From contig CP046062.1 in assembly GCA_009676745.1 (NCBI GenBank), positions 146,001-210,000 of the forward strand: a DNA stretch of 64,000 nucleotides, given 5' to 3'. The DNA comes from Leuconostoc mesenteroides subsp. mesenteroides (GTDB lineage: Bacteria > Bacillota > Bacilli > Lactobacillales > Lactobacillaceae). This document shows, piece after piece, positions 1-64,000 of this stretch. Below the pieces are notes generated by a model. The model did not search any database. It was not told where the DNA came from and saw nothing but the letters and a program-made list of their open reading frames with translations. The translations under genes and the position numbers were made by a program. Each line of letters opens with the position of its first letter. Position 1 is the stretch's first letter.

Positions 1-191
1 TCTTTTACGGCATCGACGTCGTCATGGGCAACATCTCGAACCTTTTGTACATCATCTTTGGCTGCGCCCTTAACATTTTGGATTTTGCCTTCGACTTCAC
101 GTGATTTATCATCACTAATTTTTTCTTCAAGTTCTTTTGCCTTATCAGCAATTTTATCTTTAGCATTATCAAACTTTTCTTCAAATGACAT
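1..191 (-). CDS. CsbD-like stress protein, N-terminal part (gene cut by window edge)
   Basis: Reading leftward from an ATG at 189-191 gives at least 63 codons with no stop before the window edge. The peptide begins MSFEEKFDNAKDKIADKAKE and continues as a charged Lys/Asp/Glu-rich amphipathic helix with an EVEGKIQNVKGAAKDD segment. This resembles the small CsbD family of general-stress proteins, whose biochemical role is unknown. A strong ribosome binding site (AGGAGGACACTC) precedes the ATG. The C-terminus is missing, so the length cannot be judged. Other low-complexity helical stress proteins remain possible. Confidence 0.6.
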   Translation of the reverse strand, partial: MSFEEKFDNAKDKIADKAKELEEKISDDKSREVEGKIQNVKGAAKDDVQKVRDVAHDDVDAVK

Positions 192-303
192 GAGTGTCCT
201 CCTTGAATGATATTCGATTTTGTCTAATAAGTATACTGCAACGGTAAGTGCTTGTAAAAAAATATGATTTGTTACTTAGTATAAACTGATTTCAATAATT
301 ATT

Positions 304-2013
304 TTACATTGTAGGTATCATCAATTCTAGTTTATTTAACGCTCTTTTTGTTGATTCACCATGAATTAACTTATTACCAAATGTCGCAGCATGTTCTGCC
401 ATGATATGAAATTCTTCAGAAGTAATGCCACTAATTGCATTAGAAACTTCTGACAATGATTCAATAGTAACACCCAACTGATATGACTCAATTATTTCAG
501 CAATTGCGGAATGTTTCCAAGCGATTACAGGTAACCCAGAAGCCATATATAAACTGAATTTATATGGCCAATTCCACTTTGTATAATTTTGGCGATATAC
601 GTTATCAGCATCTTCGTCCCATATTAGTCCGAATCCCTTGTCTAATTTCTGTGCCAAATCTTCTGCTAGAATAAAGCCACCATCATGTAAATTATCATTA
701 GTTATATTAATGTTTGAAAAATTTTTCTCACCAAAGACAGTTAGATCAAAATCAATATTGTTGATATCAGGAAACTTAGAAAGAGAACCGGCATACACTA
801 CTTGTAAATCATAACTAGCTGGTTCAACGTTATCGGTATGGTTAATTCTAAAATCGTAAGGCTCCAAAGGAATGACATTTTTCAATGATACACCGGCAAT
901 TTTATTTAGAGCACTACTAAATTTTTGAGGAACAATATTAGCATCGAATCTAGTTAAAACACGTTTGTCTTCTTCAGAATCGTACCCACTTAGTTTACTA
1001 ACATCGTACCGAATTAATGTTAAATCGTGAATAAAAGAGGCAATAAACACGCCCTTATCATGGAACCAACTAAGCATAGCGTTTTCTAATTTTGCTGAAC
1101 ACATTGGATATTGCCAAATAACCAGATCACCTGTGCTAACATATTTACAATGTCTTTCTAATTGTTCAATAATCCAGTGGACTTCATCAATATAAGGTTC
1201 TTTGTCAAGTGAAATTTGATGGTACCCTACTAACGAAGCAAATAGCGCTGCGTCATTTCTTGGTTTCCAGTGATTTTTATCGTCAAATCTTATCATCCAC
1301 TTTTTTCGATTCTTTGATGATTTATAAAATGCCAATGTATTATTATGTTCAAAACTACCTTTTTCAACTCTTCGACTCTTAATATGACTATTTAACGCTG
1401 GTAATCCATAACTAATAATTTCTGTAACATTCTGATTTTGATCGATTATTTTATAAAATTCTTCAAATTGCCAATCCCAATATGAATTATAAAAAGTACT
1501 TTCTCCATATTCAGTTAACATCATTCCGGTTTCAGTTAATTTATTATCAATTCTTTGCCAATAAATTTCTATTTTTTTATTATTTCCAACAAACCTACTG
1601 GTTATTGGATCACTCTGATCATCATAAACAATTTGTTGTCCAATCCCATTATTAAAGGGATGATCAACACTAATTATTTTTTGATTGTCATCATAATTAT
1701 AAACAGTCTGTACATGCTGATCATTTCCTGATAAAAAAATCTTATTCACTATTTGATTATTAAAATTTTTAAATTCGAATTGATGTTTCTCGGAAGCTGA
1801 ACTATAATTCAGAATTTGATATTTTGTAAAAGGTAAATCTGTTAATTCGATGTGATTACTGCTGTTACGAATAAAATCATACAAGTTTATTTCATTTAAT
1901 CGAGTACTGTATTCTATTTCTGAAGTCCATGTTATGAATAAAATTGGTTCAGTTTGAAATTTTTGCCAATTTTCAAGCTCTTTATTTATTTCTTTTGCTA
2001 TAACTACTTTCAT
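304..2013 (-). CDS. GtfB-like/Gtf3-like fused glycosyltransferase, adhesin O-glycosylation
   Basis: This 569-residue protein has two parts. Residues about 1-235 are rich in Tyr, Asn and Asp with beta-strand character and resemble the N-terminal (DUF1975-like) region of GtfA/GtfB adhesin glycosyltransferases. Residues about 236-569 carry Gtf3-family signatures: GDLVIWQYP (295-303), FIHDL (327-331), AGSLSK (408-413), GFGLIWD (460-466), WPYKFSLYMASGLPVIAW (482-499). In streptococci GtfA-GtfB adds GlcNAc to Ser/Thr of serine-rich repeat proteins, and Gtf3 extends the sugar. Here the GtfB-like and Gtf3-like parts appear fused. Its start lies one base after the stop of the upstream GtfA-like gene, so the two are probably co-translated. 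The Gtf3 call is firm; the N-terminal assignment is weaker. Confidence 0.72.
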   Translation of the reverse strand: MKVVIAKEINKELENWQKFQTEPILFITWTSEIEYSTRLNEINLYDFIRNSSNHIELTDLPFTKYQILNYSSASEKHQFEFKNFNNQIVNKIFLSGNDQHVQTVYNYDDNQKIISVDHPFNNGIGQQIVYDDQSDPITSRFVGNNKKIEIYWQRIDNKLTETGMMLTEYGESTFYNSYWDWQFEEFYKIIDQNQNVTEIISYGLPALNSHIKSRRVEKGSFEHNNTLAFYKSSKNRKKWMIRFDDKNHWKPRNDAALFASLVGYHQISLDKEPYIDEVHWIIEQLERHCKYVSTGDLVIWQYPMCSAKLENAMLSWFHDKGVFIASFIHDLTLIRYDVSKLSGYDSEEDKRVLTRFDANIVPQKFSSALNKIAGVSLKNVIPLEPYDFRINHTDNVEPASYDLQVVYAGSLSKFPDINNIDFDLTVFGEKNFSNINITNDNLHDGGFILAEDLAQKLDKGFGLIWDEDADNVYRQNYTKWNWPYKFSLYMASGLPVIAWKHSAIAEIIESYQLGVTIESLSEVSNAISGITSEEFHIMAEHAATFGNKLIHGESTKRALNKLELMIPTM

Positions 2014-2014
2014 T

Positions 2015-3541
2015 TTAATATATCTTTTCTAGCATTTTTTGCCATAGCTGCCATACACTTTCTTCACTATATTTCTCTATAGTGAATTGACTGTTTAACG
2101 CATATTTTTGCAATATTCCTTCTTCTTTTTCTTCAAATAGTTCAATAATTCGCATAGCCAAATATTGTGTATCATTAGCAGCAATCAAGTCTCCGTTGAC
2201 ACGGTTTTCAATAATAGCATCAGGACCATAATCAATGTCATAACAAATGGATGGTGTTTTACCTAGCTGTGCCTCAAAAAGAACCATGGGTAATCCTTCA
2301 TGAATAGATGTTAGTAAATGTAACTTGGCTTCTGACATACGCTTTTTCATCCCTTCATTATCAATGAGTCCCTTCAACTTAATGAAGTCCTGGGCATTTT
2401 TCTTATTAATTAATGCCTGTAGCTCAGCTTTTTCAGGACCACTTCCCCATATTTCTAAATGTATTGTAGGTACACTTTGATGAGCAAATACCACGGCCTT
2501 TATAGCATGATCAATTTGTTTTGTTTTATCAAGCCTGGCTGAGACAATAATCAAACCTTCTTCTTTGTCTTCCCAGTTAATTTTTGAATATTCTTCAATA
2601 TCACGTGTGGAAAACCAATTTTCAGGAATAGCGTAAACATTTGAATTTTCTGTCCTTCTGAACAAATCTATATCTTGCTTTTGTCTTGTCGTTAAGGCAA
2701 TTATGCCACTATATCTCTCCCGATTAAGAATAGGATAACTATATCCTATTCTTATTGGTTCATTAATCGAAGTATGATTTACTTGAATATTATGTAACTG
2801 CATTAACAGCTTAATATTTGGTTTCTCATTTAGTTTACTTATTTTGGCTATTGTAGTGGTTTTGAATAAATCAGCAATAATAAGATAATTTTTGCAATTA
2901 GATGTGTAATAATCCAAAGCAGCTACATTCAAGTCATCTAAATTATTAAAAACTTGTACTTGATCATTTTGACGAATCCAATCAATGCGCCGAACTTCAT
3001 TGGTAGCCGTAAAATAGTAAATAATTTTTTTGCTACCACTACTTTTAAAATGTTCTCTGCGTGCAATGTATCTCTCATTTCTATTCCCATCATAACTAAA
3101 ATACGAAATCGTTGATAAATAACCACGCCAATCATATGAATCAGTGCGTACAGGTACGTTTTTACTATTATAGTATGTAACACTTAGTAGACGACCGTCT
3201 GGGTATAAGTTCCATAAAAAATACGATTTATTGCGAGAAACTCCTTTTTTATTTTTAAAATCAATTGTGTATTGCTTTTCTACCTGTGATATTAATTCTT
3301 TAAAGGCATCTTGCTCATTCACAAATATATTGTCAGCTAATATATCTGTGATATCAAGAAAATGATTGAGTTGGTCAGGGAAGTGATGCATTAAATAATA
3401 ACGATTAGTTATAAAATAATTTAATGTCACAACAGTTACATTAAACTTGTGATTCTCAAATAACTTCACTCTCTTATGAACAGCATAACTAGCACCTGAA
3501 AGTGATTCTGCATAATAAGTGTTTAAAAAAATAGATTCCAT
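2015..3541 (-). CDS. GtfA-like GT4 glycosyltransferase
   Basis: A 508-residue GT-B glycosyltransferase. The N-terminal Rossmann half carries an inserted beta-meander (about residues 105-190, rich in YxxxG and Tyr-Asp motifs), as in GtfA of adhesin glycosylation systems and in TagE-type teichoic acid glucosyltransferases. The C-terminal GT4 half shows SARLDKTKQ (334-342), GSGPE (366-370) and an E-x7-E motif in SIHEGLPMVLFEA (E415/E423). The likely role is first-sugar transfer onto Ser/Thr of the adhesin encoded just upstream. A teichoic acid transferase is the main alternative; synteny with the repeat adhesin and the Gtf3-like partner favours protein glycosylation. Gene order is adhesin, this gene, GtfB/Gtf3-like gene. 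Confidence 0.75.
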   Translation of the reverse strand: MESIFLNTYYAESLSGASYAVHKRVKLFENHKFNVTVVTLNYFITNRYYLMHHFPDQLNHFLDITDILADNIFVNEQDAFKELISQVEKQYTIDFKNKKGVSRNKSYFLWNLYPDGRLLSVTYYNSKNVPVRTDSYDWRGYLSTISYFSYDGNRNERYIARREHFKSSGSKKIIYYFTATNEVRRIDWIRQNDQVQVFNNLDDLNVAALDYYTSNCKNYLIIADLFKTTTIAKISKLNEKPNIKLLMQLHNIQVNHTSINEPIRIGYSYPILNRERYSGIIALTTRQKQDIDLFRRTENSNVYAIPENWFSTRDIEEYSKINWEDKEEGLIIVSARLDKTKQIDHAIKAVVFAHQSVPTIHLEIWGSGPEKAELQALINKKNAQDFIKLKGLIDNEGMKKRMSEAKLHLLTSIHEGLPMVLFEAQLGKTPSICYDIDYGPDAIIENRVNGDLIAANDTQYLAMRIIELFEEKEEGILQKYALNSQFTIEKYSEESVWQLWQKMLEKIY

Positions 3542-3577
3542 TATCTTCCTTTCAATAATTCATTTAATTTTATGTAC

Positions 3578-3607
3578 AAAAATCCATTTATCATTTAATG
3601 GATTTTT
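3578..3607. terminator. Bidirectional-looking hairpin between adhesin and glycosyltransferase genes
   Basis: An 11-bp perfect stem, AAAAATCCATT (3578-3588) with AATGGATTTTT (3597-3607), and an 8-nt loop. On the minus strand it follows the adhesin stop and precedes the GtfA-like start. It could act as an attenuator that gives more adhesin mRNA than transferase mRNA. No clear promoter is visible between hairpin and transferase gene. Confidence 0.7.
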
Positions 3608-3632
3608 TTATTGTCTCAATTGTACGTAATAT

Positions 3633-6326
3633 TTACTTATTTTTTCGACTTTTGAAAGTTATACCAACAATACCTAAAAGCATTCCTAATAATGACAATA
3701 CAATACTATCACCTGTAGTGTTTGCATCCGTATTGGGTAATACCGTAGCTGCTCCTCTATCAACATTTTCATTCATTACATTAGTACTTGATTTACTTTT
3801 TGTAGTGCTTTTTGGGGCACTTCTGGGCGTACTTTCGGGGGCGCTTTTGGGTACACTCTCTGATCCGCTTTTGGGCGTACTTTCAGGGGTACTTTCCGGC
3901 GTGCTTTCTGGTGCACTCTCTGGTCCGCTTTCGGGGGCGCTCTCTGGCGTGCTCTCTGGCGCGCTTTCAGGGGCACTCTCAGGGGTACTCTCTGGCGTGC
4001 TTGGCGCGCTTTCTGGCGTACTTTCCGGCGTGCTTTCGGGGGCGCTTTCTGGCGCGCTTTCTGGCGTACTCTCCGGCGTGCTTTCGGGGGCGCTTTCTGG
4101 CGCGCTTTCTGGCGTACTCTCTGGCGTACTTTCCGGCGTGCTTTCGGGGGCGCTTTCTGGCGTACTTTCCGGCGTGCTCTCTGGCGCGCTTTCCGGCGTA
4201 CTCTCTGGCGCGCTCTCTGGCGTGCTCTCTGGCGCGCTTTCGGGGGTACTCTCTGGCGCGCTCTCTGGCGTACTTTCAGGGGCACTCTCTGGCGTGCTCT
4301 CTGGCGCGCTTTCGGGCGTGCTCTCTGGCGTACTTTCAGGGGTACTTTCCGGCGTGCTCTCTGGCGCGCTTTCGGGGGTACTCTCTGGCGCGCTTTCTGG
4401 CGTACTCTCTGGCGCGCTTTCGGGCGTGCTCTCTGGCGTACTTTCGGGGGCGCTTTCGGGCGTACTCTCGGGGGCACTTTCGGGGGTACTCTCTGGCGCG
4501 CTTTCGGGCGTGCTCTCGGGGGCACTTTCGGGCGTGCTTTCCGGCGTGCTCTCTGGCGCGCTTTCGGGCGTGCTCTCTGGGGCGCTCTCTGGCGTACTTT
4601 CGGGGGCACTCTCTGGCGCGCTTTCTGGCGTGCTCTCGGGGGCGCTTTCGGGCGCGCTTTCTGGCGTGCTCTCGGGGGCGCTTTCTGGCGTGCTCTCTGG
4701 CGCGCTTTCGGGGGCACTCTCTGGCGTACTTTCAGGAGCGCTTTCTGGCGTACTCTCGGGCGTACTTTCCGGCGTGCTCTCTGGCGTACTTTCGGGCGTG
4801 CTCTCGGGTGTACTCTCCGGCGTACTTTCGGGGGCGCTTTCTGGCGTACTTTCGGGCGTACTCTCGGGCGTGCTTTCGGGCGTGCTCTCTGGCGTACTTT
4901 CGGGGGCACTTTCGGGCGTGCTCTCTGGCGCGCTTTCGGGGGCACTCTCTGGCGTACTTTCAGGAGCGCTTTCTGGCGTACTCTCTGGCGTACTTTCGGG
5001 CGTGCTCTCTGGTGCACTCTCGGGGGCGCTTTCTGGCGTACTCTCAGGGGCACTTTCGGGCGTGCTCTCAGGCGCGCTTTCTGGCGTACTTTCGGGGGCA
5101 CTTTCGGGCGTGCTCTCCGGCGCACTTTCTGGCGTACTTTCAGGGGTGCTCTCCGGCGTACTTTCGGGGGCGCTTTCTGGCGTACTCTCTGGCGTACCTG
5201 GTGTCTGTATATCCCAACGATGTGTTTCGCCACCAGTAACATTAACATTAGCTCCCACAATGTTACCGTCAACATTAACACCAACGTTAATAGTTGCCTC
5301 AGGTGCTAAAACACTTCCCAATAAGCGCCCACTAGAAATATTAATGCTATTTTGATAAGAACCAAAGTTCCATACAACATGGTTTGGCATACTATGATTT
5401 TCACTATTTTGACGAACAGTTTGCCCATTGCTATATTCATAATTAATTTTCGTCTGAATCCACGCATCATTAGATGGCATATTTTTCACATTAAAAATGA
5501 CTGTTGGACCCGAAAGTTCAGCAGACAATCCTTTTACTGTAATATCTTGAGGACCAGCCAATTTAGCATAATCAATATCAACATAAATAAACTTTTGATT
5601 TTTATCCACATTCGAAACGTCAATAAATTGTTTATTCATATCTGAATAGTCACTAATAACATGTTCCGTTTGATTTGACACACTGTACATATCTGCCTTC
5701 AATTTTAGTGAAGAAAAATACGTATCAAAATCAATGTACTTATTATTGTTAGCATCTTGATAAGTATTGTCTTTTGTCAATGTGCTAACACGTCCACCAT
5801 TAATTTCAGTTTGCCCAGCAGAATTTTTCTCAATTTTAATTGATTCACCTAAAATAGCAACAGAATTTTCAGCACGAAATGCACGATCATTCAACGTTTT
5901 ATTGTCATTAATACTTTGAATGTAAGATACGTCGTTTGTTGTTGTATTGTAATTATTAGAACGCGTACCAAAGTCTCTATTAGCATCAATCAGATTTTGA
6001 ACAGCGATATTGCCATTAACATCTGCGCCTAACTTGGCATTTTGTGCAAAAATACTAAATAGGGATGCTATTCCTAAAGCATTATTGTTATCAATATACT
6101 TGATATTACTAAAATTCTTCGTATCATTTAAAATAAAATCGGGTGCTACATTAACATCATTATTTTGTTGTACTTTTGCTGCATATACTGTTGTACTTCC
6201 AAAATGTAATGTATTATTATCGACTGTGCCTAAAGCTACAATAGCTATGCCCACAGTCACAGAACCAATAATCCACTGTTTACCGGATTTATACATTTTA
6301 AAATGATTATATCTATTAGTTTCCAT
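3633..6326 (-). CDS. LPxTG-type surface adhesin with KxYKxGKxW signal, choice-of-anchor A domain and PES(A/T) repeats
   Basis: An 897-residue wall-anchored protein. Residues 10-18 (KMYKSGKQW) match the KxYKxGKxW motif of long signal peptides found on glycosylated, often accessory-Sec-exported adhesins. A hydrophobic stretch follows and cleavage is likely after VYAA (about 50). Residues about 60-370 look like a choice-of-anchor A (collagen-binding-like) domain, ending in GSVLAPEATINVG and GGETHRWD. Residues about 376-840 are tandem PEST/PESA tetrapeptides, a proline-rich stalk with a Ser or Ser/Thr in every unit, suited to O-glycosylation. The C-terminus has LPNTD (863-867) instead of canonical LPxTG, a hydrophobic helix and a KSRKNK tail. 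Two glycosyltransferase genes follow. The ligand is unknown. AAGGA sits about 9 nt before the ATG. Confidence 0.88.
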   Translation of the reverse strand: METNRYNHFKMYKSGKQWIIGSVTVGIAIVALGTVDNNTLHFGSTTVYAAKVQQNNDVNVAPDFILNDTKNFSNIKYIDNNNALGIASLFSIFAQNAKLGADVNGNIAVQNLIDANRDFGTRSNNYNTTTNDVSYIQSINDNKTLNDRAFRAENSVAILGESIKIEKNSAGQTEINGGRVSTLTKDNTYQDANNNKYIDFDTYFSSLKLKADMYSVSNQTEHVISDYSDMNKQFIDVSNVDKNQKFIYVDIDYAKLAGPQDITVKGLSAELSGPTVIFNVKNMPSNDAWIQTKINYEYSNGQTVRQNSENHSMPNHVVWNFGSYQNSINISSGRLLGSVLAPEATINVGVNVDGNIVGANVNVTGGETHRWDIQTPGTPESTPESAPESTPESTPESTPESAPESTPESAPESTPESAPESTPESAPESTPESAPESAPESTPESTPESTPESAPESTPESAPESAPESTPESAPESTPESTPESTPESTPESTPESAPESTPESTPESTPESTPESTPESTPESTPESAPESTPESAPESAPESTPESAPESTPESAPESAPESTPESAPESAPESTPESAPESTPESAPESTPESTPESAPESTPESAPESTPESAPESTPESAPESTPESTPESAPESTPESAPESTPESAPESTPESTPESTPESTPESAPESTPESAPESTPESAPESTPESAPESTPESAPESTPESAPESTPESTPESAPESTPESTPESTPESAPESAPESTPESTPESAPESAPESTPESTPESAPSTPESTPESAPESAPESTPESAPESGPESAPESTPESTPESTPKSGSESVPKSAPESTPRSAPKSTTKSKSSTNVMNENVDRGAATVLPNTDANTTGDSIVLSLLGMLLGIVGITFKSRKNK
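3810..5195 (-). repeat. 12-bp tandem repeat array encoding PES(A/T) stalk
   Basis: About 115 in-frame copies of a 12-bp unit (CCN-GAR-AGY/TCN-RCN on the coding strand), much more GC-rich than flanking DNA. Units alternate mostly between PEST and PESA. One 6-bp in-frame deletion near 3990-4000 gives a shortened APSTPE junction; near the wall-anchor end the units degenerate (PKSG, SESV, PRSA, TKS). The unit has no stop in several frames, which creates long overlapping spurious ORFs. The array is a likely site of copy-number change. Confidence 0.95.
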
Positions 6327-6453
6327 ACCTCTTTATCCTTAACTTATTACTTATGGCAAAATATGCCTTCAACTAAGTTATCAACAAATCTTTCTCGTGT
6401 CATTGCAAATTAAGTGCTAACGTTTAACAATCGCATCCTTTTTTTGTTTTCAC

Positions 6454-6459
6454 ATTATA
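6454..6459 (-). promoter_or_regulatory. Possible -10 box of adhesin gene
   Basis: TATAAT on the minus strand about 128 bp before the adhesin start. The -35 region is poor. It implies a 5' leader of roughly 120 nt. Nothing else is recognised in 6327-6521. Confidence 0.4.
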
Positions 6460-6521
6460 CTTTTCATAATGTTAAATAAATCCACTTGAGAATAAGAAAA
6501 ATTCTTTTGCTAAAACAAAAT

Positions 6522-6560
6522 AAAAATCCTCTCACCACTGATTGTGATGAGAGGATTTTT
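6522..6560. terminator. Terminator after DUF1304 gene
   Basis: A 13-bp stem, AAAAATCCTCTCA (6522-6534) with TGAGAGGATTTTT (6548-6560). On the minus strand it is followed by T-rich sequence and sits 11 bp past the DUF1304 stop, separating the mutS-mutL-DUF1304 unit from the adhesin locus. Confidence 0.85.
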
Positions 6561-6571
6561 ATTTATATCAC

Positions 6572-6952
6572 TTAACTAAGTAACATTAAAATCAATGTGA
6601 TGATTGCTAGACCAGCTTGCTTAACAACAATCATCTTATTGCCACTTGATAAGCTACCATATAGACCAACAAATCCAATGTAGACCATTATAGGAATTAA
6701 CAAAGTGCGTGAATTAGTTGTAAATATTACAGCATATAGTATACCAATGCCAATTAGGCCATTGTATATACCTTGATTTTTAAACAATATTTGCACCTTT
6801 TTATTAGCAAGATCTGCTGATGTCATGCTGAAAGTTTTTCCTGTTGCTTTTGATGTTGTTGCAAATGTTTCTAAAAACATAATATAGAAAAACTCAATTG
6901 CAACTAAAACGCTAAGTGTATTAATTAGTATATTCATATTTTGTGTATCCAA
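6572..6952 (-). CDS. DUF1304 family membrane protein
   Basis: A 126-residue protein with about four hydrophobic segments (residues 8-28, 63-80, 84-98, 110-125) and the family features FYIMFLETFAT, KNQGIYNGLIG and GLYGS. The function of DUF1304 is unknown. The reading frame opens with TTG at 6950-6952; an in-frame ATG five codons later (6937) is an alternative start. It follows mutL by 28 bp on the same strand and ends at a strong terminator, so it is probably the last gene of the mutS-mutL transcript, with no evident functional link to mismatch repair. Confidence 0.75.
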   Translation of the reverse strand: MDTQNMNILINTLSVLVAIEFFYIMFLETFATTSKATGKTFSMTSADLANKKVQILFKNQGIYNGLIGIGILYAVIFTTNSRTLLIPIMVYIGFVGLYGSLSSGNKMIVVKQAGLAIITLILMLLS

Positions 6953-6980
6953 ATCATAATGTCTATCAACATACTGCTAG

Positions 6981-8927
6981 TTAATATGGATGATTATCAT
7001 ATTCTTCCCATGCCTCATGTGAATCCTGAATACGTTTAAACATCTTTTCCATTTCAGTTAATGTAAATGACGTCACCACTGGACGACCATGAGGACAATT
7101 ATAAGGGTTGTCCGCTTTAGCTAAATCTTCCAATAACGTACGGGCTTGTAAGTCGCTTAAATGCATATTGGCGCGGACTGATCGTTTACAACTCATCATG
7201 ATTGCTGTTCGTTCACGGAATTCGGCAACTGTTAAATTACCATCTCGTAATATCCAATCAACCATTTCTTGAATTGTTTCAGCCTCTTGTCCTTTTTCAA
7301 ACCATGTCGGATGTTCACGCACAATAACTGTTGTTGGCCCAAAAGGTTCTAGCGCTAGGCCAATGGACTCTAATTCAGATTCCTTATCAGCAATCTTTAA
7401 CATATCAGCTACAGAATAGTTTATAGTGATTGGTACTAACATTCGTTGCTTATCCGTACCAACCTGACCAATTTCTTTTCGATAATATTCATACTTCACA
7501 CGTTCTTGTGCAGCATGTTGGTCAACCAAATAGAATCCTTCACTACTTTGAGCAAATAAAAACGTACCATGCATTTGTCCAATATACTCTAGGCTAGGAA
7601 ATCCGCTCGGTTTCTTTGGTGAAATGTCTAACTCTTCCTGGGTTGGTATCTCTGGCTTATTATAGCTGGATATATCTTCAGAAACTTGCACTGTGATTTC
7701 ATCATCAAATATTGGCAAGTTAGGTTCGTGAGCGTATTTGTTAGTAAACGTATTAACGGCATCGTCCGTCAAATCTGCCTCTTGATTAATGACTATTTCA
7801 TTGCTATCTATACCTGTATTGACTGTAGTGGTATGTCCGATATCTGACTTAGCCCATGGCGCTACTTGTTTCGGTACTGGTGTTTCATTTTTTTTACTCT
7901 GGGTCTGTCCATATAGATTTTCATAAGCGTCTGGAATCAAATTTTCATCAGCAAAGCAAGATTTAACAGTATCAATAATTAACGCTGATAGTTCAACTTC
8001 TTTCGATAATCGAATTTCAGCTTTCTGCGGGTGTACGTTAACATCAACCAATAAAGGATCTGTATTGATGTTAATAACCCCCATTGGAAAACGACCAACC
8101 ATCAGTTTTGACCCATATCCACGAATAACTGCATTTGATACGGAAAAATTTTTAATAAAACGACCATTAACCAATATCGTTAAGTAATCCCGCGAACCAC
8201 GTGTGAGTTCTGGTAATGACACAAAACCAGTAATATTAAAATCGTCATCTTCGCCAGCGATCGCACGCATCTTTTGTGCAACGTCACGTCCATATATCGC
8301 AGCAATAACACGTTGCTGATTACCATCCCCATTTGTTTGTAAAATATTACGTCCATCAGAAGTTACAGTGAAGGCAACATTCGTATATGACAATGCAATC
8401 CGATTCATAATATCGGCGATACGAGACAACTCCGTCTGTGGTCGTTTTAAATATTTTAATCTAGCTGGGGTATTGTAAAATAGATCTCTAACAGAAACTA
8501 CCGTTCCTAGCCGACCATTAGCTGGTGTTGCAGAAACTTGCTTGCCACCTTTGATATGATACATGATTCCACTTGGCGCATCTTGCGTAGTGGTATTCAG
8601 GGTTACATCAGAAATAGCTGCTATCGATGGCAAAGCTTCACCACGAAATCCAAGTGACATAATATTAAACAAATCATGCCGATTACTAATTTTACTAGTA
8701 GCATGCCTAGTAAAAGCTAGCGGCACATCTTCCGGATTAATTCCTTCACCATTATCGACAACACGAATTAATGACTCGCCGGCCTCTTCTACAATGACAT
8801 CAATTTGTGTTGCCCCTGCATCGATAGCATTTTCAACTAATTCTTTTACAACACTGGCCGGACGTTCAATAACCTCACCAGCGGCAATTTGGTTAGCTAA
8901 TAAATTGGATAATTCATGTATGCGCAT
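6981..8927 (-). CDS. mutL: DNA mismatch repair endonuclease MutL
   Basis: A 648-residue MutL. The N-terminal GHKL ATPase has NAIDAG (33-38), DNGEGI (58-63) and GFRGEALPSI. The C-terminal dimerisation and endonuclease domain contains DQHAAQERVKYE, which matches the DQHA(x)2E(x)4E nicking motif of MutL proteins from organisms lacking MutH, and a CPHGRP motif near the end. It couples MutS mismatch recognition to strand nicking. It starts 4 bp after the mutS stop with AGGAAG upstream of the ATG. Intact mutSL argues against hypermutable Oenococcus oeni. Confidence 0.97.
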   Translation of the reverse strand: MRIHELSNLLANQIAAGEVIERPASVVKELVENAIDAGATQIDVIVEEAGESLIRVVDNGEGINPEDVPLAFTRHATSKISNRHDLFNIMSLGFRGEALPSIAAISDVTLNTTTQDAPSGIMYHIKGGKQVSATPANGRLGTVVSVRDLFYNTPARLKYLKRPQTELSRIADIMNRIALSYTNVAFTVTSDGRNILQTNGDGNQQRVIAAIYGRDVAQKMRAIAGEDDDFNITGFVSLPELTRGSRDYLTILVNGRFIKNFSVSNAVIRGYGSKLMVGRFPMGVININTDPLLVDVNVHPQKAEIRLSKEVELSALIIDTVKSCFADENLIPDAYENLYGQTQSKKNETPVPKQVAPWAKSDIGHTTTVNTGIDSNEIVINQEADLTDDAVNTFTNKYAHEPNLPIFDDEITVQVSEDISSYNKPEIPTQEELDISPKKPSGFPSLEYIGQMHGTFLFAQSSEGFYLVDQHAAQERVKYEYYRKEIGQVGTDKQRMLVPITINYSVADMLKIADKESELESIGLALEPFGPTTVIVREHPTWFEKGQEAETIQEMVDWILRDGNLTVAEFRERTAIMMSCKRSVRANMHLSDLQARTLLEDLAKADNPYNCPHGRPVVTSFTLTEMEKMFKRIQDSHEAWEEYDNHPY

Positions 8928-8931
8928 TCTC

Positions 8932-11496
8932 TTACTTCCTTAATTTTTGTAATTCTGCCAATACATTTAATGCTTCTAGTGGTGTCATTGTTGATATGTT
9001 AACGTTATCTAATTTTTGAAATAACATTTCTGTTTTAGGATCAACGTCTGAAACATTGAATAAAGCCACTTGCTCAGACAATGCTGAAACTTTTGGTTCA
9101 GGTACCGATGCTTCTTGATTTTCTAATCCTGATAAAATTGTTGTTGCATTGGCAATTAATTCGTCAGGCAATCCAGCTAGTGCGGCAACATGAATACCAT
9201 AAGATTTGTCAGCAGGTCCCTGTTGAATCTGATGCAAGAAATGTAACTCACCTGTTTCATCTTCAACGGCACCGACATGAACATTTGTGATATTTTCGTG
9301 TTTATCCGCTAATGCTGTTAACTCATGATAATGGGTTGAAAATAATGTTTTAGCATGTACATGAGCATCTAAATATTCAATGATAGCTTGAGCTAATGCC
9401 ATACCATCATAAGTTGCTGTACCGCGACCTAATTCATCAAATAATATTAATGAGTGCGCACTGGCTTCTTGCAGTGCTAAGTTAGCTTCTGCCATTTCGA
9501 CCATAAATGTCGATTGCCCCATTGCCATATCATCGTTGGCGCCAATACGAGTAAATATTTGATCAAATATTGGTAATACGGCGCTTTCCGCCGGAACAAA
9601 ACTACCCATTTGACCCAAAATAACGATTAACGCTAACTCCCGCATATAGGTTGATTTTCCAGCCATATTAGGTCCTGTGATTAACTGCATTGCTGTATTT
9701 TGATTCAAATTCACATCATTAGCAACAAATTCACCGGCTTCTAACAGTGATTCAACCACTGGATGACGGCCTTGCTTAATATTAATTATATTATCGTCAG
9801 TAAATGTAGGACGGACAAAGCGATGCTTGTCAGCAACATCCGCTAAGCTCGCTAGAACATCTAATTGCGCTACCTGCCGTGCCAACTTTTGTAAGCGAGA
9901 AATATTTGCTTTAACGCGCTCACGAATTGTAATAAATAGCTCGTATTCACGCTCGGTTCGTTTGAGTTGCGCTTCATTAATTAAACGCTCGTGCTCTTTT
10001 AGCTCTGGTGTCACAAATCTTTCAGCATTCGTCAGGGTTTGCTTACGTTCATAGCGCCCTTCTTCTAATTTGCTAATATTTGCCCGAGACACTTCAATGA
10101 AAAAACCAAAGTTTTTATTATACTTCACTTTCAATGAATTAATGCCTGTTGCAGCACGCTCGTCAGATTCTAATTGCGCTAACCATTTCTGATTTTGACT
10201 CAAAACGTTACGGTATTCATCAATTGTTGAATCGAATCCATCATTGATGATGTCACCCTCACGAATGCTGATCGGAGGATCATCCACAATTGCTTCATCA
10301 ATCAACCCAGCTAAATCACTCATATCTTCTAGTCGTTGACTAGCGTAATTTAAAATACCTTGGCTTGAGGATAAAACAGACTTTATTCCTGGAATTGCAG
10401 ATAATGATCGCTTTAACTGTACTAATTCTCGGGCATTCATTGTGCCCATAGCAGCACGAGCTGCTAAACGTTCCAAATCATATACTGATTTCAAATGATC
10501 TTGTAGCTCGCCACGCACAAAAAATTCATTTTGAAATGCTTCAATCATATCTAGACGTTCATTGATGTCTTCTGTATCACGAAGTGGACGTAGTAACCAT
10601 TGTTTTAGTAACCGACCTCCCATAGCAGTTTTAGTTTCATCAATTAGACCAAGTAATGAGCCTGCCTTCTTTTTTGTCCTTGCGTTTTTTACAAGATCTA
10701 AATTAGTCCGCGTATCTTGGTTGAATTTCAAATAAGCCAAACGTTCATAATTTTGAGCTGGAATAATATGATCCAAATTACGGCGCTGAGTGTCAAATAT
10801 ATAATTTAATAAAATGGTGGTTACTTGTACTTCATTTTCATGTACCAAAGACTGTGTCAAAAAACTTACTGTAGCATTCACAGTTGTCTCAGTTTGAGTC
10901 GAAATGACCAATCCGCGTTCAGCAAGTTTATTAGCTATCCCTAGTTCTGTTGTTTCATCATCTTTTAATAATACAATTTCTTTAACTTCAAGTGAACTGA
11001 GCTCATCAATGACATCACTAAAACGTTTTAGCGTTGTGGCTTTTAATTCACCCGTTGATAAATCAATATAACTCAAATAATAACGATTATCTCTTGGCAA
11101 TACCGCTGCCAAATAATTGTTTTGCTTATCATTACCCATACCAGTATTGAGCTTGGTTCCGGGGGTAATAAGTTGCACCACATCACGTTTCACCATTCCC
11201 TTTGCAGTGGCGGGATCTTCCATTTGCTCTACAATAGCAACTTTGTGTCCTTGATCAACTAAAATATCAATATAATTCTGAGCAGCATGATGTGGAATAC
11301 CAGCCATCGGTACCGGGTTTTCAGAATTTTTATTCCGTGCTGTTAATGTTAGCTCCAACAATTTTGCACCAAGCACTGCATCATCTTCAAATAATTCATA
11401 AAAATCACCTAAACGATAAAACACGAACGCATCAGGATATTGACTCTTAATCTCATGATATTGTACCATCATTGGTGTTTCAGCAACTTTAGCCAT
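8932..11496 (-). CDS. mutS: DNA mismatch repair protein MutS
   Basis: An 854-residue MutS of normal length. The mismatch-wedge motif FYE lies in GDFYELF near the N-terminus, the Walker A loop is GPNMAGKST, Walker B is in LILFDELGRGTATYDG, and the helix-turn-helix C-terminal region is present. It binds base mispairs and small loops as a dimer and recruits MutL in an ATP-dependent way. It is the first gene of a mutS-mutL-DUF1304 unit; the 137 bp upstream hold no recognisable feature beyond the likely promoter region. Confidence 0.97.
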   Translation of the reverse strand: MAKVAETPMMVQYHEIKSQYPDAFVFYRLGDFYELFEDDAVLGAKLLELTLTARNKNSENPVPMAGIPHHAAQNYIDILVDQGHKVAIVEQMEDPATAKGMVKRDVVQLITPGTKLNTGMGNDKQNNYLAAVLPRDNRYYLSYIDLSTGELKATTLKRFSDVIDELSSLEVKEIVLLKDDETTELGIANKLAERGLVISTQTETTVNATVSFLTQSLVHENEVQVTTILLNYIFDTQRRNLDHIIPAQNYERLAYLKFNQDTRTNLDLVKNARTKKKAGSLLGLIDETKTAMGGRLLKQWLLRPLRDTEDINERLDMIEAFQNEFFVRGELQDHLKSVYDLERLAARAAMGTMNARELVQLKRSLSAIPGIKSVLSSSQGILNYASQRLEDMSDLAGLIDEAIVDDPPISIREGDIINDGFDSTIDEYRNVLSQNQKWLAQLESDERAATGINSLKVKYNKNFGFFIEVSRANISKLEEGRYERKQTLTNAERFVTPELKEHERLINEAQLKRTEREYELFITIRERVKANISRLQKLARQVAQLDVLASLADVADKHRFVRPTFTDDNIINIKQGRHPVVESLLEAGEFVANDVNLNQNTAMQLITGPNMAGKSTYMRELALIVILGQMGSFVPAESAVLPIFDQIFTRIGANDDMAMGQSTFMVEMAEANLALQEASAHSLILFDELGRGTATYDGMALAQAIIEYLDAHVHAKTLFSTHYHELTALADKHENITNVHVGAVEDETGELHFLHQIQQGPADKSYGIHVAALAGLPDELIANATTILSGLENQEASVPEPKVSALSEQVALFNVSDVDPKTEMLFQKLDNVNISTMTPLEALNVLAELQKLRK

Positions 11497-11633
11497 GTTG
11501 AATACCTCTTTCTATACACTACATTTTAACATACCAAATAAGCATTTCTATAATGCACTGAAAAATGCAGCGCACATCTGCTATGAAAAGATAGTCTCAT
11601 AGTGATACGTACTGCATATTGTTTGATTCTGAA

Positions 11634-13031
11634 TTATTTATCTTCTACTTTTTTGAAAACCGTAATACTTTCAACGTGAGTTGTTTGTGGGAATTGATCA
11701 AGTGGCTGAACCGCACCTTCAATTTCAAATCCTGCAGCCAAAATTTGAACAGCGTCACGCGCAAGTGTTGCTGGATTACAACTTATATATACAAATGTTT
11801 CAGGATTCATTGCTTTAACTGCATCAATTAATTCTTGTGTCAATCCTTTTCGTGGTGGATCAACAAAGACAACATTTGGCTTTAATCCTTCATCTGCCCA
11901 TTTGGCCATTTGCTCTGGTGCGTCAGCCAATACAAATTCAACATTTGTAATCTGGTTATTTTTGGCGTTTTTTTCAGCATCTTCAATTGCTCCCTCAACA
12001 ACATCGACACCATATATTTTTTTCACTTTATCCGCAACCGATAACGTAATTGTGCCGATACCCGAATAAGCATCAACAACAATATCAGTTGGTTTCAAAT
12101 TAGCCTTTTCAGCTGCGAGCGAATATAATGTCGAAGTAGTTTGTGGGTTAACCTGATAGAATGAGTTTGGTCCAATAACAAAATCTTTACCCATTAGTTG
12201 ATCGTGAATATCGTCTTCACCCCAAATTGTTTCATTCCATTGTCCCATAATCACGTTGGTATCGTGATTATTGATATTGTGGATAACACTCGTTAATTCA
12301 GGTAGTTTTGCACTGAGTTTTTCAGCAATTAAATCACTATTAGGCAACTTTTTGGTATTCGTGATGATAACAACCATTAATTCATGTGAATAATAGCCTC
12401 GTCGTGCCATAATATGACGAATCACACCTTTTTTAGTTTCTTCTTCATAAGCAGAAACACCTAGCTCACGTAAAATATTTCGCGTAATACGAACTGCTTC
12501 ATCAACCTTTGGGTCTTGGATATAAAAATCTTCAATTGGTACTAAACGATGTGATCCACGACGGTAAAAACCTGTTTCTAATTTACCATTGATCATTTGT
12601 ACAGGTACTTGTGCCTTATTACGGTACCCTGTTGGATTTTCCATACCAATAGTCGGCGCCACATCAACATCTACATTAACTTTTTTAAATAATTCTTCAA
12701 TTTGGCGTTGTTTAAACGTTAGTTGTGCCTCATATTTCAAATTAGCTAGCGGGGCAATGCCTGTTGTAATTGCTATTTTGTTGGCATTTTGAACACGATT
12801 TTCGGATTCCTGAACACGTCTGGTTACACGTCCAAATGCATAACTTTTTAGTACCTTTGTGATAATTACGCGGACAATTTCTCCCGGAATAGCGTCAACA
12901 ACAAATATCGGAAAATTATCAACCTTAACAACACCCATGCCTTGATATGTAATATCAATCACGGTTGCTTCAATTTCCTGATTTTTAACTACTGGTGCTT
13001 TGGTTTTATATACTCGATTAGCTTTCGCCAT
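11634..13031 (-). CDS. rlmCD: 23S rRNA (uracil-5-)-methyltransferase, RlmCD/RumA type
   Basis: A SAM-dependent tRNA/rRNA m5U methyltransferase. It has an N-terminal TRAM domain (about 55 residues), a central RumA-like region, and a C-terminal Rossmann fold with DAYSGIGTITLS, a FVDPPRKG loop and the catalytic cysteine in YISCNPATLARD. In Gram-positives RlmCD modifies U747 and U1939 of 23S rRNA. The frame could open at a GTG (13064), but the ATG at 13031, with purine-rich sequence upstream, gives the more usual N-terminus. It lies downstream of dagK, an arrangement common in lactobacilli. Confidence 0.9.
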   Translation of the reverse strand: MAKANRVYKTKAPVVKNQEIEATVIDITYQGMGVVKVDNFPIFVVDAIPGEIVRVIITKVLKSYAFGRVTRRVQESENRVQNANKIAITTGIAPLANLKYEAQLTFKQRQIEELFKKVNVDVDVAPTIGMENPTGYRNKAQVPVQMINGKLETGFYRRGSHRLVPIEDFYIQDPKVDEAVRITRNILRELGVSAYEEETKKGVIRHIMARRGYYSHELMVVIITNTKKLPNSDLIAEKLSAKLPELTSVIHNINNHDTNVIMGQWNETIWGEDDIHDQLMGKDFVIGPNSFYQVNPQTTSTLYSLAAEKANLKPTDIVVDAYSGIGTITLSVADKVKKIYGVDVVEGAIEDAEKNAKNNQITNVEFVLADAPEQMAKWADEGLKPNVVFVDPPRKGLTQELIDAVKAMNPETFVYISCNPATLARDAVQILAAGFEIEGAVQPLDQFPQTTHVESITVFKKVEDK

Positions 13032-13111
13032 TTTGATTTGCTTCTTTCTTTCGCCTTTTGACACGCACTTTAAAATGAGAATAAGACGCCATAATTAGCG
13101 CCTTATTGATG

Positions 13112-14098
13112 TTATTTTGTATCTAGTTTTTCAGCTTCTTCAACAAATTTACGTTTAGCAACACTTACAGAATTTTCTGACATACCAGAACGGTTGGCAA
13201 CAAATTCAATATGCTGTTGTAAATCAGTAAATTTCATTGGTGCATCACCACCATATTCACCATCTAAATTTACTTTCATTTGATCATTATCTAGCGGTAA
13301 AATTTCTACTTTGTTCGTTTTTTTGTAGATTAACTTAGGATTGTCAATATGCTTACCACCATTAATCATCTGCGCCACCATCTGTAGCATCTGTGCCAAG
13401 TTAGCCTCTTTAATGATTAAGAGCGTAAAGCGACCATCGTCTAACTTTGCATCTGGAACGATGGACTCAAAACCACCGACCGAATTAGTCAGTGCTAAAA
13501 AGATCATTGAAGTTTTCCCTGAATACTCACCATCGTCAAATATAACCTTAGCATTAACTGCTTTAACTCGAGTAATCAGCTCTGCCCCCTTAACCAAATA
13601 AGCCAAATAGCCATATAATGATTTCATCAACGAAGGCACCGCATACGTTACCTCGCTAATAGTCCCTAAAGCAGCAATGTTCATAAAATACTTAATTTCG
13701 TTATCTTTTTCAATTTTGCCTATGTCCATTTTAATGGTTTCATTTTGCAAAATTACTTTTGCTGCCTCTAATGGTTCATCACGAGGTAATTTCAGTGCAC
13801 GTGCATAGTCATTGGTTGTACCTGCCGGTATGACTGCCATCATTGGACGCTTTGTTAAGGGAGATAGTCCATTAACAACCTCGTTAATTGTTCCATCTCC
13901 ACCCGCTGCGACAATAAGATCAAAACCAACCTCAGCAGCACGTCTTGCTTCTTTCGCCGCACTTAGTGGCTCTGGTGTAGTGGCGAAAGCCGAAGTTTCA
14001 TACCCAGCTTTTTCATAAACTGCGAGGATATCAAGCATCTCACGTTTGATGGCCTCGCGACCAGAGGTTGGATTATAGATAATTCTTGCTCGTTTCAT
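13112..14098 (-). CDS. dagK: Diacylglycerol kinase DagK/DgkB
   Basis: A soluble diacylglycerol kinase of about 328 residues that returns diacylglycerol from lipoteichoic acid synthesis to phosphatidic acid. Key motifs are MKRARIIYNPTSGREAIKR at the start, the nucleotide loop AAGGDGTINEVVNG, PAGTTNDYARAL, and the C-terminal VNLDGEYGG. The frame could begin at GTG 14110, but the ATG at 14098 matches the family N-terminus. It sits between gatB and rlmCD on the same strand. An intact GGDGT loop here contrasts with the degenerate paralogue at 55733. Confidence 0.93.
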   Translation of the reverse strand: MKRARIIYNPTSGREAIKREMLDILAVYEKAGYETSAFATTPEPLSAAKEARRAAEVGFDLIVAAGGDGTINEVVNGLSPLTKRPMMAVIPAGTTNDYARALKLPRDEPLEAAKVILQNETIKMDIGKIEKDNEIKYFMNIAALGTISEVTYAVPSLMKSLYGYLAYLVKGAELITRVKAVNAKVIFDDGEYSGKTSMIFLALTNSVGGFESIVPDAKLDDGRFTLLIIKEANLAQMLQMVAQMINGGKHIDNPKLIYKKTNKVEILPLDNDQMKVNLDGEYGGDAPMKFTDLQQHIEFVANRSGMSENSVSVAKRKFVEEAEKLDTK

Positions 14099-14178
14099 GC
14101 CGGCAAACACTTTCCTTTCAGCTTACAATATGTACACGAGAAAAATCTCGCTTATTGACTAGTTTACATTTTTAAGAT

Positions 14179-15618
14179 TTATCGTTTTTTCAACTCTGAC
14201 AACAATAACTTATTCAAAACACTTGGATTTGCTTGTCCTTTGGACATTTTCATAAGTTGCCCAATAAGGTATCCAGTAGCACGGTCTTTACCACCCTTGA
14301 AATCTTCAATAGATTGCGGATTGTTGTCCAACACTTCAGTAATCCAACCTAATAACAAATCTGGATCACTTAATTGAACTAAACCATGCTTTTTAGCAAA
14401 GGCTTCTGGCTCTTCGCCAATCATAATCGCTTCAAAGACCTGCTTGGCTTGCTTTGTCGAGATCGTTCCATCTTCAATCAACTTAATCATGCCTGCCAAA
14501 TGATCAGGAGTCAAACGTGTGTCTTGCAGTTCGACTTGATTTTTATTCATGTAGGCATTTACATCACCAATTAGATAGTTAGCCGCACGTTTAGGATCAG
14601 CTCCTAAAGATACGGTCGCATCATAAAAATCAGACATAGCAAGCGTCTGCGTCAAAACTTCTGCATCATAAGGCTCGATGCCTAAGTTATTTACATAGGC
14701 TTCTCGACGTTCACTTGCTGATTTTGGTAAGTCTGCAGCAACCTCATCAATCCATTTTTGATCGATGACTACAGGAGACAAGTCAGGTTCTGGGAAGTAA
14801 CGGTAATCATCAGCTCCCTCTTTGACACGCATTAAGATTGTTGATTTAGTTGGTTCATCGTAACGTCGGGTTTCTTGTTGAATCACACCGCCAGAACGCA
14901 ACACCTCTGCTTGACGCTTCTCTTCGAAAATCAATGCATTACGAACATAGTTGAATGAGTTAATATTTTTCATTTCAACTTTCGTTCCATATTGATCTGA
15001 TCCAAATGGTCTGAGTGACACATTGACATCTGCTCGCATTTGACCTTCTTGCATCTTAGCTTCAGAAACACCTGTAAATAAAATGACTTGGCGTAACTGT
15101 TCTAAGTAAGCATAAGCTTCATCTGGTGAAGCAATATCAGGTTCTGAAACAATTTCAATCAATGGTGTTCCTTGACGATTTAAATCAACATAAGAATAGC
15201 CATCAGATCCGTGTGTATTTTTACCCGCATCTTCTTCGACGTGCATTTCTGCAATGTGAATACGCTTCACAGTTCCATCGGCCAATGTCACATCTAAATA
15301 ACCGTTAGTACCAATTGGTGTCTGTGATTGTGTTGTTTGATAAGCCTTAGGGTTATCAGGATAAAAATAATTTTTGCGGTCCCAACGAATCATTGGCGAA
15401 ATTTGTGCATGCAGTGCCAACGCAACGCGCATACCATATTCTAATGCGCCTTTGTTTGCTACCGGCAAAACACCAGGATAACCAAAGTCAATTACGTTTG
15501 TATTAGTATTTGGCTTGTCACCATAATGAACAGGTGAAGGTGACAGCAGCTTTGAGTTTGTTTGCATTTCAACGTGGACTTCAAGTCCAATCGTTGTTTC
15601 AAAATTTCCAGTTCCCAT
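14179..15618 (-). CDS. gatB: Asp-tRNA(Asn)/Glu-tRNA(Gln) amidotransferase subunit B
   Basis: A 479-residue GatB. The subunit phosphorylates the mischarged aminoacyl-tRNA and amidates it with ammonia channelled from GatA. The N-terminal cradle has [10 protein letters not shown], the kinase region [13 protein letters not shown] and [20 protein letters not shown], and the C-terminal YqeY-like tRNA-binding domain ends with [27 protein letters not shown] precedes the ATG. It is the third gene of gatCAB, 15 bp after gatA. Confidence 0.97.
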
Positions 15619-15633
15619 GTGTGCCCCTCCTCT

Positions 15634-17100
15634 TTAATATTCTTTCGCAACATCAGGATGCTGTTCAAACAAACGGCTAGCTTGTTCGTAAGCATATCCT
15701 GTTTGATAGACAGTCTGTTCATCAAATGGCTTACCAATAATCTGCAAGCCTACAGGCAAACCATCAACAAATCCAGCATTGACTGACAAACCAGGTAAAC
15801 CAGCTAAGTTTACTGGAATTGTCAAAACATCTGCCAGGTACATTGCTGTAGGATCATCCACCTCTTCACCAAGGCCATATGCAGCTGTTGGCGCAGTAGG
15901 CCCAACAATGACATCATAGTTTTCAAAAACCTTATTAAAGTCTTCAATCAACAATGTACGAATTTTGGCGGCCTTCTTAAAGAAAGCGTCATACGCACCG
16001 GCTGACAATGAGAACGTTCCTAACATGATTCGACGCTTAACTTCGTCGCCAAAACCTTCTGAACGTGTTTTGACATATAAATCTTCCAAGTTTTTAACGT
16101 CATCGGCACGGAAACCATATCGCACACCATCATAACGTTGTAAGTTAGATGATGCTTCTGATGACATAATAATATAGTACGCAGCCACACCATATTTAGT
16201 GTGTGGCAGACTTACTTCGTCAACAGTTGCTCCCAATGCTTCCAATTGCGCAATAGCAGCTTTGACTTGCTTGGCAACTTTCGGATCAATACCCTCACCA
16301 AAATATTCTTTGGGCACAGCAATTTTCAATCCCTTAACATCACCGCTTAATTTTGCAGTGAAATCAGGCACTTCACGCTGCGATGAAGTTGAATCTTTTT
16401 CGTCGAAACCGGCAATAGCATTTAGTACGGTTGCATTATCTTTCACTGTTCTTGTGAAAGGACCGATTTGATCAAGTGAAGAAGCCATAGCAAACAAGCC
16501 CCAACGTGAAACACGACCATACGTAGGCTTTAGGCCAACAATGCCATTAAAAGCAGCTGGCTGGCGAATTGAACCTCCAGTATCAGATCCCAATGCAAAT
16601 GGCACTTGTCCAGCAGCAACTGCTGCAGCTGATCCACCCGATGATCCACCGGGTACTTTACTATGATCCCACGCATTTGATGTTTGTTTATAGTACGAGG
16701 TTTCTGTTGAACCACCCATGGCAAATTCATCCATGTTAGTCTTTCCAACGGATACTGCTCCAAGGTTTTGCAATTTCTCTACCACTGTCGCATTATAGAC
16801 CGGCTTAAAGCCTTCCAAAATATGTGAAGCACCTGTTGTTTGAATGCCCTTGGTTGCCATATTATCTTTCAATCCCAAAGGGAGACCCGTCAAAACATTC
16901 GAAAAATCAGATTTTTCATCAATTTTTTGAGCTTGTGCTATAGCTTCGTCTGGGTTTGTACTGATAAATGCATTTAACTTATCATCGGTTTTAGAAATGT
17001 TATCAAGCGATGCACGTGTCAAATCTACCGCACTTACTTCTTTGTTTACCAACTGATTGTGCAAAGAAGTTAAATCATGCTCAAAATAATTAATCGTCAT
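15634..17100 (-). CDS. gatA: Asp/Glu-tRNA amidotransferase subunit A (amidase)
   Basis: A 488-residue amidase-signature protein that hydrolyses glutamine to feed ammonia to GatB. The Ser-cisSer-Lys triad is visible as K in GLPLGLKDN, the Gly/Ser-rich [14 protein letters not shown], and the nucleophile Ser in [12 protein letters not shown]. The start at 17100 ([10 protein letters not shown]) is chosen because GAGGGGGAATAAC precedes it with good spacing; an upstream in-frame ATG lies inside the end of gatC. It is separated from the gatC stop by only one base. Confidence 0.97.
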
Positions 17101-17101
17101 G

Positions 17102-17410
17102 TTATTCCCCCTCACCATTCAAAATTGCAGGAACTTTAATTAAATCTGCGGCTTCAAGTGGTGCATTGTTAAGAAGTTCTTGTTTTTGATTCCAGTTGTT
17201 TGCAACATCTTCACGTAAGTGGTTAACGTTTTCCGTTACTGAGTACGTTGGGATAACATCGTCAGTATTTACCTCGTTCAACGTATCAAAAATATTCAAG
17301 ATATCACCCAGTTGTGTTGTAAATTGGTCAAGATCAGCATCGTTAAAAGCTAATTTGGCTAACCCTGCAACATGGGCAACTTCGTCACGTGTGATTATTG
17401 TTTCGGCCAT
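17102..17410 (-). CDS. gatC: Asp/Glu-tRNA amidotransferase subunit C
   Basis: The small subunit (about 102 residues) that wraps around the GatA-GatB interface and stabilises the complex. [17 protein letters not shown] and LREDV are typical. First gene of gatCAB-dagK-rlmCD. The start is uncertain: GTG 17443, ATG 17431 and ATG 17410 are all in frame. The only ribosome-binding-like sequence (AAAGGAAG) suits the upstream starts better, while family length favours 17410. Confidence 0.88.
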
Positions 17411-17502
17411 AAATTCCGCGGGTGCATACATTTCTGTAGGCACACTTCCTTTCAGTGTTTATATACTAATCCATTTTATCACATATTCAATAATCTCTCG
17501 CC

Positions 17503-17530
17503 TTGCATTTCAATGGTATTCCTGTATAAT
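17503..17530 (+). promoter_or_regulatory. rpsO promoter
   Basis: -35 TTGCAT (17503-17508) and a perfect -10 TATAAT (17525-17530) with a 16-bp spacer, about 100 bp upstream of rpsO and divergent from gatC. Confidence 0.75.
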
Positions 17531-17629
17531 TAAGAACGTTGTATAAACAACACGACCAGTAACTTTGTTGAGCGGCTCACCATCGCTTTACGCAGTCTCT
17601 GGCGACATTTTAGAAAGGTGGATATAAAT
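17531..17629 (+). promoter_or_regulatory. rpsO 5' leader, possible S15 autoregulatory RNA
   Basis: About 90 nt lie between the predicted transcript start and the rpsO ATG. They contain a small hairpin, GTTGT-ataa-ACAAC (17538-17551), and a GC-rich GAGCGGCTC segment. Firmicute rpsO leaders often bind S15 to control translation. That this one does is inference; AGAAAGGTGG just before the ATG is the ribosome binding site. Confidence 0.4.
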
Positions 17630-17899
17630 ATGGCACTTACACAAGAACGTAAGAACGAAATCATCAAGGCATACGCCCGCCACGAAGGCGATACAGGTTC
17701 AGCTGAAGTACAAATCGCAGTTTTGACTGCCGATATTAACGAGTTGAACACACACATGGCAGCTCACAAGCATGATTTCCACTCACAACGTGGATTAATG
17801 AAGAAGATTGGTAGCCGTCGTAACTTACTACGTTACCTCCGCAATACTGATATTCAACGTTATCGTGAATTGATCCAACGCTTAGGTTTGCGTCGTTAA
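17630..17899 (+). CDS. rpsO: 30S ribosomal protein S15
   Basis: An 89-residue S15 with the standard sequence from [20 protein letters not shown] through [11 protein letters not shown] to QRLGLRR. It binds 16S rRNA early in assembly of the 30S platform. The ATG at 17630 is chosen over an in-frame ATG at 17618 because AAAGGTGG precedes it and the N-terminus matches the family. rpsT follows after 49 bp on the same strand. Confidence 0.98.
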
Positions 17900-17948
17900 T
17901 CTTAGGATTACTTGAAAACCTCGTATCAAATTTAAGGAGAAAAGACAT

Positions 17949-18200
17949 ATGCCTGTTATTGAATCAGCAATTCAACGTGTTCGTCTTACTAAGAAGCAAC
18001 ACGACCGTAACGAACCACAACTCAGCGCTTACCGTACAGCTGTAAAAAAGTTTGAAAAAGCTGCAGCTGCTGGTACAGACAACTTAGCAGAATTATACAA
18101 GGCTGCTTCTTCAGCCATTGATCACGCCTACTCAAAAGGTTTGATCAAGAAGAACAAGGCTTCACGTGAAAAGTCACGTTTAGCTAAGTACGTTAAGTAA
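17949..18200 (+). CDS. rpsT: 30S ribosomal protein S20
   Basis: An 83-residue basic, helical S20, beginning [17 protein letters not shown] and ending [16 protein letters not shown]; a primary 16S rRNA binder near helix 44 and the 5' domain. AAGGAG precedes the ATG at good spacing. Probably co-transcribed with rpsO, and ends at a strong terminator shared with the convergent helicase gene. Confidence 0.98.
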
Positions 18201-18222
18201 TTAACCTACTTCCTTGAATATT

Positions 18223-18256
18223 AAAAGGACTTGGAAAAATTTCCAAGTCCTTTTTT
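18223..18256. terminator. Bidirectional terminator between rpsT and cshB
   Basis: Near-perfect stem AAAAGGACTTGGAAA with TTTCCAAGTCCTTTT followed by T-rich tracts on both strands. It terminates rpsT rightward and overlaps the end of the convergent helicase gene. Confidence 0.9.
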
Positions 18257-19619
18257 AATGCTCTCCACGTTGCTTGTTTGCTTTGCGTGTTGCTCTCATT
18301 TCTTGTCGTTGAGATATTCGACGATCCATTTGATTTTTGCGCTGAATTGCGTTTTTAATCCGTCTTTTGTAACCTGGTTTGACATTTTTCTTCTTCTTTT
18401 TAACCATACCAACCATAGTTGAATCTAATTTTTTGGTTGTGGCCACTCGTTGAACACGTGCCTTTCGGTCCTTAACATCAATAATTTCATTGCTTTTGAT
18501 TTGCTTAGCCTTAAAGGTGATACCCAAGGCTTCCAATTCAGCAACTTCATTTTCTTCATCAGGGCCGTACAATGTAATGGCTAATCCAGGCAAGCCATTA
18601 CGTCCCGTCCGCCCTACACGGTGAACAAAGAATTCTAGTTCAGCGGGTATATCATCATTAATGACATGCGAAACACCTTCAATATCAATACCGCGTGCAG
18701 CCAAGTCCGTTGCCACGACATACTGGTATTCTAAGTTTTGGATAGCTTTCATCACACGGCGGCGCTCGCGCGGTTCAATATCGCCATGTATTTCAGCCAC
18801 TTTCAAACCATGTCCACGCAAAAAACTAGAAATTTCCTTCGCACGCTCTTTAGTATTAGCGAAAACCAATGCTAAGTATGGATTACCGATAGTTAGTACT
18901 TGATAAATAATATCATTCTTATCTTTTGACTTAGTAGCTAACAACCAATTATCAATTGTATCGGCAATGACTGTTGATACTGGTATGGCTTCAAAATGAG
19001 GGTTATCTAAATATTTTTTTAAGAATGGCTTCAACTTTTCTGGCATTGTCGCACTGAAGACCAATGTCTGAAGTCCCTCAGGCATTGCACCCGCAATATA
19101 ATCGACTTCATTTAAAAATCCCATATCTAATGTCATATCTGCTTCATCTACAACAAGCGTATGAACTGCATGCAACTTCAATGATCCAGATTCTACTAAA
19201 TCTTTAATTCGACCCGGTGTCCCAATGACAATTTGTGGTTGCTGATTTTCTAACTGTTTAATTTGTCGTTGTTTATCAGTTCCACCCACAAACTCAGAAA
19301 TAGAGATGTTAGTATTTAGCTGATTAGAAAATTCCTTCATCGCCTTGGTAATCTGTGCTGCCAATTCACGTGACGGTGTTGTAATTACTGCCTGCACATA
19401 TTTTTTATCCTGCTCTAATTGATTCAAGATTGGAATCAAAAACGTATGCGTTTTTCCAGAGCCCGTTTGCGATTGTCCGACCACATCTCGTCCTTGTAAA
19501 ACATCAGGAATTAATTTTGCTTGCACGGCAGTTGGTTCATAAAAGCCAATCGCACTTAATGCGTCAATAACTTCCTTCTTTAAATTAAATTGTCCAAATT
19601 GGTTTGCTTTTTCAGCCAT
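18255..19619 (-). CDS. cshB: DEAD-box RNA helicase, CshB-like
   Basis: A 454-residue DEAD-box helicase: Q motif FGQFNLKKEVIDALSAIGF, Walker A SQTGSGKT, TPSRELAAQ, TPGR, VVDEAD, SAT, and motif VI HRVGRTGR. The C-terminal tail is strongly basic (runs of Lys and Arg), suited to RNA or ribosome-precursor binding as in cold-shock helicases. The start is the ATG at 19617-19619 inside a TGATG overlap with the nrnA stop; a TTG one codon earlier is unlikely. CshA is a possible alternative label; the short tail and context favour CshB. Confidence 0.88.
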   Translation of the reverse strand: MAEKANQFGQFNLKKEVIDALSAIGFYEPTAVQAKLIPDVLQGRDVVGQSQTGSGKTHTFLIPILNQLEQDKKYVQAVITTPSRELAAQITKAMKEFSNQLNTNISISEFVGGTDKQRQIKQLENQQPQIVIGTPGRIKDLVESGSLKLHAVHTLVVDEADMTLDMGFLNEVDYIAGAMPEGLQTLVFSATMPEKLKPFLKKYLDNPHFEAIPVSTVIADTIDNWLLATKSKDKNDIIYQVLTIGNPYLALVFANTKERAKEISSFLRGHGLKVAEIHGDIEPRERRRVMKAIQNLEYQYVVATDLAARGIDIEGVSHVINDDIPAELEFFVHRVGRTGRNGLPGLAITLYGPDEENEVAELEALGITFKAKQIKSNEIIDVKDRKARVQRVATTKKLDSTMVGMVKKKKKNVKPGYKRRIKNAIQRKNQMDRRISQRQEMRATRKANKQRGEH

Positions 19620-20599
19620 CAATCTTCCTTTTCTGTGTCTCGCTTCTCGCTAAGAGCACTATCAACTATATGGATTAAACGATCTATATCACCTTGATCT
19701 TGTGCCCAGGCTCCTGAAGCCATTGGATGACCGCCGCCCTCAAATTGATTTGCAATCTTATTGATTGCAATTGTTCGTGAGCGTAGTCTGACACGATAGT
19801 TTCCTTCATCTTGTTCTTCAAAAATAGCCCATGATTTTACAGAATCTATCTTTGAGGGTAAGGGTACAACAAATGCTGTTCCAGCATCTTTTAAGTCAAA
19901 TTGCTTTAGCAATTCTTTGGTTAAAATGACATAAGCAAATCCCGATGGCAATATATTGATATTTTGCAAAACATAGCCTGACAATTTTGCTGCGTTTTCT
20001 GAAATGGTTGCCATCGCATGATGAATTTCTTGATAATCAAAATCATACTTAAACAGTTCTGACACCACACGGAATGTTTCTGCATCGATACTATACATAA
20101 ATCGACCCGTGTCGCCAATAATACCGATATATAATAACCGTGCCGCTTTTTTGGTCATCACTAATCCTTGATTTTTAAGTTTCTCATAGAATTCAAAAAT
20201 CATTGTGCTTGTAGCAGAGTGACCATCTTTAACCCATTGCCAATCCCCATATGGTTCATCATTTGGGTGATGATCAATTTTAATAACTTCTAAACCTTCA
20301 GGCCAGCGTTGATCATCTACCCGCGGTGCATTAGCTGTATCAGTTACAATAACAAGAGCCTTATTATAAGCAGCATCGGGTACAGTATCCATGAAATCAT
20401 CATTTTCATTCATCCATGCCAATCCTTGAACTTCTTTACCCACGGCATATATCTTTTTTTCCGGAAAGCTTGCTTGTAATATTTCTTTCAAGCCTAACTG
20501 TGAACCAAAAGCATCTGGATCAGGTCGTTGATGCCGATGAATAATTATTGTATCATAACGTTTGATCTGTTCTAATATTTGTTCTTCTATTACTGACAT
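19619..20599 (-). CDS. nrnA: DHH-family nanoRNase/pAp phosphatase NrnA
   Basis: A 326-residue DHH/DHHA1 phosphoesterase that degrades 2-5 nt RNAs and dephosphorylates 3'-phosphoadenosine 5'-phosphate. Visible are IIIHRHQRPDPDAFGSQ (metal-binding DxD), VIVTDTANAPR, the DHH motif in KIDHHPND, and DHHA1 GGGHPMASGA. Its stop overlaps the helicase start (TGATG), so the two RNA-metabolism genes are translationally coupled. Confidence 0.92.
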   Translation of the reverse strand: MSVIEEQILEQIKRYDTIIIHRHQRPDPDAFGSQLGLKEILQASFPEKKIYAVGKEVQGLAWMNENDDFMDTVPDAAYNKALVIVTDTANAPRVDDQRWPEGLEVIKIDHHPNDEPYGDWQWVKDGHSATSTMIFEFYEKLKNQGLVMTKKAARLLYIGIIGDTGRFMYSIDAETFRVVSELFKYDFDYQEIHHAMATISENAAKLSGYVLQNINILPSGFAYVILTKELLKQFDLKDAGTAFVVPLPSKIDSVKSWAIFEEQDEGNYRVRLRSRTIAINKIANQFEGGGHPMASGAWAQDQGDIDRLIHIVDSALSEKRDTEKED

Positions 20600-20638
20600 G
20601 TTTATACTTTCTAATTATTGTTTTCTATCATTGTAACA

Positions 20639-21724
20639 TTAAAACAGTGTTATTTCCTCAAATCCGCTAGACTGTAAATTACTAAGCGATATCCCTAATA
20701 AACGGATGGAAAAAGTCGTATCAATGTTTTCATCAAATATTGTCTGCGCTACAGATACCATACTACCAGCTTCTAATTTAAAAGGTACACTTTGAGTGAC
20801 AGAACGTGTAATGGTATTAAATTCGCTATCACGAATTTTTATATTTAGCGTACGTCCTACTAACTTCTTATTTTTCATAATTTCAACAATTCCCACAGCC
20901 AATTTGTTGAATTCTAGATTGATTTCATCTCTTGTTTGTACGAATTGATCAAAGGTCGTTTCTTTTCCTACAGACTGTCTTTGACGCTGCCATTGAACTT
21001 CACCAAAATGAACGCCCCTAGCCTGCCAAAACAAGTGTTCACCCATTTTTCCAAATTGAGCTCGTAATGTTTCTTGAGGTATCACACGCAATTGTGCCCC
21101 ATTATCAACACCCAGCAATGCAAATTTTTCCTGTGTTTTTTTCCCAACGCCTCGAAAAGAGGAAATTGGCAATTTCGCCAAAAAATCTAATGCATTGTCT
21201 TTTGTTAATATAGTAACACCATTGGGCTTATTGTATTCGGATGCTAATTTCGCTAACAATTTATTGTACGAAACGCCGATTGAACTGGTTAATTGTGTTT
21301 CTTTTAGAATTTGGTGACGAATTTTTGCCGCTAATGTCGCTCCCGTAAGTGGGCTATCTGTTAAATCTAAGTATGCTTCATCAAATGCAATAGGTTCAAT
21401 TTTATCAGTATACTGATGAAAAATATGATGAATTTGCTGAGATATCATCTTATATTTCTGTATATCAGGTTGCATGAAAAATGCATCCGGGGCTAACTTT
21501 TTAGCCTCGGCGGCACTCATTGCTGAGTGTACGCCTAACTTTCTGGCAATGTAATTAGCAGTCGCAACAACACCACGTCCGTTTGACTCAGTAGGATCAC
21601 GCGAAATAATCAATGGTAAATTACGCAACTCGGGATGATCACGCATTTCAATTTGTGCAAAAAAAGCATCTAAATCAACGTGAATAATTTTTCTATTGTC
21701 TGCTGTGATCAGAAATTCTGGCAT
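20639..21724 (-). CDS. dinB: DNA polymerase IV (Y family)
   Basis: A 361-residue translesion polymerase. HVDLDAFFAQIEMRDHPEL carries the first catalytic acidic residues, SIDEAYLD-type motif appears as PIAFDEAYLDLTD, and the helix-hairpin-helix thumb as SSFRGVGKKTQEK. The C-terminal little finger ends with RLLGISLSNLQ, but the last residues do not form an obvious beta-clamp motif; EEITLF may serve. The gene has 42 bp before it and 40 bp after it to its same-strand neighbours. Confidence 0.95.
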   Translation of the reverse strand: MPEFLITADNRKIIHVDLDAFFAQIEMRDHPELRNLPLIISRDPTESNGRGVVATANYIARKLGVHSAMSAAEAKKLAPDAFFMQPDIQKYKMISQQIHHIFHQYTDKIEPIAFDEAYLDLTDSPLTGATLAAKIRHQILKETQLTSSIGVSYNKLLAKLASEYNKPNGVTILTKDNALDFLAKLPISSFRGVGKKTQEKFALLGVDNGAQLRVIPQETLRAQFGKMGEHLFWQARGVHFGEVQWQRQRQSVGKETTFDQFVQTRDEINLEFNKLAVGIVEIMKNKKLVGRTLNIKIRDSEFNTITRSVTQSVPFKLEAGSMVSVAQTIFDENIDTTFSIRLLGISLSNLQSSGFEEITLF

Positions 21725-21765
21725 ACTACAATTTTATCACAAGAACAAGTGTTCTCATTTAATTA

Positions 21766-22767
21766 TTAGTGAAAATTTTTTAAAATAAACCGCTCAAATA
21801 AAAGTTCAGGATCTTGAGATGTGGATTTTAATTGTTTTTCTATATCAATCATACCTAGATATCCTGTTCGTACAAGCTGCGGTGGATACGATTTTAATGA
21901 TCCTTTGGCCAATTTTACTCGATAAGGGTGCACCTTGAGTTGAGCCCCAATGTCTTGATCATTCCCAGATAACCCTGCTACCTGCAAAAGTAGTCTAAAT
22001 TGATTAGTTAAAACGGCATTTAGTCGTAACGGGGCCTCGCCATTCTGTAAGAGATCGTGATAAAGGGTTAATGCTTCTTGCGGTCTTCGTTTAATAACTG
22101 TGTCTACTAAATCAAACGCATTAGCTGTCAGAGTCTTGGGAACTAATGCCGATACGACGTCTAATGTTATTTTTTTTGTCTGTTCCGCATAGGTTATTAG
22201 CTTAGGCAATTCATTTTTCATATCTGTGTACTGAGCATTAGTACGCTGCATTAATTCATGGAGTGCTTCTGGTTCTATGGTATATGAGCGCTGATCTAGT
22301 TGTTGGACAATAGCCTGTTGCGCTTGGCGCTCATTAAGAGCTGGCACAGATATATTTTCAGCCGTCTTCAGAAGAACTTTTGCTAATTTTTTACGCTTGT
22401 CTAATTTTAAGTCATTGACAAAAAAAACAACAATATTTTGCAATACTGGGTGCTCAAATAATCTTAATAATAATTCTTGATCACGATTTCCAATTTTTCC
22501 TGTAGCAGTCAAGAACTGTGGATTCTTGACCACAACAACACGACGATTACCAAAAAAGGGTACGGACATAGCATCATTAATCACAACATCCACCGTCTGT
22601 TCAGCCAAATCAATCTGGGAATAATTCATGTCACGATCTTCTTGACTGACCAGTTCCTTAAACAATGATTGTACATGACTCAGTAATATCTCTTCTTCTC
22701 CTGTCACAACGTAAAAATTTGCCATGGTATTATTTTCAATTTGCTGTTGTAGTTGTTTTAAGTTCAT
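21766..22767 (-). CDS. holA: DNA polymerase III subunit delta
   Basis: A 333-residue clamp-loader delta subunit that opens the beta clamp. FYVVTGEEEILLSHV near the N-terminus, the PFFGNRRVVVVKNPQFL segment and the C-terminal collar AQLKVHPYRVKLA are typical of HolA in Firmicutes. Its ATG overlaps the comEC stop by 4 bp. The comEA-comEC-holA order is common in Lactobacillales and Bacillus. Confidence 0.93.
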   Translation of the reverse strand: MNLKQLQQQIENNTMANFYVVTGEEEILLSHVQSLFKELVSQEDRDMNYSQIDLAEQTVDVVINDAMSVPFFGNRRVVVVKNPQFLTATGKIGNRDQELLLRLFEHPVLQNIVVFFVNDLKLDKRKKLAKVLLKTAENISVPALNERQAQQAIVQQLDQRSYTIEPEALHELMQRTNAQYTDMKNELPKLITYAEQTKKITLDVVSALVPKTLTANAFDLVDTVIKRRPQEALTLYHDLLQNGEAPLRLNAVLTNQFRLLLQVAGLSGNDQDIGAQLKVHPYRVKLAKGSLKSYPPQLVRTGYLGMIDIEKQLKSTSQDPELLFERFILKNFH

Positions 22768-25019
22768 GGGGTATTTTTTACCTTAAAATGTCCGTTTAAT
22801 CCTGAATATTCATAGCTAATCATACCATTTATTTGTGTGTTAAAGACAGTCATTTTATTATTCTGAGCTGTTTCAAGTGTTTCTTTATTTGGATGATTAT
22901 AGCGATTGTTTCGTCCGGCAGATATTATACCAATTTCTGGATGCCATTTATTGATAACTTCAGGGTTTGTCGCTGTTTTTGAACCATGGTGACCAAATTT
23001 TAAGATATCAACATGCATGTCTGGAAATAAATTTGCAATCTGCTTTTCTCCTGATTGGTCTAAATCACCAGCAGTAAAAATATTTTTCCCACCAATATGG
23101 CCAAATAAAGCGATACAATCCTCATTCTTTGCTTGACCATTTTTAAATGGGTGAACTATTTGTAGCGGTAGTTTTGATAATTGCGTATCATAGGTAACTT
23201 CTATAACTTTTGCTGATCTAAGATATGGTTGAATCTCGCTTTTAAACAACGATTGCTGCATCATTCCAGCTGGAACGATAACATTCTTAACGTTCATTTT
23301 TGTTAATATGACTTTAGCATTACCAATATGATCTTGATCATGATGTGACAAGACCATATTATCAACCTTACTAATCCCCCGACTATGTAAGTAATTAACA
23401 ATGACCGTCTCGCCGTTGGTACGAGTATACTTCTGTTCCTGCCATGCCGGCTGTTTACCAAACGTTACTTTCCCTCCAGTATCTATTAACGTAATTGTTT
23501 TATTATACGGTTCACGTATCAATGCCGCATCCCCTTGGCCTATATCAAAAGTTGCAAATTCCCCATAATATGGGAAATGTACGTAAATCATGGCTACACT
23601 AAAGGAGACTAGCCACGATATTCTCGCGACATGCTTGATTTTTAGTTCACGCACAAATATTCCTAAAGATAAAAATAAAAGTAGTATAGCTAGTGCGTTA
23701 GGCATTTTACCAACCACAAAATTACCTGGTAATGTCGCACAAAAATCTACTATACAAGCAAAATAGCGAATAATTAAGTTTGTTATATATGTCAAAAATG
23801 GGACATACTGACCAAAAAAACCTATCATAACTAAAGGAACAATCACTGTACCAAAAATAGGAATTGCAACAAAATTGATCAATGTTTGCAAAACATGCCA
23901 TGTATATTGTTGTTCAACAATAAGCGGAAAACTCACTAAACTCATCAAAAGGTTAGTTTGCCAAAAGGTTAGCCTCTGCGCAAATACTAAGCAAAAAGTT
24001 AAGGCAAATGACAGCTGACCTCCCAACGTGAAAAGAATTTGTGGCACAATCGCTAAACTAAACAATAGACTCAAAGACCAGATAACTTGAGCTTTTATCT
24101 TCCTATTTGTTAGATCTTTTAACAATATTAATTCTCCTGAAACGATGGAACGAATTAAAACATCAGGTTCACCTGCAAATATAAAATATATAATCAGTAT
24201 TATACTCAACAACAATATAGTATATTCTTTTGGTAACCAAATTCTTCTTGATATTTGCATTAGCAGTGCCATTAAAAAGGTCACATGAAATCCTGACACG
24301 CTGAATAAGTGAATTAACCCTAACGTTTGTACCCCTGGATTATCTTCATATAAAAATGTAGGTGTCGTTCCAAGAATTAAAGCTTCTGCATATGCACTAA
24401 GCGGAGAAGGAAGTTGATCAGCATTATGAATCCCTATGCTATGCCATTTACGGAGTTGATACCTAATTTTTTGTAGTAATGTTGGCGGTTTGGCCGCCTG
24501 CGTATACCATGATTGGATATTGATTTGATGTGTGATTGACTTTGTTAAATAAAATTTTTGAGCATCAAACTGATTGAAATTAGTTGGTCCAGGTATACGT
24601 GTTAATTCAGCCTCTGCTTGAAAACAGATGACTTCATTGTTTTTAAGCCATATATTCTTTATTTTTTCATCTGGAAACAGCCAATACAGTTTAACTTTCT
24701 CATGGTTGTCTAACTCAGCTATTGCTTTAAGATTTGCGCCATCAATTTGAATATCATCTGGAAAAATGATGCCTGTTACATGATGTTGCTGATCGTTACT
24801 TTGATTGACTTGTTGTTGTAAGCAATGTGCATTGTAAATAAAATAAACCATGAACGGTAGTGTTAACAGTAGGATTTTAAATAAAAAATCGATGTGCCGT
24901 TGCCAAAGACACAGTACGACTATAAGAGCAAAAAAGAACCAAGTAACTGCACATGAATAGTAGATAATACCAGTTAAACTTGCTATCAATAAGCTGGCAA
25001 ACATTAAAAATCGCGACAT
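22764..25019 (-). CDS. comEC: Competence DNA-channel protein ComEC/Rec2
   Basis: A full-length (751-residue) polytopic protein that carries single-stranded DNA across the membrane in transformation. It has an N-terminal membrane and DUF4131 region, the Competence core with GLIHLFSVSGFHVTFLMAL, and a C-terminal metallo-beta-lactamase-like domain with VLSHHDQDHIGNAKVI and KFGHHGSKTATN, probably the nuclease that degrades the non-transforming strand. The metal-ligand motif is intact. It lies one base after the comEA stop. No truncation is seen, so natural competence remains possible if the other com genes exist elsewhere. Confidence 0.95.
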   Translation of the reverse strand: MSRFLMFASLLIASLTGIIYYSCAVTWFFFALIVVLCLWQRHIDFLFKILLLTLPFMVYFIYNAHCLQQQVNQSNDQQHHVTGIIFPDDIQIDGANLKAIAELDNHEKVKLYWLFPDEKIKNIWLKNNEVICFQAEAELTRIPGPTNFNQFDAQKFYLTKSITHQINIQSWYTQAAKPPTLLQKIRYQLRKWHSIGIHNADQLPSPLSAYAEALILGTTPTFLYEDNPGVQTLGLIHLFSVSGFHVTFLMALLMQISRRIWLPKEYTILLLSIILIIYFIFAGEPDVLIRSIVSGELILLKDLTNRKIKAQVIWSLSLLFSLAIVPQILFTLGGQLSFALTFCLVFAQRLTFWQTNLLMSLVSFPLIVEQQYTWHVLQTLINFVAIPIFGTVIVPLVMIGFFGQYVPFLTYITNLIIRYFACIVDFCATLPGNFVVGKMPNALAILLLFLSLGIFVRELKIKHVARISWLVSFSVAMIYVHFPYYGEFATFDIGQGDAALIREPYNKTITLIDTGGKVTFGKQPAWQEQKYTRTNGETVIVNYLHSRGISKVDNMVLSHHDQDHIGNAKVILTKMNVKNVIVPAGMMQQSLFKSEIQPYLRSAKVIEVTYDTQLSKLPLQIVHPFKNGQAKNEDCIALFGHIGGKNIFTAGDLDQSGEKQIANLFPDMHVDILKFGHHGSKTATNPEVINKWHPEIGIISAGRNNRYNHPNKETLETAQNNKMTVFNTQINGMISYEYSGLNGHFKVKNTP

Positions 25020-25020
25020 A

Positions 25021-25656
25021 TTAAACAGTCACTTTATCTTTCAAAGCTTCAAATCTTTTTTCACCGATACCCGAAACCTGTTTGATTTCCTCAATAGCTT
25101 TAAATCCACCGTGTTCCTCACGATAGGCAATGATTTGTTCAGCTTTCTTGATACCAATTCCATCTAACGTTTGTAATTCCACTACCGTAGCGGTATTCAA
25201 ATTGACAACTTCACTATCTGCCATAGTCATTGCCGACGTACTACCGCCGTTCACAGAAGCAGAAGATATCTCTCCTCTTACTGGTACGTAAACAATTTGA
25301 CCATCTGTCAACTTCTGAGCTAAATTAACCTGCTGCATATCTGCTTCTTCTAGGGTTCCACCAGCTTGCACAATAGCTGTTTGTACACGTGCCAAACCAG
25401 TAATGTTGTAAACTCCAGGCTTTTTGACAGCACCTTTCACATCAACCATTAGAACTGTGCTATTTTTGTCACCAGATTCAGATTGCTTTACAATACTTGT
25501 ACTTGTTATTGAAGAAGATGATAATGTCCGTGGTACTTCTTTAGTATGATGAGAATATGCACAGTAAGTAACAATGGCGAGAATAAATAAAATGGTAAAT
25601 AGCCAAATTTTATACTCCTGGTACTTTTCTTTTATAATTTCTAGCATATCTGACAT
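25021..25656 (-). CDS. comEA: Competence DNA receptor ComEA
   Basis: A 211-residue membrane-anchored DNA receptor: a transmembrane helix at about 17-35, an SLBB-type domain at about 68-125 (VDVKGAVKKPGVYNI), a short linker, and two helix-hairpin-helix motifs at the C-terminus (VVNLNTATVVELQTLDGIG, KQVSGIGEKRFEAL). GAGGGA precedes the ATG. The upstream terminator implies its own promoter between ylbL and this gene; TTGAAA at about 25689 is a candidate -35. Confidence 0.95.
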   Translation of the reverse strand: MSDMLEIIKEKYQEYKIWLFTILFILAIVTYCAYSHHTKEVPRTLSSSSITSTSIVKQSESGDKNSTVLMVDVKGAVKKPGVYNITGLARVQTAIVQAGGTLEEADMQQVNLAQKLTDGQIVYVPVRGEISSASVNGGSTSAMTMADSEVVNLNTATVVELQTLDGIGIKKAEQIIAYREEHGGFKAIEEIKQVSGIGEKRFEALKDKVTV

Positions 25657-25696
25657 TTTAATCCCTCTACTTTCATAGTACGGATTTCAAAATAAA

Positions 25697-25722
25697 AAAG
25701 CTTACCATAGCAGATAAGCTTT
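25697..25722 (-). terminator. Terminator after ylbL
   Basis: Stem AAAGCTTA/TAAGCTTT followed on the minus strand by TTTATTTT. It overlaps the ylbL stop and separates the gpmA-to-ylbL transcript from comEA. Confidence 0.75.
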
Positions 25723-26812
25723 ATTTCACACTGTCAGTTGTTTCAATTACTTTCCCCGTCTGCAAGTAATTGATTACATCATCAAATGTTTGCACAGGAA
25801 TAACCTTTAATTTAGGTGCGTATTTTTTGGCCGTGTCTCGAGCTAACATATAATTAGTTTTATGTTGTTCTTCATATTTAAGTAACTCTTTGCTTGGCTT
25901 TATATATGGGGCAAAGAATATTGTGGATCCGGCCTCCTTAGCAGCCATAATCTTTTTATCAATACCGCCAATCTCACCGACATAGCCATCAGCACTCATC
26001 GTCCCCGTACCAGCAATATTACGTCCTTTAGATAACAAATCACCAGTTAATTGATCATAAATCTGTATGGTAAACATTAAACCGCCTGAAGGTCCACCAA
26101 TTTGTCCAGCATTGACACTAACTTTCGGGGTTGTTGTAACGGACACATTATCTGTCAGCACGATACCTATTCCAGCACGACCGTTTGGGTATTCTGCCGT
26201 CTTGGTACCAGCAAGCTTAATTGTATCTCCAGTTGCTTGGCCTTTTTTATCATCACGAGTGTAGTCGACAGTAACTTTTGTTCCCTTAGATTTATTAGCT
26301 AAATACTTAATGAAGCTATCTGAGTTTTCATAGTGATGACCGTCGATTGCAGTGATTGTATCTCCTACTTTGACACTCTTTTTGAAATGAGATTTAGCAG
26401 AGACACTCAATACGTAGATACCACGATATTTTGTCGTAATCGGCTTATTCGCTTTTTTAAAGGCAACTTGTTCAGCATTGGCGATTGCACTTTGCATATA
26501 GAAATCTTGTACTTTACTAAAAGTAGCTGAACTTTGTCCACCAGTGACTTCCTGTGCAGTAGCATACGACAGATGTGGGTTAACTTTAGTTTGTAAATAC
26601 TTAAATCCATTCGCTTGTGACAAATAAACAGATGTAATTCTGTATTGTCCCTTTGATGTATCTTTTTTACCATCAATTTTAACAAACTGTGCTAAGTCGT
26701 CAGCTTCACCTGGTGACTCGATGTACCCGTTCAAGGGCCAAACAGCAGCTACAATACCAATTATTACTAAAAGGGAGGCAATAGCTAGAACTATTTTACT
26801 TTTTTTGCGCAT
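25721..26812 (-). CDS. PDZ domain and Lon-type serine protease, YlbL/SepM family
   Basis: A 363-residue extracytoplasmic protease: an N-terminal signal anchor at about 7-28, a PDZ domain at about 128-190 (KVGDTITAIDG), and a Lon-like S16 domain with the catalytic Ser in GGPSGGLMF and Lys in GGIDKKIMAA. Relatives include SepM, which trims competence-stimulating peptide in Streptococcus mutans, and YlbL of Bacillus. The substrate here is unknown; proximity to comEA and comEC is conserved synteny rather than proof of a competence role. It overlaps coaD by 17 bp with its own AAGGAG. Confidence 0.88.
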   Translation of the reverse strand: MRKKSKIVLAIASLLVIIGIVAAVWPLNGYIESPGEADDLAQFVKIDGKKDTSKGQYRITSVYLSQANGFKYLQTKVNPHLSYATAQEVTGGQSSATFSKVQDFYMQSAIANAEQVAFKKANKPITTKYRGIYVLSVSAKSHFKKSVKVGDTITAIDGHHYENSDSFIKYLANKSKGTKVTVDYTRDDKKGQATGDTIKLAGTKTAEYPNGRAGIGIVLTDNVSVTTTPKVSVNAGQIGGPSGGLMFTIQIYDQLTGDLLSKGRNIAGTGTMSADGYVGEIGGIDKKIMAAKEAGSTIFFAPYIKPSKELLKYEEQHKTNYMLARDTAKKYAPKLKVIPVQTFDDVINYLQTGKVIETTDSVK

Positions 26813-27284
26813 TTAGTCGCTCCTTTAGTGCTTCAACGATGGTATTTGGAACAAACTTTACCATGTTATCAGCACCCATACTACCAATTTCTTTCACCAT
26901 AGAACTGGAAATATTTTGATTTTCCGGCTTTGCAAGTAGTAAAACAGTCTCAACATCTGCAAGAGCACTATTCATTCCGGCAATATCACGTTCATACTCA
27001 AAATCTTTACCATTTCGAAGTCCTCGAACAATATACTTAGCACCAACTTCTTTCATGAATTGAACTGTTAGTCCCTGCATGATTGCAACCTCAACATTGG
27101 GCAAATCTTTAACGACAGTACTAATTAATGTTATTTTTTCTTGTGGGGTGAATAGCGCCGCTTTACTTGTATTATTACCAACACCTACGATTACTTTTTC
27201 AAATATACTACTAGCACGTCTAATAATATCTAAATGGCCATTGGTTAACGGATCAAAGCTTCCAGGAAATACTGCTATACTCAT
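26796..27284 (-). CDS. coaD: Phosphopantetheine adenylyltransferase
   Basis: A 162-residue nucleotidyltransferase that makes dephospho-CoA, the penultimate step of CoA synthesis. It begins with AVFPGSFDPLTNGHLDIIRRA (HxGH-type motif as NGHL), followed by KYIVRGLRNGKDFEYERD and the C-terminal ISSSMVKEI motif. Normal length. In the conserved block ftsW, ylbG, rsmD, coaD, ylbL. Confidence 0.97.
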   Translation of the reverse strand: MSIAVFPGSFDPLTNGHLDIIRRASSIFEKVIVGVGNNTSKAALFTPQEKITLISTVVKDLPNVEVAIMQGLTVQFMKEVGAKYIVRGLRNGKDFEYERDIAGMNSALADVETVLLLAKPENQNISSSMVKEIGSMGADNMVKFVPNTIVEALKERLNAQKK

Positions 27285-27287
27285 AAT

Positions 27288-27842
27288 TTACCCCTCATAT
27301 TGATATATCGTCACTACGGTTATACCATAATGTTTCTGTTGGATGATTGAGAAATCATCACTTTCATTCGGTAAATTTGCCTCATCATTGCTTTCAGCCA
27401 ATATAATGGCACCAGAATTTAATAACCCGTTTTCTACCATAAATGACATATCTGCAGCAATTGTTTCTTTAGCATATGGTGGATCCAAAAAAATCAAATC
27501 AAATTTTTCGGAATTAGCTACGAAGTTAAGCAAAGCTTGCTGTGCTGGCGACTTTAGTACCGTAAACTCATCGGTATGATGTGTCTTCTCAACATTCTCT
27601 CGAATAACTTTAATTGCTTGGAATTGGCGATCTACCAACGTGGCATGTGTCATACCTCTTGAAACCGCCTCGATGCTCAAACCTCCTGTACCTGCATATA
27701 AATCAAGTACATTTCCACCATCTAAATAAGGCATTAACATGCTAAACATGGCCTCTTTCACTTTATCGGTTGTCGGACGTGTTTTATCGCCATTGACTGC
27801 TTCGAGGCGTGTTCCTCTAAATTTTCCTGATACTACCCGCAT
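27288..27842 (-). CDS. rsmD: 16S rRNA (guanine966-N2)-methyltransferase
   Basis: A 184-residue Rossmann-fold methyltransferase, beginning MRVVSGKFRGTRLEA, with DLYAGTGGLSIEAVSRG (SAM binding) and LIFLDPPYAKE (the DPPY catalytic motif). It methylates G966 in the small-subunit rRNA. The stop lies 3 bp before coaD. Confidence 0.95.
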   Translation of the reverse strand: MRVVSGKFRGTRLEAVNGDKTRPTTDKVKEAMFSMLMPYLDGGNVLDLYAGTGGLSIEAVSRGMTHATLVDRQFQAIKVIRENVEKTHHTDEFTVLKSPAQQALLNFVANSEKFDLIFLDPPYAKETIAADMSFMVENGLLNSGAIILAESNDEANLPNESDDFSIIQQKHYGITVVTIYQYEG

Positions 27843-27863
27843 GATTATACAATATACAAACCC

Positions 27864-28154
27864 TTAGTTTGTATTTCCCCCTTCATCATAATTTTCAAAG
27901 AAAATATCATCATGCAAATTATCCAAATCGGGGTTAATTTCCGGACGTGGCGACATGACGACTTTTTTTACAAACTTATACTGTCTAATTTTTTCAACTA
28001 ATTGTTCAACATTTTCATCATTCACATATAAACCTACAAACATCATTTTGCGAGATATGTAAGTGATTTGACCAAACTTTTTAAGCTGTTGTGCATGCCT
28101 TATATTATTGATATAGATATAAATGGCACGGCGTGGTTGTATTTTAAATGTCAT
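27864..28154 (-). CDS. ylbG: YlbG/DUF2129 family protein
   Basis: A 96-residue small cytoplasmic protein, with PRRAIYIYINNIRHAQQLKK, ISRKMMFVGLYVN and VKKVVMSPRPEI typical of YlbG. Its function is not established; conserved beside rsmD and coaD in Firmicutes. The start overlaps the ftsW stop by 4 bp (ATGA). An acidic C-terminal tail follows residue 75. Confidence 0.9.
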   Translation of the reverse strand: MTFKIQPRRAIYIYINNIRHAQQLKKFGQITYISRKMMFVGLYVNDENVEQLVEKIRQYKFVKKVVMSPRPEINPDLDNLHDDIFFENYDEGGNTN

Positions 28155-29323
28155 CGGTAATCCTTTCTGGCCACTGTATCATTGGGATGAATAACTGGCT
28201 TTTTCTTTTGTTGTGCAGCAATATTCAAGGTTAGACCAATCGCAGCACTAAAGGCTATATATGAGGACCCTCCACCAGAAATAAATGGGAAAACAACACC
28301 CGTTATTGGTAACACACCAATAACGCCACCTAAATTAACAAAAGCTTGGATAAATAACAAGGTAGCTACACCATACATGACTAATCGTTGATATTGCCTT
28401 TTTTGTCTAATGCCCAAAATAATAAGTCGTGTTATGATTATTAACAATAAAATTAACACAATGACAGTCACTACCGCCCCTAGTTCCTCTGTCATTACTG
28501 CCATAATAAAATCCGTATTAGATTCCGGTAAATATGGTTTTATAAGAGAATTTCCTAAACCAACACCGAACATCCCACCATGTGCTATAGCGTAATAACC
28601 GTATAGTAGTTGACGACTTTGATCTAGGTCAGCCCACGGATTAACAAAATTAATTAATCTTAAAACACCATAATGCGTACTACCAGTCAGATGAAATATT
28701 TTATCAACCAAATTAATGATTGGTTGTAAAAGGCCAAAACCAATGCCAGCAATAGCAAACCAGGTAACGGTAACTTTTCTAGACACCCCAGCTGCCAATA
28801 AAATGGTTATCATAATAATAGCAGCAATAATCATATTACCGTTATCTGGCATAATGAATAGTAAAAATAGCGATGAAAAAGGTAACAGCCAAGCATTTGG
28901 CTGGCAAATTGGCTGTTGTGATAATTTAACATGTGGTTGCCATGGATGTTTAGCAAAAAAATCAGCAAAATATAATATTAAAATTATTTTTAAAAACTCA
29001 GCCGGCTGCAAAGTAATAATTCCCAATGGAATCCAACCATGTGCACCATTAACTGCTGGCATTATTCTGGCAATAACTAAAAGGCCGATTATCCCAAACA
29101 TCATCACCTGTATCCATTTTTCATTACGCCAGTTGTTAATATTAAAATGAAATAAAGTAAACGCACCAATCCAACCAATAAAAACAAAAAGAAGTTGTTT
29201 ATAAAAGTTCAGCATAGCTGCATTCGTTAAACTCGCCGAAAAAACCATAACCACACCTAACGCACTGAGTATGGCAAATGGTACCGCAATCCAATAATCT
29301 AATTTTCTGATTTTTTTAAACAT
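28151..29323 (-). CDS. ftsW: FtsW/RodA-family peptidoglycan glycosyltransferase
   Basis: A 390-residue SEDS-family protein with about ten transmembrane helices. DYWIAVPFAILSALGVVMVFSAS, LQPAEFLKIILILYFA, YGYYAIAHGGMFGVGLGNS and FPFISGGGSSYIAF are family hallmarks. SEDS proteins polymerise lipid II with a partner class B PBP. FtsW rather than RodA is preferred because in Bacillus ftsW lies near ylbG-rsmD-coaD; motif reading alone cannot separate the two. ATG overlaps the upstream peptidase stop (TAATG). Confidence 0.88.
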   Translation of the reverse strand: MFKKIRKLDYWIAVPFAILSALGVVMVFSASLTNAAMLNFYKQLLFVFIGWIGAFTLFHFNINNWRNEKWIQVMMFGIIGLLVIARIMPAVNGAHGWIPLGIITLQPAEFLKIILILYFADFFAKHPWQPHVKLSQQPICQPNAWLLPFSSLFLLFIMPDNGNMIIAAIIMITILLAAGVSRKVTVTWFAIAGIGFGLLQPIINLVDKIFHLTGSTHYGVLRLINFVNPWADLDQSRQLLYGYYAIAHGGMFGVGLGNSLIKPYLPESNTDFIMAVMTEELGAVVTVIVLILLLIIITRLIILGIRQKRQYQRLVMYGVATLLFIQAFVNLGGVIGVLPITGVVFPFISGGGSSYIAFSAAIGLTLNIAAQQKKKPVIHPNDTVARKDYR

Positions 29324-30390
29324 TAATCGCCCATAATAGTTTTAAGATTTGCATCATCCAAATTTTTAGCAATAGCCACAACAAATGCTTTAGAAGCCTC
29401 AAAATCCTTAATTGACCAAACGGTTTGGTGGGTGTGGATGTAACGAGAAGCAACTCCTAATGCAACAGATGGTACACCAGTTAGCTCAGTTTGAGCTGCT
29501 GCTGCATCTGTTCCACCTTTGGAAACAAAGTACTGATAAGGAATATGGTTATCTTCAGCCACAGATAACAAAAATTCTTTTAAGCGTAGTGGCATCACAA
29601 CGGTCGGATCAAAAACACGTAATAACGTTCCTTGATCTAGGATACCTTGATGGCCACTTTGTCCAGTAGTATCATCTGCAGCACTAGAATCAACTGCGAA
29701 AAAAATATCTGGTTTCAGTAGATTGACAGCGCCATGTGCACCGCGTAATCCAACTTCTTCTTGAACATTAGCGCCCATGATCAAGGTATTAGGTGTCTGA
29801 ACACTTTCTAGTTCTTCCAAAGCGTCTAATATTGTCACAAGTCCAAATCGATTATCCCATGATTTAGATATTACGCGCCTTTTATTTGCTGTCATAACGG
29901 TTGATACTTCTGGCACAATAAAATCCCCAGGGCGGACACCAAAGGACCATGCTTCATCTTTGTCCAAAAAACCGCCATCAAATAAAATATCCTCGACAGT
30001 TGGCATCTGTGGGTCATGAGTACTGCCACGTAATAAGTGTGGTGATACAGAGCTTGAAACAATAGGATACTTACCTCTGCTTGTGAACAGGGTAAATCTT
30101 TGTGAACTAATGACTGCTGGATTCCATCCACCAAGAGCAGCCACTTTAAGTGCACCACTAGGCAGAATATCTTTCACAATAAATCCAACTTCATCCATAT
30201 GCGCTGCAAACATTACACGTGGACCTTGTCCTTCTTTAACACCGTAAACACCACCAAGTCCCTCTTGGTGGATTGCATCAACCAATGGTTCCAAATCAGA
30301 ACGGAAAGATTGACGAATAGCGTGTTCTTGACCAGAAGTACCTTGTAGTTCCGTATACTTTTTCACACGAGCCCATGTACTATCTTTCAT
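29323..30390 (-). CDS. M42-family aminopeptidase (glutamyl aminopeptidase/endoglucanase-like)
   Basis: A 355-residue M42 zinc peptidase of the PepA/FrvX type. [14 protein letters not shown] gives the first His and the catalytic Asp, SKSWDNRFG the bridging Asp, [10 protein letters not shown] the catalytic Glu, AVDSSAADD a metal Asp, and GGTDAAAAQ plus the [10 protein letters not shown] region the final ligands. It removes N-terminal acidic or other residues from short peptides. The start overlaps the gpmA stop by 4 bp. Substrate preference cannot be read from sequence. Confidence 0.88.
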
Positions 30391-31049
30391 TCTAAATAAA
30401 TCCTCTCACTAAATTCTTCTTTGTACTCGTACAAAATAGGTTCGCCATTGTCAATCTCAAGACCGTCTATGTCTTCATCGCTAATATGTTCTATATATTT
30501 GACTAAAGCACGTAAGGAGCTACCATGTGCGACGATTAAGACATTTTTTCCTTGCTGTATCTGTGGTAAGATTTCTGAATGCCAATAAGGAACGAGCCTA
30601 TCACTGGCCATTTTCAAGCTCTCACCACGTGGTTCTAAGCCTTCTGGGTAGCGTCTATCTGGTATAATTTGTTCTAATAGTGGTGGTGTAGCCGTATAAC
30701 TACGTCGCCATAAGGCAACTTTATTAGCACCGTATTGTTGACGAGCATAATCTTTGTTCAAGCCACGCAATGCCCCATAGTGGCGCTCGTTAAGTTGCCA
30801 AGCCTTATGGAGTGGTAACCATAACTGATCAATTTCTTCTAATATAATATTGTCAGTTATTATCGCGCGCTTTAAAAAAGAAGTAAATGATACATCGAAT
30901 TGCAAACCATGTCGCTTCAAAACTTCACCAACATGTTTTGCCTGTCTAACCCCTTTTAAGGTCAGTGGAACGTCAGTCCATCCGGTAAATTCATTGTCAC
31001 GGTTTGCTGTTGACTCTCCGTGGCGAACTAACACAAGTTTAGCAGCCAT
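30387..31049 (-). CDS. gpmA: 2,3-bisphosphoglycerate-dependent phosphoglycerate mutase
   Basis: A 220-residue histidine-phosphatase-fold glycolytic enzyme converting 3- and 2-phosphoglycerate. [20 protein letters not shown] carries the phosphorylated His in [17 protein letters not shown] and [13 protein letters not shown] carry the other catalytic residues. The ATG at 31049 has AAGGAG six bases upstream; a TTG two codons earlier is rejected. TATAAT on the minus strand near 31080 is a candidate -10. Confidence 0.95.
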
Positions 31050-31386
31050 ATGCAACTCCTTTTTTTATACTCTTCCTATTATATCGTTTCAATCATTTTA
31101 AAGCTACGTAAGCAAAAATTTGATTCCTCACAAATGATCATTTTTAAATATTAGTATGATTATATCATTATTCGAATCATCAATTATCTCCAATATAAAC
31201 TTCAAAACACTTTAATTTATTTTCGTATTCGATTCAAAATACATGAAAAAACTTAGCAAAACATGACGTCTCTAGTCTTTTACAAACTGATGTCTTTCTT
31301 ATAAATTTTAAAATAAAACCCTAGTCAAATAACCGCTATTCGTTTAGAATATATGTTCAAGACATTTTATCGATATTGGAGAGAAT
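31050..31386. promoter_or_regulatory. Divergent gpmA/MATE intergenic region with three TATTCG motifs
   Basis: 337 bp without a gene. It contains ATTATTCG (31167-31174), CGTATTCG (31224-31231) and CGCTATTCG (31334-31342), each reading CGAATA on the other strand. The last lies between a candidate -35 TAGTCA (31322-31327) and -10 TAGAAT (31345-31350, 17-bp spacer) for the MATE gene. These resemble PurR-type CGAAY sites also seen upstream of the purine permease. Regulator identity is inference. Confidence 0.5.
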
Positions 31387-32742
31387 ATGCGTGATTTAAC
31401 TCAGGGAACTCCCGCAAAGCAAATTTTGTTTTTTACAATTCCACTCGTAATTGGAAATCTTTTCCAACAACTATATAATTTTTCTGATACGTTGATTGTT
31501 GGACAAACACTTGGTGTGAAATCTCTTGCTGCTGTTGGAGCGACTGGTTCAATCATGTTTTTAGTAATAGGATTTGTTCAAGGATTCACTTCCGGATTAT
31601 CAATTATTACAGCACAACGCTATGGCGCCCGTGATATTGCTGGTGTACGCAAAAGTATGGCATCAACAATTATTGTATCAGCAATCGTCACTGTAATCGT
31701 CACTGTGGTGAGTTTTCTCTTAATCTACCCACTGCTTCAAATCATGCAAACCCCACCAGATATTTTGAATCAAGCCTTCACATTTATTAGTATCATCTTA
31801 GGTGGTATCTTTGCGACGATGGGCTACAACGTCACCGCTAATGCTCTTCGAGCAGTGGGCGACTCTCGCTCACCATTAATTTATTTAGTTATTGGTATGT
31901 TTGTTAACATTGGTCTCGAATTATGGTTAATTTTAGGACTTGGTTTTGGTGTAGCTGGAGCAGCCATTGCAACTGTTATTGCACAATTGATCTCTGCGAT
32001 TCTAAGCTTTTGGCACATTTATAAATTTGTCCCCCAGCTCCGAGTTGATCGTGACGATTTAAAATGGGACGCAAAAGACATTCGAACGCATTTACGTGCG
32101 GGCCTACCTATGGGGTTCCAAAGTTCAATTATAGCGATTGGTTCATTAGTTTTACAAGGTGCTTTAAATACCTTAGGGACAGATGCTGTTGCAGCAACTA
32201 CGGCTGCACAACGTATTGATCAAGTGGCTACACTACCTATGATGTCATTTGGTATAACTATGGCAACCTTTGCTGCACAAAACTATGGTGCCAAACAATA
32301 TCAGCGTATTTTAATCGGTGTCAAACATGCATTGTTGATGAGCATGGGGTTTGGACTGTTTATGGGTATTTTAGAAATTACGTTTGGCCATATTGCTGTA
32401 TCTATGTTTGTCGGTGCTGATCAACATCGCGTATTGTCATTAGCGCAACAGTACTTCTGGGCTAACGGTGCCTTTTACTACATACTATCAGCTTTGTTTA
32501 TCATACGATATGTTTTACAAGGACTTAACGACTCTAAAACCCCTACCTTTGCTGGTATTGCTGAATTAGTCATGCGAACAGTAGCAGCAATTGTCTTAGT
32601 CGGCCCTTTCGGATTTTTCGGTGCCAGCTTGGCCAATATGCTTGCTTGGACAGGCTCTGTCCTGGTCATGATCCCAGCTTATCTCAAAACTGTTAAAATG
32701 TTAAAAAAGCAACATTTTTTATTAAATCACGAACGTTTATAA
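31387..32742 (+). CDS. MATE-family efflux transporter
   Basis: A 451-residue, 12-helix transporter of the DinF/MepA branch. PAKQILFFTIPLVIGNLFQQLYNFSD, IITAQRYGARD, AVGDSRSPLIYL in the first half and ATFAAQNYGAKQY, YVLQGLNDSKTP in the second half show the internal duplication. It exports cationic or hydrophobic compounds coupled to Na+ or H+; the substrate is unknown. TTGGAGAGAAT lies just upstream of the ATG. Upstream TATTCG motifs shared with the next gene, a purine permease, hint at purine-linked expression. Confidence 0.9.
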   Translation: MRDLTQGTPAKQILFFTIPLVIGNLFQQLYNFSDTLIVGQTLGVKSLAAVGATGSIMFLVIGFVQGFTSGLSIITAQRYGARDIAGVRKSMASTIIVSAIVTVIVTVVSFLLIYPLLQIMQTPPDILNQAFTFISIILGGIFATMGYNVTANALRAVGDSRSPLIYLVIGMFVNIGLELWLILGLGFGVAGAAIATVIAQLISAILSFWHIYKFVPQLRVDRDDLKWDAKDIRTHLRAGLPMGFQSSIIAIGSLVLQGALNTLGTDAVAATTAAQRIDQVATLPMMSFGITMATFAAQNYGAKQYQRILIGVKHALLMSMGFGLFMGILEITFGHIAVSMFVGADQHRVLSLAQQYFWANGAFYYILSALFIIRYVLQGLNDSKTPTFAGIAELVMRTVAAIVLVGPFGFFGASLANMLAWTGSVLVMIPAYLKTVKMLKKQHFLLNHERL

Positions 32743-32895
32743 CGATTCGTTCGTTTATTAAACGCTTTCATTTATTAAACTGTGCTATTATTCGCAAAAA
32801 GTTCTTTTATTTTCTCATTTTTAATTTAATTATTAGTAAATGACTGCTAAAATTAAATTGTACGTTATTCGTAACTAAATATTTGGGAGGCAATC
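32743..32895 (+). promoter_or_regulatory. Upstream region of purine permease with CGAAY/TATTCG motifs
   Basis: CGATTCGTTCG (32743-32753; the other strand contains AAACGAACGAAT), ATTATTCG (32787-32794) and CGTTATTCG (32863-32871) lie in 150 bp. With CGAACG at 32730-32735 inside the end of the MATE gene, the first forms an inverted repeat. The set looks like PurR operators; no purine riboswitch core is seen. GGGAGG precedes the permease ATG. Confidence 0.5.
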
Positions 32896-34203
32896 ATGTC
32901 TACGATTGCACATTATTTCAAACTTGACGAACTCAACACAAGTGTTCGAACCGAGTTTATCGCTGGTGTAACTACTTTTGCGTCGATGGCCTACATCCTA
33001 TTTGTTAACCCTACTGTTTTAGGTGCAGCAGGTATGGACAAAGGTGCTGTTTTCACAGCCACAGCAATTGCTTCAGCAGTCGCAACCATCTTCATGGGTG
33101 TTGTTGCACTCTATCCTATTGCTATTGCTCCAGGGCTTGGCGTAAATGCCTTTTTTGCTTATTCTGTTGTTATTGGCATGGGTGTAAAATGGGAAACTGC
33201 TATGGCTGGTGTGTTTGTAGCCGCATTGATTTTCTTAGTTTTAACTTTTTTCAAAATTCGTGAGAAAATCATCAATATTATCCCACAGAATCTAAAGCTC
33301 GCTATTGCTTCTGGTATTGGGTTGTTCATTGCTTTTATCGGATTGCATGATGCAGGGCTAATTGTAGCTAACAAAGAAACCATGGTTTCTTTGGGGCATC
33401 TATCATCACCTACATCGCTATTATCCATTTTTGGAATTATTATTACCTTTATATTGATGAGTCGTAAAACACCAGCCGCCATATTTATTGGTATGATTTT
33501 AACATCACTTGCTGGTATTCTAACTGGTTTAATCAAATTACCATCTGCAATTATTTCACCTGCTCCCTCACTTGCACCTACATTTGGTGCTGGCGTTATG
33601 CATATTGGTGATATTAATTCTCTACAACTAGTCACAGTTGTTATTACCTTCTTAATTGTTACCTTTTTTGACACAGCTGGTACAATGATTGGCTTAGCCA
33701 CACAAGCTGGATTCATGAAAAATAACGAAATGCCTCGTGCTGGCCGCGCCTTAATGGCTGATGCGGTTGGTATGACAGTAGGTGCTGTTATTGGTACTTC
33801 ACCTACTTCTGCCTATGTCGAATCATCATCTGGTATTGCAGTTGGTGGTCGTTCAGGATTAACTTCCGTATTTACTGGAATATTTTTCTTGTTTGCCCTG
33901 CTCTTCTCACCACTTTTATCCGTTGTTACACCACAAGTGACAGCACCAGCTTTAGTGGTAGTTGGGGTCTTAATGGCCAAAAACCTACGATTAATTGATT
34001 GGGAAGATTTGGCTATTGCAGCACCGGCATTTTTGATTGTTATTGGCATGCCTCTAACTTATTCTATATCAGATGGCATCGCGCTTGGTTTCATCTTGTA
34101 TCCAATCACAATGATTGCCACTGGTCGCATTAAGAAAGTGCATCCACTGATGTATGTATTAGCGATTATGTTTATTGCATTCTTAATGATCATCGCACAT
34201 TAA
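32896..34203 (+). CDS. pbuG: AzgA/PbuG-type purine (adenine/guanine/hypoxanthine) permease
   Basis: A 435-residue NCS2-family permease of the AzgA branch with about 13 hydrophobic segments. LNTSVRTEFIAGVTTFASMAYILFVNP, ALYPIAIAPGLGVNAFFAY, TFFDTAGTMIGLA and GTSPTSAYVESSSGIAVGGRSGLTS are diagnostic. It imports purine bases in symport with protons. PurR-like motifs upstream and a purR gene in this window fit purine repression. Whether the substrate is guanine/hypoxanthine or adenine cannot be decided. Confidence 0.9.
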   Translation: MSTIAHYFKLDELNTSVRTEFIAGVTTFASMAYILFVNPTVLGAAGMDKGAVFTATAIASAVATIFMGVVALYPIAIAPGLGVNAFFAYSVVIGMGVKWETAMAGVFVAALIFLVLTFFKIREKIINIIPQNLKLAIASGIGLFIAFIGLHDAGLIVANKETMVSLGHLSSPTSLLSIFGIIITFILMSRKTPAAIFIGMILTSLAGILTGLIKLPSAIISPAPSLAPTFGAGVMHIGDINSLQLVTVVITFLIVTFFDTAGTMIGLATQAGFMKNNEMPRAGRALMADAVGMTVGAVIGTSPTSAYVESSSGIAVGGRSGLTSVFTGIFFLFALLFSPLLSVVTPQVTAPALVVVGVLMAKNLRLIDWEDLAIAAPAFLIVIGMPLTYSISDGIALGFILYPITMIATGRIKKVHPLMYVLAIMFIAFLMIIAH

Positions 34204-34205
34204 AT

Positions 34206-34242
34206 AAAAAAAGACGCCGCTTAAATTTGCGCGTCTTTTTTT
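34206..34242. terminator. Bidirectional terminator between pbuG and recN
   Basis: Stem AAAAGACGC (34209-34217) with GCGTCTTTT (34231-34239), flanked by A- and T-tracts. Serves convergent pbuG and recN. Confidence 0.9.
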
Positions 34243-34253
34243 ATTTTATTAAT

Positions 34254-35921
34254 TCAAAATTCTTGACGTAAATCACGAGCATTTGCAAGAGCAGTTTCAG
34301 TAATATTATCACCCGATAACATCATAGCAATTGCGTGAACACGACCTTCTTCATCTAATGGTGCCACTTGCGTAAGTGTACGGTCATTTTCAGTTAACTT
34401 GGATATCAAATAGTGATGAGTTGCAGCAGCTGCCACTTGTGGTAAATGTGTGATTGCTAAAACTTGTGAATCAGTTGAAATTGTGAGCATCTTTTTTGCT
34501 ATTGCCTGAGCCACACGACCGGAAACACCTGTATCCGCTTCATCAAAAACAATTGAAATAATATGCTGTTGCTTAGCAAATGTAGTTTTCAATGCTAACA
34601 TTAGTCGAGCAGCTTCTCCACCTGATGCAATTTTGACCAAAGGTGCCATTCCTTCTCCAACATTAGTTTGAACATAAAATTCAACCTTATCAATTCCTGA
34701 GGAGATATAGCCTTCAACTGGATCAAAGTGTACCGCAAACTCGGCACCATTCATTAACAAATCGTTTAATTGTTGATTGACATTCTTTTCCAAATTTCGA
34801 GCCACTTTTTGTCGGGCTTCACGTAGTCTAATCGCTTTTTTTCTTAATAACTGGCGCATGTCATTTTGTTTGACTTGCAGCCGTTCAACATCATATTCAT
34901 CGTCATCTATAAGTGAAAGCTCTTTTTCAATTTTAGCTTGAAAATCCAAAACATCTGCAACCGACGTACCATACTTGCGTTCTAGTGAGTGAATTAGTTG
35001 AAGTCGATCATCAATACGAATTAACTCTCCCTCATCATAAGTTAATTCACTCAGTTGTTCGTCAACATCACGACCAACATCTTGAGCTGTGTAGTAAGCT
35101 TCGGAAATTGTTTTTGCTAGCTCAGCATATTGATCATCATATTCCGCAATATCTTGTAGTTGATGAACTGCCTCAGCAAGGGAGTCTATGGCGCCACCTT
35201 GCTCACCACTAAGTGTTGCCTGCGTTAACTGAAGCCGATCAGCAATTTTTTTGAAATTACGTAATTTATCACGCGCATCTAATAAATCATTTTCTTCATT
35301 TGGTTGTAAATTAGCTTCCTGCAACTCCTCTTGTTGAAATTTTAGAAGATCTAAACGTTGTGTAATTTCTTGTTGTGATGTTTGAATATTTCTGATGCGA
35401 GTAGTAATAGAACGAAACTTTTGAAACAGTTCTTGATAGTCATTTCGAAATTGCGTAATTTTTTCATCCCCAAAAGCATCCAATAGCGGTAAATGCTCAT
35501 CTGGATTCAGTAATTGCTGTGCATCATTTTGTCCTTGGATGTCAACTAAGTAACGGCCAATAGCTGCTAAAGTTTTCAAATTGACAAGAACACCATTGAT
35601 TCGAATAATACTCCGTCCATTTTGGTTTAATTCACGATAAATAATCAGCTCATCATCATCTCCTGCTACACCACTCTGATCAATGAGCTCTCTTAGCTTT
35701 TGATTATCCGGAACACTGAAAACTGCCTGTAGAATAGCTTTTTTACTACCATGACGAACCATTTCAGAATTTGCTCGACCACCAGTTAACATGAAAAGTG
35801 CATCAATAATAATTGATTTCCCTGCACCCGTTTCACCAGTTAAAACACTCATTCCTTCTTCAAACTGAAGATTCACTTTTTCAATAATCGCAAAATTTTC
35901 TATAATTAGATCTTCTAACAT
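34254..35921 (-). CDS. recN: DNA repair protein RecN
   Basis: A 555-residue SMC-like ATPase for double-strand break repair. Walker A is in MSVLTGETGAGKSIIIDAL; the central part is a long coiled coil; the C-terminal half has the signature KIASGGEAARLMLALK and Walker B SIVFDEADTGVSG, and ends in VLAITHLPQVAA. Last gene of the xseA-xseB-ispA-tlyA-argR-recN unit, 35 bp after argR. Confidence 0.96.
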   Translation of the reverse strand: MLEDLIIENFAIIEKVNLQFEEGMSVLTGETGAGKSIIIDALFMLTGGRANSEMVRHGSKKAILQAVFSVPDNQKLRELIDQSGVAGDDDELIIYRELNQNGRSIIRINGVLVNLKTLAAIGRYLVDIQGQNDAQQLLNPDEHLPLLDAFGDEKITQFRNDYQELFQKFRSITTRIRNIQTSQQEITQRLDLLKFQQEELQEANLQPNEENDLLDARDKLRNFKKIADRLQLTQATLSGEQGGAIDSLAEAVHQLQDIAEYDDQYAELAKTISEAYYTAQDVGRDVDEQLSELTYDEGELIRIDDRLQLIHSLERKYGTSVADVLDFQAKIEKELSLIDDDEYDVERLQVKQNDMRQLLRKKAIRLREARQKVARNLEKNVNQQLNDLLMNGAEFAVHFDPVEGYISSGIDKVEFYVQTNVGEGMAPLVKIASGGEAARLMLALKTTFAKQQHIISIVFDEADTGVSGRVAQAIAKKMLTISTDSQVLAITHLPQVAAAATHHYLISKLTENDRTLTQVAPLDEEGRVHAIAMMLSGDNITETALANARDLRQEF

Positions 35922-35956
35922 AAATACTCCATCAACATAGTAAATGCTATACGTTA

Positions 35957-36412
35957 TTATTTTTCAAGTAACTTTTGAATAATGTTAATCACTTTTGCCG
36001 TAGGAATACCATCTTTTAATAATACGAGAATCGAACCATCATCGCTTATGGTCGCAAATATTTCCGCTAACTGAACTTGCTCGATTAGATTTGATACCAG
36101 TTGACCATTTCCAGGTTGAACTTTAATCATAATCATGCCACGCTGCGCACGCAAACTCAAAAATGATTGTTGTAGGGCTCGACGTAATCGCTGTAAATAT
36201 GGCCTGTCATCTGATTTTGGCAAGTGATACAAAAATCCATCTTGGGAATTTGGAACTTTAATTAGCCCCAACTCATTAATATCACGGGATATTGTCGCTT
36301 GAGTAACCTTTTCACCAATACTTTCAAAATGCGCAACAATATCTTCCTGACGACCCACAGGATTCTCTTTAATGAGCAATAACAAGGCTTTCTGACGATC
36401 TTTTTTATTCAT
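35957..36412 (-). CDS. argR: Arginine repressor ArgR/AhrC
   Basis: A 151-residue hexameric arginine-responsive regulator. An N-terminal winged helix (KKDRQKALLLLIKENPVGRQ, VTQATISRDINELGLIK) is followed by the C-terminal oligomerisation domain, where GDDGSI-type arginine-binding sequence appears as ISDDGSILVLLKDG. The start is the ATG at 36412, which overlaps the tlyA end and has AAGGAGA seven bases upstream; the longer reading frame is not used. Linked to recN and xseA as in many Firmicutes. Confidence 0.93.
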   Translation of the reverse strand: MNKKDRQKALLLLIKENPVGRQEDIVAHFESIGEKVTQATISRDINELGLIKVPNSQDGFLYHLPKSDDRPYLQRLRRALQQSFLSLRAQRGMIMIKVQPGNGQLVSNLIEQVQLAEIFATISDDGSILVLLKDGIPTAKVINIIQKLLEK

Positions 36413-37241
36413 GATCAGTCTCCTTGTGATTAAGTTGCTCATAAGTACGTTCAAGTAACCTATCAATGTTAATATGCTTGCTGATTTCGGCTTGATTTGA
36501 TCGCTTCAATACTGCTAAAAACTCAATATTACCTTGCCCTCCTTTAATTGGTGAGTAAGTTAAGTCCGTAATACTAAAACCATCATTAACCATCATTTGT
36601 GTTACTTTTTGTAATACTTGTTTATGAACAGCTGTATCTTTTATAATACCGTTCTTACCAACATTTTCGCGTCCAGCTTCAAACTGCGGTTTAATTAAGG
36701 CCACAATATTACCACCCATAGTAATAATGTTAGCTAGTGCTGGCAAAATCAGCCCCAAAGAAATAAATGAAACATCGATTGTAGCAAATTCTGGTTGCCC
36801 ATATTTAAAATCGGCTAATTTTGAATAGCGAAAGTTTGTATTTTCCATAACTTTCACACGATCATCGTTTCGTAACTTCCAAGCGAGTTGGTTTGTCCCC
36901 ACATCTAATGCATAAACTAGTTTGGCGCCATTTTGAAGTGAAACATCAGTAAACCCCCCTGTGGAAGAGCCGATATCTAACACTATCTTGTTTTCAACGA
37001 CAATATCAAAATCATTCAGTGCCTTTTCTAACTTCAATCCCCCACGGGATACATATTTTAACTGCTCACCTTTAAAATGTAGTTCCGTTGTCACAGGAAT
37101 TTTTTCACCCGCCTTATCTAAACGTTCTTCATTATTGCCGAGAATCTGACCAGCCATTACAGCACGTTTTGCTTGCTCCCGTGACTGAAACAAACCTTGT
37201 TGGACCAGCAATACATCAACACGCTCTTTTTCAATACTCAT
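36405..37241 (-). CDS. TlyA-family rRNA 2'-O-methyltransferase
   Basis: A 278-residue protein with an S4 RNA-binding domain (RVDVLLVQQGLFQSREQAKRAVMAG) and an FtsJ-like methyltransferase domain (DIGSSTGGFTDVSLQNGA, ATIDVSFISLGLILPAL, LIKPQFEAG). TlyA enzymes 2'-O-methylate cytidines in 16S and/or 23S rRNA. The start overlaps the ispA stop by 4 bp and the end overlaps argR by 8 bp. Confidence 0.92.
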   Translation of the reverse strand: MSIEKERVDVLLVQQGLFQSREQAKRAVMAGQILGNNEERLDKAGEKIPVTTELHFKGEQLKYVSRGGLKLEKALNDFDIVVENKIVLDIGSSTGGFTDVSLQNGAKLVYALDVGTNQLAWKLRNDDRVKVMENTNFRYSKLADFKYGQPEFATIDVSFISLGLILPALANIITMGGNIVALIKPQFEAGRENVGKNGIIKDTAVHKQVLQKVTQMMVNDGFSITDLTYSPIKGGQGNIEFLAVLKRSNQAEISKHINIDRLLERTYEQLNHKETDHE

Positions 37242-38152
37242 TTTTCATCTCCAATTAAACTAACAAAATCATCCAGCAAACTTCGATCAAATTGTTGATC
37301 TTGTTCAACAGTATTAGCTAATATTTCTTGTGTCGAGAAGAGGTATTGGTCAAGCACCCTTTGTGCCTCTTTAACACCCACTATGTGTGGCAATGAGTTC
37401 ACATCTTCTACCTGATCTTGCTGATAATCATCTAAATCATCTTGAATTTGAAAGGCCAATCCAAAATTTTCACCAAAATCATACATTGCTTTCTTAGGAT
37501 CAAAATGGTTATCCTCAACGTTGGCATTTTGATGGGTCAATATCGCCCCCAGCGTTGTTGTATACCTTATCAAGGCTGCAGTCTTCATGCTATAAACATC
37601 ATTTAACAGCCAATTTGTAGTAGCATTGTGTTCTTTATTGTGATTATCCATATCATGGAGTTGCCCTAGAACCATTCCTGATCCACCTGCTTCGTGAGCT
37701 AAGTTTTGCGTAATGAGTAGCAATTCTTCAGTTGAAAGGCTCTCCTCAGCACTGCATGAGCTGTTAGCAGTCGCTATGATTTCAAAGGCGCCAGTTAATA
37801 ATGCATCACCGACTAAAATAGCATTAGCCTCACCATATAATGCATGAACACTGGGTTTGCCACGCCGTAACATATCATTATCCATTGCCGGCAAATCATC
37901 ATGAACAAGGGAGTATGAATGAATCCACTCAATTGCCGTTGCTACCTTCAATATACTTGGTGTGATAGATTTTCCAAAACTTGCAACAACTGCTAATGTC
38001 AGCAAGGGGCGCATCCTTTTTCCGCCATTCAAAACTGCGTACTTCATCATAGCAATTAAATCATCATCTGCAGAAACTTTTGATAAATCATCTGCTAATT
38101 GCTGATTAATTTTTGGGAGCCATTCTTTTTGAAAATTTTTCAAATCAATCAT
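37238..38152 (-). CDS. ispA: Farnesyl/geranyl diphosphate synthase
   Basis: A 304-residue trans-prenyltransferase. The first aspartate-rich motif is [11 protein letters not shown], preceded by GGKRMRPLL, and the second is [13 protein letters not shown]. Chain length control residues before the first motif ([12 protein letters not shown]) suit C15 product. It feeds undecaprenyl and menaquinone-type isoprenoids. Overlaps xseB by 8 bp. Confidence 0.93.
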
Positions 38153-38372
38153 TAGTTAATTCCAAATCTGATAATTCATTATCATTATCTATAACTTTCG
38201 CCAAGGTATCTTCAGCATCTTTCAAGGTTTTTTGTAAATCTTTGACCAAACCAACACCAGTTTGAAAATCGGCCAAAGCCGTTTCTAAGGGGCGATCTCC
38301 CTTTTCTAACTGACTCACGATACTTTCCAATTGTTGTAACTTATCTTCAAATGTGAATTGTTCTTCACTCAT
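38145..38372 (-). CDS. xseB: Exodeoxyribonuclease VII small subunit
   Basis: A 75-residue helical XseB ([23 protein letters not shown]) that packs on the long XseA coiled coil. It overlaps xseA by 8 bp at its start and ispA by 8 bp at its end, consistent with translational coupling and defined stoichiometry. Confidence 0.95.
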
Positions 38373-39642
38373 GCTGTACTCCTGTTATTTTTGCCGTGGC
38401 ATGCCCATCAGAAAAGCGCATGTCGATTTCATCATTAATCGTAATATCTGTTGTACTACGAACTACTTTTTTATCATACTCAACAATTGCATAACCACTA
38501 GATAAGATTTTCAAAGGACTTACTAAGTCTAACTTAGTACTTAATAATTGTAATCTTTCTTGTATAGGTTGCAATAAACTACGTTGCAAATGTTGCTGTC
38601 GTTGCAAAATCGCTACTACTTTATATTTTTCATTAATTACTCTTTGTTTTGTTAGCTGTTGTAGTGAATGCGATAACTGATCTATTCGTTGGTTATATCC
38701 CGTGTATAAACGATCCGGTTGCTGAAAAATAACATGCGTTGCAACTCGATTTAATCGTTGTTGCCTCATGTCAATCATCTGTTTAATTCGTGCTATTTGC
38801 CGTAAATGTAATTCTTGCAAACGAGTGGTCAATTGTTGTAGTGTTATCGGTGTTGCTAGTTCTGCTGCGGCCGTAGGCGTGGCTGCACGCCGATCAGAAA
38901 CAAAATCTACTAAGGTATTATCTGTTTCATGTCCAACTGAACTAATCACCGGTGTCTGCATACTGGCAATCGTTCGCGCCAAATTTTCATCGTTAAAAGC
39001 CCACAAGTCTTCAATGGAACCACCGCCACGTCCAACAATTACCGTGTCAAAATCCATGTTATCAATCCGTTGAAGCTGCCGAATAATAGTTGGTGCTGCC
39101 TTTTCGCCTTGCACCACTGCTGGAAATAAAATCACCTGAGCACTTGGAAAACGTCGTTGCACTGTACGAGCAATATCTTCAATAACCGCTCCAGTTGGTG
39201 AAGTAATTACTGCTATTTTTTTAGGGAATATTGGTAATTGCTTTTTTAGCAAATCAAACAATCCTTCAGCCTGTAATTTACGCTTTAGTTGTTCATAAGC
39301 TAAAAATAGTTCACCGACACCATCGGGAGTCATTGACTCCAAAATGATGGAATATGAACCTCGTGGTTCATATATTTCCACTCGCCCAACCGCATTAATT
39401 TTCATTCCCTCTTCAGGTTGAAATTTAATACGCCGTTCATAGCCAAACATTGATGCACTAATCACAGCATTGCTTTCACTATCCTTAATAGAAAAATATA
39501 GATGTGGCCCGCGACGGCGACCCATATTAGAAATTTCACCGGTAACATAGACTTTGGCTAAATACGGATCAGCATCAAATTTTCTTTTTAAATAAGCAGT
39601 CAATGCACTGACCGTTAAGTACTTATTTTGTTCTTTTTCCAT
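38365..39642 (-). CDS. xseA: Exodeoxyribonuclease VII large subunit
   Basis: A 425-residue nuclease with an N-terminal OB fold ([22 protein letters not shown]), the catalytic centre [16 protein letters not shown] and [29 protein letters not shown], then a long Gln-rich coiled coil. It degrades single-stranded DNA to short oligonucleotides. AAAGGAAAA precedes the ATG. It is the first gene of the unit ending at recN. Confidence 0.96.
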
Positions 39643-39688
39643 TTTTCCTTTAGCCTACTTAATTCAATAACATGTAAATTCTACTACA

Positions 39689-39694
39689 ATTATA
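39689..39694 (-). promoter_or_regulatory. Candidate xseA -10 box
   Basis: TATAAT on the minus strand, immediately preceded by TG, about 47 bp before the xseA ATG and downstream of the ncRNA terminator. It suggests xseA has its own promoter and that the RNA upstream is independent rather than a leader. Confidence 0.5.
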
Positions 39695-39710
39695 CATTAA
39701 AATCTGCATA

Positions 39711-39946
39711 AAAAAACAACTAACCTAAGTTAGTTGTTAGTTTGGCATGCCAGATTCGCTCTGACTGGCGGCTATTGATTGTCACATCAATAACAAAGTC
39801 GCGTCACCACAGTGCAAGCACTGTTAGTCAAGTGAGATAAGCGAGTTCCACAACAACACTTATCACCTACATCTATACGAGACTTGTGATTGAACACAGT
39901 AGGCCGCAATCAGCGCTAATTTTTCAAGCGCTTCGACTCATCGCAT
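39711..39946 (-). ncRNA. Unassigned structured RNA of about 236 nt
   Basis: A minus-strand transcript unit without a plausible protein, bounded by a consensus promoter and a perfect terminator: 10-bp stem AACAACTAAC/GTTAGTTGTT (39715-39724 with 39729-39738), loop of 4, and seven T. Inside are hairpins GATAAGTG/CGCTTATC (39835-39863 region), CAGTG-CTTG-CACTG (about 39810-39824), TATTGAT/ATCAATA (39773-39793), AGCGCT/AGCGCT (about 39912-39934), and GCCAG/CTGGC (about 39748-39770). A GCGGC/GCCGC pair could close a multibranched domain. It is not recognised as tmRNA, RNase P, SRP or T-box; 6S RNA is possible but no long rod-like hairpin is evident. Confidence 0.65.
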
Positions 39947-39952
39947 AAGTTA

Positions 39953-39981
39953 ATTATATCAATAAATCATAAAATAGTCAA
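39953..39981 (-). promoter_or_regulatory. Strong promoter of the unassigned RNA
   Basis: -35 TTGACT (39976-39981) and -10 TATAAT (39953-39958) on the minus strand with an exact 17-bp spacer. Start predicted near 39946. Confidence 0.85.
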
Positions 39982-40024
39982 AAACTATTATGATTATTTC
40001 AGTATAATCAAACAAATGATTTTG

Positions 40025-40053
40025 TTTACACCAGTGAGCCAAATCGTTATAAT
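40025..40053 (+). promoter_or_regulatory. Promoter abutting the start codon of a small gene
   Basis: -35 TTTACA (40025-40030), 17-bp spacer, -10 TATAAT (40048-40053). The ATG at 40061 lies 7 bp after the -10, so the transcript would begin at or next to the start codon. A second TATAAT (40003-40008) lies 7 bp before the in-frame ATG at 40016. Confidence 0.6.
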
Positions 40054-40060
40054 GATAACC

Positions 40061-40315
40061 ATGATAAAATTAACGAAACTCGAAAAAACCTACATTAGCC
40101 GTATTGCTAACCCTACTAAAACAGCCTTAGAAAATTTAATTGTACCTACGTCTGATTTAAATGATAAGGTTAGACTAGCTCAATACACTATCGATATCTA
40201 TGAATTAGGGGAACTAAATAATGTCAAAACCACGGTTTCAAAACACATATTAGATTTTACCTGTCTAGATAACAATAAGCGCTTACGTGTAACTGGTTAT
40301 ATTGAGATAGATTAG
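40061..40315 (+). CDS. Small hypothetical protein, possibly leaderless
   Basis: An 84-residue soluble protein (MIKLTKLEKTYISRIANPTK to VTGYIEID) that I do not recognise. It has a balanced charged composition with no membrane segment or known motif. The frame extends up to ATG 40016 (99 residues), but a good promoter lies inside that extension, favouring 40061. No ribosome binding site is visible before either ATG. It is the only plus-strand gene between pbuG and rpoY, and ends 10 bp from the convergent next gene. Real gene status is likely but not certain. Confidence 0.55.
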   Translation: MIKLTKLEKTYISRIANPTKTALENLIVPTSDLNDKVRLAQYTIDIYELGELNNVKTTVSKHILDFTCLDNNKRLRVTGYIEID

Positions 40316-40325
40316 GCGCAGTTAC

Positions 40326-40811
40326 TTAGTCTGCCTCACCTACCTCTTCCTTTTCTGCTTGTTTCTGTTCATTAACAATATGTTCAAGTTGCTCATTAAA
40401 CCATGTGGAAATTTTAGCCTTCACACTTTCAGCATCATCCACATATGTGGCAACAGAACTTGCTAATGATATTTTCAAATGGGATTGACTCTCGAATTCA
40501 TTTTCAGCAATCATATACAAATTGACATCTAATGCGTCATTTTCTTGCCAAACTAATTTTCGTAATTGGTTTTGATAGCGCAAGGGTAAATTGATAACAT
40601 TCGTCTCAACACTTAAGGTTGTCCCCATGGATTCTACCCCACCATTAATTTGCAATTCAAGATGTATAAAGTTTTCATTTTCAATATTTGAATCAATTTC
40701 TGAAAAAAGTAGATCAAGCGGAATTGTTTCATCATCAGCTACGTCTATTCTCTTTGTATAGAATGTTTCGTTTTCGATATTGACTAATGCACGTTCACCT
40801 GTAATTTGCAT
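40326..40811 (-). CDS. Hypothetical acidic protein
   Basis: A 161-residue acidic protein I cannot assign. It begins MQITGERALVNIENETFYTK, is predicted mainly beta in the first 110 residues, and ends in a helical Glu/Lys/Gln-rich tail (NEQKQAEKEEVGEAD). No signal peptide or membrane segment. The ATG at 40811 has AAAAGGGG upstream at reasonable spacing; a longer frame to 40886 has no support. It lies downstream of the glmU terminator on the same strand, so it probably has its own promoter. Confidence 0.7.
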   Translation of the reverse strand: MQITGERALVNIENETFYTKRIDVADDETIPLDLLFSEIDSNIENENFIHLELQINGGVESMGTTLSVETNVINLPLRYQNQLRKLVWQENDALDVNLYMIAENEFESQSHLKISLASSVATYVDDAESVKAKISTWFNEQLEHIVNEQKQAEKEEVGEAD

Positions 40812-40896
40812 CAAAAATCCCCTTTTATTTTCGTAATAATAATTTTTTTCAAAGTTTCTTTCTATTATAAACATAATTAACATCAAATACCAAAAT

Positions 40897-40927
40897 AAAA
40901 AAAGAGTTCAAATGAACTCTTTTTTAT
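40897..40927 (-). terminator. glmU terminator
   Basis: Stem AAAAGAGTT/AACTCTTTT around a CAAATG loop with a T-tract on the minus strand, immediately after the glmU stop. Confidence 0.85.
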
Positions 40928-42301
40928 TTAGAATTTATGTGGCATGTGATGCCAGAAATCTTCTTTATTTGTCTGACGTGTACGAGCAATCCCCATTGCA
41001 TGTTCTGGTATGTCATTTGTAATTGTTGACCCAGCAGCAGTAATTGATTCTTGAGCAATGTTAACTGGTGCAACAATTTTGGTATTTGAGCCAATAAACG
41101 CACGGTCTCCAACAGTTGAATTAAACTTATTCACCCCATCATAATTAACAAATATTGTACCTGCTCCAATATTCACTTCTTGGCCAATAGTAGCGTTACC
41201 TATGTAAGTGAGATGTCCTGCTTTAGTATTTTTACCTAGTCCAGCATTCTTGACCTCGACAAAATTACCAACATGAACATTGTCTTCTAAATGCGCAGCT
41301 GGTCGCAAATGTGCATATGGTCCCACTGTGGTACCATTTTTTAGAATAGCATCTTCAATGTGTGAGGATGTAATCACGTTATTATCACCAATCACACTGT
41401 CTACGATTCGTGACCCTTGTGTAATAATATTATTTATACCGATGGTCGTTTTGCCTAAAATAGTCACGCCACCCTCAATTAAGGTATCGGGCCCAATTTT
41501 TACCGTCGAATCAATATATGTATTCGCTGGGTCTAAAAGTTCAACACCATCAACCATTAATTGATGATTAATTCTCTCATGCATCACACGGTTAGCTGTT
41601 GCTAATGCTACTCGATCATTAACTCCTAATGATTCTGTAAAGTCTTGAAGTGTGTGTGCACCAATCTGTTCTCCTGAGCGTCGCAAAATGTTAAGCGTGT
41701 CAGGTAAATAGTATTCGCCTTGCGCATTATTGTTTTGTACTTTTGCTAGTGATTCAAATAGTAAACGATTATTGAATACATATACACCTGTATTAATTTC
41801 TTTAATACGTCGTTCTGTAATACTAGCATCTTTTTGTTCAATAATTTTCTGAACCGTCTCATCTTCTCCACGAACAATGCGACCATACCCAGTGGGATCA
41901 TTAGCAATGGCAGTTAATACGGTCACAGCGTTATTTGAACGTTCATGCTCTGCAATGAAACCTTGTAAGGTTTCGGAACGAAACATTGGCGTGTCGCCAG
42001 ACATAATTAGTGTAACACCATCACTGTCTTTAAGTGCTGATTCAGCTTGACGCACAGCATGCCCAGTACCAAGTTGTTGAGATTGCAGTACAAATGAACT
42101 ACGCTTACCAACATGTTCTTGGACACGTTCAGCACCAACTCCAATAACAGTGATTAACTTATCTGTCTTAAGTGGTTCGACAGCATCTAGCACCCAGTCA
42201 ATCATAGTTTGCCCAGCCACACTATGCAACACTTTTGGAGTTGTTGATTTCATTCTTGAGCCATTTCCTGCTGCCAATATTAATACGTTTATATTGCTCA
42301 T
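40928..42301 (-). CDS. glmU: Bifunctional UDP-GlcNAc pyrophosphorylase/GlcN-1-P acetyltransferase
   Basis: A 457-residue enzyme making UDP-GlcNAc for peptidoglycan, teichoic acid and, here, possible adhesin GlcNAc. The N-terminal uridyltransferase has LILAAGNGSRMKS and QLGTGHAVRQAE; the C-terminal left-handed beta helix has hexapeptide repeats (IGPDTLIEGGVTILGKTTIG) and the acetyltransferase residues in GNFVEVKNAGLGKNTKAGHL. It follows purR by 6 bp, a conserved pairing in Firmicutes. Confidence 0.97.
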   Translation of the reverse strand: MSNINVLILAAGNGSRMKSTTPKVLHSVAGQTMIDWVLDAVEPLKTDKLITVIGVGAERVQEHVGKRSSFVLQSQQLGTGHAVRQAESALKDSDGVTLIMSGDTPMFRSETLQGFIAEHERSNNAVTVLTAIANDPTGYGRIVRGEDETVQKIIEQKDASITERRIKEINTGVYVFNNRLLFESLAKVQNNNAQGEYYLPDTLNILRRSGEQIGAHTLQDFTESLGVNDRVALATANRVMHERINHQLMVDGVELLDPANTYIDSTVKIGPDTLIEGGVTILGKTTIGINNIITQGSRIVDSVIGDNNVITSSHIEDAILKNGTTVGPYAHLRPAAHLEDNVHVGNFVEVKNAGLGKNTKAGHLTYIGNATIGQEVNIGAGTIFVNYDGVNKFNSTVGDRAFIGSNTKIVAPVNIAQESITAAGSTITNDIPEHAMGIARTRQTNKEDFWHHMPHKF

Positions 42302-42307
42302 GTTTAA

Positions 42308-43141
42308 TTAAGCCTCGTGTTTAAATATTTCGTTCAAGTAATTACCCGGTGTAACCAAAATTGGATCACCATTTTTTAAATTTGTGTCAACATGCAATAA
42401 TGATGTAAAGTGGTCAAGTAATCTGGTCGTTGAACGGCCTTCAGCAAATACTGCAGTACCAACAACCGTACCGTCAAATTCACCAACTAAGGTTTGCATC
42501 CCTTGAATTGTTCCGCCAGCTTTCATAAAGTCATCTACAACCAACACACGTGAACCTGTGCGCAGTGAACGACGAGATAATTCCATTTTTTCGACACGCT
42601 TCGATGATCCAGTCAAATAATTTACAGACACAGTCGGACCTTCGGTGACTTTTGCATCGTCACGAACAATTACAAATGGTACATTTAACTGATCAGCAAC
42701 AGCTTGTGCCAACGGAACACCCTTAGTCGCAGCAGTCATCACAGCATCAATATCATCGCGTATATATTGTGTTGCAATTAGACGTCCAGCTTGTCGCAAA
42801 ATATCAGGACGACCTAACAAATCAGATAGATAGACATAACCACCAGGTAAGACTCGTGTCTCATCATTTACTAATCGACAAATATCATCAATAAATTCTG
42901 CTGCCTCGGATTCAGTCATGTAAGGAATAAAACGTGCTCCACCAGCAGCACCAGGCACTGTCTCTAATAGACCTGTACCACGTTCTTGAAATGTACGTTT
43001 GAGTATTGATAGGTCCTCAGAAATTGATGACTTCGCCGATTCATACCTTTTGGAAAAATAAGATAAAGATATCAACTTACGTGGGCGCTCAAGCATATAG
43101 CGCGCCATATCAACTAACCGGTCAGAACGACGTGTTTTCAT
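42308..43141 (-). CDS. purR: Purine operon repressor PurR
   Basis: A 277-residue PurR of the Bacillus/Lactococcus type: an N-terminal winged helix (MKTRRSDRLVDMARYMLERP, AKSSISEDLSILKR) and a C-terminal phosphoribosyltransferase-like domain with the PRPP loop RVLVVDDFMKAGGTIQGM. PRPP binding relieves repression in Bacillus and drives activation in Lactococcus. A PurBox-like site covers its own promoter. The AGGAGG sequence (43180-43185) lies 38 nt upstream of the ATG with no closer start in frame, an unusual spacing; the ATG itself matches the family N-terminus. Confidence 0.95.
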   Translation of the reverse strand: MKTRRSDRLVDMARYMLERPRKLISLSYFSKRYESAKSSISEDLSILKRTFQERGTGLLETVPGAAGGARFIPYMTESEAAEFIDDICRLVNDETRVLPGGYVYLSDLLGRPDILRQAGRLIATQYIRDDIDAVMTAATKGVPLAQAVADQLNVPFVIVRDDAKVTEGPTVSVNYLTGSSKRVEKMELSRRSLRTGSRVLVVDDFMKAGGTIQGMQTLVGEFDGTVVGTAVFAEGRSTTRLLDHFTSLLHVDTNLKNGDPILVTPGNYLNEIFKHEA

Positions 43142-43179
43142 GATGTGTGACGAACCAAAAAAGTTATTTTAGTCCGTTT

Positions 43180-43185
43180 CCTCCT
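43180..43185 (-). promoter_or_regulatory. Displaced Shine-Dalgarno sequence upstream of purR
   Basis: Perfect AGGAGG on the minus strand 38 nt before the purR ATG. No ATG, GTG or TTG follows it at normal spacing in the purR frame; the frame meets a stop (TAA) before any alternative start. Confidence 0.6.
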
Positions 43186-43210
43186 AAACTTTTATTAATA
43201 TTTACGACTA

Positions 43211-43245
43211 ATTATACCATTTTTATTTTCTAATTGTTCGGAAAC
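43211..43245 (-). promoter_or_regulatory. purR promoter with PurBox-like operator
   Basis: -10 TATAAT (43211-43216) on the minus strand. GTTTCCGAACAAT (43233-43245) matches the Lactococcus PurBox AWWWCCGAACWWT at all but the first base and overlaps the -35 region (GAACAA, 43234-43239). It suggests PurR autoregulation. Confidence 0.65.
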
Positions 43246-44048
43246 TAGGCATTTCGTTTAAACTGCCATATTGACACAAGATAAATTATTACTTCTATAA
43301 TTGCTATAAAAAAACTCGTTGGTAAATTTGTTAAATAAGCGATTGTCAAGCCAACCCACGTACCAAATAAAGCAAAGACAATGGCCATCCCCATAAGCTG
43401 TACCGTCGTCTTAGCATAGTATTTTGCGCTCGCAGCAGGTAATGTGACTAATACAAATATAAGTAAGGATCCTACCAACTGTGATGAAATACTAATCGAT
43501 AATGCAATCATGATTAAAAAGGTATAGCGAACTGATTTTTGTTGCCATGTTTGGAGAAAAATACCTGCTTCGTCAAATGCTAATTGACGCAGAGAGCGGT
43601 AATTGAATAGTAACGTGACTAATACAATTAAGGCTAAAATGATGAGCAAGTATAAGTCACGGTGACTAATGCCAAGAACCGAACCGAATAGGATACCAGT
43701 AGCAGCATTCGATGATGTATGACCTAGTGCTAAAAACAGTATTCCTAGACCAATAGCCAACGCAGATACAGCACTTGTGACATTATCATGTTTCGTATAC
43801 GTCGATTCCAAGGTACCAATAGCTAATGAAGCAACAGAAGTTGCAATCATCATACCCAACAAAGCCGGCCAACCAATCCACAAACCAAAAGCTGCACCAG
43901 CAAAACCTATTTCACTCAAAGCGTGCGTTAAAAACGCATAATTTCGCGCTACAACAAATGTACCAATAACCCCAGCAACAATACTGACAATCGTCCCTGC
44001 TATAAAAGCATTTTGCATAAAATCATAACTAAACATGGCGTACCTCAT
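43245..44048 (-). CDS. Metal-type ABC transporter permease (ZnuB/MntB family)
   Basis: A 267-residue permease with about eight transmembrane segments. VARNYAFLTHALSEIGFAGAAFG and the EAGIFLQTW coupling region are typical of the ABC-3 family for Zn or Mn. It overlaps the ATPase gene by 20 bp. Third gene of a solute-binding protein, ATPase, permease unit. The specific metal cannot be assigned, and the partner binding protein is divergent. Confidence 0.85.
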   Translation of the reverse strand: MRYAMFSYDFMQNAFIAGTIVSIVAGVIGTFVVARNYAFLTHALSEIGFAGAAFGLWIGWPALLGMMIATSVASLAIGTLESTYTKHDNVTSAVSALAIGLGILFLALGHTSSNAATGILFGSVLGISHRDLYLLIILALIVLVTLLFNYRSLRQLAFDEAGIFLQTWQQKSVRYTFLIMIALSISISSQLVGSLLIFVLVTLPAASAKYYAKTTVQLMGMAIVFALFGTWVGLTIAYLTNLPTSFFIAIIEVIIYLVSIWQFKRNA

Positions 44049-44733
44049 CTTCTTTGTGCCTAGACGTCATATCTATCGTCAGTGTCTGCAGCTGGGCAGC
44101 ATCTCCTTGTTGTACTTTACCATTTTCAAAAGAGAGATAGCCATCCGCAAAATCAGTGACCAGCTTGATTTCATGTGTAATGAATAATACTGTCATATTG
44201 GTTGTTTGTTGTAACGTACGGACATTTTCCAATAATTGTACTTTGTGTTCATGATCTAAACTGGCAGTAGACTCATCTAGAATTAACAAATCTGGATTTT
44301 TGACTAAAGCTTGCGCTACAAATGCGCGTTGCTTTTGCCCCCCAGATGCTAATCCCAATCGTTGATCACGCATTTGATTTAAATCCATACGGTTTAAAGC
44401 TTCCGTTATTAACTGTTTTTCCTCTTTAGTAGACCATAAGCGGCTACCTTGATTAAAATTCAATCCGACGAATTCAGCGATACTTAAAGGATAATCACGA
44501 GAGATATCCCTAAATTGTGGGACATACCCAATACGATCTGTCGCTACCGTCAATGTACCTTCTGTTTGTTTATTCTGTCCAGTGAGTGCTTTAATAAAAC
44601 TTGTTTTACCGGCACCATTTTCTCCTAAAATAGCTAAAAACTGTCCAGCTAGTACCTCAATATTGATATGCGATAAAATAATTTTTTCCCCATACCGAAT
44701 CATGAAATCTTTCGTGCTAATAATTGTATTCAT
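44029..44733 (-). CDS. Metal-type ABC transporter ATPase
   Basis: A 234-residue ABC ATPase of the ZnuC/MntA type. Walker A is LGENGAGKTSFIKAL, Q loop GYVPQFRD, signature LASGGQKQRAFVAQAL, Walker B DLLILDESTASLD, H loop LFITHE. Intact in all motifs, so the transporter should hydrolyse ATP even though its binding protein is atypical. Overlaps the upstream gene by 5 bp. Confidence 0.9.
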   Translation of the reverse strand: MNTIISTKDFMIRYGEKIILSHINIEVLAGQFLAILGENGAGKTSFIKALTGQNKQTEGTLTVATDRIGYVPQFRDISRDYPLSIAEFVGLNFNQGSRLWSTKEEKQLITEALNRMDLNQMRDQRLGLASGGQKQRAFVAQALVKNPDLLILDESTASLDHEHKVQLLENVRTLQQTTNMTVLFITHEIKLVTDFADGYLSFENGKVQQGDAAQLQTLTIDMTSRHKEDEVRHV

Positions 44734-45572
44734 TTATCTAATGCCTTTTGAATTTTTTTGAGTTGCATTAACTGCCAATTCCAAATTTGTGTGCTGTCAG
44801 GTGTAAATTGACTAAATGTGACAACAGGGACGTCATTTTTTTTTGCCATAGTGACAAGTTTTTGTTCATTTTCAGTTATGTTCTGTGCCGTTGTAAAAAT
44901 AAACTGAATTTTTTTGTCAGCTAGTTTACTTTCAAGATCTGACATTTGTTTATCCGTTAATCTAGAAACATTATCCGTTTCGACAGTATAACCCAATTGT
45001 GTCATAAGCAAATTCTGCGATTTATTTGTAGCGACATATCGAATATCTTTTATGTTCTTTAACTTTGTGTACAGTGTTGTTAAATCGCTTGTTTTTTCCA
45101 CAAATTGCTTATTATTTTTGACATAAGTATCACGATTTCTTGGGTCCATATCACTCAAGTAATTCACGATTTGTTGTGCCATTACGACTGTTGTATTTGG
45201 ACTCAGATAATATTTCTGTGTCGGTGAATCTGTATGAATATAATCACTCGCTATTACTAACTTAGGGCTACTATGCAACTTTTCGGCTTCGGTTAATAGG
45301 ACACTCGTGTGATTATCTGTCAAAAGCAGTTCAGCTTTTTTAAGTTTTGTTTTCTGTTGTGCTGTTCTGGGATTGCCTGACATGAGGCTGACACGCCCTT
45401 TTTGGCCGGCAATAGCTTTTGCAATTTGTTGATAAGCTGGATTATCTGTCATAATTTGCACAGTGGTGTCTTGGGTTTCAGTTGTATCGCCAACCATTTT
45501 AGCACACACCAAAAGAATCCCAATAGGGATTAACATAATCGTTAAAATTGCATAAACGGATTGTTTATTCAT
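44730..45572 (-). CDS. Divergent ZnuA-like solute-binding protein
   Basis: A 280-residue protein with an N-terminal hydrophobic helix (about 6-23) and a ZnuA/TroA-like fold: IMTDNPAYQQIAKAI, YYLSPNTTVVMAQQIVNYLSDMDPRNRDTYVKN, and a C-terminal FIFTTAQNITENEQKLVTMAK segment. In metal-binding members the third of these regions reads PHxWLSP; here it is QKYYLSP, so the usual His ligand is Lys. The Cys at 23 follows Leu-Leu-Val, a poor lipobox, so it may be a signal anchor rather than a lipoprotein. First gene of the unit. The ligand may not be a classic Zn or Mn site. Confidence 0.7.
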   Translation of the reverse strand: MNKQSVYAILTIMLIPIGILLVCAKMVGDTTETQDTTVQIMTDNPAYQQIAKAIAGQKGRVSLMSGNPRTAQQKTKLKKAELLLTDNHTSVLLTEAEKLHSSPKLVIASDYIHTDSPTQKYYLSPNTTVVMAQQIVNYLSDMDPRNRDTYVKNNKQFVEKTSDLTTLYTKLKNIKDIRYVATNKSQNLLMTQLGYTVETDNVSRLTDKQMSDLESKLADKKIQFIFTTAQNITENEQKLVTMAKKNDVPVVTFSQFTPDSTQIWNWQLMQLKKIQKALDK

Positions 45573-45608
45573 ATCATTCGTTTCTAAAGTGGTATCTGTA
45601 ATCGCTAT

Positions 45609-45632
45609 AAAAAAAGCCCTTAAGCGGGCAAC
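45609..45632 (-). terminator. Terminator after veg
   Basis: GCCC-GCTTAA-GGGC followed by seven T on the minus strand; it includes the veg stop codon. Confidence 0.75.
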
Positions 45633-45865
45633 TCATCAGCGAATGTAATATCAATATTCTTTGTTAAAATATCTGTATAACTATATGAAGCATGTTCAAA
45701 ATTAGCATCCTCATCTAATTCGACAACGAATAGTGAAGGAAATGTTGAACGAAGAATCCCTGAGCGCTCCGTAATTTTCTTTCGTCCAGCTTGGGCAATA
45801 ATCGTCACTTCTTGACCTACATGAGCGTCAATTTTTGTTTTAATATCTTGCAAACTACTTGGCAT
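45620..45865 (-). CDS. veg: Veg family protein
   Basis: An 81-residue protein (LQDIKTKIDAHVGQEVTIIAQAGRKK, RSGILRSTFPSLFVVELD) of the Veg family, a short SH3-like beta barrel. In Bacillus Veg stimulates biofilm-matrix genes by an indirect route; its role here is unknown. It closes the tatD-rnmV-rsmA-veg cluster and ends in an intrinsic terminator. Confidence 0.9.
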   Translation of the reverse strand: MPSSLQDIKTKIDAHVGQEVTIIAQAGRKKITERSGILRSTFPSLFVVELDEDANFEHASYSYTDILTKNIDITFADELPA

Positions 45866-45969
45866 TTTTATACCACCTTTCGTGTAAAAGCTAGTTCAAT
45901 CGTACCATAAATAAGGATTATTTGCAATTTTCTGCGAATATTAAAACATATTGCCGAATAATTATTCGT

Positions 45970-46857
45970 TTATTTTATTAAATTTTGATCACGTAACGCC
46001 AAATATAATTGTGTAAATTCTTCTAAATTTAGTCGTTCGGCACGAATTGCTGGGTCAATGTGCGCGGATTTCAAAGCAATTGTTAGGTGTTCTTTTGTTT
46101 CCGCATCTTTACCATATGTTTGTAACATATTGTTCCATAAACTTTTGCGTCGGTGTGAAAAACTGCCTTTGATCACATCAAAGAGTTTACCAACATTTGC
46201 AACAACAGTGGTTGGTTTTAGTGGGGTTAACTTAACCACTGCACTGTCAACATTAGGTGATGGATTAAAAGAACTTGCTGGTACTTTGATTGCTAATATT
46301 GCTTGTGCAAAATATTGGATAGTTAACGTTAGCACACCATAACTTTTCGTTCCGACTGTCGCGTTTAAACGGTCAGCTACCTCGCGTTGCATCATAACTA
46401 CGATATTGTCCCAGTTGATATTAGACCGGAGAAGCTGAATAAGAATAGGTGTTGTAATATAATATGGTAAATTGGCGACAATTTTTACACGAGCGTTATC
46501 ACCAAACTCTTCGCTAATAACTTTTGCCAAATCAACCTTCAACACATCATTTTCAATTACCTTAACATTATCATAAGGCTTTAAAGTATCAGCTAAAACC
46601 TCAACCATTTGCGAATCAATTTCAAAAGCCAATACTTTTTTAGCTGCACGAGCTAATTGCTCAGTTAAAGCACCAATTCCAGGGCCAATTTCAATAACAT
46701 AATCTTCTTCGGTTATTTCTGCTGTTTCAACAATGTTATGCAGTACATTTAAATCCGTCAAAAAATTTTGACCAAATTTTTTCTTAGCGTGTAAGCCATA
46801 TTCATTTAAAATAGCCTGTGTTCTCGTTGGATTGGCTATGTCAATTGTCTGTGCCAT
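45970..46857 (-). CDS. rsmA: 16S rRNA dimethyladenosine transferase RsmA/KsgA
   Basis: A 295-residue methyltransferase for the two adjacent adenosines in 16S helix 45. KKKFGQNFLTDLNVL, EIGPGIGALTEQLA (SAM), NLPYYITTPIL (catalytic NLPY), and SSFNPSPNVDSAVVKL are family motifs. Two bases separate it from rnmV. Normal length. Confidence 0.96.
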   Translation of the reverse strand: MAQTIDIANPTRTQAILNEYGLHAKKKFGQNFLTDLNVLHNIVETAEITEEDYVIEIGPGIGALTEQLARAAKKVLAFEIDSQMVEVLADTLKPYDNVKVIENDVLKVDLAKVISEEFGDNARVKIVANLPYYITTPILIQLLRSNINWDNIVVMMQREVADRLNATVGTKSYGVLTLTIQYFAQAILAIKVPASSFNPSPNVDSAVVKLTPLKPTTVVANVGKLFDVIKGSFSHRRKSLWNNMLQTYGKDAETKEHLTIALKSAHIDPAIRAERLNLEEFTQLYLALRDQNLIK

Positions 46858-46859
46858 TT

Positions 46860-47429
46860 TTAATATTTTCCTTTAAGTACGTCTTCTACTTGCGAACGCT
46901 GAACACCAAATGCTTGCAATCGTTTCAACAATTGTTTGCCGTTTGCATAGCCAATATGCAACTGCTCACCAACAAATGCCCGCTTAACACGCGCCTCTGG
47001 TCCACTGAGTAGTCCTAGTTCTAGAAGAAATGAACGATTGATATCTGAAGTTATCCCAATTGTTTGCACTGGTGTCACAACATTAGCCAATGCTTTTTGC
47101 AATATATCTGGTGTTGCGTGTTCAACACCCAATGATTTATGTGGATTATCTTTTGTTGCACGTGCTTCTGCCTGTGTCAAGTAGGCTTGTTTGGCCGTTG
47201 GCACTGCTTCTGTAACTATATTACGAATACGCTGACCATTAAAATCTGGGTCAGTTAAGATAATTATTCCTCGTGTTTCAGCGGCTAATTTAGCTCGCTC
47301 AATGGCATCTTCATGAACCGCACTACCACCAGTTTCAATCGTATCAGCAATAACTGCACGTGCAAGATTTTGCGTATCTGAGCGTCCTTCAACAACAATC
47401 ATTTCGCTAATTTTAGGTAACTCATTCAT
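46860..47429 (-). CDS. rnmV: Ribonuclease M5
   Basis: A 189-residue Toprim nuclease that matures the 5S rRNA precursor. MIVVEGRSDTQNLARAV gives the Toprim Glu, and ILTDPDFNGQRIRNIV the DxD pair; KDNPHKSLGVEHATP follows. Overlaps tatD by 8 bp. Its substrate, a 5S gene, is itself in this window at the right end. Confidence 0.95.
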   Translation of the reverse strand: MNELPKISEMIVVEGRSDTQNLARAVIADTIETGGSAVHEDAIERAKLAAETRGIIILTDPDFNGQRIRNIVTEAVPTAKQAYLTQAEARATKDNPHKSLGVEHATPDILQKALANVVTPVQTIGITSDINRSFLLELGLLSGPEARVKRAFVGEQLHIGYANGKQLLKRLQAFGVQRSQVEDVLKGKY

Positions 47430-48219
47430 GATTTAAAAATAAGCGATGAGCATTGCCACGTGTTACATCTGATAAGTCTTTAGATGACATTTCTAATGTT
47501 TCAGCCAAGCTATCGATGACGAATTTAACTAACGCAGGTTCATTCATTTTACCACGATAAGGTGTAGGCGCTAAATAAGGAGCGTCTGTCTCGACTAAGA
47601 GACGATCTAGAGGAATTGTTTTTGCTGCCTCACGAACTTCTTCGGCTTTTTTAAAACTTACAACACCACTAAAAGAAATGTGCATGCCTAAATCAATAAA
47701 TGCTTTAGCCTGTTCTGGTGTGCCAGAAAAACTGTGCATCACACCTTTTTTCACACCTGAATCTTTTAGTATTTTATAAACATCTTCAAAAGCGTCACGA
47801 TTATGAATAATAACAGGTAAATCAAATTTTTTAGCTAGCTCAAGGTGCTTTTTAAACGCTGCAATTTGGACATCATGATTTGTTGTTTCCCAATAATAAT
47901 CCAATCCCGTTTCACCAACCCCAACAACCTTTGGCTGTTGAAGTTGCTGTTCCAATGTGTTGAACGCCTGATCATCAAAATCATTTGTATCTTCAGGTTG
48001 AAAACCAAGAACTGCATAAATATTATCATGATTATTTGCAATTTCTAATGCGCGACTATTACTTTGTGCATTGTATCCCACCACATTCATTTCCATTACA
48101 CGAAACTCATTAGCTCGTCCAATATACGCTGGCACATCATGAAATAATTTTTCATCATTTAAATGTGTATGGGTATCATAACTATCTGTTGGTGTTTTCG
48201 TCGGATCATATATCGCCAT
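47422..48219 (-). CDS. tatD: TatD-family metal-dependent DNase
   Basis: A 265-residue TIM-barrel hydrolase. YDTHTHLND gives the first His pair, GVGETGLDYY the bridging Glu, PVIIHNRDA and MHSFSGT the next His residues, LVETDAPYLAP the Asp. It may act as 3'-5' exonuclease or in D-aminoacyl or RNA turnover in relatives. First gene of the cluster to veg. Confidence 0.93.
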   Translation of the reverse strand: MAIYDPTKTPTDSYDTHTHLNDEKLFHDVPAYIGRANEFRVMEMNVVGYNAQSNSRALEIANNHDNIYAVLGFQPEDTNDFDDQAFNTLEQQLQQPKVVGVGETGLDYYWETTNHDVQIAAFKKHLELAKKFDLPVIIHNRDAFEDVYKILKDSGVKKGVMHSFSGTPEQAKAFIDLGMHISFSGVVSFKKAEEVREAAKTIPLDRLLVETDAPYLAPTPYRGKMNEPALVKFVIDSLAETLEMSSKDLSDVTRGNAHRLFLNHE

Positions 48220-48298
48220 TTTAGTCTCCAGTAATAAATTATTCTTTGTTTAGTATATCATGATAAGTGTATTACTAATAATACACGCGTTTAAAATG

Positions 48299-48322
48299 AA
48301 AAAACCGCTACTTAAGCGGTTT
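48299..48322 (-). terminator. Terminator overlapping the end of nusB
   Basis: Stem AAACCGCT/AGCGGTTT with T-tract on the minus strand; the nusB stop lies in the loop region. Confidence 0.85.
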
Positions 48323-48725
48323 CTTCATCACGTGCAAAATGTTTTAAAACACCGTTAACAAACTTACGGTCATCTTCATCAGCAAAAGTTTTTGCTAATT
48401 CAATAGCCTCATCGATAGCCACTTTGTATGGGGTTGCTTCGACAGCAGTTAATTCGTAAATTGCTAACCGTAAAATAACTAAGTCAGCTTTGTTAATACG
48501 GTTGATCGCCCATCCTTCAGCTAAATGCGATGAAATCTTTTCATCCAAATCTGCCTTAGAACCTAACACCCCATTAACTAAGCGTGGTAAATAGTCATCA
48601 AATTCTTTACCATTTAGTACAATTTCGTATAAATCATCAATTTTATTACTCTGTGGATCTTTTTCTAACGCAAAAAGAACTTGAAATGCTGCTTGTCGTG
48701 ACTCATGTCGCGTTAAGTTTGCCAT
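48312..48725 (-). CDS. nusB: Transcription antitermination factor NusB
   Basis: A 137-residue all-helical NusB (TRHESRQAAFQVLFALE, FDDYLPRLVNGVLG, INRINKADLVILRLAIYEL, PYKVAIDEAIELAKTFADEDDRKFVNGVL split over helices). It binds boxA RNA with S10 in rRNA antitermination. Its ATG overlaps the stop of the Asp23 gene (TAATG), and the order efp, asp23, nusB is usual in Firmicutes. Confidence 0.96.
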   Translation of the reverse strand: MANLTRHESRQAAFQVLFALEKDPQSNKIDDLYEIVLNGKEFDDYLPRLVNGVLGSKADLDEKISSHLAEGWAINRINKADLVILRLAIYELTAVEATPYKVAIDEAIELAKTFADEDDRKFVNGVLKHFARDEETA

Positions 48726-49177
48726 TAATTAGCTACCTCATTCTCACCAAATAAATTATCAGGATCAATCGTGTGATCCGGCTTCTCTGGTATAATTCCA
48801 CTCACATGCACATTCACACGCGCTACCTCTAAATCTGTCATTGACGAAACCTGAGATTTAATTGCATTTTGAATGTTTAAAGCTACTTTCGGTACTGGAA
48901 CACCATACTGCAAAAAAACATACGCCTCAATCACTAAACCATCAATTGTTTGCTGTAATTCAACACCCTTTCCACGAGCAGTTGATCCAAATACACTAGC
49001 AAATCGGTCTGATAGCTTACCTCTCATTGAGTAAACACCAGATACTTCCTGTGCAGCAATTTGTGCAATCACTTCAATCACTTCTGGGGTTACCTGAGTG
49101 GTCCCTGGCACTTCACTCTCAGTGATTAATAACAAATTCTTAGTAGTTGCTTTATTGTATTTAATTTCTTTGGCCAT
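48725..49177 (-). CDS. Asp23/Gls24-family envelope stress protein
   Basis: A 150-residue Asp23/Gls24 (YqhY-type) protein: VTPEVIEVIAQIAAQEVSGVYSMRG, GKGVELQQTIDGLVIEAYVFLQYG. YqhY proteins beside nusB influence acetyl-CoA carboxylase activity and lipid synthesis in Bacillus. The ATG at 49177 with GAGGAG upstream is used; a longer frame to 49258 lacks support. Confidence 0.92.
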   Translation of the reverse strand: MAKEIKYNKATTKNLLLITESEVPGTTQVTPEVIEVIAQIAAQEVSGVYSMRGKLSDRFASVFGSTARGKGVELQQTIDGLVIEAYVFLQYGVPVPKVALNIQNAIKSQVSSMTDLEVARVNVHVSGIIPEKPDHTIDPDNLFGENEVAN

Positions 49178-49206
49178 ATTTGCTCCTCGAAAATAGTTTA
49201 TAAAAT

Positions 49207-49231
49207 AAAAAGTTCCGCGGGGGAACTTTTT
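49207..49231. terminator. Hairpin between efp and asp23
   Basis: AAAAAGTTCC (49207-49216) with GGAACTTTTT (49222-49231) around a short GC loop. Terminates efp on the minus strand; the A- and T-tracts are symmetrical. Confidence 0.8.
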
Positions 49232-49299
49232 ATGATAAACACGTTCACTACCGCTCAAATGTTACTTGTAACTAAGCGACAATCGTACATTTACCTTAA

Positions 49300-49860
49300 T
49301 TAGGCGCGTCCTTTGTACGAACCATCTTCAGTATTAATGATAATAGTTTCACCCTCATTAACGAAATCAGGTACAGTGATAGTAGCACCGGTTTCGACTG
49401 TTGCCGGCTTGCCAGAACCAGTTGCTGTTGCACCTTTGATTCCTGGTTGCGTTTCTGTCACTTTCATCTGAACAGTTGATGGTAGTTCTGCACCAAGCAC
49501 TTCATTCCCAAACATGGTAATTTTAACTTCCATACCCTCAAGCAAAAACTTCAAAGCATTTGTTAAATATTCATCAGGAATGTTGATTTGTTCATAACTT
49601 TCAACATCCATAAATACACGGCCATCATTTTCAGCATATAGGTAAGACATTGGTCGAGTTGTGATATCTGCTTGTTCAAACTTATCTCCAGGACGGAAAG
49701 TAACTTCATTAACCGCACCAGTTCGTAAATTCTTCAACTTTGAACGAACAAATGCACCACCTTTACCAGGCTTAACGTGTTGGAAATCCAAAACACGCCA
49801 AATTGAGTTTGAGTATTCAATAGTCAAACCAGTCTTTAAATCATTCATGCCGATTGCCAT
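49300..49860 (-). CDS. efp: Elongation factor P
   Basis: A 186-residue three-domain, tRNA-shaped protein that rescues ribosomes stalled at polyproline. The N-terminal loop [19 protein letters not shown] carries the tip Lys. EF-P might matter for proline-rich proteins, although the adhesin repeat in this window has isolated prolines (PES) rather than PPP runs. Ends at a strong terminator. Confidence 0.97.
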
Positions 49861-49945
49861 GATTAGTATCCTCTTTATTCGATAATATAGTTTATTATAA
49901 CAGAAATCCGTAATTTATGCAGACTTCAAACAAGTTAATATTCTA

Positions 49946-50422
49946 TCACAAATCCTGATTGGATTCAATATTTTTGTTGTTTAACTCAGGCTGGACAATT
50001 AACTTTTGGAAGCGTTTCAGTGTTTTCAGAAAAGATTTTCCTTCTTCTACGCCAAAAATATCCAACCATTTATGAAAACGCTGTTGTACTTTCATGGTCA
50101 TTTTCTTTTCAACAGTCTTTCCTTCTGGCGTCAAAATTAGCAACACACGGCGATGGTCTTTTTCATCAGGCACATGTTTTAAGTAACCACAATCAAATAA
50201 TGGTTTTAATTGGCGAGCAACAGCTCCTTTGGTTACACCACGGTCTTTAGCTATTTTGGTTAGCGTCAGCGGCTCATCACTATCCGCAACAGCAGCCATA
50301 ATGAGCCATTGCTCAAAAGAAGCGCCATACTCGCTCGTTGGTTGCGAAATTAATTTTTCAAGGTTTTTTAATGCTGACATATATACATCAATAGATTCAT
50401 TCAATAATTCTGAGTTTTGCAT
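49946..50422 (-). CDS. MarR-family transcriptional regulator
   Basis: A 158-residue winged-helix regulator. SFEQWLIMAAVADSDEPLTLTKIAKDRGVTKGAVARQLKPL is the recognition region, and YLKHVPDEKDHRRVLLILT the wing. The regulated genes and ligand are unknown. It lies 3 bp after the LOG-family gene, so it is probably co-transcribed with it. Confidence 0.85.
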   Translation of the reverse strand: MQNSELLNESIDVYMSALKNLEKLISQPTSEYGASFEQWLIMAAVADSDEPLTLTKIAKDRGVTKGAVARQLKPLFDCGYLKHVPDEKDHRRVLLILTPEGKTVEKKMTMKVQQRFHKWLDIFGVEEGKSFLKTLKRFQKLIVQPELNNKNIESNQDL

Positions 50423-50425
50423 AGA

Positions 50426-50977
50426 CTAACCTTCAAAGTTTTCTAGATACTCAAATATTGCATCAATTGAATCGAACATTTGCACCGATCTCATATCATG
50501 CTCACTTACAAAACCATCTTCATAAACTTCGTTTAACCACGTCCAAAATTTATCATAGAACCCGTTAACATTAAAAAGTGCTAACGGCTTGTCATGCAAA
50601 TGAATTTTTGACCAACTGATGACTTGTGCGATCTCCTCTAAAGTTCCAAAACCACCTGGTAACACAATAAAAGCATCCGAATGATCCATTAATAGTTGCT
50701 TGCGCTCAGTCATGGTATCGACTTCTACTAATTGCGTAATTTCTGAAGGTTCAACTGCTTCTTCAGCAAGATTACGAGGTGAAATGCCTAAAACTGAACC
50801 ACCGGCAGCCATTGTACTTCGGGCGGTTGCACCCATTAAGCCATCTTTGCCTGCACCAAAAACCAACTTGATTTTTTTAAGAGCAATTCTTTTACCAAGT
50901 TCTTCTGCTGCTGCTATGTATTGGGGATCATTGCCTGATTGTGATCCCATAAAAACACCAATAGATGATATTTTCAT
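50426..50977 (-). CDS. LOG-family protein (TIGR00730)
   Basis: A 183-residue lysine-decarboxylase-like Rossmann protein. GVFMGSQSGNDPQY, VFGAGKDGLMGATA, and the signature LPGGFGTLEEIAQVISW (PGGxGTxxE) identify it. Plant LOG enzymes release cytokinins from their ribosides; the bacterial homologues act as nucleotide phosphoribohydrolases, with unclear physiological role. Confidence 0.9.
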   Translation of the reverse strand: MKISSIGVFMGSQSGNDPQYIAAAEELGKRIALKKIKLVFGAGKDGLMGATARSTMAAGGSVLGISPRNLAEEAVEPSEITQLVEVDTMTERKQLLMDHSDAFIVLPGGFGTLEEIAQVISWSKIHLHDKPLALFNVNGFYDKFWTWLNEVYEDGFVSEHDMRSVQMFDSIDAIFEYLENFEG

Positions 50978-51114
50978 ATGTTTGTCCCTAATAATAATTT
51001 ATCAATTATTGCTTTATTAATCAAGCAAGTGGTTGAAATCTTAGTTTATGTGGTAAACTAGAAAATAAGGTTTTGTTCGTGACAAATTACTATACTATAT
51101 TAATGGAGGCATTT

Positions 51115-51327
51115 ATGATTTATAAAATTTACTACCAAGAACACCCTGAACGCAGTCCAAAGCGTGAAACAACAGTTTCGATGTACATCGAGGCGGAAAG
51201 TTTACCACAAGCACGTGAAATTATTGAAGAAAATACAGAATACAATGTGGAGTTTATCGAAGAATTATCTGATAAGGCTATAACTTATGAAAAAGCCAAT
51301 CCACACTTCGAAGTTACAACATTCTAA
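51115..51327 (+). CDS. rpoY: RNA polymerase epsilon subunit RpoY
   Basis: A 70-residue small polymerase subunit (MIYKIYYQEHPERSPKRETT, MYIEAESLPQAREIIEENTEY). The ATG at 51115 follows TGGAGG at good spacing; a longer frame from 51073 is rejected. Its stop overlaps the rnjA start (TAATG), the standard Firmicute pair. Confidence 0.92.
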   Translation: MIYKIYYQEHPERSPKRETTVSMYIEAESLPQAREIIEENTEYNVEFIEELSDKAITYEKANPHFEVTTF

Positions 51328-53009
51328 TGACATATTCTGTAGATATCAAACCTAACGAAGTCGCGGTCTATGCGCTAGGCGGTTTAGGCGAGATTGGTAA
51401 GAATACGTACGGCATCGAGTATCAAAATGAAATTATCGTCGTCGACGCGGGCATTAAGTTCCCAGAAGACGAATTGCTCGGTATTGATTACGTTATTCCT
51501 GACTATACTTACTTAGTTGATAATATCGATCGCGTTAAAGCACTGGTTATCACCCACGGACACGAAGACCATATCGGTGCAATCGCCTACTTTTTGCAAG
51601 CTGTTAATGTCCCCGTTTATGCTGGCCCATTAGCAATGGCATTAATTAAGAACAAACTCGAAGAAAAACAGATGCTTAATCGTGTCGAACTTCATGAAAT
51701 TACTGATGGATCAGTAATAGAATTCGATAAACTCAGTGTCGAATTTTTCCGTACTACTCACTCTATACCGGACGTATTTGGTGTAGCTGTACACACACCA
51801 GTTGGGACTATTGTAGAAACTGGTGATTTTAAGTTTGACCTGACACCAACTACCAAGCAGCCACCCAATCTTTGGTCAATGGCTCGCATTGGCGAAAATG
51901 GTGTGCTACTCATGATGAGTGATTCAACCAATGCTGAACGTCCGGAATGGACAAAATCAGAAGCATGGGTAGCAAAATCTGTCAACCATATATTTGATAA
52001 AATACAGCATGGACGTATTATATTTGCAACGTTTGCTTCTAATATGAATCGTGTTCGTATGGCTACAGATGCTGCTATTGCACATGGACGTAAGATTGCG
52101 GTATTTGGGCGTTCAATGGAATCAGCTGTTACCAATGGTCGTGCCCTAGGATATCTAAATATCCCTGATGACATGTTAGTTGAACAATCAGAAATCAAAC
52201 ATATTCCTGACGATGAATTGCTTATTCTATCAACTGGTTCCCAAGGTGAGCCAATGGCTGCCTTGGCTCGAATCGCTGAAGGAACGCATAAGCAAATTCG
52301 TTTGAAGCCAAAAGACAATGTTATTTTCTCCTCTTCACCAATCCCAGGTAATACAGCTTCAGTAAACGCTGTTATTAATAAACTGCAAGAAGGTGGCGCC
52401 AATGTCATCTACGGTAAAGTTAATAATATTCATACTTCTGGTCACGGTGGTCAAGAGGAAGAAAAGTTAATGATTGCTTTGTTGAAGCCTAAATTTTTCA
52501 TGCCTGTTCACGGTGAATACCGTATGTTAAAGGTCCACGCTTCATTAGCACATGAGTTAGAAGTACCGGAAGACCATACTTTCATTTTAGAAAATGGTGA
52601 CGTCTTAGCGCTGGATGGTGAAAATGCACGTGTTGCTGGTCATTTCCCTGGTGATGACACATATATTGACGGCTCTGGAATCGGTGATATCGGTTCAGTT
52701 GTGTTACATGATCGTCAAAAATTGTCACAAGATGGCTTAGTTGTTGTTACTGCAACAATCGATTTGAAAAAGAAAGAAATTTTATCTGGACCAGATATTT
52801 TATCACGAGGCTTTGTTTATATGCGTGAATCTGGTGATTTGATTAATGAAGGTCGACGCGTTATTTTTAGCACAATGCGCCGCGTTATGAATAGTTCAAA
52901 TAATAGTGAGTCAGATATTCGTCAAGCTGTTATTGATGACTTGTCTCGTTTCCTATTTAAAGAGACTGCTCGGAAACCGATGATTATGCCAATGTTGATT
53001 ATGATTTAA
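51327..53009 (+). CDS. rnjA: Ribonuclease J1
   Basis: A 560-residue metallo-beta-lactamase/beta-CASP ribonuclease for mRNA decay and 16S maturation. Motifs are LGGLGEIGKNTYG, ITHGHEDHIGAIAYF (HxHxDH), FRTTHSIPDVFG, VETGDFKFD, the beta-CASP IFATFASNMNRVRM, STGSQGEPMAAL, and HTSGHGGQEE. It has 5'-3' exonuclease and endonuclease activity. Translationally coupled to rpoY. Confidence 0.96.
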   Translation: MTYSVDIKPNEVAVYALGGLGEIGKNTYGIEYQNEIIVVDAGIKFPEDELLGIDYVIPDYTYLVDNIDRVKALVITHGHEDHIGAIAYFLQAVNVPVYAGPLAMALIKNKLEEKQMLNRVELHEITDGSVIEFDKLSVEFFRTTHSIPDVFGVAVHTPVGTIVETGDFKFDLTPTTKQPPNLWSMARIGENGVLLMMSDSTNAERPEWTKSEAWVAKSVNHIFDKIQHGRIIFATFASNMNRVRMATDAAIAHGRKIAVFGRSMESAVTNGRALGYLNIPDDMLVEQSEIKHIPDDELLILSTGSQGEPMAALARIAEGTHKQIRLKPKDNVIFSSSPIPGNTASVNAVINKLQEGGANVIYGKVNNIHTSGHGGQEEEKLMIALLKPKFFMPVHGEYRMLKVHASLAHELEVPEDHTFILENGDVLALDGENARVAGHFPGDDTYIDGSGIGDIGSVVLHDRQKLSQDGLVVVTATIDLKKKEILSGPDILSRGFVYMRESGDLINEGRRVIFSTMRRVMNSSNNSESDIRQAVIDDLSRFLFKETARKPMIMPMLIMI

Positions 53010-53011
53010 AT

Positions 53012-53046
53012 AAAAAAGCACCTAGAATTTTGCTAGGTGCTTTTTT
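53012..53046. terminator. Bidirectional terminator between rnjA and DUF805 gene
   Basis: AAAAAAGCACCTAG with CTAGGTGCTTTTTT (8-bp core GCACCTAG/CTAGGTGC plus A-T tract pairs). Confidence 0.9.
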
Positions 53047-53062
53047 ATTTGACGAAGTATTT

Positions 53063-53452
53063 CTAATTCACATTACTTTGATTTAACGTCCAACGTGATT
53101 CCGGTGTCGTTGGTAAAATCATTAAAATAAAGAACCAAATAGTTCCAACAATCGGAATCAAATCAATAAATATCCAACCAGCACTTCGGTTTGTATCGTG
53201 CAAACGGCGTGCTTTTAAGGTAAAAGTCGCAATCCACACAATTATCATAACGACTCTTGTTGTCAAATTAGCCGACAAGTCACCAACAGTGTAGATATCT
53301 TCAATTGAATGACCTTGAAAATTTTCCAAGATGCTAACTAATATTCCACCCAAAAAATAATTAACAATTACTGGTATCCAATACTGTGTCCGAGTTGCTG
53401 TTGCATGCCAAGAAAACATTTTTGTCCAAAATTCACGATAAGCATTAACCAT
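53063..53452 (-). CDS. DUF805 family membrane protein
   Basis: A 129-residue membrane protein: AYREFWTKMFSWHATATRTQYW, then about three or four hydrophobic helices, with KARRLHDTNRSAGWIFIDLIPIVG, the DUF805 signature. Function unknown; homologues are widespread, often near phage or cell-envelope genes. AAAGGGG precedes the ATG, and a promoter with -10 TATCAT (about 53478-53483) and TTAACT 17 bp further upstream is plausible. Confidence 0.85.
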   Translation of the reverse strand: MVNAYREFWTKMFSWHATATRTQYWIPVIVNYFLGGILVSILENFQGHSIEDIYTVGDLSANLTTRVVMIIVWIATFTLKARRLHDTNRSAGWIFIDLIPIVGTIWFFILMILPTTPESRWTLNQSNVN

Positions 53453-53628
53453 GTTATTTCCCCTTTTTTCTAATCAACCAATGATACCACTCTTTTCCAA
53501 AAAAGTTAATTTAGAGAATCTGTCTAGAATTTGTTAACAAAACAAAAAGCAGCTGCCAATAATCAACAATTCCAAAGAATTACACAGGATTAACTCACAC
53601 TTACGAGCTATAATTAACTTACATAACC

Positions 53629-53664
53629 AAAAAGGCAACTCAAGAAATCATGAGTTGCCTTTTC
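53629..53664 (-). terminator. tRNA-Asn terminator
   Basis: AAAAGGCAACTCA with TGAGTTGCCTTTT (13-bp perfect stem), 7 bp past the tRNA 3' end on the minus strand. Confidence 0.9.
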
Positions 53665-53670
53665 ACCGAC

Positions 53671-53741
53671 TGCTCCACTTGGATTCGAACCAAGGACCTG
53701 CGCATTAACAGTGCGTTATTCTACCACTGAACTATGGAGCA
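53671..53741 (-). tRNA. tRNA-Asn (GTT)
   Basis: Minus-strand cloverleaf: acceptor TGCTCCA/TGGAGCA, D arm GTTCAGTGGTAGAA, anticodon stem-loop GCGCA-type with CTGTTAA giving anticodon GTT, and T arm GGTTCGAATCC. About 71 nt with discriminator G; the CCA is not encoded and must be added. It is a single-gene unit with its own promoter and terminator. Confidence 0.93.
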
Positions 53742-53761
53742 ATGAAATAAACAATGATTAA

Positions 53762-53790
53762 ATTATAATGTATTAATTATTAGTTGTCAA
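53762..53790 (-). promoter_or_regulatory. Consensus promoter of tRNA-Asn
   Basis: -35 TTGACA (53785-53790) and -10 TATAAT (53762-53767) on the minus strand, 17-bp spacer, both perfect consensus. Confidence 0.92.
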
Positions 53791-54121
53791 CATATTTTCC
53801 AGAAAAAAATTGTAATTCCATAATAGAGATTTAATAATTAAAAATCAACATCCAGAATAGTATCAAGGCATTTAATTTCAAACATCTGTCAGAATAGTAT
53901 GTTGTGAACAAGCATCACTATTTTAAGTACAGCTGTTATTATAATGGTTATTAAAAAATGTTAGGTTAAAAATCAAAATGAATGGTTCTCAAAAAATAAT
54001 TACTGCAATAATCGAACATTATGGCTTATTTAACTTAATTATTCATAAAAAAACTGATATTATTTCTGCTTGTCGTTTGTCAGTGTGTTACAATATCATC
54101 AGTACAAATTAAGGAGCTATC
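53791..54121 (+). other. AT-rich region upstream of ppcA
   Basis: 331 bp without a gene. It has TACAAT (54089-54094) as a possible ppcA -10 without a good -35, AAGGAG before the ATG, and a PurBox-like AATCGAACATT (54010-54020) that could be chance. Nothing else recognised. Confidence 0.4.
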
Positions 54122-55636
54122 ATGACATCACGTAAAATCCCTTCAATCATGGGAACACAACATCCAGATAACGCTAATGCGCCATTCTGGGAAAGTTCTC
54201 AGCAACCATTTATCAGTGCCTATCGAGAAACCGGTGAAGCATTTGAAAACTTTAATGAACTAAATGTCGATGAGTATATGTGGGATTGGGAAGGTAAACA
54301 TGCTGATGCAGCTGTCATTGATCGCTTGTTTAGCACAGAGTATGATTATTTCAAAGATCATCAAATCGGTCGTGACAAGTTTTTAACTTTCCGTTTCCCT
54401 AATATTTGGGAAGAGAAAGGCTACAACTTAATGCAAGCAATGACTGCCTTCTTAAGTTCTGAAGACTTTGCCCATGACCTTGGCTTCTCTCGACCATTAT
54501 TTGAAGCTATTCTGCCAATGGCACAGCGTGCAGACCAAATTCTGAAAATGCAAATTTTGTTTGAAAAGTTGGCTAACTTCAAATCAGCAGAATTTACTCG
54601 CTCTGATAAAAACACGCCCTATATTGAAATGATTCCTCTTTTTGAGGATTTTGAAACACAACTACATGCACCTGAAATTTTAAAAGAGTATTTGACTCTC
54701 CACGAAGAACATTTTGGCTTCCGACCAAAGTACATGCGAGTATTCTTAGCTGGATCGGATTCTGCCTTAACAGCTGGATTTATGAGTTCAATTACTGGTA
54801 ATAAACTGGCAATTGCGCGACTTCATGAGTTTGCTGCAGAAGAGAACATTGAAATTTTCCCAATTTCAGGAACCGGATCAGCAATTTTCAGAGGTGGTTT
54901 ATCTCCTCAGCGTATCGATCGCTACGTCACAGAATTCCCAGGTGTTCGCACAGCAACGGTTCAATCAGCATTCCGTTACGACTTTCCTATTGAAGAAGTA
55001 CAAAAAGGTATCGCTGAATTAAAAGAAAAATTGCCTGTTGCAGAACCATTAAAAATATCTCTTGATGATCAAAAGATTTTAACTGAGATAGCTGAAGAGT
55101 CTGCTAAGTTTTATTCTAATACGTTAGATAATTTGATCCCTAGTATGCAAGCAATTTTCAAGGCGTTCCCAAAGCGTCGTGATCGACGTCAACACGTTGG
55201 TGTCCTCGGTTATTCACGTTCAGTTGACGGCATTGAATTACCAAGAGCGATTAACTTTACTGGCTCATTCTACTCAGTGGGAGTACCACCAGAATTTATT
55301 GGTTTTGGACGCGCATTGAAGCATTTAGACGCTGATCATTTGAGCGTATTTGTTCGCTCATATCCTAGCATGAGTAAAGATTTTAATGAACTAGCTCGCT
55401 TTGTTAATATGGATGCTTTACAAATTCTAAAAACTCAAAATGCTGCTTGGGCTGAAGTTGAAGAAGATATTCTCATTATGCAACGTATTTTCAAGTTTGA
55501 AATTGGCCCTCAAACACGCGAAGAACAACAACATGCTGAAATAGCACTTCAAGTTGTGCAATTTAAAGAAGGTGCTCCCATTGCCATTACAGCCCTTATT
55601 AACCGCATGGCACAATTACGACACTTCCTTGGATAA
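54122..55636 (+). CDS. ppcA: Archaeal-type phosphoenolpyruvate carboxylase
   Basis: A 504-residue PEPC of the short archaeal type (about half the length of the bacterial form). It begins MTSRKIPSIMGTQHPDNANA and continues with YMWDWEGKHADAAVIDRLF and the catalytic-region GSGSAIFRGGLSP-type sequence seen as ISGTGSAIFRGGLSP. It carboxylates PEP to oxaloacetate, an anaplerotic source of aspartate. This form is known in Leuconostoc, Oenococcus and Clostridium perfringens as well as archaea, suggesting old horizontal transfer. AAGGAG precedes the ATG. Confidence 0.95.
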   Translation: MTSRKIPSIMGTQHPDNANAPFWESSQQPFISAYRETGEAFENFNELNVDEYMWDWEGKHADAAVIDRLFSTEYDYFKDHQIGRDKFLTFRFPNIWEEKGYNLMQAMTAFLSSEDFAHDLGFSRPLFEAILPMAQRADQILKMQILFEKLANFKSAEFTRSDKNTPYIEMIPLFEDFETQLHAPEILKEYLTLHEEHFGFRPKYMRVFLAGSDSALTAGFMSSITGNKLAIARLHEFAAEENIEIFPISGTGSAIFRGGLSPQRIDRYVTEFPGVRTATVQSAFRYDFPIEEVQKGIAELKEKLPVAEPLKISLDDQKILTEIAEESAKFYSNTLDNLIPSMQAIFKAFPKRRDRRQHVGVLGYSRSVDGIELPRAINFTGSFYSVGVPPEFIGFGRALKHLDADHLSVFVRSYPSMSKDFNELARFVNMDALQILKTQNAAWAEVEEDILIMQRIFKFEIGPQTREEQQHAEIALQVVQFKEGAPIAITALINRMAQLRHFLG

Positions 55637-55657
55637 AAAGCCTAAACAGGCTTTTTT
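55636..55657 (+). terminator. ppcA terminator
   Basis: AAGCCT-aaac-AGGCTT followed by TTTTATTT, directly after the ppcA stop. Confidence 0.85.
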
Positions 55658-55732
55658 ATTTGCTCTCAGTTCGCCTTACCATTGAAATTTTGATACAATG
55701 ATAATAATTTGTTTGAAAGCAAGAGTCAAAAT

Positions 55733-56632
55733 ATGCCAGATTTCCACATTATTAATTTAATTGAAGATAACTACCAAAATATACAATCTGCAAATTTCGT
55801 CTCTCATGTGAAAAATTCACTACCGTTTGCTTCGTGGGATGATACTCGATTTAATGCCGAAACAACCTTTATAGCAAAAAGACTGGCTAAAAAAATACCG
55901 GATGAATCATCAAATCATGTCATCTTAGTACTTGGCAATGACAGCACTTTGAGTACTGTATTAAATGGATTACTTAGTATCGAGCGCCAACATCAACTTC
56001 CTATTAGTTATATACCTTTGAATGTTCATACTAATTTTACACCTGCGCGCCATTTCAAAGCTGAAGCAAATATCTTACTTCAGTTACAGCAAATTCATCA
56101 TCCAAAATTTTTAAATATTGGCAAAATTTGTGGTGATATACCCAAGCAACAAACTAAGTATTTTGTTAATAGTGTTGGCATTGGTTTGGATACTAAATTA
56201 ACTGAACACAAGAAAAATAGTATTAAAAGTGACGGTTTATTCAAACTTAAACTATTAAAGCATCATTTTTCGACTATCAAAGCATTCTTGAATCAAAAAA
56301 GTTTTCCTGTAACAATCAACGTTTGTTCGGAATATTTGCAACTACCAAACGTCTACTTACTATCCCTGAAAAACACACCAAATTCAGCAGTTACTACTGA
56401 TAATTCAATAGATATGATTGTTCTTGGTAAAATGAAGATAATGCAATTTGTCATCGGTATTATTTTCAATCGTAACGATTTAAGATCAAACATCATTCGT
56501 CGTGTTAATCTATCTCCCGGGGATGCTATTCATGTTCACGATATTCAACCCGGACATATCGACGGTGAATTACTTGGAAATGGTAGCTTTTCATTTACAG
56601 TTAGTCAACAGTCTTATCCATTTTGGATTTAA
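55733..56632 (+). CDS. Degenerate diacylglycerol/sphingosine-kinase-like protein
   Basis: About 299 residues with the lipid-kinase (DAGKc) fold: the nucleotide loop position reads LVLGNDSTLSTVLNGL instead of GGDGTxNEVxNGL, the following strand is IPLNVHTNFTPARHF where active members have PxGTxNDxAR, FVNSVGIGLDTKLT aligns with the F.N..GxGxD motif, and GHIDGELLGN matches the C-terminal DGE. The glycines of the phosphate loop are lost while the fold is kept, so catalysis is doubtful. TTG at 55709 is an alternative start; AAGAG precedes the ATG at 55733. An intact DagK is encoded elsewhere in this window. Confidence 0.7.
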   Translation: MPDFHIINLIEDNYQNIQSANFVSHVKNSLPFASWDDTRFNAETTFIAKRLAKKIPDESSNHVILVLGNDSTLSTVLNGLLSIERQHQLPISYIPLNVHTNFTPARHFKAEANILLQLQQIHHPKFLNIGKICGDIPKQQTKYFVNSVGIGLDTKLTEHKKNSIKSDGLFKLKLLKHHFSTIKAFLNQKSFPVTINVCSEYLQLPNVYLLSLKNTPNSAVTTDNSIDMIVLGKMKIMQFVIGIIFNRNDLRSNIIRRVNLSPGDAIHVHDIQPGHIDGELLGNGSFSFTVSQQSYPFWI

Positions 56633-56642
56633 AATACAAAAT

Positions 56643-56670
56643 AAACCCACTAACTTAGGTTAGTGGGTTT
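56643..56670. terminator. Bidirectional terminator
   Basis: AAACCCACTAAC with GTTAGTGGGTTT (12 bp) around TTAG, between two convergent genes; it contains the stop of the minus-strand gene. Confidence 0.9.
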
Positions 56671-57609
56671 ATTTAATAGATTAAATCTTGATGAACGTTC
56701 AGCTTGCCCAATTACCGTTGTAATCACACGTTTTGAAACAAGATTTTGTCCAAAGTCTAATACTAAATCATCTTTATAATATATTGCAGCGATGGCACTA
56801 ACTAATGTGGGTACAATACTATTAGCATGACCATGAATCAAAGATTTTTCAACTGCTTGCGTATAATTCTCACTATTCAACAAGCTCCAAATAACCGCTT
56901 CCAATGTTGGTGATGCTTTACCATTTAATTCAATTTTATCAGCTGGTATATTTGAAAAATCAGGTAGATTAAGATCGTAAAACGCAGTTAGTTCATTTAC
57001 AAAAACTTGGTGTCGAGAATAATACTCAAATCCAAATGCTAATCCATTTTCTACGGCATCAGATATCAAATGCCCATCTAATATTTGACTGACAATAAGG
57101 CTGAGCATCCCCACACTGACTAGAGCACCCTCATCATTGTGCGTTAAACCAGCTATTCTGTGTAACATGAGCATGGCCGATTCATCATTAATAAAAGAAA
57201 CTCCTACTTGATGATATAAATAAAGCGATACTGGTAGCATTCGTGACAGTATATTTTCACTATCAGCATCATCCGTACCAATTCCTGCTGCCAATATATC
57301 TCTATTTTTAGTATAATTTTCTAGCGCCTGCTTGGTCACAATATCTACATCCTGGATTGTTCCCATTGGTGCATATTGACGTTTTTTATACCAGCTCTGC
57401 AAATGAATCATTACATCTGCCAACTGATACCCACGTGATAAACTAGCCGTTGTCGTCAGTGCTAAGCTTGTCTGGGTACCCCATTTTAGCTCATGATCTG
57501 ACTCACCTCGTAACAATTTTTCCTGTTCACGAACTGGCAAATAAGCAATACTCTCACCTACAGCCATTCCTTTCAACAAAAATTGAATTGTTGATCCTTT
57601 TTTAACCAT
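56650..57609 (-). CDS. ADP-ribosylglycohydrolase-like protein lacking metal ligands
   Basis: A 319-residue all-helical protein of the DraG/ARH fold. GMAVGESIAYLPV aligns with GxxxGDAxGxPxE, WGTQTSLAL with the TDDTxM motif, LSRMLPVSLY with GNGxxMRxxP, AGLTHND with TH, and GHANSIVPTLVSAIAAIYY with the GxDxDTxAxxxGxxxGAxYG motif. The Asp residues that bind the two Mg ions are replaced (DD by GTQ, DxD by HAN), so it is probably not a hydrolase of ADP-ribose but may bind ligand. It ends in the terminator shared with the lipid-kinase-like gene. Confidence 0.75.
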   Translation of the reverse strand: MVKKGSTIQFLLKGMAVGESIAYLPVREQEKLLRGESDHELKWGTQTSLALTTTASLSRGYQLADVMIHLQSWYKKRQYAPMGTIQDVDIVTKQALENYTKNRDILAAGIGTDDADSENILSRMLPVSLYLYHQVGVSFINDESAMLMLHRIAGLTHNDEGALVSVGMLSLIVSQILDGHLISDAVENGLAFGFEYYSRHQVFVNELTAFYDLNLPDFSNIPADKIELNGKASPTLEAVIWSLLNSENYTQAVEKSLIHGHANSIVPTLVSAIAAIYYKDDLVLDFGQNLVSKRVITTVIGQAERSSRFNLLNKPTNLS

Positions 57610-57627
57610 ATTTCATTTTATCATGAA

Positions 57628-58785
57628 TTAAAGCAAGTTTTTGATTTCTTTCACCTTATCTAGTGATTCCCAAGGAAGATCAATATCAGTACGTCCAAAA
57701 TGTCCGAATGCAGCTGTTTGTTTATAAATTGGACGACGCAAATTTAGGTTGTTAATAATAGCTAATGGTCTGAAATCAAATAACTTAGTTATAATTTCAT
57801 TGATTTTGTCTTCCGAAATTTTGGCTGTACCAAATGAATCAACGTTCAATGATACAGGACGTGCAACGCCAATTGCGTATGATACTTGCAACTCTAACTT
57901 ATCAGCAACTCCAGCTGCAACCATGTTTTTGGCAACATAGCGCGCATAGTAGGCAGCAGAACGATCCACTTTTGTAGCATCTTTACCTGAAAAGGCACCA
58001 CCACCATGATGGGCAGCACCACCATAAGTGTCCACAATAATTTTACGTCCTGTTAGTCCTGAATCGGCTTGTGGTCCACCTAAAACAAATCTGCCAGACG
58101 GATTAATATAATAAATCGTATCTTCGTCTACCAAATCCTGTGGTAACACTTCATCAATGACATGCTTACGAATGTCAGCTCGCAATTGTTCTAATGTGAC
58201 TTCGTCATCATGCTGTGTTGAAAGAACCACAGCAGCAATACGCTTAACTTTATCGTTATCATCTAATTCAACTGTTACTTCGCCTTTAGCATCTGGTCGT
58301 AAATATGGTAAACTTTCGCTTTCACGTACATCACGTATTTTACGCATTAAACGATGTGACAAAGCCAATGTCAATGGTAAATAACTGTCTGTTTCGTTCG
58401 TAGCATAGCCAAATACCATACCTTGATCACCAGCTCCAAGTTGATCTGGATCATCTTCTGCATTATCGACAGCTTGCGCAATATCACCTGATTGCTCAAC
58501 AATTCTATTAGAAACGTTGACTGAATCGGCAGTAAATCCTAGTTCAGCGTGATTATAGCCAATTTCACGAATTGTATCTGTTGCGATTTTGCGAATATTA
58601 ACATAAGCATTCGTGGATAATTCACCAAAAATGGATACATCTCCTGTTGAAGTAGTTACTTCAACCGCTGAACGTGCCTTTGGATCTTGCTCGAGAACTG
58701 CATCTAAAATAGCATCAGCTATTTGATCAGCTATCTTATCTGGATGCCCAGCAGAAACTGATTCCGATGTGAAATACTTTGCCAT
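57628..58785 (-). CDS. metK: S-adenosylmethionine synthetase
   Basis: A 385-residue Met[61 protein letters not shown] and [19 protein letters not shown]. It makes SAM from Met and ATP, the cofactor for the many methyltransferases in this window (RsmA, RsmD, RlmCD, TlyA). The start is the ATG at 58785 after GTAGGAGAG; the 83-codon upward extension of the frame lies in the riboswitch and is not translated. Confidence 0.97.
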
Positions 58786-58845
58786 GAATACTCTCCTACG
58801 TTTGGTCGTCACCTTTAAATCAAAATAAAAAGCTAAAAGTCGCAT

Positions 58846-59012
58846 AAAAAAGCGCGTTCGACAAGCATAGTCGAACGCGCTAACGTGACGACTATCTGTA
58901 CAGATGGACCACCATGTCAAAACCAATGAAAACACACACGAATAGCTGTTTTTCATCATTTTGCCGGTTGGTGCAGGGTCATTGTGCTGTATCACTCGCC
59001 TACTCTTGATAG
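58846..59012 (-). promoter_or_regulatory. S-box (SAM-I-like) riboswitch with intrinsic terminator upstream of metK
   Basis: The minus-strand leader carries CTATCAAGAGTAGGC (P1 5' side, CTATC at 59008-59012), ACCAACCGGC and CATGGTGGTCC, close to the S-box core, and a P1 3' side GATAG (58892-58896), giving an aptamer of about 121 nt. It is followed by a 12-bp terminator AGCGCGTTCGAC/GTCGAACGCGCT (58851-58862 with 58870-58881) and a T-tract. ATAGTCG at the P1 3' side (58889-58895) can instead pair with CGACTAT of the terminator 5' region (58867-58873), giving the expected antiterminator. SAM would favour termination. Confidence 0.85.
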
Positions 59013-59033
59013 CTGTTTTAAATTGTATAGACA

Positions 59034-59062
59034 ATCATATCAAATGCTCCATTAAAAAGCAA
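59034..59062 (-). promoter_or_regulatory. metK riboswitch promoter
   Basis: -35 TTGCTT (59057-59062) and -10 TATGAT (59034-59039) on the minus strand with a 17-bp spacer; the transcript starts about 15 bp before the aptamer. Confidence 0.7.
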
Positions 59063-59146
59063 ATTGTACTTAAAATATTTCATCTGTAACTATGTCGTTA
59101 TCAAAACGACAACTTTACAATTCAAATTTACGGTACAATATTAATC

Positions 59147-59974
59147 ATGGAACAAGATTTTTTTCAACAATCAAATATGGCCAAGCGCCTGCCAGATGGC
59201 CGTTCAATGCCTCGACGCTTAAGCAATAATGCTCAAGACAAACGAAGTTTTGAAAATTTTTATCCAATACATTTTCGTGATCGTCGTTTTTGGGTACCAC
59301 TATCTGTAATCGTGCTCTCTCTAAATATCATTTGGTGGCGATTACCCTTACTTCATACACACTCGCTGCAAGGTTCCGTTACTTGGCAAATTGCACCATT
59401 ATTTTGCTATACAATAACAATTGCGGTGGGTATGGCACTTATGGTGACTCAGAACTTTCGTAGCCTAATTAGTTATATTTTTTTTGCTCTTGGTAGCCTG
59501 TTTACATTTAGTTCGTTAATCCAGTCAAGACATGAAATATTCGTTCTATTATTACTTTTATGTGTCTTCTTAGTCATTGTTCAACAACTCTGGCTTGGCT
59601 TACAAAATATTCTAGGATTAATTTTAATGGCCGTTCTAGCGACATTTACAGTGCCTATTGCTATTTTTTATGTGCAAAATAATTTTGTAACCGAAAAATT
59701 TATTTTGCAACTATTACCTATGTTTTTCAGTTTTATTTTCTATTTTACCCCTATTTTAATGCCAAACCCGGATGGTAGAAAATTAAGTATTTTAACACTT
59801 GGTCTATTCTGGGTTGTATTATTCAGTCATCATGTTGGCATCAGTATCATGTTTGTCGTACTTTTTAGCTTATTGGCTTTTGTTCTGCAGTTTATGAAAG
59901 CTAAGTTAGGGAATTGGCAAAATATGGGCTATATCTTATTACAAGCTTTCTCAATGTTATTGTTATATCATTAA
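59147..59974 (+). CDS. Polytopic membrane protein of unknown function
   Basis: A 275-residue protein with a charged N-terminal region of about 47 residues (RLPDGRSMPRRLSNN) and roughly seven or eight hydrophobic helices between 48 and 273. I do not recognise a family. It is divergent from metK. No ribosome binding site is seen before the ATG; TACAAT (59134-59139) lies 7 bp upstream, so the mRNA may be leaderless. An in-frame ATG at 59177 is an alternative start. It ends in a short strong terminator. Confidence 0.75.
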   Translation: MEQDFFQQSNMAKRLPDGRSMPRRLSNNAQDKRSFENFYPIHFRDRRFWVPLSVIVLSLNIIWWRLPLLHTHSLQGSVTWQIAPLFCYTITIAVGMALMVTQNFRSLISYIFFALGSLFTFSSLIQSRHEIFVLLLLLCVFLVIVQQLWLGLQNILGLILMAVLATFTVPIAIFYVQNNFVTEKFILQLLPMFFSFIFYFTPILMPNPDGRKLSILTLGLFWVVLFSHHVGISIMFVVLFSLLAFVLQFMKAKLGNWQNMGYILLQAFSMLLLYH

Positions 59975-59999
59975 AAAGAACACTGCTGTGTTCTTTTTT
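59973..59999 (+). terminator. Terminator after membrane-protein gene
   Basis: AAAAGAACAC-tgct-GTGTTCTTTT with T-tract. Confidence 0.85.
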
Positions 60000-60025
60000 G
60001 TTTACAAACAGCAACATCATTCTAA

Positions 60026-60910
60026 TTATAACCAATCTTCAATCATCTCTGTTAATCTAATTTCAGCCGTTTGTCCTTCTAGCCAGACTAATCCAGGTAT
60101 TTGATGACGTAAATAGGTTAATTGTCGCTTTGCATACCGCCTAGAATCCTGTTGTAATTGGTTAATTGCTTCATCCAAAGTTGTTTGATTGCGTACGTAG
60201 GGGAAAAACTCCTTGTAACCGATGGCTTTTCCTGATTGTAGTACTTCCCCACCAGCATCCAGAATGGTTTGTACTTCTTTCAATACGCCATCTCGAACCA
60301 TATGTGTAACACGATTATTGATACGTTCATAAAGTAGCTCACGGGGCCAATCAAGGGCAATAACTTGCGCATCATACTTTGGCCGTTGCATTAATTTTGC
60401 ATCTTTTTTCCCATGTTTGGCTATTTGGATTGCTCGAATAACACGTTGCTTGTTTTTCAAATCTACTTTTTGAGCACGATTAATATCTAAAGATTTTAAT
60501 TCAAAAACCAATTCATCTAGTTCATAAGCATTTAATTTATGCACCTCTTCCGTATCACTTGCGGCATATTCTAGTTCTTGAAATCCCAATAAAGCTTTAA
60601 CATATAGCCCAGTGCCGCCTACGATAATTGGTAATTTACCTCGTGAAATAATGTCAGCAATAGCTTCATCTGCATCAATAATAAAATCACCCACAGAATA
60701 CTTGGCGGTTAACTCTACAATGTCAATTAAATGGTGCGGAACAATACTTTGTTCTCTTTTAGTTACTTTGGCAGTTCCAACGTCCAAGCCACGATAAATT
60801 TGCATCGAATCAGCTGATACAATTTCACCATTGAAACGTTGTGCCATATTAATAGATAAACTACTTTTACCGGAGGCTGTTGGTCCAGTCAATACGACTA
60901 TCTTATTCAT
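60026..60910 (-). CDS. miaA: tRNA dimethylallyltransferase
   Basis: A 294-residue MiaA that isopentenylates A37 of tRNAs reading UNN codons, using dimethylallyl diphosphate. P-loop VLTGPTASGKSSLSINMA, VSADSMQIYRGLDVGTAK, HHLIDI, and GGTGLYVKALL are typical, with DSRRYAKRQLTYLR at the C-terminus. Overlaps the glycerophosphodiesterase gene by 8 bp. Confidence 0.96.
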   Translation of the reverse strand: MNKIVVLTGPTASGKSSLSINMAQRFNGEIVSADSMQIYRGLDVGTAKVTKREQSIVPHHLIDIVELTAKYSVGDFIIDADEAIADIISRGKLPIIVGGTGLYVKALLGFQELEYAASDTEEVHKLNAYELDELVFELKSLDINRAQKVDLKNKQRVIRAIQIAKHGKKDAKLMQRPKYDAQVIALDWPRELLYERINNRVTHMVRDGVLKEVQTILDAGGEVLQSGKAIGYKEFFPYVRNQTTLDEAINQLQQDSRRYAKRQLTYLRHQIPGLVWLEGQTAEIRLTEMIEDWL

Positions 60911-61646
60911 TAACTTTTTGTATCTCCTTACGTATTCGGCAAGCCAGCGCTACTTGATTCGTGATAATTCCCGGTAATTTTGCTTTGAATACAGCACGCA
61001 TATCTTCTTCCTTATCAACTGTCCAGGGGCGAATGGGCAATCCTATACGCCAAAATAATTTTGGTTTTCTTTTTAGTATTCTAATATCAGGATGTACAAA
61101 TTTAAATACACCAATACTTTTTAACCACCAAGCCTTTGGTGAAGGCCAAAATACTAGCGCAGCAATTTTAGCATTAGGCTGAAGCTTTCGTATCGTTCTT
61201 AATGATTTTAAATTGAAGCTTTGATAAATAACATCATATGTCGGATCAAACCGATTCACTAACTTCAAAACTTCTTGCTCAATACCCGGATAGTCAGTAT
61301 GATCTGTTTTTATTTCTAGAACTAATGTTTTAGTAAACCCTTCATTCTTTAAAAAAAGTAATAGTTCTTCTAGTGTTGGGATTGAAACGTTATTCATCCT
61401 TGGATGTTTATAACTACCTGCATCCAACATTTTTATTTCTGTTAAAGTTAATTCCTTTACTAAGCCGGTCCCATTGGTTGTTCGATCTACTGTTTCATCG
61501 TGAATGATCACAAGATGTCCATCTTTCGTACGATGTACATCAGTTTCAATCATGTCAATGTCATATGCCAAAGCTGCCTCAAAAGCAGGTAGTGTGTTTT
61601 CTGGAGCAACTATGCGATATCCGCGGTGTGCTATTATTTCTGTCAT
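60903..61646 (-). CDS. glpQ: Glycerophosphodiester phosphodiesterase
   Basis: A 247-residue GDPD of the cytoplasmic UgpQ type. IAHRGYRIVAPENTLPAFEAAL gives the catalytic His and substrate Glu/Asn, MIETDVHRTKDGHLVIIHDETVDRTTNG the metal Glu/Asp and second His, VLEIKTDHTDYPG a further Glu. No signal peptide. It hydrolyses deacylated phospholipids or teichoic-acid-derived glycerophosphodiesters. Confidence 0.9.
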   Translation of the reverse strand: MTEIIAHRGYRIVAPENTLPAFEAALAYDIDMIETDVHRTKDGHLVIIHDETVDRTTNGTGLVKELTLTEIKMLDAGSYKHPRMNNVSIPTLEELLLFLKNEGFTKTLVLEIKTDHTDYPGIEQEVLKLVNRFDPTYDVIYQSFNLKSLRTIRKLQPNAKIAALVFWPSPKAWWLKSIGVFKFVHPDIRILKRKPKLFWRIGLPIRPWTVDKEEDMRAVFKAKLPGIITNQVALACRIRKEIQKVNE

Positions 61647-61729
61647 GTTTTACCCAATCATAGTCATTTACAAATACGCTGAAATGGTTGATAATAGTAT
61701 TTAAAGAAACTTAAGAAAGTGGAAAAAAT

Positions 61730-61912
61730 ATGAAATCATTTAAATTAGGTGTTATCATTGGAACTTTTGGAACAGCCGTTGCAGTTGCTGGAAGTGCTTT
61801 AGTATATCGACACAAAGTTATTAAGCCCATTGAACAGGCAGAAGAAGAATACAATGAAGTCTCTAAAGCAGCTATCAGAAGAAGCGTTGCTGCGCATCAG
61901 TCACGATACTAA
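61730..61912 (+). CDS. DUF3042 family small membrane protein
   Basis: A 60-residue protein with one N-terminal membrane helix (GVIIGTFGTAVAVAGSALVY) and a short charged cytoplasmic tail (KVIKPIEQAEEEYNEV). DUF3042 is conserved in lactobacilli near miaA; function unknown. AAAGTGG before the ATG is a modest ribosome binding site. Confidence 0.8.
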   Translation: MKSFKLGVIIGTFGTAVAVAGSALVYRHKVIKPIEQAEEEYNEVSKAAIRRSVAAHQSRY

Positions 61913-61913
61913 G

Positions 61914-61942
61914 AAAAAGAACCGCAATATTGCAGTTCTTTT
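61914..61942. terminator. Bidirectional terminator
   Basis: AAAAAGAACcGCAATATTGCaGTTCTTTT; serves the DUF3042 gene and the convergent rhodanese gene. Confidence 0.8.
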
Positions 61943-62345
61943 ATTTTGTCTTTTTACCTTCATAGCGATTAAAACCGCCTCGTAATATGAAAACCTTATC
62001 TTTTTCAAAACCTTGCTTACTTAATGATTTAGCAGCTCGCACAGCATCACGAAGGTTATCATCGTATAGAAAGATGTCACGATCTTTACGCAACCCAGAT
62101 TTTCCCTGCAAAAAATTCATAGCCACAATGTTTCGAGAGCCTAAAATATGTGACCGTTTATACAATGTGCTTTCCCGCACATCAATAATTTGACCGTTAT
62201 TTGCTTCTAGTTTTTCAGTAAACTCAGTAGGCTTTAACAATGTACCATGCATTTTTGCCGAGATGAAAACCCAAAACCAACCACCAAATGAAATCAAAAT
62301 CCAGGCAAATGCTATTATCGCTACTAATAATAATACGTTATTCAT
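61941..62345 (-). CDS. Membrane-anchored rhodanese-like protein without active-site Cys
   Basis: A 134-residue protein with an N-terminal transmembrane helix (about 4-30) and a rhodanese domain: IIDVRESTLYKRSHILGSRN and VFILRGGFNRYEG. At the active-site loop, where sulfurtransferases have Cys followed by a Gly/Arg loop, it reads LYDDNLRDAVRAA, with Asp in the Cys position. It therefore probably binds rather than transfers sulfur. The same arrangement is seen in YqhL-type proteins of lactobacilli. Confidence 0.8.
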   Translation of the reverse strand: MNNVLLLVAIIAFAWILISFGGWFWVFISAKMHGTLLKPTEFTEKLEANNGQIIDVRESTLYKRSHILGSRNIVAMNFLQGKSGLRKDRDIFLYDDNLRDAVRAAKSLSKQGFEKDKVFILRGGFNRYEGKKTK

Positions 62346-62389
62346 ATTTTTCCTCTTTAACTTCTTAAATAATCTTATTTAATTGTACC

Positions 62390-62411
62390 AAAAAAACGCT
62401 TAATAGCGTTT
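62390..62411 (-). terminator. mecA terminator
   Basis: AAACGCT-atta-AGCGTTT followed by T-tract on the minus strand, overlapping the mecA stop. Confidence 0.75.
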
Positions 62412-63117
62412 AAGAAAATAAACTTTTAACTTTTTCAAGTGCTTTGTGCTTCAATATAAGTTGTCCATGCTCATGCAGAACTTCATGTGTGACATGACTA
62501 ATACGAGAAAATTCTAAAGCAATGGCCAATTCATTCTTTATTTGCTCTTGAGTAACAGAACTATCAAGAACTAATAGATTTAAATAATACGTGCCCTCAT
62601 ATAAATATAGGTCAGATACTAAATTTTCAATTTTAAGGCTATTTGCAATAGCAATAACATTCTCAAAATCAGATAATTTCAATATTACTTTCGTTTTTTC
62701 AAAGTTCTCTTGAGAACTATTTTTTTTGTCACTTGAAGATACTTTTGATTTCACAATATCTCCTTTATCTGATTGACGCAATTCTTGACGTCTCTTATCA
62801 GAAATATTATCAATATTTGCCGGTTGCTTACTTGTAAAATTGGTAATATTATCTAATATGTCAGAAATTTTGTTCTCTTCATCTAGACGTGAAATGAATA
62901 ATTCCAATCCATTACGATTTGGTAAAATTTGAAACGAAACTTGATCATCATCTTCAAAATCATGCTCAGTGTCTACTTCAGACAAAATATTATAAAAAAA
63001 AGATTCGATTTTTTCATGATTACCCAATAGTTCCATTACAGTAATGCCACGATCTTTTAAATCAGAATTATCAATCATAACGCGGATTGTATTTTCATTA
63101 ATTCTTTCCTTTTCCAT
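62410..63117 (-). CDS. mecA: Adaptor protein MecA
   Basis: A 235-residue ClpC adaptor. N-terminal domain ENTIRVMIDNSDLKDRGITVMELLGN binds substrates; a Ser/Lys-rich linker (about 107-140) leads to the C-terminal domain that activates ClpC. Known substrates include ComK and, with Spx-type factors, redox control. It lies downstream of spx on the same strand (57 bp apart), the standard Firmicute order. Confidence 0.93.
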   Translation of the reverse strand: MEKERINENTIRVMIDNSDLKDRGITVMELLGNHEKIESFFYNILSEVDTEHDFEDDDQVSFQILPNRNGLELFISRLDEENKISDILDNITNFTSKQPANIDNISDKRRQELRQSDKGDIVKSKVSSSDKKNSSQENFEKTKVILKLSDFENVIAIANSLKIENLVSDLYLYEGTYYLNLLVLDSSVTQEQIKNELAIALEFSRISHVTHEVLHEHGQLILKHKALEKVKSLFS

Positions 63118-63174
63118 ATTAATATTCCTTTCAAAATTTATAGATCAGAGCTGATATTATATTCAAAAAAAATC

Positions 63175-63609
63175 TTACACTTCTTCGACAATTAAGTTCT
63201 TCGCTTCTTCCTCAAAGTCAGCCTTATATGTTGCACGAATTAATTCTCGCTGACGAACAGTTCGTGGCAAAAAACGACGAATCTCATCCTCATTGTAACC
63301 TACCTGCATACGCCGATCATCAATGATTATTGGTCGCTTAAGTAATGATGGATACTCCACAATCAACTTAATCAATTTATTTATAGTAAGATCTTCTAAA
63401 GACATGTCTAAATTTGCAAAAACTTTTGAACGTCTAGAAATTATTTCGTCCGTACCATCTTCAGTTAAGCGCAACATTTTACTAACTTCTTCTGCTCGTA
63501 ATGGTTCTTTGCTCAAGTTTCTTTCAAGATATGAAATATGGTGTTCTTCCAACCACTGCTTTGCTTTTCTGCATGAGGTACAACTCGGTGATAAAAATAG
63601 TGTAACCAT
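63175..63609 (-). CDS. spx: Transcriptional regulator Spx
   Basis: A 144-residue ArsC-like regulator binding the RNA polymerase alpha CTD under thiol stress. The redox switch CxxC is C10-T-S-C13 in [44 protein letters not shown] is typical. Slightly longer than the 131-residue Bacillus protein at its C-terminus ([13 protein letters not shown]). It is upstream of mecA, whose ClpC/P system may degrade it. Confidence 0.93.
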
Positions 63610-63696
63610 AAGAATGTTGACCTCCCAAAAATCTTAGTAATTACATTATACCGTAATTACCGATCAAAGTACATGAACCTAATATAAACAACTAAC

Positions 63697-63733
63697 AAAA
63701 AAGAAGTATCTCGTTTGAGATACTTCTTTTCCT
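63697..63733 (-). terminator. rRNA operon terminator
   Basis: AAAAGAAGTATCTC (63699-63712) with GAGATACTTCTTTT (63717-63730), then TTTT on the minus strand, just past 5S. Confidence 0.92.
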
Positions 63734-63739
63734 ATGTAC

Positions 63740-63859
63740 GGCACCGCATCGTCCTATCCTCGCAGGAAGCGATCCTCCAACTACTTTCGGCGCTATAGAG
63801 CTTAACTTCTGTGTTCGGTATGGGAACAGGTGTGTCCTCTATGCTATCGACACGACACC
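63740..63859 (-). rRNA. rrf: 5S ribosomal RNA
   Basis: Minus-strand 5S of about 120 nt. It contains the conserved ACACCTGTTCCCATACCGAACACAG (first part) region and CGCCGAAAGTAGTTGG. The 5' GGTGTCGTGTC pairs with the 3' GATGCGGTGCC to form helix I, which sets both ends. It follows 23S after about 97 nt with no tRNA in the spacer. Confidence 0.95.
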
Positions 63860-63956
63860 TTGAGTGTTATCCACTCAAAACTAAATAATAACAAATTCTT
63901 CTTCTATCCTAAACCACTCATAATTGCTTATCCGAATATTTCTATTCTTTAGACTT

Positions 63957-64000
63957 TGGTTAAGTCCTCGACCTATTAGTACTAGTCCGCTCCATTGATC
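63957..64000 (-). rRNA. rrl: 23S ribosomal RNA, 3' end (cut by window edge)
   Basis: The minus-strand reading GGACTAGTACTAATAGGTCG followed by AGGACTTAACC is the conserved 3' terminus of Firmicute 23S rRNA. Only about 44 nt are inside the window. Confidence 0.93.

Follow-up and report, generated by a model that had tools for sequence, protein, structure and literature searches.

A repeat adhesin and two putative glycosyltransferases of Leuconostoc mesenteroides form a cassette that probably does not need accessory Sec

The analysed stretch of Leuconostoc mesenteroides subsp. mesenteroides DNA (64,000 nucleotides, the window) carries three minus-strand genes transcribed in the order adhesin (3633..6326, 897 aa), GT1 (2015..3541, 508 aa) and GT2 (304..2013, 569 aa), with gaps of 91 bp between adhesin and GT1 and 1 bp between GT1 and GT2. 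An earlier note made from this sequence had described an adhesin followed by two glycosyltransferases on the same strand, and all open reading frames were recovered at the positions which it gave. The adhesin was assigned from the open reading frame list and from Pfam matches over the cut-off (PF19258, PF20597). Profiles, fold comparison and alignment classified GT1 as a GT4-type glycosyltransferase of the SdgB/GtfA/TarM fold, while profiles and a predicted model indicated an N-terminal beta-meander domain joined to a GT113 transferase in GT2. The earlier note had labelled the two enzymes GtfA-like and GtfB/Gtf3-like; neither the GtfA nor the GtfB sequence model was reached.

An A+T-rich hairpin followed by a T run was seen by eye between the adhesin and GT1 genes (3581-3609; unlisted by the terminator scan); it could lower transcription of the transferase genes relative to the adhesin gene. 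The promoter and terminator scan returned 41 promoter-like sites against 22.3 expected and 3 terminator-like sites against 6.1 expected, nothing of which was decisive. An antisense open frame of 585 aa runs through the stalk region on the plus strand (3598-5355) and is probably an artefact, because the 12-base repeat produces it. Elsewhere in the window, an archaeal-type phosphoenolpyruvate carboxylase is encoded at 54122-55636 (TIGR02751, 617 bits against a cut-off of 146.05). None of the 28 plasmid records matching GT2 reached at least 80% coverage of it; for GT1, 8 of 176 plasmid records covered at least 80%, every one at less than 60% identity.

The adhesin starts with a KxYKxGKxW signal peptide region (residues 7-36, 6219..6308, minus strand; PF19258, 35.3 bits against a cut-off of 23.6), which confirms the signal that had been read from the sequence alone. 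It is followed by an ice-binding-like adhesive head (residues 84-369, 5220..6077, minus strand; PF20597, 81.3 bits against 23.8). The proposed adhesive head is therefore present, but its description as a choice-of-anchor A domain found no counterpart among NCBIfam models up to an E value of 1. A comparison of the first 375 residues with solved structures gave no sequence match at E ≤0.1. Five of the 31 relatives of the head were read; two carry PSSE stalks and three other stalks (one named Limosilactobacillus). Some relatives (P0035 and the adhesin encoded at L061:1201-3837) have an additional short repeat, PVSAT or PTSEVLPVSATPTSE, that separates signal from head; it is reminiscent of the first repeat region in serine-rich repeat proteins and does not occur in the window adhesin.

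The stalk extends with short interruptions over residues 379-833 (3828..5192, minus strand) and its PES(A/T) character, noted earlier, was borne out by a count of 110 PES units (64 PEST, 45 PESA and 1 PESG), of which 99 form the longest unbroken run. The 481 stalk residues include 120 Ser and 70 Thr, and residues 375-855 of the adhesin carry a net charge of -106. The stalk DNA has a GC content of 0.63, compared with 0.32 for the head and 0.31-0.32 for the transferase genes. The PES DNA pattern matched the strain's own genome 105 times, always on one strand, and the 100 matches listed all lay inside the adhesin gene; a control pattern gave 0 matches in the same genome. The wall-anchor region (residues 863-897, 3636..3740, minus strand) consists of the degenerate sorting motif LPNTD, a hydrophobic stretch and a basic tail; TIGR01167 scored 13.1 bits, below the NCBIfam cut-off of 15.9. 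The relatives that were read have LPDTG, LPKTD or LPDTN at the equivalent place.

The predicted structure of GT1 is closest to SdgB, which modifies adhesins with Ser-Asp repeats in S. aureus, and GT1 resembles SdgB more than TarM both in sequence (85.7 versus 68.8 bits) and in fold (29.2 versus 23.8). The best two NCBIfam matches were SdgA (159.8 bits) and SdgB (132.8 bits), both below the cut-off of 800 of these "exception" models. The GtfA model (TIGR02918) gave 94.5 of the required 574.6 bits, and the GtfB model (TIGR02919) matched neither GT1 nor GT2 up to an E value of 1. GT1 shares with the SdgA/SdgB family a predicted GT-B fold with an inserted DUF1975-like beta-meander (residues 92-198, 2948..3268, minus strand; model me335db74c7cf) and the putative Arg/Lys donor residues. 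R336, K341, E415 and E423 are invariant among 15 aligned sequences, the window included. The meander has a net charge of +9 across residues 90-199; among the 15 aligned sequences, 10 have a positively charged, 3 a neutral and 2 a negatively charged meander.

GT2 is composed of an N-terminal domain (residues 1-235, 1309..2013, minus strand), in which the predicted model mc3bff5e6df90 shows a ten-strand meander at residues 67-175, and a GT113 (Gtf3/GtfC) domain (residues 236-566, 316..1308, minus strand) supported by profile and structure matches. D330, K413 and K485 of GT2 occupy the positions of Gtf3 D101, R179 and K246, residues whose roles have been described (PMC12809243). The GT113 fold with its catalytic Asp and donor-binding residues places GT2 in this family, but GT2 departs from the single-domain size of about 330-370 aa (332-354 aa in solved GT113 chains) by approximately 235 extra N-terminal residues. 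The fusion of meander and GT113 was found only in Leuconostoc. GT113 genes have been counted in all strains of a study on L. pseudomesenteroides, and no fusion is described in the available part of that account (PMC9875049). The 50 rows listed from a Foldseek search with GT2 comprised only GT113, SdgB, GtfA, TarM, Asp/Gap and GtfA/B-complex chains. The VIA alignments among the rows listed cover mainly residues 234-569 (from about 230 on), and this restriction to the C-terminal part is no evidence of a new N-terminal fold. In profile comparison the N-terminus showed weak similarity to GtfB (47%, against 1.9% for GtfA, 0.5% for GT1 and 0.2% for GT113), a comparison of little power, as the N-terminus of GT1 itself reached just 34.5% with GtfA. 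The meander of GT2 is not basic (net charge -5 in the window, -7 to +6 across 16 rows). That GT2 is a plain GtfB was ruled out by the missing GtfB model match together with the GT113 domain and its active-site residues.

The statement of the earlier note that no accessory Sec genes flank the locus holds for the 64-kb window. Extended to the whole genome it fails: the proposed check for secA2, secY2 and asp1-3 revealed a complete accessory Sec locus at C1:91463-112386, about 34 kb from the cassette, so that a genome free of accessory Sec had to be discarded as an explanation. This locus encodes SecY2, Asp1, Asp2, Asp3, SecA2 (1064.5 bits against a cut-off of 930), GtfA (TIGR02918, 601.7 bits), GtfB (TIGR02919, 395.8 bits), a GT113 enzyme and, as cargo, a serine-rich adhesin of 2665 aa. 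A 316-aa open reading frame between its GT113 and adhesin genes (L003:11620-12570) is possibly a regulator, judging from weak helix-turn-helix matches under the cut-off.

The earlier note had also assumed that KxYKxGKxW signals usually accompany accessory Sec, and this does not apply to the genus. Such signals were over the cut-off in all 19 Leuconostoc genomes, whereas SecA2, SecY2 and GtfB were so in 8, 7 and 9 of them, respectively; 10 signal-bearing genomes lack SecA2 over the cut-off, and genome G301, in which SecA2 lies in pieces, is an eleventh. Within the strain's own genome both adhesins, one GH70 and two GH68 enzymes carry the signal (four KxYKxGKxW proteins were scanned; L011, L012 and L013 are three further ones). 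As the signal is universal here, occurs in 10 genomes without SecA2 and is found on GH70 and GH68 enzymes as well, it does not point to accessory Sec and was rejected as a sign of it in Leuconostoc. Close to genes for ArdA and conjugation, the 39,649-bp contig C2 of the same genome encodes a KxYKxGKxW protein of 375 aa (L009); this contig is of the same size as CP042405.1, a plasmid of L. mesenteroides CBA3628 from kimchi, and 100% identical to it over the 3,105 bases compared.

Complete or remnant GT2 fusions were detected in 5 of the 19 Leuconostoc genomes, namely the strain's own (G000), G016 (L. gelidum match), G302 (L. kimchii match), G301 (broken) and G202 (N-terminal part), and are absent from the other 14. 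In all five loci a P/S/T/E-rich stalk adhesin precedes GT1 and GT2 in this order. None of SecA2, SecY2 and GtfB is over the cut-off in G016 and G302, and seven genomes have SecA2 over the cut-off and no intact cassette. G016 matches L. gelidum KCTC 3527, presumably the same type strain as LMG 18297T. The whole adhesin is visible at two loci, the window and G302; because the contigs of G016, G202 and G301 end inside the stalk, G302 is the one genome lacking accessory Sec in which signal, stalk and transferase pair can be seen together. According to a published comparison, L. gelidum LMG 18297T has no accessory Sec and L. kimchii C2, which is not the strain of G302, has a partial system (PMC4895993).

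The stalks consist of PES[TA] in the window, PESV/PEST in G202 and PSSE[TV] in G016, G301 and G302, and the G302 adhesin differs in its head, which combines an L-type lectin with MucBP. The latter three cassettes share a neighbourhood of deaminase-like and folD-like genes (by eye), and a CsbD-like gene follows GT2 in the window (27.2 bits against a Pfam cut-off of 40) and, about 130 bp behind the shortened GT2, in G202 (by eye). Stalk adhesins with the transferase pair hence occur at two genome places and, in the two whole adhesins, with differing heads; therefore the pair tracks the type of stalk rather than the head or the genomic position. In G202 an intact GT1 is accompanied by a GT2 (L063:6409-7119) of which only the N-terminal domain is left, with a start of its own and a length of 222 aa; because the GT113 domain is lost there, the second step appears to be dispensable in G202. 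The dN/dS values of G202 versus the window (0.24 for the shortened GT2, 0.13 for GT1) fit kept function or recent loss alike. The broken GT2 of G301, an 890-contig draft, is perhaps an assembly error.

By the features tested, the cassette is neither an accessory Sec locus nor a member of the SdgA/SdgB system. Like SdgA/SdgB and the Sdr/Clf proteins of S. aureus, it encodes two transferases next to an adhesin that is anchored in the wall and contains a long, acidic repeat with Ser, and it has no accessory Sec linkage; in its predicted structure GT1 shares the SdgB fold with the inserted DUF1975-like domain, and it has the same donor residues. Unlike this system, its GT1 is far under the SdgA and SdgB cut-offs, its second enzyme is a GT113 fusion rather than an SdgA paralogue, PES(T/A) or PSSE(T/V) takes the place of the SD repeat, and its adhesin has a KxYKxGKxW signal. 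With the accessory Sec loci of serine-rich repeat proteins (SRRPs; Fap1, L. reuteri SRRP) it has in common a GtfA-type first and a GT113 second enzyme, the KxYKxGKxW signal and the wall anchor; it differs by the absence of SecA2, SecY2 and Asp, by unmatched GtfA and GtfB models, by the extra domain fused to GT113 and by a PES stalk in place of serine-rich repeats, and the genome keeps its real locus of this kind separately. The parts are of known kinds; new is the combination of an SdgB-like GT1, a meander-GT113 fusion, a PES/PSSE stalk and a KxYKxGKxW signal without accessory Sec. Among the literature matches listed, titles and abstract openings contained no published account of this combination.

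We consider it likely that the locus is an adhesin glycosylation cassette which has no need of accessory Sec and works in the manner of staphylococcal SdgA/SdgB. SdgB and SdgA are thought to act in the cytoplasm, are encoded adjacent to adhesin genes, add sugars sequentially and have no accessory Sec cluster (PMC3794999). As they are the nearest working model, and as a second-step role of GT113 enzymes is known from Fap1 glycosylation (PMC5207161) and from L. reuteri (PMC12809243), we infer a sequence in which GT1 acts as the priming and GT2 as the extending enzyme, before housekeeping Sec secretes the adhesin and sortase links it to the wall. In the cytoplasm, GT1 would grip the acidic PES stalk via its DUF1975-like meander and attach to Ser/Thr of the stalk a first sugar that is probably GlcNAc. 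The GT113 domain of GT2 would then extend it by Glc or GlcNAc, while the meander domain of GT2 may also serve the acceptor or the GT1 partner. The glycosylated pre-adhesin would exit through the housekeeping Sec translocon by means of its KxYKxGKxW signal and be anchored at LPNTD by sortase, so that the ice-binding-like head would be displayed on a rigid stalk that probably resists proteases. What the analysis itself establishes is the order of the genes, their domains and predicted folds, the active-site residues, and a three-gene unit that is conserved and also occurs without SecA2, SecY2 and GtfB over the cut-off; the identities of the sugars, the sequence of steps in L. mesenteroides and the route of export are drawn from the analogy.

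The earlier suggestion of an O-glycosylated adhesin exported by another route is thereby partly supported: the cassettes of G016 and G302 and the KxYKxGKxW signals of genomes without accessory Sec speak for such a route, the full accessory Sec of the strain itself against it. The adhesin might in this strain leave through that system, which would serve the serine-rich adhesin too, with the cassette as an unlinked module of cargo and transferases. The complete locus in the same genome and the KxYKxGKxW signals of both adhesins agree with this, as does the accessory Sec or aSec-like route proposed for KxYKxGKxW levansucrases of Leuconostoc (PMC12215647), but we regard it as unlikely, considering the two cassette-bearing genomes without SecA2 and SecY2 over the cut-off, the spread of the signal beyond accessory Sec, also to GH70 and GH68 enzymes, and the fact that GtfA, GtfB, a GT113 enzyme and a cargo are already encoded within the accessory Sec locus.

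Alternatively, GT1 and GT2 could O-glycosylate proteins in general, with many surface proteins as substrates and the neighbouring adhesin as just one of them. GtfA and GtfB of L. plantarum, a DUF1975-type pair from the same bacterial family, are needed for glycosylation of Acm2 and others and are described as a general system outside a secA2 cluster; both are DUF1975 and GT-domain enzymes, and the available part of this account describes no GT113 fusion (PMC5796085). Moreover, SdgA and SdgB also modify ClfA and ClfB, which are encoded elsewhere (PMC3794999). A general role is nevertheless improbable, since the pair adjoins a P/S/T/E-stalk adhesin in five of five loci, the GT2 fusion is missing from 14 of 19 genomes (GT1 being searched for in the strain's own genome) and the listed PES-pattern matches of this genome are confined to the adhesin gene. 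That both enzymes modify teichoic acid or another wall polymer next to a chance adhesin neighbour is very unlikely. TarM, the wall teichoic acid transferase, likewise combines a GT-B fold with a DUF1975-like domain, but it has a polymer acceptor and is less similar to GT1 than SdgB is; furthermore, Gtf3/GtfC, the nearest kin of the catalytic part of GT2, extend protein sugars (PMC12809243, PMC5207161), and the linkage to stalk adhesins is kept at two different genome places.

For GT2 one can speculate further, at odds we rate below even, that it is a chaperone-transferase fusion with a GtfB-like acceptor clamp and a second-step GT113. GT1 and GT2 would then be a two-protein machine that binds, primes and extends the stalk without handing over the chain, replaces the GtfB chaperone and frees the system from accessory Sec. 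If so, G202, where GT1 is intact and only the clamp of GT2 remains, would represent a natural form of the system that adds one sugar.

The adhesin glycosylation cassette proposed here would decouple the accessory Sec translocon from the pre-export glycosylation of repeat adhesins, two things which are often joined in Gram-positive bacteria. Leuconostoc spans genomes with the cassette only, with accessory Sec only, with both and with neither; because all four combinations occur in one genus, exit of a cytoplasmically glycosylated KxYKxGKxW protein through housekeeping Sec would be open to direct testing in a bacterium used for food. In addition, the GT113 fusion may lend itself as a compact means of attaching glycans of two sugars to Pro/Ser/Thr/Glu repeats.
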